Positions 1-20,754 of a stretch of DNA of 20,754 nt are shown here, piece after piece (the stretch's first letter is position 1; each line of letters starts with the position of its first letter). The notes under the pieces were generated by a model. That model was not told the DNA's origin, made no database searches, and saw only the letters and a list, made by a program, of their open reading frames with translations. Source of the stretch: a virus; the IMG/VR virus record IMGVR_UViG_3300047323_000188, positions 1 to 20,754 of that record. One strand, given 5' to 3'. The position numbers and the translations under genes are program-made.

Positions 1-173
1 TCGCCGTTGATGTCGTTGAGGACTTCAACCGGCGCGGCCTGGGGCCGCATGAAGTACAGCGCGGCACCGCCGGCAAAGACTTCAACGTAGCATTCGTGAG
101 GCGGAAAGAGCGGAATGAGGCGGTCGGCCAGGCGGCGTTTGCCGCCCATCCAAGGGATGATGGGTGTAGACAT
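1..173 (-). CDS. dam: DNA adenine N6-methyltransferase, D12 class (N-terminal part, cut by window edge)
   Basis: Translating the minus strand from the ATG at 173 gives an open frame of 57 codons that leaves the window on the left. It starts [15 protein letters not shown], the PxxWxGGK opening of D12-class (Dam-like) methyltransferases. It continues to [13 protein letters not shown], the FxGGG-type S-adenosylmethionine-binding motif I, and then VEVLNDING, the acidic loop that follows it. The family methylates adenine N6, usually in GATC or a related site. The catalytic DPPY motif would lie outside the window. The ribosome site is weak (AAAGG about 13 nt upstream). A LexA box candidate lies 16 nt upstream of the start, so SOS control is possible. 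In phages such enzymes often protect DNA from restriction. Family call is strong; target site and role are not visible. Confidence 0.88.
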
Positions 174-188
174 TGAGAGCAAGACCTT

Positions 189-208
189 TACTGTATGGAT
201 AAACAGAT
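189..208. promoter_or_regulatory. Candidate LexA (SOS) box upstream of the methyltransferase
   Basis: The plus strand reads TACTGTATGGATAAACAGAT. The core CTGT-N8-ACAG is perfectly dyad-symmetric. The match to the CTGTATATATATACAG consensus is 13 of 16, and 15 of 20 to the extended TACTGT...ACAGTA form, by my own count. It ends 16 nt before the methyltransferase ATG at 173, a position where bound LexA would block initiation. I could not find a convincing sigma-70 -35/-10 pair around it. The match is direct sequence evidence; the regulation is inference. Confidence 0.6.
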
Positions 209-209
209 G

Positions 210-248
210 CTAGGCTCGCCGCGCTTCGTGCACGGAGTAAGAGCCTAG
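210..248 (-). other. Stem-loop in the leader between lysis genes and methyltransferase
   Basis: The arms CTAGGCTC (210-217) and GAGCCTAG (241-248) are perfect 8-bp inverted repeats around a 23-nt loop. The loop contains a second small palindrome, CGTGCACG (226-233). There is no clear T-run after the stem on the minus strand, so it is not a standard intrinsic terminator. It could still end the lysis transcript weakly or act with the adjacent LexA box. The rest of 174-323 holds no gene that I can support. Confidence 0.45.
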
Positions 249-323
249 GCTGGACTTGCAGGGCCAATCTGCAGGGACGGCGGCCGGGTTGGATGTTGAC
301 GCATCCACTCCGGTCGCTCTTTT

Positions 324-866
324 TCACTTCGGTGTTGAGACTTCTTTGGCATAGGCCTGACAGGCCGCCAACGCGATCAATCCTTGGTCGCCGGCATCGG
401 TGATGCCGATAATTCGTTGAGCATGCGTCGGGTCAAGTTGGGCTCTTGTGGCGCCATGAACCACGCCGCCGGTTGGGGTGGCGGCTGACACTGTGCGGCT
501 ACTGTCTGCAGCGGTGGCGTCGAGTAGGACTGACAGGCGCAGATCAGCAGTGGCAAGACGGTCGCGCAGGCGACCTTGATCACGTTGGACATCGCTCAGA
601 GCTCGGTAATGGGTTTGTTCACTGACTGAAAGCCGCTGCTCCAAAGCCAGACGTTTGGCCTGCTCGGCTTGTTGCTGCGCGACAGCGGCCAGTGTCAGTT
701 GATTGAGTGTTTCAGTCTGCAGGCGGGCTTGTTGCTCAAGCTGCCGGCCGTAGCGCCAGTCCTGAACCTGCCAAGCAGCCATGGCGGAACCTCCGGCCAA
801 TATGGCCAGCAGCACGCCGATGCCCAGCAGCCGATACGGTGCCGGGATCAGGTCGAAGAGACGCAT
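324..866 (-). CDS. Rz: Rz-type inner-membrane spanin (i-spanin)
   Basis: This is a 180-aa protein from the ATG at 866 (MRLFDLIPAP). A single N-terminal membrane segment lies at about residues 12-31. A long Gln/Ala/Arg-rich helical, probably coiled-coil, periplasmic region follows to about residue 110, then a variable C-terminus. This is the Rz/i-spanin architecture: it links the inner membrane to the outer-membrane lipoprotein Rz1 and fuses the two membranes at lysis. I chose the start at 866 because GAGGG lies about 7 nt upstream; an in-frame ATG at 890 lacks a comparable site. The start overlaps the end of the endolysin gene by 19 nt. Rz1 is encoded inside it in another frame, which strongly supports the call. 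Confidence 0.85.
   Translation of the reverse strand: MRLFDLIPAPYRLLGIGVLLAILAGGSAMAAWQVQDWRYGRQLEQQARLQTETLNQLTLAAVAQQQAEQAKRLALEQRLSVSEQTHYRALSDVQRDQGRLRDRLATADLRLSVLLDATAADSSRTVSAATPTGGVVHGATRAQLDPTHAQRIIGITDAGDQGLIALAACQAYAKEVSTPK
377..592 (-). CDS. Rz1: Rz1-type outer-membrane lipoprotein spanin (o-spanin), embedded in Rz
   Basis: This 71-aa product lies entirely inside Rz in a different frame, as in lambda. It has a short positively charged N-terminus, a hydrophobic stretch and a lipobox-like LLICAC, predicting signal peptidase II cleavage before Cys20. The mature part is proline-rich (PPLQ, PPPQP), as in known o-spanins. It would be anchored in the inner leaflet of the outer membrane and pair with the Rz C-terminus. 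A second Cys at position 18 in the lipobox is unusual but tolerable. The ribosome site is weak (GAGCG just upstream), which fits low or coupled expression. Genuine by architecture rather than by sequence identity. Confidence 0.85.
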   Translation of the reverse strand: MSNVIKVACATVLPLLICACQSYSTPPLQTVAAQCQPPPQPAAWFMAPQEPNLTRRMLNELSASPMPATKD

Positions 867-1411
867 AGCACCGCCCTCGCCCGCTCCCACAAGTGCAGCC
901 GATCCGCCAGGCCATTAAGGCCGCCGTTGATCTTGCGGGTAATCGCCTCGAATTCATCCCGATCCGCCAAGGCGTTCAGTTCGCGTACCCACCAGAACCA
1001 CGAGGCCGACTCGGCAGCCCATTGCGGCAGCTCGAGCAGCTCCGGGGTGCGCTGCAATCGTTCGTCGCCGAACAGCGCCAGGCTGCAGCGCAGATAATTG
1101 TTGCGGCCGGTGATCTGAATCAGACCCCGACCGCGATAGCGCTGGCCATCACCGTCCGGCTCTGGTGTATTGCCCAGCTTGGCGGCCAGATTACCGGTGT
1201 CGTACTTGCTCAGGTATTGGTCGCCGCCCAGTTCCCGGACGTACTGCAGTTGGCCAGACTCGTGCCCGACTTGGGCGAGGAACGCCGCCTGGCGCTTCGG
1301 CGTGTTGATCTGCCAGTGGGCCATCGCCGCGTTGAGGACAGAAACAAAAACGCCCGCTTGGCGGCGGGCGTTGGGCATGATGAGTTGCAGCTGTTTATCG
1401 GTTAAGGACAT
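848..1411 (-). CDS. Phage endolysin, GH19 chitinase-like lysozyme
   Basis: A 187-aa protein from the ATG at 1411 (MSLTDKQLQL), with GGAG 6 nt upstream. An in-frame ATG at 1426 sits inside the upstream hairpin/ribosome-site element and is rejected. The family signature is clear: FLAQVGHESGQ with the catalytic Glu51, then YRGRGLIQITGRNNY at about residues 92-106. GH19 endolysins of phages cleave the beta-1,4 bond of peptidoglycan between MurNAc and GlcNAc. There is no signal peptide or SAR anchor at the N-terminus, so it should be cytoplasmic and need a holin to reach the wall; no holin is visible here. It follows tail gene D and overlaps Rz, the same order as I recall for the R-pyocin lysis genes. 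Confidence 0.9.
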   Translation of the reverse strand: MSLTDKQLQLIMPNARRQAGVFVSVLNAAMAHWQINTPKRQAAFLAQVGHESGQLQYVRELGGDQYLSKYDTGNLAAKLGNTPEPDGDGQRYRGRGLIQITGRNNYLRCSLALFGDERLQRTPELLELPQWAAESASWFWWVRELNALADRDEFEAITRKINGGLNGLADRLHLWERARAVLCVSST

Positions 1412-1426
1412 ACAAACTCCAGGCAT

Positions 1427-1448
1427 AAAAAAACCGCTCTTGGCGGCT
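1427..1448 (-). terminator. Hairpin with 7-T run between tail gene D and the endolysin
   Basis: On the minus strand the stem AGCCGC/GCGGTT (one G-T pair) with loop CAAGA is followed by seven T. It lies between the D stop at 1466 and the endolysin start at 1411. The bases after the T-run, ATGCCTGGAG, supply the endolysin ribosome site and are identical to those after the hairpin at 12832-12853. The stem is short, so read-through is likely: an attenuator rather than a hard stop. Confidence 0.55.
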
Positions 1449-1465
1449 ATGGGTTCTCTGTAGCG

Positions 1466-2515
1466 TTACTTCAGGGACACGACTTTGACCGGCTTCGCCT
1501 CCTTCTTCTTTTTCCTGCCCTTGGCCTTGGCTTTGCCGTTCTTGCCGCCGTTGCACTCGACGGTGGTCGACCAGCCGGCTTGGGTGTAGACCTGCTCCAC
1601 CGAGTCCGCCAGATACTCGCCATCAAGCCCGACCTTAAATCCCTGGGCATTGATCGTCCGCTCGGCAAACAGGTCCGTGCGCCCGGGCATTTCAAACCGA
1701 ACATCCGCGCTCGAGCGGTTGAACGCCGCCAAACGCGCCTTGGCCGCCGATTCCGCGGCGGTCTTGTTCGGGTGAATATGCCGATCGGTATGCACCGCCG
1801 GCAGGCCGTCCGGCACGTCGTCATTGTCCAGGGAGACGACCGCGAGCTTTCCGGTCTTCTTGTCCTGATGCTTGGTGGCCACCGCCTTGTGCGCGCTGCG
1901 ATCGCCAAATCGAAACTGCCAGCGACTGACGTCACTGCGGGTCAGCGTGACCGCCCCGAACGCCTTGCCGCTGGCCGTCTGGCCACCTTGGCGGGGCATC
2001 ACCAACAGCTTCCCGTCGCCCACCTTGGCGGTACAGTCGTATTGCTTAGCCAGGCGCGTGATGAAATTGAAATCGGATTCGCTGAGCTGGTCTGCCCGGG
2101 CGACCTTCGTCGTGACCGGGCACACCGGCTGCCAGCCGTTTCGCATGGCGACATCGCTCACGATCTTGGACAGCGGCACGTTCTCCCAGCTACCGCTGCG
2201 GATGGTCTTACCGCTGCCGCGCATGTCGCTGGCCTTGCCCTTGATCACGATCACATCCGGCGGACCGGATACCGTGACCTCGTCCACCACATAGCGGCCC
2301 AAGCGCGCCAGGCTCGTCTCGGCATAGCCCAGGTAGATCTCGATGCCGATGCCCTTACGGGGCAGTGTCACCAGCCCGTCGCGGTCATCGATGCGCAGTT
2401 CGAACTCGTCCGACTCCATGCCGGGCTTGTCCGTGGTGCTGAGCTGCAACAGCCGATCGTTGATCAGGCTCGTGATATCGGCACCATCCGCCACGATACG
2501 AAAGATGGGCGTCAT
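1466..2515 (-). CDS. D: Contractile-tail baseplate hub protein, P2 gpD family
   Basis: A 349-aa protein starting MTPIFRIVADG at 2515, comparable to P2 gpD (about 387 aa). GpD-family proteins form the trimeric hub (gp27-like) on which the spike V sits and which the tape measure contacts. The sequence begins with a beta-rich tail-hub fold (DITSLINDRLLQL, then DELEF-like EFELRIDDRDG) and has the typical QYDCTAKVGDGKLLV segment in the middle. It ends in a very basic Lys-rich tail (KGRKKKKEAK). An in-frame ATG at 2542 falls in the upstream hairpin and is not used; the ribosome site is a weak GGAAAA. Position after U and X and before the endolysin matches the R-pyocin and P2-like order. Confidence 0.88.
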   Translation of the reverse strand: MTPIFRIVADGADITSLINDRLLQLSTTDKPGMESDEFELRIDDRDGLVTLPRKGIGIEIYLGYAETSLARLGRYVVDEVTVSGPPDVIVIKGKASDMRGSGKTIRSGSWENVPLSKIVSDVAMRNGWQPVCPVTTKVARADQLSESDFNFITRLAKQYDCTAKVGDGKLLVMPRQGGQTASGKAFGAVTLTRSDVSRWQFRFGDRSAHKAVATKHQDKKTGKLAVVSLDNDDVPDGLPAVHTDRHIHPNKTAAESAAKARLAAFNRSSADVRFEMPGRTDLFAERTINAQGFKVGLDGEYLADSVEQVYTQAGWSTTVECNGGKNGKAKAKGRKKKKEAKPVKVVSLK

Positions 2516-2526
2516 GAATTTTTTCC

Positions 2527-2552
2527 AAAAAAATACCCGCACAAGGCGGGCA
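2527..2552 (-). terminator. Hairpin with T-run upstream of tail gene D
   Basis: On the minus strand CCCGC, loop CTTGT, GCGGG is followed by TA and seven T. It lies between the X stop (2598) and the D start (2515). Its stem and loop pattern, CCCGCCNNGTGCGGG, is the same as in the hairpins at 12832-12853 and 15974-15996. It looks like an intrinsic terminator or attenuator inside the tail operon. Confidence 0.6.
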
Positions 2553-2597
2553 AGAAAGTAAGGAGCTTGAAGAAATGAACGACATCAGTGTAGACCA

Positions 2598-2804
2598 TCA
2601 ATCCCATAGCGTTACCTGCTCCGTAGCGGAGGCCAGCAGATCCGGCAGGGTGAAGACTACCCCGGCGCGATAGGGTTGAGGCTCGTCAGCCAAGCCCTGA
2701 TTGGCATCCAGCACCGCCTCGACACTGCCGACCAGATGGCCGTAGTAGTTGTGACAGATGGTGTCCAACAAATCCCCGTCAGACGTTCTGCATGTCGTCG
2801 CCAT
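2598..2804 (-). CDS. X: Tail protein X (LysM-like, P2 gpX family)
   Basis: This 68-aa protein matches the length of P2 gpX (67 aa). It carries the family pattern: GDLLDTICHNYYG near the N-terminus, then VEAVLDANQGLAD, followed by PYRAGVVFTLPDL. That is the LysM-like layout of a repeat start, an Asn-containing helix and an I.LP segment. It is thought to bind at the baseplate or hub during tail assembly. I start it at the ATG at 2804 (MATTCRTSDG); a longer frame back to 2849 would run deep into U. The start overlaps the end of U by 26 nt, suggesting translational coupling. Confidence 0.85.
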   Translation of the reverse strand: MATTCRTSDGDLLDTICHNYYGHLVGSVEAVLDANQGLADEPQPYRAGVVFTLPDLLASATEQVTLWD

Positions 2805-3624
2805 AGCGTACAAACTCCAGCGTAAACCCTTGTTTGCGCGGGATGCCACCCTGCATCAGCGCGCTCTGTTCTTCATCAATGCTCTTGAGGCACCAGTTCC
2901 CCAGCACGTCGCCATAGCCCGTCACCAGACTCAACGGCTCAAGCCTGGCGCCGATCGCGCGCAACGTGTCGAGCTGCTTCAGGCCGCCCTTGAACCCCGG
3001 AAAGATCGCACCCTTGAGCATGATCTTCTCCTCGCCCATGCCCACGGCCTGCTGCGCCGGCCGGCGCGACAGGCGTTCCTGCGAGGCCCAGCGGAATTCG
3101 GTCGAGCGTCGCAGCTCGTCAAAGGCCGCCGTGTCGAGGTTGAAGAAATACGGCTGCGCCTTGGGATCTTGGGGCTGGATGATCAGCAAGTGCGGGAACG
3201 GCTTCACCGCCTCCGGTGCCGGCGTCGAATCCGTGGCAAAGGCTCCGGTGGGCACGATGTTGGCCAGCGCCGGACTGGCCTTACCGGCGATCTTGTTGAT
3301 CGCCGTCGCCGCCTTGCCCGCCTGCTCCTTCAGCACCCCCATGCGCTCGTCAATCTGCGACAGCGCCCGGGTGGCCGTGTTGTAGGTGGCCACCACCTGC
3401 CCGACCTTGGCCTGAGCCGCATTCACCCCGCGCATGACCCGCTGCAGCTTGGCCCCCATTGCGGGGCCGACAAAGGGCAGCCCCTCCAACTCGGACGCCG
3501 CGCCCGTGATTTCCCCGATCGCGCCGTTCACCGGGGCCAGCATGCCGTCCAGGCTGCGCCGACCGGTTTCCCCGGCAGAGGCCAGATACTTCAGCCCCGA
3601 CTGTAATTGCCCCAATGCTTCCAT
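2779..3624 (-). CDS. U: Tail protein U (P2 gpU family) with N-terminal helical extension
   Basis: A 281-aa protein, much longer than P2 gpU (about 159 aa). Residues about 144-281 are the gpU domain: STEFRWASQERLSRRP, then VGMGEEKIMLKGAIFPGFKGG, and IPRKQGFTLEFVRYGDD near the end. All line up with P2 gpU segments from memory. Residues 1-140 are Ala/Gly-rich, helical and low in complexity (ASELEGLPFVGPAMGAKL). P2 gpU instead carries a helical tail at its C-terminus. GpU-family proteins act at the tail tube or baseplate of contractile tails. A strong AGGAGGG ribosome site lies ahead of the ATG, 12 nt after the tape measure stop. Confidence 0.82.
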   Translation of the reverse strand: MEALGQLQSGLKYLASAGETGRRSLDGMLAPVNGAIGEITGAASELEGLPFVGPAMGAKLQRVMRGVNAAQAKVGQVVATYNTATRALSQIDERMGVLKEQAGKAATAINKIAGKASPALANIVPTGAFATDSTPAPEAVKPFPHLLIIQPQDPKAQPYFFNLDTAAFDELRRSTEFRWASQERLSRRPAQQAVGMGEEKIMLKGAIFPGFKGGLKQLDTLRAIGARLEPLSLVTGYGDVLGNWCLKSIDEEQSALMQGGIPRKQGFTLEFVRYGDDMQNV

Positions 3625-3636
3625 GAGCCCTCCTGA

Positions 3637-6159
3637 TTAAACGTGTGGCGCGTCAAAGAGCTGAGCGCTCCCCATTTGCTTGGCCATGTCGCGATAGTGC
3701 TGATCGAGCAACGGCTTGAGCTGACCGTACAGCTGCGCCGCGTCCTTCACGTCACCGTTGACCACCAGCGAAAACGGCGCCTGAATGTCCACCTTGGATT
3801 CGATCTTGGCGGGCTCCGGCCTCACGGCCGGCGCCAGGACCTTGGCCAGCGGCCCGGCCCCGATATCGGCACTGGCCAGCGGCAACATCATCGAGCGCGC
3901 GGCGTCACCGGGCTGCGTTTCGGCAGCGGTTGCAGCGCGGGCGGGCACAGCGGCGGCCGGCAGCACCGGCGCACCACCACGGGCCATCACCAGCGATCCG
4001 ACCACTGGCGCCGCGAACGACTTGGCAATGCCGCCCATCACCGGCGGAATGTCCTTGCCGGCATTGCTCATCATCAGCGGCCCGGCGGCCGGCATCCGCT
4101 TCAGCTCGTCGGGCGTGCCAAACACCGACTTGCCGATCGCACCACCCAGCGCGTCACCGCCCTGGCTGCCGAGATACCCCCCAATCAAACCGCCGACAAA
4201 GGTGCCAATCACCGGCAACACCGCCGTACCGATCGCCGCACCAGCGGCGGCACCGGTCAGCGTGCCCGCCAACCCGCCCGCCGCCGCGCCGTAGCCCTCA
4301 GCTTTCTCGTCCCGCGTCTCGGCGTTCTGATAGGTGTCATAGGCCTTGTAACCGGCTTCAGCTACGGCGAGTACCGCCGCCCCTTTGACCACCGCACCGA
4401 CACCACCCCCGCGCAAACCGCCGCCCTTGCCGCCCGCCCGGCCTTTCTTGCCCTTTTTGCCTTCGCCACCGGCATCGAGGTCGCCGCCATCCAGCCCGCC
4501 GGCACCACCGGCCGGCATGTTGGTAACGATCACTTTTTGCGGGATGTTGGGATTGCCCATCAGCGAGCCGCGCCCGATGTTCATCAGGCCCTTGGCAATC
4601 TTGAAGCTGCTCATGGCGGTCTGGAGGCCGATCACGGCCGCGACAGCCGCACCGATGCCGGTCACCAGCCGGGGCGACTCATCGGACAGTTTGGCGAGGC
4701 CTTGCGTGACGGAGGTCACCCCCTCGACCACCGCATCAGTCACCGGCCGAAAGGCATCACCGATGCCACGCATGGCATCGTCGATGCCCTGGACCATTTC
4801 CGCCTGTTTCTGCGCGGAAGACTGCCGGCGTTCCTCAAGGTTCTTGTCGAGAATCCCCGTGGCGCTGGCCGACTCGCTTTTCAACTTCGCATACAGATCC
4901 TTGTTCTGCATGAACGCGGTCAGGGCGCCCTTGACCTGCATGTCGGCGAACAGATCGCCGGTACGCAAGGCCTGCTCCAGGGAGGCAATCATGGCCTTGG
5001 CTTTTTCCGGATCGGCCTCCTGGCTGATCTTGGCCGTCGCTTCCGCCATGGCGGCGGCCTTCTTCGGATCGGTCGCCGCGATGTACTTCTGGGCCAGCTC
5101 AAAGCTGGATTCCAGCGTGGACTTGCCATTCTGCAGGCCGGTGTTCATCGAGCCCTGATAGTCGATCCCGGCCTTTTTGTAGGCCTCGACCGTGTCACCC
5201 GAGCCGATCTTTTCCATCCAGTTCTTGAGGTTGTTCGCCGCCTCGTCCGAGCCGCCGGCGGTCTTCATTTGCACCTGAAGCATGGCGCCCAGTTGCGTGA
5301 CCGAATCCATCCCGGTGATGCCCAGCTTGCCCATGCCTGCCAGCAGCTCAGGAAACCAGCGCGCCATGTCGGCCGCCTCGAAGCTGCCCGCCTGCCCTTG
5401 GTAGGCGATCGCCTCCAGCGCCTTTTGCATCATGGCCGGATCGGTGATTTTGGCGTTCTGCCCCAAGGCGTTGATCATGCGCGCCGTTTCGCCGCCATCC
5501 GAGCCTTGGCCCACGACGAACTTGGCCGCGGTCGGGGCATATTGCAGGGCCTTGTCCAGCTCCATGCCGGCCCCCACCAGCGCGTTGACCACCTCGGCCA
5601 CCTGATTGCGCGCCATGCCGGTGTCGCGAGACGTGTCGATCACCGTCTTCGACAACTGCGCTTCTTCAGGCTTGTTGGCAATGTTCGCCTTGATCGCAAT
5701 GTCACGAATGATCGCGCCGTAGTCCGCGCTGATCTTCGCCGGGAGCGCCAGCGCGGCCGTGCCGGCGACCGCCTGGCCGACACTGTTTCTCAGGCGCTGC
5801 TTGCCCTCATCGAGCTGCTGGTGACCTTTGGCTTTCAGCTCGGCCTTGGCGGCCATCTGCCCCATGGTGCTGTAAGCCTTGGCCAGATTGCGGACTTCAA
5901 CGCCTTGCTTCTTCAGGCTGCTGAGATTGCTTTCCAGCTGTTTCAGCAGTGCGCCGGCGCCCTTCTCGCCCGCCATGTGTGCTTTGCGCCATTCATCGCG
6001 CAACCGCATGGTGTCGCCAATGGTCTTTTCCAGCACCCGGGCTTTTTTGCCTTCGGCTTCCAGGCGCTTGATGCGACTGGTGACATCCTTGAACGCGGAA
6101 CCCACGGTAGAGCTGACCGCCCCGCCAATGACCAGGCCGAGCGCGAGTTTGTTCGCCAT
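3637..6159 (-). CDS. T: Tail tape measure protein, TP901 type (P2 gpT-like)
   Basis: This 840-aa protein is close to P2 gpT (815 aa). It sets tail length and is thought to be ejected ahead of DNA. Residues 1-140 are charged and helical (probable coiled coil: RIKRLEAEGKKARVLEKT). Residues about 140-420 form the TP901 tape-measure core, with SADYGAIIRDIAIKANI and FEAADMARWFPELLAGM. A linker and a Gly/Lys-rich stretch follow. Residues about 590-690 hold hydrophobic Gly/Ala segments (LPVIGTFVGGLIGGYLG) likely to contact membrane. By the usual ratio of about 1.5 angstrom per residue, the tail would be near 125 nm; this is an inference. AGGG precedes the ATG. It follows the E/E' chaperone, the standard order. 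Confidence 0.93.
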   Translation of the reverse strand: MANKLALGLVIGGAVSSTVGSAFKDVTSRIKRLEAEGKKARVLEKTIGDTMRLRDEWRKAHMAGEKGAGALLKQLESNLSSLKKQGVEVRNLAKAYSTMGQMAAKAELKAKGHQQLDEGKQRLRNSVGQAVAGTAALALPAKISADYGAIIRDIAIKANIANKPEEAQLSKTVIDTSRDTGMARNQVAEVVNALVGAGMELDKALQYAPTAAKFVVGQGSDGGETARMINALGQNAKITDPAMMQKALEAIAYQGQAGSFEAADMARWFPELLAGMGKLGITGMDSVTQLGAMLQVQMKTAGGSDEAANNLKNWMEKIGSGDTVEAYKKAGIDYQGSMNTGLQNGKSTLESSFELAQKYIAATDPKKAAAMAEATAKISQEADPEKAKAMIASLEQALRTGDLFADMQVKGALTAFMQNKDLYAKLKSESASATGILDKNLEERRQSSAQKQAEMVQGIDDAMRGIGDAFRPVTDAVVEGVTSVTQGLAKLSDESPRLVTGIGAAVAAVIGLQTAMSSFKIAKGLMNIGRGSLMGNPNIPQKVIVTNMPAGGAGGLDGGDLDAGGEGKKGKKGRAGGKGGGLRGGGVGAVVKGAAVLAVAEAGYKAYDTYQNAETRDEKAEGYGAAAGGLAGTLTGAAAGAAIGTAVLPVIGTFVGGLIGGYLGSQGGDALGGAIGKSVFGTPDELKRMPAAGPLMMSNAGKDIPPVMGGIAKSFAAPVVGSLVMARGGAPVLPAAAVPARAATAAETQPGDAARSMMLPLASADIGAGPLAKVLAPAVRPEPAKIESKVDIQAPFSLVVNGDVKDAAQLYGQLKPLLDQHYRDMAKQMGSAQLFDAPHV

Positions 6160-6196
6160 GTACTTGCCCTATACGTCGGGTCGATCAAACAGCGGC

Positions 6197-6292
6197 TCAA
6201 TCCGTGAGCCACCAAACCATCTCTGAAAAGGGCATGGCCGTAATCTCGGCAGCAGAGAAACCGGTCTCTTTCGCCAAGCGCTGGGCCGCCAT
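6197..6292 (-). CDS. GpE'-like tail assembly chaperone extension (probably reached by frameshift from E)
   Basis: A short frame, 31 codons from an internal ATG, reads MAAQRLAKETGFSAAEITAM and ends in SEMVWWLTD. The pattern (helix, MPFSEM, tryptophans) resembles the small P2 GpE' family. There is no ribosome site before the ATG. It lies just after the E stop at 6309 and before the tape measure, where long-tailed phages make the second chaperone form by programmed frameshifting. The frame is +1 (equivalently -2) relative to E and stays open back to about 6365. A shift near 6335-6341 would give a product of about 140 aa, near the roughly 142 aa I recall for P2 E+E'. The separate start is a placeholder. 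Confidence 0.62.
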   Translation of the reverse strand: MAAQRLAKETGFSAAEITAMPFSEMVWWLTD

Positions 6293-6308
6293 TTTGAGGG
6301 TGGTTGCG

Positions 6309-6620
6309 TTAAACGTCGTCTTCTTCGACCAGGCGAAAATAGCCCGCCGATAGGCGCTGATAGTCCTTGTATTTCAGGCTCAACAATTCCGCCTCGGTGA
6401 GCCCCAGCAAGCTGCTGAACAGCGACAATTCCTGTTTTTCATAGTCGCCATTGCCCGCCACCTTGGAGGCACGCCAATCCATGACGCTGGGCGCACGCAT
6501 CATCAGCTTGTCGGTCAGGACACCGCTGATCAGGGTCTTGTATTTGAGCGTTACGGTCACGCCCTCATCGCTCAGCTTCAGCCAGCTCGGCAGCTCTTGG
6601 TCTTGGGTTACTTGAGTCAT
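6309..6620 (-). CDS. E: Tail assembly chaperone, P2 gpE-like
   Basis: A 103-aa protein (P2 gpE is about 91 aa). It has the family's beta-rich start (LSDEGVTVTLKYKTLISGV) and then an acidic helical second half: MDWRASKVAGNGDYEKQ, LFSSLLGLTEAELLSLKYKDYQRL. GpE-type proteins coat the tape measure with the longer frameshifted form while the tube polymerises. It starts at the ATG at 6620 with AAGGAC upstream, 12 nt after the tube gene stop, and is followed by the E' extension in another frame. Confidence 0.8.
   Translation of the reverse strand: MTQVTQDQELPSWLKLSDEGVTVTLKYKTLISGVLTDKLMMRAPSVMDWRASKVAGNGDYEKQELSLFSSLLGLTEAELLSLKYKDYQRLSAGYFRLVEEDDV
6335..6341 (-). promoter_or_regulatory. Possible programmed frameshift site joining E to E'
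   Basis: In the E frame the minus strand reads TAT TTT C. A +1 slip of the phenylalanine tRNA from TTT to TTC would enter the E' frame with good re-pairing. This is the best candidate I see between the last upstream stop of the E' frame (near 6366) and the E stop at 6309. No classical -1 heptamer (X XXY YYZ) fits. The exact site is a guess; a -2 slip or a slip at GTT TAA is also possible. Confidence 0.25.
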
Positions 6621-6632
6621 GTGCTTTTGTCC

Positions 6633-7136
6633 TTAGAGGCCGAGGGCCGAGCGTTCGGCGGCAGCTTGGTCGACACCGTCGACCACCATCACCATGTTGA
6701 GCGGGTCGATCTCGTACATGACCCGGCCGTCGATCTCCAGCTTGTAGTAGACCAGCTTGATCGCGTGCTTGATTTCAGCCTTGTCGGCTGGTTTCCAGTC
6801 GCCCATGTCGACCTCTTTGATGCCGCCGCGCATGGTCACAATGACCGGCGTGACCACGCCCCGCAGGCCCTTGAAGGCACCGCGAAACACGATGTTGCAG
6901 GCGGTCTGATCGGCCAGGCCGAAGTACTTCAGCGCCTCGCGGCGCACGCCGTTGGTGGTAAACGCCGCTTCCAGCTTTTCCAGGCCCATGGCGATTTCGA
7001 CCGGCGACAACATGCCGCCGCCCTGATAGTCGTCGGTCTTTTGGGTCAGCTTAGGCAGCGACAGGGTCGGCACGTCGCCGGCAAAACTGATGCCGTCGAC
7101 GAACGCATTACAGTTGGAGAGAACTTGAGGAATCAT
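6633..7136 (-). CDS. FII: Major tail tube protein, P2 FII family
   Basis: This 167-aa protein is close to P2 FII (172 aa) and the R-pyocin tube (about 168 aa). It starts MIPQVLSNCNAFVDGISFAG and contains the family's YQGGGMLSPVEIAMGLEKLEA segment, the FRGAFKGLRGVVTPVIVTMRG strand pair, and a C-terminal DPLNMVMVVDGVDQ. Hexameric rings of it stack to form the inner tube that the sheath drives through the envelope. It starts at 7136 after a GGGGG ribosome site, 12 nt after the sheath stop. Confidence 0.93.
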   Translation of the reverse strand: MIPQVLSNCNAFVDGISFAGDVPTLSLPKLTQKTDDYQGGGMLSPVEIAMGLEKLEAAFTTNGVRREALKYFGLADQTACNIVFRGAFKGLRGVVTPVIVTMRGGIKEVDMGDWKPADKAEIKHAIKLVYYKLEIDGRVMYEIDPLNMVMVVDGVDQAAAERSALGL

Positions 7137-7148
7137 CGAACGGCCCCC

Positions 7149-8315
7149 TTAGGCTGCTTCAAGAACTTCGGTCGCCCATTGATCGGTGACTTCGAAGAGG
7201 AAATTCGGGTTTTCCGCCGGCGGCACGTCGGTGAAGCGGATGCGCCAGTAGACTTTGCCCTGCATGATTTGGCTGGCCGTGCTCATTTCGTCGTCCGCGT
7301 AGACTTCGAAATTGATCACCGCGCCCCGGTTTTTCTCGTCGCGCATGAACGCCTGAAGGCCTTCGGTCACGTCCTTGACGTAGGTCTTGGTGATCGAGCG
7401 GTCGACCGCCCACTTGTGCCCGGCCTGCACCGCATCCATGAGGATGTCGCAAGTTCGCACCCGGGTGATGAACGCCCATTTCGGATCGCTGGACAGCGTG
7501 CGGTTGCCCCACAAACGGAAACCGCCGTCACGAATGATCGTGGTGATGTTCGCGTTGTTGAGCAGGTTGGCCCGGCAGGTGGCGTCGCCGTCCAGGTACT
7601 CGACCGGGCGGCTCGTGCCGGTGATACCGACAAACTCCTTGTTCGATGGCGACGCCCAGTAGCCGTACTCGGCATCGGTCCAGGCAAACAGACCTGCCGT
7701 CCACGCCGAGCCCGGTGCATCGACCGTCGCGCTCTCGATCGTGTCCCAGAACTGCACACCCGGATCGACCAGAAACAGGCGCTTACTGCCGAAGTTCAAG
7801 GCGTAGGCCATGGCGGCCTCATCGGTGGTATTCGGTCCGTCGATGATGGCGATCGCGCGCAACTTGCCGGCCAGGGCATCCATGGCGGTGGCCACCGCCT
7901 GCGTCGCCGAATGCCCCGGGGCAATCAACAGTTTTGGCTGGGCGTTGTGCTTGCTCTTGCCGTCCAGCAACGCCTGAAGACCGGTACGCTGGCCATCGGC
8001 AAGAACGCCACCAATGATGGCGGACGTTTGCAGCGCAGCATCCTCGAGCTTGGGCACGCCGACAGCGACGATCACCGCCTTGGCCCGCACGTAAATCGCG
8101 GCCGCCGCCTTGGCGATGGCCGACCCCGCGCCGAACGCCGCGATGGCTTCGCGCTCGGAGGTGATCAGCTTCAGCTCGCCGGCCTTGGCCGTACCGCCGC
8201 CGAGGATGCCCGGGGTGAAGGTGTCGCACAGACCGATGATCGACGATGACGGCAGCGAAATGGTCCGCGCCCCGGTGTCGAGCAGCGTGGTCGTAACGCC
8301 GTGAAAGAAACTCAT
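7149..8315 (-). CDS. FI: Contractile tail sheath protein, P2 FI family
   Basis: A 388-aa protein (P2 FI about 396 aa; R-pyocin sheath about 386 aa). It starts MSFFHGVTTTLLDTGARTIS, the usual sheath N-terminus, and continues with SSIIGLCDTFTPG. The middle has AIAIIDGPNTTDEAAMAYAL. The conserved C-terminal half has RLWGNRTLSSDPKWAFITRV, then DMLxAV-like DILMDAVQAG, and YWRIRFTDVPPAENPNFLFE. The subunits wrap the tube and contract on triggering. It is preceded by TGGAGA as ribosome site within a hairpin-bearing 103-nt gap, the largest intergenic gap in the structural region, which fits separate tuning of this high-copy protein. Confidence 0.95.
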   Translation of the reverse strand: MSFFHGVTTTLLDTGARTISLPSSSIIGLCDTFTPGILGGGTAKAGELKLITSEREAIAAFGAGSAIAKAAAAIYVRAKAVIVAVGVPKLEDAALQTSAIIGGVLADGQRTGLQALLDGKSKHNAQPKLLIAPGHSATQAVATAMDALAGKLRAIAIIDGPNTTDEAAMAYALNFGSKRLFLVDPGVQFWDTIESATVDAPGSAWTAGLFAWTDAEYGYWASPSNKEFVGITGTSRPVEYLDGDATCRANLLNNANITTIIRDGGFRLWGNRTLSSDPKWAFITRVRTCDILMDAVQAGHKWAVDRSITKTYVKDVTEGLQAFMRDEKNRGAVINFEVYADDEMSTASQIMQGKVYWRIRFTDVPPAENPNFLFEVTDQWATEVLEAA

Positions 8316-8330
8316 AAAGGCAATCTCCAG

Positions 8331-8359
8331 AAACGAGAAAGCCCCGCATAAGCGAGGCT
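8331..8359 (-). terminator. Hairpin just upstream of the sheath gene
   Basis: On the minus strand AGCCTCGC, loop TTAT, GCGGGGCT (8-bp stem with one U-G pair) is followed by TTCTCGTTT and then the sheath ribosome site CTGGAGA. The T-run is interrupted, so termination would be inefficient. The downstream TTTCTGGAGAT is shared with the hairpin element ahead of the capsid gene. Confidence 0.45.
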
Positions 8360-8374
8360 GTGAGGGATGTTCGT

Positions 8375-8386
8375 GTTACGCGTAAC
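8375..8386. repeat. Perfect 12-bp palindrome GTTACGCGTAAC between two hairpins
   Basis: GTTACGCGTAAC reads the same on both strands and lies in the gap between the fibre chaperone and the sheath gene, between the two hairpins. It might be a protein-binding site, but I see no promoter elements around it. Confidence 0.35.
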
Positions 8387-8390
8387 GGAA

Positions 8391-8420
8391 AAGAAAACGC
8401 CCCGTCAGTGCGGGGCGTTT
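8391..8420. terminator. Strong hairpin terminator after the fibre chaperone gene
   Basis: AAACGCCCCG and CGGGGCGTTT pair over 10 bp around the 6-nt loop TCAGTG (plus-strand reading). On the minus strand the stem is followed by TTTTCTTTT. It overlaps the stop codon (8419-8421) of the fibre chaperone gene. This is the best intrinsic terminator in the window and, with A and T on both flanks, may work both ways. It separates the fibre genes from the sheath/tube genes. Confidence 0.75.
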
Positions 8421-9009
8421 ATTGCGGCTGGATATCCGGCTCAGTATCCGGGTCCGGATCATGCGGCAGAACGGGTGGCGGCGCTTGAACGGGCCAGCCA
8501 CCGGACAACACCTCATCAGAAAACTCGCCCGCTTCAATCAGTTCAAGCAACGTTTTCTCACGATCAAAGCAGGCTTGTACATGGGCACGCACAGCCGATG
8601 AAACCTCCAAAATCTGCGCAGCGTCGAGGTCGACGAAGCCGGAGGCGGTCTTGAAGTTGCAGCGATAACCGGCGTCGATCAGGGCTGACACGGCCATACC
8701 GGCAATCAGCGACTGACTGTCACGGGTCGTATCAATCGATAGGCCGTCAACAATGACGCCACCCCCCTCACGGCGGTAGCGCTCATCAGCGATTAACTGC
8801 TTCAGTTCGCCAACCGTGCGGATGGGGTCGGCCGGCGGGGAGAACGACCAGTCATCGCCATCCTGAACGGCAACCCAGCCAATAGCCGGCGCAACACCCT
8901 CCGGCACCGGAACCCAGACAAACACCGCCGGAAACATTTTCGAGATGTCGCCGGCAAGGCTTTTAAGCTCGCGCACAACACCTTCATAAACCCATGCGTA
9001 AAGCTTCAT
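8419..9009 (-). CDS. Tail fibre-associated protein with DUF4376 domain (probable fibre assembly chaperone)
   Basis: A 196-aa protein. The N-terminal half (MKLYAWVYEGVVRELKSLAG, WVPVPEGVAPAIGW) resembles small tail fibre assembly proteins. Residues about 75-170 carry a DUF4376-like pattern: DERYRREGGGVIVDGLSIDT, then TTRDSQSLIAGM and ILEVSSAVRAHVQACFDRE. The C-terminus is Pro/Asp-rich (HDPDPDTEPD). It starts at 9009, overlapping the fibre stop by 4 nt, the position of fibre assembly genes in P2-like phages and R-pyocins. Such proteins are thought to help fold or attach the fibre tip; here that is inferred from position and family. Confidence 0.75.
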   Translation of the reverse strand: MKLYAWVYEGVVRELKSLAGDISKMFPAVFVWVPVPEGVAPAIGWVAVQDGDDWSFSPPADPIRTVGELKQLIADERYRREGGGVIVDGLSIDTTRDSQSLIAGMAVSALIDAGYRCNFKTASGFVDLDAAQILEVSSAVRAHVQACFDREKTLLELIEAGEFSDEVLSGGWPVQAPPPVLPHDPDPDTEPDIQPQ

Positions 9010-10787
9010 GCGTACTCCTCCAGCAACGCCACACCTTTAGATCCAGCAGCGCCGGGTCTGGCCGCCGTACTCGGGCCAGCATGCACACCGCTTGCACCAG
9101 CGCCGTATCCCGATCCCGGTTGAGCCGACGAAGCAGCGGGCCCCCCAGAGCCGAACGGCGAGCTACCCCCCACCCCCGGAAGAATGGAGTTGGCGACCGA
9201 CGTCCCTCCCTCCCCGCACATGCCAGCGCTATTGATAATGCTGCCACCCCAAGCCACAGGCCCAGGCAACCCGGCCCCCCATAGCGACGACGACGTGACC
9301 GCGGCTGTAGTCGGCAGCGCTGAAGCGCCACCACCCGGGCAACCCATAAGCGCACCAAACGACGTCATACCGCCCGACTGACCAGCTCCACCGGCAACAC
9401 CAGCCAATCCACCATCGCCAATGGTCACGAGAACACCCGCGCCAACTTCATCAGCAGTAAACCAGCCCTCGGCCCAACTCCCCGAAGCACCGCCACCGCT
9501 GGCCGAGTTGCTGCCCGATCCCGTCGCTGGCGTTCCGCTGCTCCCTCCGCCGCCGCCGATCGCCCGCACTCGAACGAACTTCATGCCGGGAGTTGGCACG
9601 TACTGCGATGTCGCCTTGATGGCCTGCTTTCCAACCAGACGCCCGGTGCGCGCGGCCAGCATGGCGATATCGATGCTTCCCTGATTGATCGGCGCGTTCC
9701 AGGCCTTGATGCACCACATCACCGCCAAGTTGCGCGGGCGTGCTTCATTGCCGCCCGAGGCATTCAAGTAACTGCCAAAGTTTGAATTTCCAGACAGCGA
9801 ACCGTTATCGGCACCAATACCGCCGGCATTGGTGCCGCCGGTGTTTCCAAAAACCGGAACACGACTAAAGGTATGGGTGTGAGCTTCGTTCTGCCCAAGC
9901 TGGTAGGTGCCGATTCCACGGCCCGCATCGATACCGCGACCATGATCCCAGCCGCGCAGGAACTCGCCACGCGATTCCGGCAGACGGAAATTGCCGGCGC
10001 CTTCATCACCCTTGTTGAACGTAGTTCCCAGATAAGCCGCAAGATCCGGATAGAGCGCGATACTTTTGACGCTACCGTCCAGCTCAAGAAAGCCCGGCGC
10101 TGCTGTACCAGTAGGAAACGCCACGGTGGCACCCACCGGCAACGCCGAGGCCTGGGCAATCATCGCCTCGATTTGGGTCTTAGTGTAGCTGTCCGTGATG
10201 CCCATCCCGGCCAGCGTGCTCGGGTTATCACCCGATACCACAACCCCCCGATCGTTGGTCTTGACCCGAGTCCATTCGCCGGGCGTCTTGTTCTTCGGCA
10301 GCACTTCCAGAATGGCCGCATCGACGTAGGCTCGCGAGGCCAACACAATCGCCGGATCGATCTTGAGGGTGATGTTGCCGGTGCTGGTGACGATGAAGTT
10401 CATCCGCACGATTTGTGTGCGGCCCGAGCCTTGCGACAGGATCGGCTTGAAGCTCGGCGCACAGTTGGCCACCGCCACCAGATCGCCGTCCGCGTCGTAC
10501 AGGCCGATTTCGCGAATCCACTTACCGCCCTCATCCGCCGGAATAATCTGCTCGGCGATCAGCACCGCCGGGTTGATCGGATCAATCTTGAGCTGATTCA
10601 GCGGCCGGCGCCGCCATTCGTTGATTAGGGAGGTTTGCGCGGCATTGGGGATCGGGTCGGTGTTGTTGGCATCGCCCACGCCCATTTCGGTGATCTTCCA
10701 GGGAATGCCGAGCGCGTCGGCGTTCGCCTGCTTGGCCATGCCCACGTTCGTGAGGATGGCGAAAAACTGGGAATTCACATCAATCAT
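9006..10787 (-). CDS. H: Tail fibre protein, P2 gpH-like N-terminus, collar domain and glycine-rich tip
   Basis: A 593-aa protein. Residues 1-160 match the DUF3751/gpH baseplate-attachment domain (FFAILTNVGMAKQANADALG, GKWIREIGLYDADGDLVAVA). Residues about 215-365 are a phage tail collar domain: VGATVAFPTGTAAPGFLELD, NFRLPESRGEFLRGWDHG, EAHTHTF, and NEARPRNLAVMWCIKA. Residues about 403-593 are a Gly/Ser/Ala-rich region beginning FVRVRAIGGGGGSSG and ending GVALLEEYA. This resembles glycine-rich receptor-binding tips. The N-terminus would dock on gpI; the tip would contact the host surface. The fibre is short, with no long shaft repeats. Its start overlaps gpI by 8 nt. Confidence 0.88.
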   Translation of the reverse strand: MIDVNSQFFAILTNVGMAKQANADALGIPWKITEMGVGDANNTDPIPNAAQTSLINEWRRRPLNQLKIDPINPAVLIAEQIIPADEGGKWIREIGLYDADGDLVAVANCAPSFKPILSQGSGRTQIVRMNFIVTSTGNITLKIDPAIVLASRAYVDAAILEVLPKNKTPGEWTRVKTNDRGVVVSGDNPSTLAGMGITDSYTKTQIEAMIAQASALPVGATVAFPTGTAAPGFLELDGSVKSIALYPDLAAYLGTTFNKGDEGAGNFRLPESRGEFLRGWDHGRGIDAGRGIGTYQLGQNEAHTHTFSRVPVFGNTGGTNAGGIGADNGSLSGNSNFGSYLNASGGNEARPRNLAVMWCIKAWNAPINQGSIDIAMLAARTGRLVGKQAIKATSQYVPTPGMKFVRVRAIGGGGGSSGTPATGSGSNSASGGGASGSWAEGWFTADEVGAGVLVTIGDGGLAGVAGGAGQSGGMTSFGALMGCPGGGASALPTTAAVTSSSLWGAGLPGPVAWGGSIINSAGMCGEGGTSVANSILPGVGGSSPFGSGGPAASSAQPGSGYGAGASGVHAGPSTAARPGAAGSKGVALLEEYA

Positions 10788-11388
10788 GGTAAACGTCCAG
10801 AGTGTCTATGGAGTGTTCGCGCCCCACCACGCCGAAGCGGCCCGTGACCTCAATGTCACGCATCACCGGCGGGTAAACGTCGATTTCGTCGCCTTCGTAC
10901 AGGGCGACACTGATGTTCAGATTGCCTTGGGTTTCGAGGCTGATCGCCAGCCCGGTCAGGTGCCGGGTGACCGGCTTGGCGTCGTCGATCAGGCGCTCCA
11001 GCTCCTGATACATTTCCTCGGTAATCCCGGTATCTAGAACGCCAACCTTCAACGCGAAGGTGCCCGGCTCGCCTTTGGGCACCGTGTTGAACCACTCGAC
11101 GATTTCAATCAGGTAGCCCAGGGGCTCGACCACCCGACGCAAGGCGCCGATGGTGCCCTTGTGGGCATGGATGTAATACGACGCCTTGATGGCGGCGCGC
11201 TTGGTCGCTTCGGGCCACCGGTAATCCCAGCGATCCACCGACCACGCCCATGCCAGATGGGGCAGCAGATGCACCGGACAGGTATCGGCGTTGTAGAGCG
11301 TGCGTAGCGGGACAATTGTGCGCTCGTAAAACGTCGCCTCCAGGGCGCGCTCCAGTTGCGTGCTATTGCTGGGCAGCAGACTCCTCAT
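10780..11388 (-). CDS. I: Baseplate protein I (P2 gpI family, tail protein I)
   Basis: A 202-aa protein (P2 gpI about 176 aa). Typical features are the start MRSLLPSNSTQLERALEATF, then CPVHLLPHLAWAWSVDRWDY, RAAIKASYYIHAHKGTIGAL and RRVVEPLGYLIEIVEWF. GpI links the wedge (J) to the tail fibre (H), and the gene lies between them with overlaps of 4 nt and 8 nt. The C-terminal 40 residues, with the motif EVTGRFGVVGREHSID, are longer than in P2 and may be adapted to this fibre. Confidence 0.9.
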   Translation of the reverse strand: MRSLLPSNSTQLERALEATFYERTIVPLRTLYNADTCPVHLLPHLAWAWSVDRWDYRWPEATKRAAIKASYYIHAHKGTIGALRRVVEPLGYLIEIVEWFNTVPKGEPGTFALKVGVLDTGITEEMYQELERLIDDAKPVTRHLTGLAISLETQGNLNISVALYEGDEIDVYPPVMRDIEVTGRFGVVGREHSIDTLDVYHD

Positions 11389-12272
11389 GTCGCCCCCGCC
11401 ATCGTCACGCTATAGTCGAAGCACCAGGCCGCCTGCGCCTTGGTCGGGGCCAGGTCGACCCAGCCGGGCAACTCGACCCGGGAAACGCCGGCAACGTGTA
11501 ACTGAGCGTCAATCGCCGACCGCGCCACCTCAACTCCCAATCGCTTGCGCGGGTTGACCCAGGCCGCCAGTCGCTTGATGGCCTCGGCCAAACTGGCATC
11601 CCCCTCAGGCCCGGCGCTGCTCATGTGCAAAATGGCGTCGATGCGGTAGCGGATAATCTCCGCACTCTGCACCGTCACCCAGTCGGTCAGCGGCCGCACA
11701 TCTTCATCATTCAGCGCCGTGTCCACGACGGCCAACAACTCAGGGCCGGCCTCGCCTTCCCCCTCCGAACTCAGCACCGTGACCGTAACGCAGCACGGGG
11801 CCGGGCTTTCCGCCGTGGCATCCGCCACCAACCCCGACGCGTTACGTGAATGCAGGATGTAGCTGTTACGCGGGCCGGCCGTGGTCAACCCTTCAAACGC
11901 CAACTGGATGCGCTCGCGAAACGGATCGTCCTTTTCCTTGATCTCCGGTACCGGCGGCACCGCTGTCAGATCCTCGGCCTGAATCACCAAGCGCTTCAGA
12001 TTGACGTTGGCCCCCAACTGATCGAGGTCACTGCCAATGGCATGAGCCAGTAACAGCGCCTTGGCGCCGTCGTTGACTCGGGCGCGGTTCCCGACCTTGA
12101 TGTAAGCCCCGACCTCGATCACCTTGGTGACCGGGTCGCTTTCCAGCATCGCAGTCCAGTTGCTCCCCATGTAGCTGCGAAAGACGCCCAGCCCTTCCTC
12201 ATAGGTTGCCTCAAAGTCCAGCGGCTCCAGCACATCCGGTGCCGGGAGGGCCGACAGATCCAGCAGACTCAT
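11385..12272 (-). CDS. J: Baseplate wedge protein J (P2 gpJ family)
   Basis: A 295-aa protein (P2 gpJ about 302 aa). Family features include LSALPAPDVLEPLDFEATYE, LLAHAIGSDLDQLGANVNLK, and FRERIQLAFEGLTTAGPRNS leading into the Y.L.S..A...V.DA stretch. The C-terminus has GWVDLAPTKAQAAWCFDYSV. GpJ forms the baseplate wedge with W and I. It overlaps W by 4 nt and I by 4 nt, suggesting coupled, stoichiometric translation. Confidence 0.93.
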   Translation of the reverse strand: MSLLDLSALPAPDVLEPLDFEATYEEGLGVFRSYMGSNWTAMLESDPVTKVIEVGAYIKVGNRARVNDGAKALLLAHAIGSDLDQLGANVNLKRLVIQAEDLTAVPPVPEIKEKDDPFRERIQLAFEGLTTAGPRNSYILHSRNASGLVADATAESPAPCCVTVTVLSSEGEGEAGPELLAVVDTALNDEDVRPLTDWVTVQSAEIIRYRIDAILHMSSAGPEGDASLAEAIKRLAAWVNPRKRLGVEVARSAIDAQLHVAGVSRVELPGWVDLAPTKAQAAWCFDYSVTMAGAT

Positions 12273-12595
12273 ACGCTGACCTCCACAAGAAAGCTGTCAC
12301 CGAGGTAGTCGCCGGCAATGCTCAGATTGATTTGCCCGTCCAGCACCGACAGCACGCGTACGCGCTCCAGTTTCAGCCGCGACTCCCAGCGCTCCAGGGC
12401 ACGGATGGCTTCCGCTTGCACGGAGCTTTTCCAACCCTCATTGACGGGCAAGTCCACGTAGGAGCGAACCTTGCTGCCGTACTCCGGCCGATGCCGGCGG
12501 CTGCCCAGAGACGTGCCCAGGACGTCACCCATGGACTGGCGCAGATGCTCGATGCCGGAAATGGGCTGGCCGGTATGGCGATCCATTCCGATCAT
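12269..12595 (-). CDS. W: Baseplate protein W (P2 gpW / gp25-like)
   Basis: A 108-aa protein (P2 gpW about 115 aa; T4 gp25-like fold). The start MIGMDRHTGQPISGIEHLRQ aligns with P2 gpW. The gp25 core follows: SMGDVLGTSLGSRRHRPEYG, with the conserved SR and EYGS of the sheath-initiating EPR-type motif (here RPEYG). I chose the ATG at 12595 because AAGGAG lies 8 nt upstream; the frame extends to an ATG at 12601 and a GTG at 12604 that would sit on the ribosome site. It acts as the wedge-sheath initiator in contractile tails and overlaps J. Confidence 0.88.
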   Translation of the reverse strand: MIGMDRHTGQPISGIEHLRQSMGDVLGTSLGSRRHRPEYGSKVRSYVDLPVNEGWKSSVQAEAIRALERWESRLKLERVRVLSVLDGQINLSIAGDYLGDSFLVEVSV

Positions 12596-12600
12596 CGACA

Positions 12601-12816
12601 TCACTCCTTCGGCGGCTCAATCTCGGGATGGGCCTTCAGGTACGCGATGGCTTGCTCATCAGAAACGGACACCTCGATACACCCCTTGGCCACCGACAGC
12701 GTGCGATCGCTGCCTGGAATGATCAGGGTGCGCGACGTGTACACCTTGTCGCGAAAGGTCAGCAGCAGATCCGCCGACGACTGCTCGGCGGCCGGCTGTT
12801 CAGTGGTCTTGGCCAT
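12601..12816 (-). CDS. Small protein of unknown function between V and W
   Basis: A 71-aa protein from MAKTTEQPAAEQ (ATG at 12816, TGGAGA upstream); the in-frame ATG at 12831 belongs to the upstream hairpin element. It is acidic at both ends, with a middle beta-like segment (LLLTFRDKVYTSRTLIIPG) and a helix (SVSDEQAIAYLKAHPEIE). I do not recognise a family. The YLKAHPE ending is reminiscent of small Mu-type phage proteins, but I would not assign it. It is co-transcribed with, and closely abuts, W. I do not recall a gene between V and W in P2 or R-pyocins. It could be a small baseplate accessory or a moron. Confidence 0.65.
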   Translation of the reverse strand: MAKTTEQPAAEQSSADLLLTFRDKVYTSRTLIIPGSDRTLSVAKGCIEVSVSDEQAIAYLKAHPEIEPPKE

Positions 12817-12831
12817 GTTTTCTCCAGGCAT

Positions 12832-12853
12832 AAAAAACCCGCACTGGGCGGGC
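12832..12853 (-). terminator. Hairpin with 6-T run between spike gene V and the 71-aa gene
   Basis: On the minus strand GCCCGC, loop CCAGT, GCGGGT is followed by six T, then ATGCCTGGAG, which holds the ribosome site of the next gene. It lies between the V stop (12870) and the start at 12816. It has the same stem-loop pattern as the hairpins at 2527-2552 and 15974-15996. Confidence 0.6.
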
Positions 12854-12869
12854 TGTTTGGAATTGTTGA

Positions 12870-13475
12870 TTAGTGCGTGTGATGGTTGTCGCTGGATCCA
12901 GCAGCGAGGATCGAGGCGCCACCGGTGATGTTCTGCGTTACGTGTAACGTGCCGTCGACTTCCACCGCTGCGACCAACTTGATCACGGCCGATGTGACCG
13001 TCATAGAATCGGGCGTCAGTGCGGCCTCGGTGCCGCCGACCTTCACCGTCACGGCGTTATCCGTCACGGCGACTTCGGTGCTGCCGACCTTGATCGTCAC
13101 CGTCCCGGTGGGCAACGTGATGGTGTAGGTCTTGGCCTGCCAGTCGTAGATCAGCGAGCCACCATCATCAAAGCGCCAGACTTCCACATGATCGCGGTTG
13201 TCCGGCTGGGCGCCGGCATTGCCGTACAACCCCGGGATAAAGGTGCCCATGCCGGCCTGCCCGCTGGGGTTGAACAACACGCCTTGCTCGCCCAGACTCG
13301 GTGCGCGCCAGTGTCGCGCCTTGCCGGCTGCGAGGCTGTGCCAGCGCACCCAGGCGCTGGTCCATTCGCCATTGGAGACACGGACCATCGCCGCCGCCAG
13401 ATCCACACCGACCACCACGCAAGGCATCAGCATGGCGGCAATCATGCGGTCGTGTTCCGCACTGGCGTAACTCAC
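12870..13475 (-). CDS. V: Baseplate spike protein V (P2 gpV family)
   Basis: A 201-aa protein (P2 gpV about 211 aa). Residues 1-110 form the OB-fold region, with VRVSNGEWTSAWVRWHSLAA, EQGVLFNPSGQ and GTFIPGLYGN. Residues about 115-180 contain short beta repeats (TVTIKVGSTEVAVTD, then AVTVKVGGTEAALTP) that build the triple-stranded beta-helix. The protein ends SSDNHHTH, where His199-x-His201 is the metal-binding HxH of iron-tipped spikes. It pierces the outer membrane on sheath contraction. The start overlaps the tail-terminator-like gene by 4 nt. It is the first P2-type gene after the lambda-type head block. Confidence 0.93.
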   Translation of the reverse strand: MSYASAEHDRMIAAMLMPCVVVGVDLAAAMVRVSNGEWTSAWVRWHSLAAGKARHWRAPSLGEQGVLFNPSGQAGMGTFIPGLYGNAGAQPDNRDHVEVWRFDDGGSLIYDWQAKTYTITLPTGTVTIKVGSTEVAVTDNAVTVKVGGTEAALTPDSMTVTSAVIKLVAAVEVDGTLHVTQNITGGASILAAGSSDNHHTH

Positions 13476-13981
13476 AGATCCTCCGGATGAACCGGGCCGT
13501 CACCTGGCTCGACATTGATCACCAGCGAGCCCGGCGGTTCGTCTGGCCATGGCCATTCCTCCACGCCCAAATAAATCTGGTGGGTCCACTCAACGAGCCA
13601 GACCACGTAACCGTCGAGCTCTGGCTTGGTCCAGTCCTGTGTGGCCTGAGCGAACTCAGCGGGCTCTACCGCCAAGCCCCAGGTTTGCAGGCGAAGCAAT
13701 ACGGCCAGTTGCGCTGCCAGGTGCGCGGCCTGTTGGCAGTGCTTCGGGCGGATCGGATCAACGATGATCCGTGCTTCGAACCGGCAAATCAGGCTGGTCT
13801 CGCCGGTACCGATATCAACCCCCGGTTCCATTTCCGCCATTTCAATGAACACCACCGGCAATGCGATGCGGTCCTTGATGTTGGGCCACGCCGTTACCGC
13901 TTTGATGCCGGACAGATTGCTCACCAGGTGCTGCTCAATCGCCTGATAAAGCTGGTCCAGACTAAAAGACTCGTCAGACAT
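13472..13981 (-). CDS. Probable tail terminator / tail completion protein
   Basis: A 169-aa protein with an N-terminal helix (LDQLYQAIEQHLVSNLSGIK), then beta strands ALPVVFIEMAEMEPG and RFEARIIVDP, and an Ala-rich helix AAHLAAQLAVLL. This alpha-beta layout and ordering is common among tail terminators of the gpU(lambda)/Gp37-like kind. It sits directly after gpZ, where lambda has U, and before V. Terminators cap the tail tube and connect it to the head. I do not recognise a specific family, so the role is mainly from position and secondary-structure pattern. It overlaps gpZ by 8 nt and V by 4 nt. Confidence 0.6.
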   Translation of the reverse strand: MSDESFSLDQLYQAIEQHLVSNLSGIKAVTAWPNIKDRIALPVVFIEMAEMEPGVDIGTGETSLICRFEARIIVDPIRPKHCQQAAHLAAQLAVLLRLQTWGLAVEPAEFAQATQDWTKPELDGYVVWLVEWTHQIYLGVEEWPWPDEPPGSLVINVEPGDGPVHPEDL

Positions 13982-14639
13982 GGGGCGTCCCCCTCAGGTA
14001 TTTCTGCAGCTCAAAGTTGAGCTCTTGTTGCAGGATCTCCAGCAGACGCGCGTCGGCCCGTTTGACCCAGGTGTCGAAGTGCGGACGGGCTTGCTCCAGC
14101 GACACCTTGGCTTTGGCCAACGGAAAGCGATCGCCGTTTTCCGCGACCCAACCCGAACTGGCACCACCACCTCGCGACACCGTGCTGTCGGGATAGTCGT
14201 CCGCGTTGAAGTGCTTGCTCGCGGTGCGGATCCAGATGTCGGGTTTGTTGCCATAGACCTTCTTGAGGAAGGCCCCTTGATACCGCCGCCCGGCCACCGA
14301 CACGCCGCTGCCGGACTGCCTTGCTCGCCCGATTCGGCTTGACTCGATCGCGTTGAGACCAAACCACAACTTGCCGCTCGTGGCTCCCCCGGACACTGGG
14401 TAACTGCGCAGACGCTGACGCACCGCAGCCACCGCTATGCGCTCTTGCCGGCTGACGGCGCGGGCAATGTGCGTGCGCAGCCAACCCAGTGTCTTGTTGA
14501 TCGCTCGCCGGTGCGCTGCAGCGGCTGCTTTCGGTACCAGCTTGGCGAAGTCCTGAAACGCTTTCAGGTCCGCAGCCGAGGACTGGATGGAGAGCATCCC
14601 GCCCCCGGCTGACGGTTTGAAGTAGCTGCCGACACTCAT
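13974..14639 (-). CDS. Z: Minor tail protein Z-like (lambda gpZ family)
   Basis: A 221-aa protein (lambda gpZ is 192 aa). It has a helical N-terminus (DFAKLVPKAAAAAHRRAINK, TLGWLRTHIARAVS) followed by WFGLNAIESSRIGR and a basic C-terminus. The start LKAFQDFAKLVPKAA.A..RAIN fits the GPZ / minor tail protein Z family. In lambda, Z acts at the last step of head-tail joining. Its presence with a contractile tail suggests it belongs to the head-side connector of this lineage. It overlaps the FII-like gene by 4 nt (ATGA). Confidence 0.78.
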   Translation of the reverse strand: MSVGSYFKPSAGGGMLSIQSSAADLKAFQDFAKLVPKAAAAAHRRAINKTLGWLRTHIARAVSRQERIAVAAVRQRLRSYPVSGGATSGKLWFGLNAIESSRIGRARQSGSGVSVAGRRYQGAFLKKVYGNKPDIWIRTASKHFNADDYPDSTVSRGGGASSGWVAENGDRFPLAKAKVSLEQARPHFDTWVKRADARLLEILQQELNFELQKYLRGTPHV

Positions 14640-14956
14640 GCGCGCATCCTCAAAATCAAGGCGACCAGACCGTCACCGCTAGGCTCCAGCTGCAGCAGGT
14701 CATACTCGCCACCACCGTCCAACTCAGGCAGTTCGATGGTGACCAGCAAACCCTGCTCCAAGCCATGCGAATCGCTGACGCGAATCTCGAACCGAGGTTC
14801 GCGCAGGCCAGTGTTGAGCTTGCCGATCTTCGGCTGCAGCCAGGGCGCGGAGAACATGCCCAGCACAGGTTCCTCCCGGCCTTCGATCCGCGCGGTGTCG
14901 CCCAGGGTTTCGAACACCACCGCGTCGACCTCGGCGATCAGATCGCGAAAGCTCAC
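14636..14956 (-). CDS. FII: Head-tail attachment protein, lambda FII-like
   Basis: A 106-aa protein from a GTG at 14956 (VSFRDLIAEVDAV); GGAG lies 9 nt upstream inside the capsid gene end, with the capsid stop 2 nt before the start. The frame extends to an ATG at 14998, but that would overlap the capsid gene. The helix FRDLIAEVDAVVFETLGDTA is followed by small beta strands (EPVLGMFSAPWLQ, FEIRVSD, GLLVTIELPEL, GLVALILRM), matching the lambda FII layout (117 aa). Such proteins bind the portal/W connector and receive the tail. No lambda FI counterpart lies between the capsid gene and this one. Confidence 0.7.
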   Translation of the reverse strand: MSFRDLIAEVDAVVFETLGDTARIEGREEPVLGMFSAPWLQPKIGKLNTGLREPRFEIRVSDSHGLEQGLLVTIELPELDGGGEYDLLQLEPSGDGLVALILRMRA

Positions 14957-14958
14957 GG

Positions 14959-15954
14959 TCAAAGCTCCAGCAGGATCTGTGCGAGCGGCCGGGTGCACAG
15001 GTGCAGCGGGTTGGATTGGGCTTCCCCGGCCATGCCTTTGTTGAACGGCATCGGTTCGATCTTGCTGTAGTACGGCACGCCATCAGTGTTGACCGTTTCC
15101 ATGTAGTCAGCCGGCGCGAACACCGAGATGTAGAGGTCCGGCACTCCTTCGGGAATCAACAACGCCTTGTCGTCATGGATAAAGGTCACGCCCGCGATCT
15201 TGCCGCGATAGCGCTCCCAAACGATGCCGCCAAACTCGAAGCTTTCGCGAGCGTCACCGCGTAACGCTGCCGCCTGCTGGGTGTTAAGAAAGGTCTCTTT
15301 AACCTTTTCGTGAGTGATCAGCTTGTTCCAGAAGTTCTTGCCACAGAACGCCCGCGAGCCGCTGCTGGTGATGCTGCCCAGCGCGTCTTCTTGCAGATCG
15401 AGGGCTTCACCGCACTGGACGCGGACCTCGGTATCGGGGTTTGTGAGGCCCATCGACATTTTCTTGCGGGTGACACCGAAGACCTTGTAGATATCGAGTA
15501 AAACCGTTTTGCCGTCTGCGTCGAGAATCTGACCATTGAGCGCGCCCATGCGCTGGAACTCATGCGTGGCATCAAGCTGTCGACGCGCTTTTGCCAGGCG
15601 TTTGTTGACCACGTCCTGCACAGCCTGCAACTCGGAACGTGTACCAAAGGCACGGATGCCTTGGATCTCATCAGCCTTGATCGCAAAGCGCTGTGGCAGG
15701 TGCACGGTGTTGAACGGGATCAGGTTGCGTTTGGTCCCAGCCACCACCAGACCGGACGTACCACGCTCCCCCGCCGGCACCAGTGCCAGGGTGTCACCGT
15801 CCTTTTCGATTTGCACCGTCAGGGTGGTGATGCCTTCTTCCTGAAACAGGCCGAGGCTGCTGATGCGACCCGGCAGGTATTCCTGTTCGTTGATGGCGGC
15901 GGTCAGCGAAGAGACCGAAAACGCGTCATCGTTAAAGATTTCAATGTCAGCCAT
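14959..15954 (-). CDS. E: Major capsid protein, lambda gpE family
   Basis: A 331-aa protein (lambda gpE 341 aa) starting MADIEIFNDDAFSVSSLTAA. Family features include PGRISSLGLFQEEGITT, FNTVHLPQRFAIKADEIQGI, RLDATHEFQR-like RQLDATHEFQRMGALNGQI, and GIVWERYRG near the C-terminal domain, with the end RPLAQILLEL. The HK97-fold protein builds the icosahedral shell. A longer frame to an ATG at 15975 begins in the upstream leader element and is not used; CTGGAGA precedes 15954. The hairpin ahead of it gives the gene its own leader, as for the sheath gene. Confidence 0.95.
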   Translation of the reverse strand: MADIEIFNDDAFSVSSLTAAINEQEYLPGRISSLGLFQEEGITTLTVQIEKDGDTLALVPAGERGTSGLVVAGTKRNLIPFNTVHLPQRFAIKADEIQGIRAFGTRSELQAVQDVVNKRLAKARRQLDATHEFQRMGALNGQILDADGKTVLLDIYKVFGVTRKKMSMGLTNPDTEVRVQCGEALDLQEDALGSITSSGSRAFCGKNFWNKLITHEKVKETFLNTQQAAALRGDARESFEFGGIVWERYRGKIAGVTFIHDDKALLIPEGVPDLYISVFAPADYMETVNTDGVPYYSKIEPMPFNKGMAGEAQSNPLHLCTRPLAQILLEL

Positions 15955-15973
15955 GAAGCTATCTCCAGAAAGC

Positions 15974-15996
15974 AAAAAACCCGCACTCGGCGGGTT
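15974..15996 (-). terminator. Hairpin with 6-T run upstream of the major capsid gene
   Basis: On the minus strand AACCCGC, loop CGAGT, GCGGGTT (7-bp stem) is followed by further T, then GCTTTCTGGAGATAGC, the capsid ribosome site. It lies between decoration gene D (stop 16017) and capsid gene E (start 15954). The structure is the clearest member of the recurring hairpin element family. Confidence 0.6.
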
Positions 15997-16016
15997 CGGT
16001 AATCAGGGGGATCGTC

Positions 16017-16361
16017 TTAGCGGACGATCAGGAAATGGGTGGCCAGCGCCTTTTCAGCGGCCGGATCCAGACCGGTGAGATGGGCTTCGCTGACCTCGGC
16101 CAAGCGCACCACGGCACGGCCGCGACGGACCACATCGGACTCGCCCAGTGGACCGTAGAGAATGGCGATAGCGTTTTCGCTGCCGTCTTCGGCGGTTGGG
16201 TTGTACGGGGCGAACTCACCGCTAATGCTCACCAGGCCGAGGATCTGCCCCGGCTCCAGCGCAGGCCCTGCCGCGACATTGATGGCTTCGCGGGAAATGG
16301 TGCCGGGGGCTTCGGACAGGAGGAACTCGCCTGCATGCATCGGCTCTCGTTGAATCGTCAT
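16017..16361 (-). CDS. D: Head decoration protein, lambda gpD family
   Basis: A 114-aa protein (lambda gpD 110 aa) with EFLLSEAPGTISREAINVAA, the family's start, then LEPGQILGLVS and ENAIAILYGPLG, and a C-terminal LTGLDPAAEKALATHFLIVR. Trimers bind on the outer capsid surface at threefold sites after expansion and stabilise the shell. It overlaps the protease gene by 4 nt and precedes the capsid gene, as in lambda. Confidence 0.92.
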   Translation of the reverse strand: MTIQREPMHAGEFLLSEAPGTISREAINVAAGPALEPGQILGLVSISGEFAPYNPTAEDGSENAIAILYGPLGESDVVRRGRAVVRLAEVSEAHLTGLDPAAEKALATHFLIVR

Positions 16362-17512
16362 CGTCTTGCTCCTGTAGCAGATTGAGGTTTAGCGGTGCGT
16401 GCGGCTTGGCGCGCCGACCAGATAGAAGGTTGATCGATTTGCTTGGCCTGTACCTTTGGCGGTAGGTCTGCGTCCAGCGGCAGGCTGTTGTCGATTTCGA
16501 AGCCCTTGCCGCTGCCGACGAGCTTGTCGAACAGACGCGCCCGAACTGCCGCCGCATCCAGACCGGCAGCGACGTACTCCGCACTGAACTCTGGCAAGCG
16601 CGCAGCCACACACAGGTCATTCACCGCTTTGGCCCGTGTCAGGCCCGCCTGGACGATCTCCTCACTTTCGAGATTGGTCGAACTGAGCAGCGGCGCGACT
16701 AGGTTGCTGATGCCCGCCTCCGCGCAACGCTGGGTGATCATCAGCGCCAATTTGGCCGCATCAATCACCGGCGGTGTCGGAGCGGGGTCGACTGGCTCTA
16801 ACTCCGGATCCGGTTCGGGTGGTTCGTCGAGCTGGGCGAGCAATTCGGCCGGCGCGTGCTGGTAACGCTGCAGCACACCACCTTGGCCGAGGCACGCCTT
16901 AACCTTGATTCCGTCACCAACTTCATCGGCCAGCCCCAAGGCCACGGCTTCGTTGGCCGTCAGCCAGGTTTCAGCGGCGACCAGTCGCCGCAACTCGGCT
17001 TCATCAATGTCCGGCGCCTTCGCCTTGTAGGCCGCGATGATCGCTTCCATGGTTTGGTCGAGGACGTCGGCCACCTTGCGGAAGTCTTCGGCGTCCCCGG
17101 CCGCGTAGGTCCATGGGTTGTGAATCATCAACATGGCGTTGGCTGCGATGACAACCTTGTGCGCACCGCACACCGCGACACTGGCGGCACTGGCGGCCAA
17201 TGCATCGATACGACCGGTGCAACGCTCGCCCAGACGCGACAACGCGTTGTGCATGGCCAAGCCGTCAAACAGGTCGCCGCCGATGCTGTTGAACGCAGCG
17301 ATTACCGGCGAGACGCCATCGTCCATGGCGCGCAGATTCTGCACGAACTGATTGGCGGTGATGCCCCAGGCGCCGATCTCACCGTAGACGAACACTTCAA
17401 TGACACGTTCAGCGGCCTCGCCGTTGGCCTCCAGGGCGTACCAGGTTTTATCCTGCACCTGGACTTGCTGACCCGCTCGGTTGTAAATGCGCGGTCGCGC
17501 TTGCTTGCTCAT
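16358..17512 (-). CDS. C: ClpP-like prohead protease with C-terminal scaffold region (lambda gpC-like)
   Basis: A 384-aa protein. Residues about 35-205 form a ClpP/crotonase-like serine protease: FNSIGGDLFDGLAMHNALS, then DALAASAAS with the likely nucleophile Ser108, MIHNPW with His131, and GLADEV with Asp196, a plausible catalytic triad. A Pro/Glu-rich linker (about 228-250) follows, then a helical C-terminal third (MITQRCAEAGISNLVAPLLS) suited to a scaffold role, as in lambda C with the nested Nu3. No separate scaffold gene lies nearby. I found no good internal ribosome site for a nested scaffold start. It processes the prohead and portal and is released by self-cleavage. It overlaps portal by 4 nt. 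Confidence 0.9.
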   Translation of the reverse strand: MSKQARPRIYNRAGQQVQVQDKTWYALEANGEAAERVIEVFVYGEIGAWGITANQFVQNLRAMDDGVSPVIAAFNSIGGDLFDGLAMHNALSRLGERCTGRIDALAASAASVAVCGAHKVVIAANAMLMIHNPWTYAAGDAEDFRKVADVLDQTMEAIIAAYKAKAPDIDEAELRRLVAAETWLTANEAVALGLADEVGDGIKVKACLGQGGVLQRYQHAPAELLAQLDEPPEPDPELEPVDPAPTPPVIDAAKLALMITQRCAEAGISNLVAPLLSSTNLESEEIVQAGLTRAKAVNDLCVAARLPEFSAEYVAAGLDAAAVRARLFDKLVGSGKGFEIDNSLPLDADLPPKVQAKQIDQPSIWSARQAARTAKPQSATGARR

Positions 17513-18987
17513 GGTTGCTCCTTGTCGTCGAGCTGCTCGACGGCTTCATGCGTGTTGTAGTTGAGGCCAAGGCGAACGGCCCGCTCGTTGTCTGCGGCGT
17601 TTTCCGCATCGACCGTTTCCGCGTCGTAGCCGGTGCGCAGGACCATCTCGCTACGCGAGGCAAAGCCGGCCTGCACTTCCATCCGGCGAGCCTGTACGTC
17701 CTGCACCGGCTGGATGTAGGCCCAACCTTGAGGCACCCAGCGAGTGCGCAGGTATTCGCGGCGACGCTGTGCGTAGTCATCCAGCACCAGTGCACCCGAC
17801 AAGACGGCCATGTCCATCCACGCGGCCCGAACTGGGCGGCAGAGTTGATGGACATAAACACTGAATTGCAGCTGCTCGAGGCGACGCCGGAATTCGTTGA
17901 GCACCACGCGCAGCGCCCGGTCGTTGACCTCGCGCATGTCCCCCGTGAGGATCTCGTAGGGCGTGCCCGTTCCTGCAGCAGCGGCCATCAGTTGCTGCCG
18001 CATAAAGTCCGGGTAGTTGTTGCCGGCGTCCGGCGGTTTGGAGAACTCGACCTCTTCACCTGGCCCCAGCTCCTGCATGGTGCCGGGTTCCAGTGCGACC
18101 ATTGGCGTGAAGCCGTCACGATCCAGGCTCAACGGTTGGCCGGTGACCGGGTCTCTCGGCACCGGTCCAGAGTCCGGCGCCGGCCGACTGATGAAACCGG
18201 CAAACAGGTTGGCCACTTCCTGACGGAACAACACGGCATCGTCGTAGTTGTCGAGACTGCGCAGGCGCTTCAGCACCGGCGACAATCGCGGCACGCCGCG
18301 CAACTGTCCGGGCTCGACCGGCTCGAAGATGTGCAGCACCTGAGCCGCCGGCACGCGCACCAACTGGTTGTAGCCCGCGTTCAGCGACGAGGCATCACGC
18401 GGATGCGACAGGTACATCCAGTACGCCACCCGCTTGCCGCTGGGCGTGAACTCGATCCCGGCGCGGATGATGTTGCCGCTCTTGGTGGTCTCGTATTTGT
18501 CGTGCGGTACGAACTCCGGAGCCAGTGCCTGAATCTGTAATGGGACCGCTAGGCCCTCGTCCAGACTGCGCGGTCGCAGGCGAACAAAGCACTCGCCGGA
18601 GGTCTCAACCGTGCGAGCAATCAGTGCCTGCTGACCGTAGAAGTCGGTGCGCTCATCCGCATCCGACTCATCGACCCAGTCGTCCCACAGCTCCTGCAGC
18701 AACTTGCGCAGGGCTTCGTCGTCGGTCTTGGGCCGTGGCGTAATACCGGTGCCGATCAGGTTGCTGACGCGCTTGTCGATCACGTTGTAGGCATACGGAT
18801 CGTTGCGAACCGCCGCCCGTGAACGCGAACGCAGGTTGCGCAGTGCCGGGGTGTTGATGCTGTTGATCCCGTTGTCGGGAGCATCCCAACCAGTGGATCG
18901 GCGGCCCTCTCCGGCGCCTTCGTAACTGGCCTTGATGTTCGACGGCAACACGAATCCGTTACGGGTGAGCGTCGGATAGCGGGCCAT
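17509..18987 (-). CDS. B: Portal protein, lambda gpB family
   Basis: A 492-aa protein (lambda gpB 533 aa). The N-terminal pattern is diagnostic: IKASYEGAGEGRR, a Trp, then LRNLRSRSRAAVRNDPYAYN and RVSNLIGTGI. The middle has ECFVRLRPRS and LQIQALAPEFV. The clip/wing region follows with RVPAAQVLHIFEPVEPGQLRG and SPVLKRLRSLDNYDDAVLFR. Twelve copies form the DNA channel at one vertex. Its ATG overlaps the W stop by one base (TAATG). Confidence 0.95.
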   Translation of the reverse strand: MARYPTLTRNGFVLPSNIKASYEGAGEGRRSTGWDAPDNGINSINTPALRNLRSRSRAAVRNDPYAYNVIDKRVSNLIGTGITPRPKTDDEALRKLLQELWDDWVDESDADERTDFYGQQALIARTVETSGECFVRLRPRSLDEGLAVPLQIQALAPEFVPHDKYETTKSGNIIRAGIEFTPSGKRVAYWMYLSHPRDASSLNAGYNQLVRVPAAQVLHIFEPVEPGQLRGVPRLSPVLKRLRSLDNYDDAVLFRQEVANLFAGFISRPAPDSGPVPRDPVTGQPLSLDRDGFTPMVALEPGTMQELGPGEEVEFSKPPDAGNNYPDFMRQQLMAAAAGTGTPYEILTGDMREVNDRALRVVLNEFRRRLEQLQFSVYVHQLCRPVRAAWMDMAVLSGALVLDDYAQRRREYLRTRWVPQGWAYIQPVQDVQARRMEVQAGFASRSEMVLRTGYDAETVDAENAADNERAVRLGLNYNTHEAVEQLDDKEQP

Positions 18988-19193
18988 TAGAGTCCTTTGC
19001 CTCCGTGGTACAGCCGAACCACGCGAGAGCGTGGCCCGGCAGCGCTAATCAGCGACGTGCGGATTTCTTCGCGAGCCTTGAGCAGTTCGTCGACCGTGCG
19101 GTACTCCACGGTGCGGTCGGTGTAGCGCACGGTTTTCTCACCGCGAGCGATGGCCGCCTCAACCGCGTCGAGGTGCTTCTGGGTAAATGACAT
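18987..19193 (-). CDS. W: Head-tail joining protein W (lambda gpW family)
   Basis: A 68-aa protein, the same length as lambda gpW. It is helical, with a beta hairpin in the middle: HLDAVEAAIARGEKTVRYTD, then TVEYRTVDELLKAREEI and a basic end. gpW binds beneath the portal after DNA packaging to make the FII/tail site. It begins one base after the terminase stop and overlaps the portal start, the canonical lambda A-W-B order. Confidence 0.9.
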   Translation of the reverse strand: MSFTQKHLDAVEAAIARGEKTVRYTDRTVEYRTVDELLKAREEIRTSLISAAGPRSRVVRLYHGGKGL

Positions 19194-19194
19194 A

Positions 19195-20754
19195 TCAGCG
19201 TCTCTTCAGGTAACCGCTGCTGGAGCTGCGGCGTTGAGGTGGCGGTGCTGCCGGTCGCGATTGCACGACCGGAGCAGCGGGTTGCGGTACCGGTTGTGGT
19301 GCGGCAACGGGTGTTGTTGGCACCGGGTTACTGACGCGTTCGCCTTGAACAGGCTTGATGCCCAATGCTTCGTCGAACAGTCCTGACTGCGCCAAGGCCT
19401 GACGCACCCGCTCCCAGTCGTGTTCCTTGTAGCGGTTAAGACCCAGGTAGTGCGCCATGGCCAGGCAGTACACCATCAGGTCGAGCGCTTCGTTACGCTC
19501 AGCCTTGCCCTTGACCCATTCGATGCGCTTGTGGCCCCGGATGTAGCGGGCGACCTTGCGCTCCGCGACGCACTGGTCGAAGAAGTCGTCCGGCAGGTCA
19601 TTGGCAAAGTGCAATGCACCCGGTCCCGATTCGAACGGGTAACGGTTGTAGATCCAGTCCTTGGCCGTGTCGGTACCGACGAACCACAGCTCGGCACCGT
19701 TGCGTTCGGTCTGGCCCTTCCAGGTCACATCGACCATCGACGGCCGCTGGGCAATCACCGGCTTCCCGGGCTTGCTCGCGCCCTTGATGGCGAACACGTT
19801 TCGCCAGCGGCGAACGCGGCAGAACTGGTAGACCTCATCAGTGTGGTGACCACCAGAGTCGACGGCCACCGCGAGAATGCCCAGACCGACACCGCAGGGA
19901 TGGTGATATTTGGCCTTGAGTAATTCGTCCAGCGCAGCCCAGGTGCGCTCGTCAGCGGGATCGCCCGACACCACCTGGTAGTCGATGACCCAACGCTCCA
20001 TGCCGACGCCCCAGCCCATCGCCATGAACTCCAGGCGGTTGGCCTGTACGTCGACGGCTCCGGTAACCATCAGCACCGCCGCCGGCATCGAGCCAAGGGT
20101 GAAGGCTTCCAACCTCGCCCGTTGTCTCAGCACATCGGCTTTGGTTTGCTCTTGGGCCGCGTCCCAGACCTTCGCCAGACGGGTGTTGTAGAACACCTGC
20201 ATCGGTTCCAGATCGCCTTTGGCCTGGGCCTTCTTGGCCTTTTCGAATTGCTTGGCCAGCGACTTCCAGTCCATCCAACCCAGCGGCGAATACAACGCGT
20301 TGAGATGAAAGCCCACCGTCTCGCCGTCACCCTCGGCATGGGCACGCCATTCGCCGTTAGCGAGCATCTCGCCCTTGTGGTACTCCTCAATCAGCACGTC
20401 ACACTCAGGCCCGGCGCATTGGTAATGCACCACACTGAAGTCCTGCGAGTAGTGCAGCCGTTCCCACTCCAGGGTCTGCATATAGCCGCAAGTCGGGCAT
20501 GGCACGTAGTAGTGACGCTGGTCGCTGCCATCGAACAGGTCGGAGATCCGCGAGGCGCCCTTGATCGTCGGCGAGCTGGAGAAGTAGAACTTCGCATTGC
20601 GGCCGAAGGTGCTGCCCCGGGTTTCCGCCAGCTCAATGGGATCGCCCTCCTCACCGATGTCTACTTCCCAGCGATCGATCTCGTCGCCGTACACGTAGCG
20701 CGCCGACAGCTCCGACAAGTTGGCCGCCGAACCGGCAGTGGTGACATACAACGT
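19195..20754 (-). CDS. A: Terminase large subunit, lambda gpA (GpA) family, N-terminus cut by window edge
   Basis: 519 codons are visible to the right edge, with no stop and the upstream codon still in frame; lambda gpA is 641 aa, so about 120 residues including Walker A are missing. Visible features in order are YGDEIDRW (Walker B), KFYFSSSPT (coupling motif), a Cys4 zinc-ribbon-like CPTCG ... CAGPEC, and the RNase H-like nuclease domain. In the latter, VDVQANRLEFMAMGWG and VAVDSGGHHTDEVYQF supply the acidic residues. The C-terminus ends in a Pro-rich tail (APQPVPQPAAPV) and RRSSSSGYLKRR, likely a portal-docking extension. It cuts and pumps the DNA into proheads. Confidence 0.93.
   Translation of the reverse strand, partial: TLYVTTAGSAANLSELSARYVYGDEIDRWEVDIGEEGDPIELAETRGSTFGRNAKFYFSSSPTIKGASRISDLFDGSDQRHYYVPCPTCGYMQTLEWERLHYSQDFSVVHYQCAGPECDVLIEEYHKGEMLANGEWRAHAEGDGETVGFHLNALYSPLGWMDWKSLAKQFEKAKKAQAKGDLEPMQVFYNTRLAKVWDAAQEQTKADVLRQRARLEAFTLGSMPAAVLMVTGAVDVQANRLEFMAMGWGVGMERWVIDYQVVSGDPADERTWAALDELLKAKYHHPCGVGLGILAVAVDSGGHHTDEVYQFCRVRRWRNVFAIKGASKPGKPVIAQRPSMVDVTWKGQTERNGAELWFVGTDTAKDWIYNRYPFESGPGALHFANDLPDDFFDQCVAERKVARYIRGHKRIEWVKGKAERNEALDLMVYCLAMAHYLGLNRYKEHDWERVRQALAQSGLFDEALGIKPVQGERVSNPVPTTPVAAPQPVPQPAAPVVQSRPAAPPPQRRSSSSGYLKRR

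What the first reader, a model, noticed from the sequence alone, without database searches (positions are those of the whole stretch)
6197..6341. Tail chaperone E/E' overlap appears to need a +1 or -2 frameshift, not the usual -1
The E frame stops at 6309. The GpE'-like frame (MPFSEMVWWLTD end, stop at 6197) is +1/-2 to it, has no ribosome site, and is open upstream to about 6365, so a shift could fuse the two. P2 and lambda use -1 shifts and Mu is reported to use -2. A TAT TTT C at 6335-6341 could allow a +1 slip; the fused product would be about 140 aa.
Basis: partly seen in the sequence, partly recalled or inferred. Interest (0 to 1): 0.6.

Follow-up and report, generated by a model that had tools for sequence, protein, structure and literature searches.

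The report
+1 frameshift in phage tail chaperone
A Pseudomonas phage appears to make the long form of its tail-building helper protein by having the ribosome skip one base forward at a fixed codon (UUU_C), where its closest relatives slip one base back instead; the same forward site is also present in a related bacterial killing device, an R-type pyocin.

Summary
E (6620-6309, minus strand) and E' (ends 6197) are in the +1/-2 relation with a ~60-nt overlap. In the overlap one codon can re-pair one base forward (TTT_C, 6338-6335) and none two bases back, so +1 is favoured over -2. In 190 distinct related loci (E identity down to ~40%), nearly all from Pseudomonas where the host is known, including one headless R-type pyocin cluster, TTT_CG[C/T] is present in 190/190. 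On their tree this Phe codon has 0 synonymous changes; another Phe codon 27 codons upstream has at least 30. The preceding Tyr is TAT in 172/189, against 29/185 at a nearby Tyr. The +1 frame is constrained only from TTT onward, and E' has no conserved start codon. E' is homologous to the C-terminal segment of related chaperones that use -1 sites at the same position. On a protein tree the +1 group is one clade (96/95) among -1 relatives, so direction probably changed once. No Shine-Dalgarno or adjacent-hairpin stimulator was found. +1 shifts in tail chaperones are reported elsewhere, so this is a new variant, not a new kind. Product and efficiency are untested.

The parts
6309..6620 (-). E: short tail assembly chaperone (103 aa), zero-frame product
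   Evidence: Pfam PF10109 Phage_TAC_7, 40.6 bits over cut-off 25; PHROG 166 'tail protein'; between tube and tape measure genes; best PDB fold hit is HK97 tail assembly chaperone 2OB9, weak
6333..6341 (-). Slip site TAT_TTT_CGC: E-site UAU (6341-6339), P-site UUU (6338-6336) re-pairing to UUC (6337-6335), zero-frame A-site codon CGC (6335-6333)
   Evidence: TTT_CGY in 190/190 distinct loci; 0 synonymous changes at the Phe codon on the tree; only +1 re-pairing site in the overlap, no -2 site
6197..6334 (-). E' (T-like) C-terminal segment read after the +1 shift: AWSKKTTFN...ETGFSAAEITAMPFSEMVWWLTD, 45 aa plus TGA
   Evidence: 45 aa in 183 of 190 distinct loci; hhalign to E' of -1 relatives P=95%, to P2 GpE-like E' P=91%
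6197..6620 (-). Predicted E-E' trans-frame chaperone, 140 aa
   Evidence: Translation with TTTC read as one Phe step
6312..6373 (-). Overlap in which both frames are open
6247..6276 (-). Possible RNA hairpin inside E', 62-91 nt downstream of the slip codon (too far to act directly on the slipping ribosome); tentative
   Evidence: Local fold z about -2.5 at +30..+130; 82% of cells paired, covariation above shuffles but many unpaired cells
6633..7136 (-). Tail tube FII, upstream neighbour
   Evidence: PF04985, 8.8e-57
7149..8315 (-). Tail sheath FI
   Evidence: PF04984/PF17482
3637..6159 (-). Tape measure protein, downstream neighbour
   Evidence: PF10145, 2e-26

Best explanation
This is a programmed +1 ribosomal frameshift that yields two forms of the tail assembly chaperone. 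Most ribosomes translate E and stop at 6309. A minority, with tRNA-Phe (GAA) on UUU (6338-6336), UAU in the E site and CGC waiting in the A site, slip one base forward onto UUC, where the same tRNA pairs better, and continue in the +1 frame to make the 140-aa E-E' protein. By analogy with lambda gpG/gpGT, E binds the tape measure and the E' part of E-E' recruits tail tube subunits. Shown: frames, invariance of the site, absence of a -2 route, homology of E' to other chaperone C-termini, one +1 clade among -1 relatives. Inferred: that slippage happens, its efficiency, and the tail-assembly role.
For: Frames. E' frame conserved in relatives while the -1 frame is not. TTT_CGC/CGT in 190/190 loci. 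On a tree of total length 23.8 substitutions/site the slip Phe has 0 synonymous changes, the other conserved Phe at least 30, and the other conserved degenerate codons 3-48. TTT in 54/54 representatives at 80% and 27/27 at 70% E identity, while the other Phe is about half TTC. The boundary is sharp: the wobble bases of Tyr -1, Gly -2 and Ala -3, which are second bases in the +1 frame, change 12, 28 and 33 times, so the +1 frame is not constrained upstream of TTT. Only +1 re-pairing site in the window; no -2 site in the window or in 156 of 190 loci. E' homology. -1 to +1 switch: one clade, 96/95, with heptamer-type -1 sites in the nearest relatives. Literature: UUU_Ynn is especially +1 prone in bacteria (PMC5009743); influenza PA-X shifts +1 at UCC_UUU_CGU (PMC3498833).
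Against: No protein or reporter data. In-frame TTT_CGN also occurs at seven other places in window genes (for example 6887 in the tube gene, 12182, 14950), so the motif alone cannot give a high shift rate. No selected Shine-Dalgarno-like stimulator and no structure next to the site were found. CGC and CGT are the commonest Arg codons in these genes, so the A-site codon is not rare. The third base of TTT is also a second base of a +1-frame codon, so part of its constancy would follow from dual coding if the E' frame were read there.
Confidence: 0.93

Rival explanations
1. A -2 ribosomal frameshift, as reported for phage Mu, fuses E to E'.
For: Gives the same net frame; Mu gp41 is named in the same Pfam family description and has a GGGGG run (CGG_GGG_C) that allows -2 re-pairing (-2 in Mu reported in PMC5009743).
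Against: No codon in the window's overlap can re-pair 2 nt back with its first two bases; 156 of 190 loci lack any such site and no position is shared by the rest. The -2 neighbour of the invariant TTT is ATT (or ACT).
Confidence: 0.03
2. E' is a separate small gene started inside the overlap region (for example at ATG 6292).
For: ATG at 6292 in the window gives about 31 aa in frame.
Against: That ATG is in 25 of 183 loci; no start codon is conserved in the first 30 E' codons, 24 loci have no ATG/GTG/TTG there, and E' residues are conserved from the slip site on, upstream of 6292. It would not explain the frozen TTT.
Confidence: 0.02
3. RNA polymerase slippage on the T run, not the ribosome, changes the frame.
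For: The site is a T-rich stretch, TATTTTCG.
Against: The run is only 4 T, and 3 T in the 17 loci with TAC_TTT; known transcriptional slippage needs longer runs (own knowledge).
Confidence: 0.01
4. No recoding: E' is a decaying remnant and the overlap is incidental.
For: No experimental product is known.
Against: E' length and frame conserved in 183 of 190 loci, invariant W, F and A residues with mostly synonymous variation at conserved positions, homology to C-terminal segments of other chaperones.
Confidence: 0.01

Closest known systems
P2 E/E+E' (and Burkholderia P2-like KS5, KS14, KL3)
   Same: Same gene order (sheath, tube, E, E', tape measure), a short and a C-terminally extended chaperone; E' here aligns with GpE-like E'.
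   Different: P2 uses -1 at TTTTTTG (PMC3091744); here +1 at UUU_C.
Phage Mu gp41 tail assembly chaperone (-2 shift)
   Same: Contractile tail, same Pfam family description, same net frame (+1/-2).
   Different: Mu shifts -2, consistent with its GGGGG run; here no -2 site exists.
Lambda gpG/gpGT
   Same: Short and frameshifted long chaperone, the long one in the minority.
   Different: -1 shift; no sequence relation was tested here.
Influenza A PA-X +1 site UCC_UUU_CGU; bacterial UUU_Ynn sites (argI, YopN-TyeA)
   Same: UUU_C P-site slip onto UUC, with CGU/CGC next as in PA-X.
   Different: Different genes and organisms; E-site codon here is UAU.
prfB (RF2) +1 frameshift CUU_UGA
   Same: +1 in bacteria; E. 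coli prfB also has UAU in the E site (own knowledge).
   Different: prfB uses a stop codon and a Shine-Dalgarno stimulator; neither is found here.
PPpW-3 (Hiroshimavirus) and relatives L259-L263, L268
   Same: Nearest relatives in the tree; homologous E and E'.
   Different: E' is in the -1 frame: G_GGT_TTC in PPpW-3 and L260-L262, other sequences in L263 and L268.

Membership tests
Phage tail assembly chaperone (PF10109, E/41/14) | E matches the family profile over its cut-off | tested here: met
   40.6 bits, cut-off 25
Phage tail assembly chaperone (PF10109, E/41/14) | Gene lies between tail tube and tape measure genes | tested here: met
   Tube PF04985 upstream, tape measure PF10145 downstream
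Phage tail assembly chaperone (PF10109, E/41/14) | Known chaperone fold (HK97-type) | tested here: inconclusive
   Best PDB hit is HK97 chaperone 2OB9 but E=0.29, TM 0.45
Programmed-frameshift chaperone pair (G/GT type) | Conserved second frame with a segment homologous to known C-terminal extensions | tested here: met
Programmed-frameshift chaperone pair (G/GT type) | Slip codon conserved beyond coding need | tested here: met
   0 versus 30 synonymous changes
Programmed-frameshift chaperone pair (G/GT type) | Both proteins detected at a set ratio | not testable with these tools
   Needs mass spectrometry or reporters
-1 shift of the P2/lambda type | E' in the -1 frame with a slippery heptamer | tested here: not met
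   E' is in the +1 frame
-2 shift of the Mu type | Codon that can re-pair 2 nt back in the overlap | tested here: not met
   None in the window
UUU_C +1 sites (PA-X-like, bacterial UUU_Ynn) | UUU_C with the +1 frame open after it | tested here: met
   190/190 loci have the site
UUU_C +1 sites (PA-X-like, bacterial UUU_Ynn) | Slippage shown at the site | not testable with these tools
   Needs an experiment

The most novel reading that the evidence does not exclude
A whole clade of Pseudomonas contractile tails, including an R-type pyocin, sets its chaperone ratio by a stop-codon-free +1 shift at UAU_UUU_CGY that replaced an ancestral -1 shift once at the homologous position; it is a natural bacterial counterpart of the PA-X site, with the E-site codon as a main stimulator.
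Probability: 0.65. Interest if true: 0.6.

Novelty: new variant of a known kind. Interest (0 to 1): 0.5.

Why it matters
Two-form tail chaperones are usually made by -1 shifts, with Mu the known -2 case. Here related chaperones divide cleanly into a -1 grade and a +1 clade, so one can ask how a programmed shift changes direction while keeping the same kind of product. It also offers a deeply conserved bacterial UUU_C site for studying +1 slippage without a stop codon, and it means that at least one R-type pyocin cluster encodes a chaperone segment missing from its deposited annotation.

Tried and rejected
-2 shift: no re-pairing site. -1 shift: frame not conserved. Independent start of E': no conserved start codon. 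Shine-Dalgarno stimulator: hybrid energy at prfB-like spacing equals that of synonymous shuffles. Adjacent downstream structure: z about -0.2 at +4..+64. Pfam has no significant family for E' alone. Relatives by taxonomy could not be drawn for a virus record until a genome handle was obtained. L101 was checked as a possible tailocin and looks like a prophage tail region, so no claim is made about tailocins outside P. aeruginosa. Xu et al. 2004 and Fu and Parker 1994 are not held. Literature searches found no report of a frameshift in R-pyocin chaperones, within an open-access library only.

Full report
What is there. On the minus strand the window has the order sheath (8315-7149), tube (7136-6633), E (6620-6309), E', tape measure (6159-3637), identified by Pfam. 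The window is an IMG/VR record with lambda-like head genes and a P2-like tail. E' ends at 6197 in the frame that is +1/-2 to E; both frames are open from 6373 to 6312.

The slip site. A search for codons in the overlap whose tRNA could re-pair after a shift finds one +1 site, TTT_C at 6338-6335, and no -2 site. tRNA-Phe (GAA) on UUU would move onto UUC. The zero-frame A-site codon is CGC and the E-site codon UAU. Reading TTTC as one step gives a 140-aa protein.

Conservation. Two viral-contig scans, one genome scan and one phage record gave 241 loci, 190 of them distinct. TTT_CGC occurs in 149 and TTT_CGT in 41, with no exception. On a tree built from the codons upstream of the site, the slip Phe shows no synonymous change, while the other conserved Phe (27 codons upstream) shows at least 30 and the other conserved degenerate codons 3 to 48. 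Clustering at 80% and 70% E identity leaves 54 and 27 representatives, all TTT. Some search patterns contained the peptide YFR, so Phe-Arg itself is partly ascertained, but TTT versus TTC is not. The wobble bases of the three codons before TTT vary freely, so constraint on the +1 frame starts at TTT. The E-site Tyr is TAT in 172 of 189 loci, whereas a Tyr seven codons further upstream is TAT in 29 of 185; this suggests, but does not show, a role for the E-site codon. After the site the E' frame runs 45 codons in 183 loci and 48 in two (the R-type pyocin record L082 and L144). Of the five shorter ones, three end at contig ends, one (L160, a Zoogloeaceae MAG) has an in-frame stop and one (L147) an altered frame.

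What E' is. E' of the +1 group aligns with E' of relatives that use -1 (hhalign probability 95%, pairwise E 2.6e-8) and with P2 GpE-like E' (91%, 8.8e-7). No start codon within E' is conserved.

Direction switch. The nearest relatives, PPpW-3 (L083/L259), L260-L263 and L268, have E' in the -1 frame; PPpW-3 and L260-L262 carry G_GGT_TTC close to the position of TAT_TTT_CGC. Most of the more distant PF10109 genes sampled also have E' in the -1 frame with G_GTT_TTT-type runs. In a protein tree of 35 sequences the 19 +1 members form one group (support 96/95) inside the -1 members. Mu, on a very long branch, fits a -2 shift at its GGGGG run. A single change from -1 to +1 is the simplest reading; rooting is by midpoint only.

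R-type pyocin. GenBank OQ658366.1, filed as a Pseudomonas phage from P. aeruginosa PACL, has tail, fibre and holin genes but no annotated head or terminase genes; I read it as an R-type pyocin cluster. Its E has TAC_TTT_CGC and a +1 E' of 48 aa that is not annotated.

Stimulators. None was found: Shine-Dalgarno-like pairing equals the synonymous expectation, and the 60 nt after the site are not unusually folded. A weakly supported hairpin lies 62-91 nt downstream, too far to act on the slipping ribosome. Seven other in-frame TTT_CGN sites in the window's genes show that the motif alone is not special; none of them has TAT before it.

Against the literature. -1, -2 and +1 shifts are all reported among tailed phages, with +1 called very likely for the archaeal virus HSTV-2 (PMC5009743), and forward shifts are annotated in part of the SEA-PHAGES set (PMC10885494). 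UUU_Ynn is described as especially prone to +1 in bacteria (PMC5009743), and PA-X uses UCC_UUU_CGU (PMC3498833). I found no paper on this clade or on a pyocin chaperone frameshift, but the library is open-access only and Xu et al. 2004 could not be read. Hence 'new variant of a known kind'. That the shift happens, and how often, remains to be measured.

Noticed in passing
window 6247-6276 (-): Possible RNA hairpin inside E' with some two-sided changes across 61 loci, but about half of the sequences do not pair at two of its nine pairs; role unknown.
   Followed up: partly
window 6339-6341 (-) and homologous Tyr codon in 189 loci: Strong TAT preference in the codon before the slip codon (172/189), against TAC elsewhere, suggesting an E-site codon effect.
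   Followed up: partly
L082 / L271 (OQ658366.1): What looks like a headless R-type pyocin cluster is deposited as 'Pseudomonas phage sp., complete genome'; the E' segment is not annotated.
   Followed up: partly
L160, 2001-2400: Zoogloeaceae MAG locus with TGT_TTT_CGC and a recognisable +1 E' interrupted by an in-frame TGA: a decayed copy or a sequence error.
   Followed up: no
window 1915, 2503, 4752, 6887, 11921, 12182, 14950 (-): Other in-frame TTT_CGN codon pairs in late genes; background +1 slippage might be expected there.
   Followed up: no
window 324-890 and 377-592 (-): Overlapping ORFs at the lysis end that look like an i-spanin/o-spanin (Rz/Rz1) pair.
   Followed up: no
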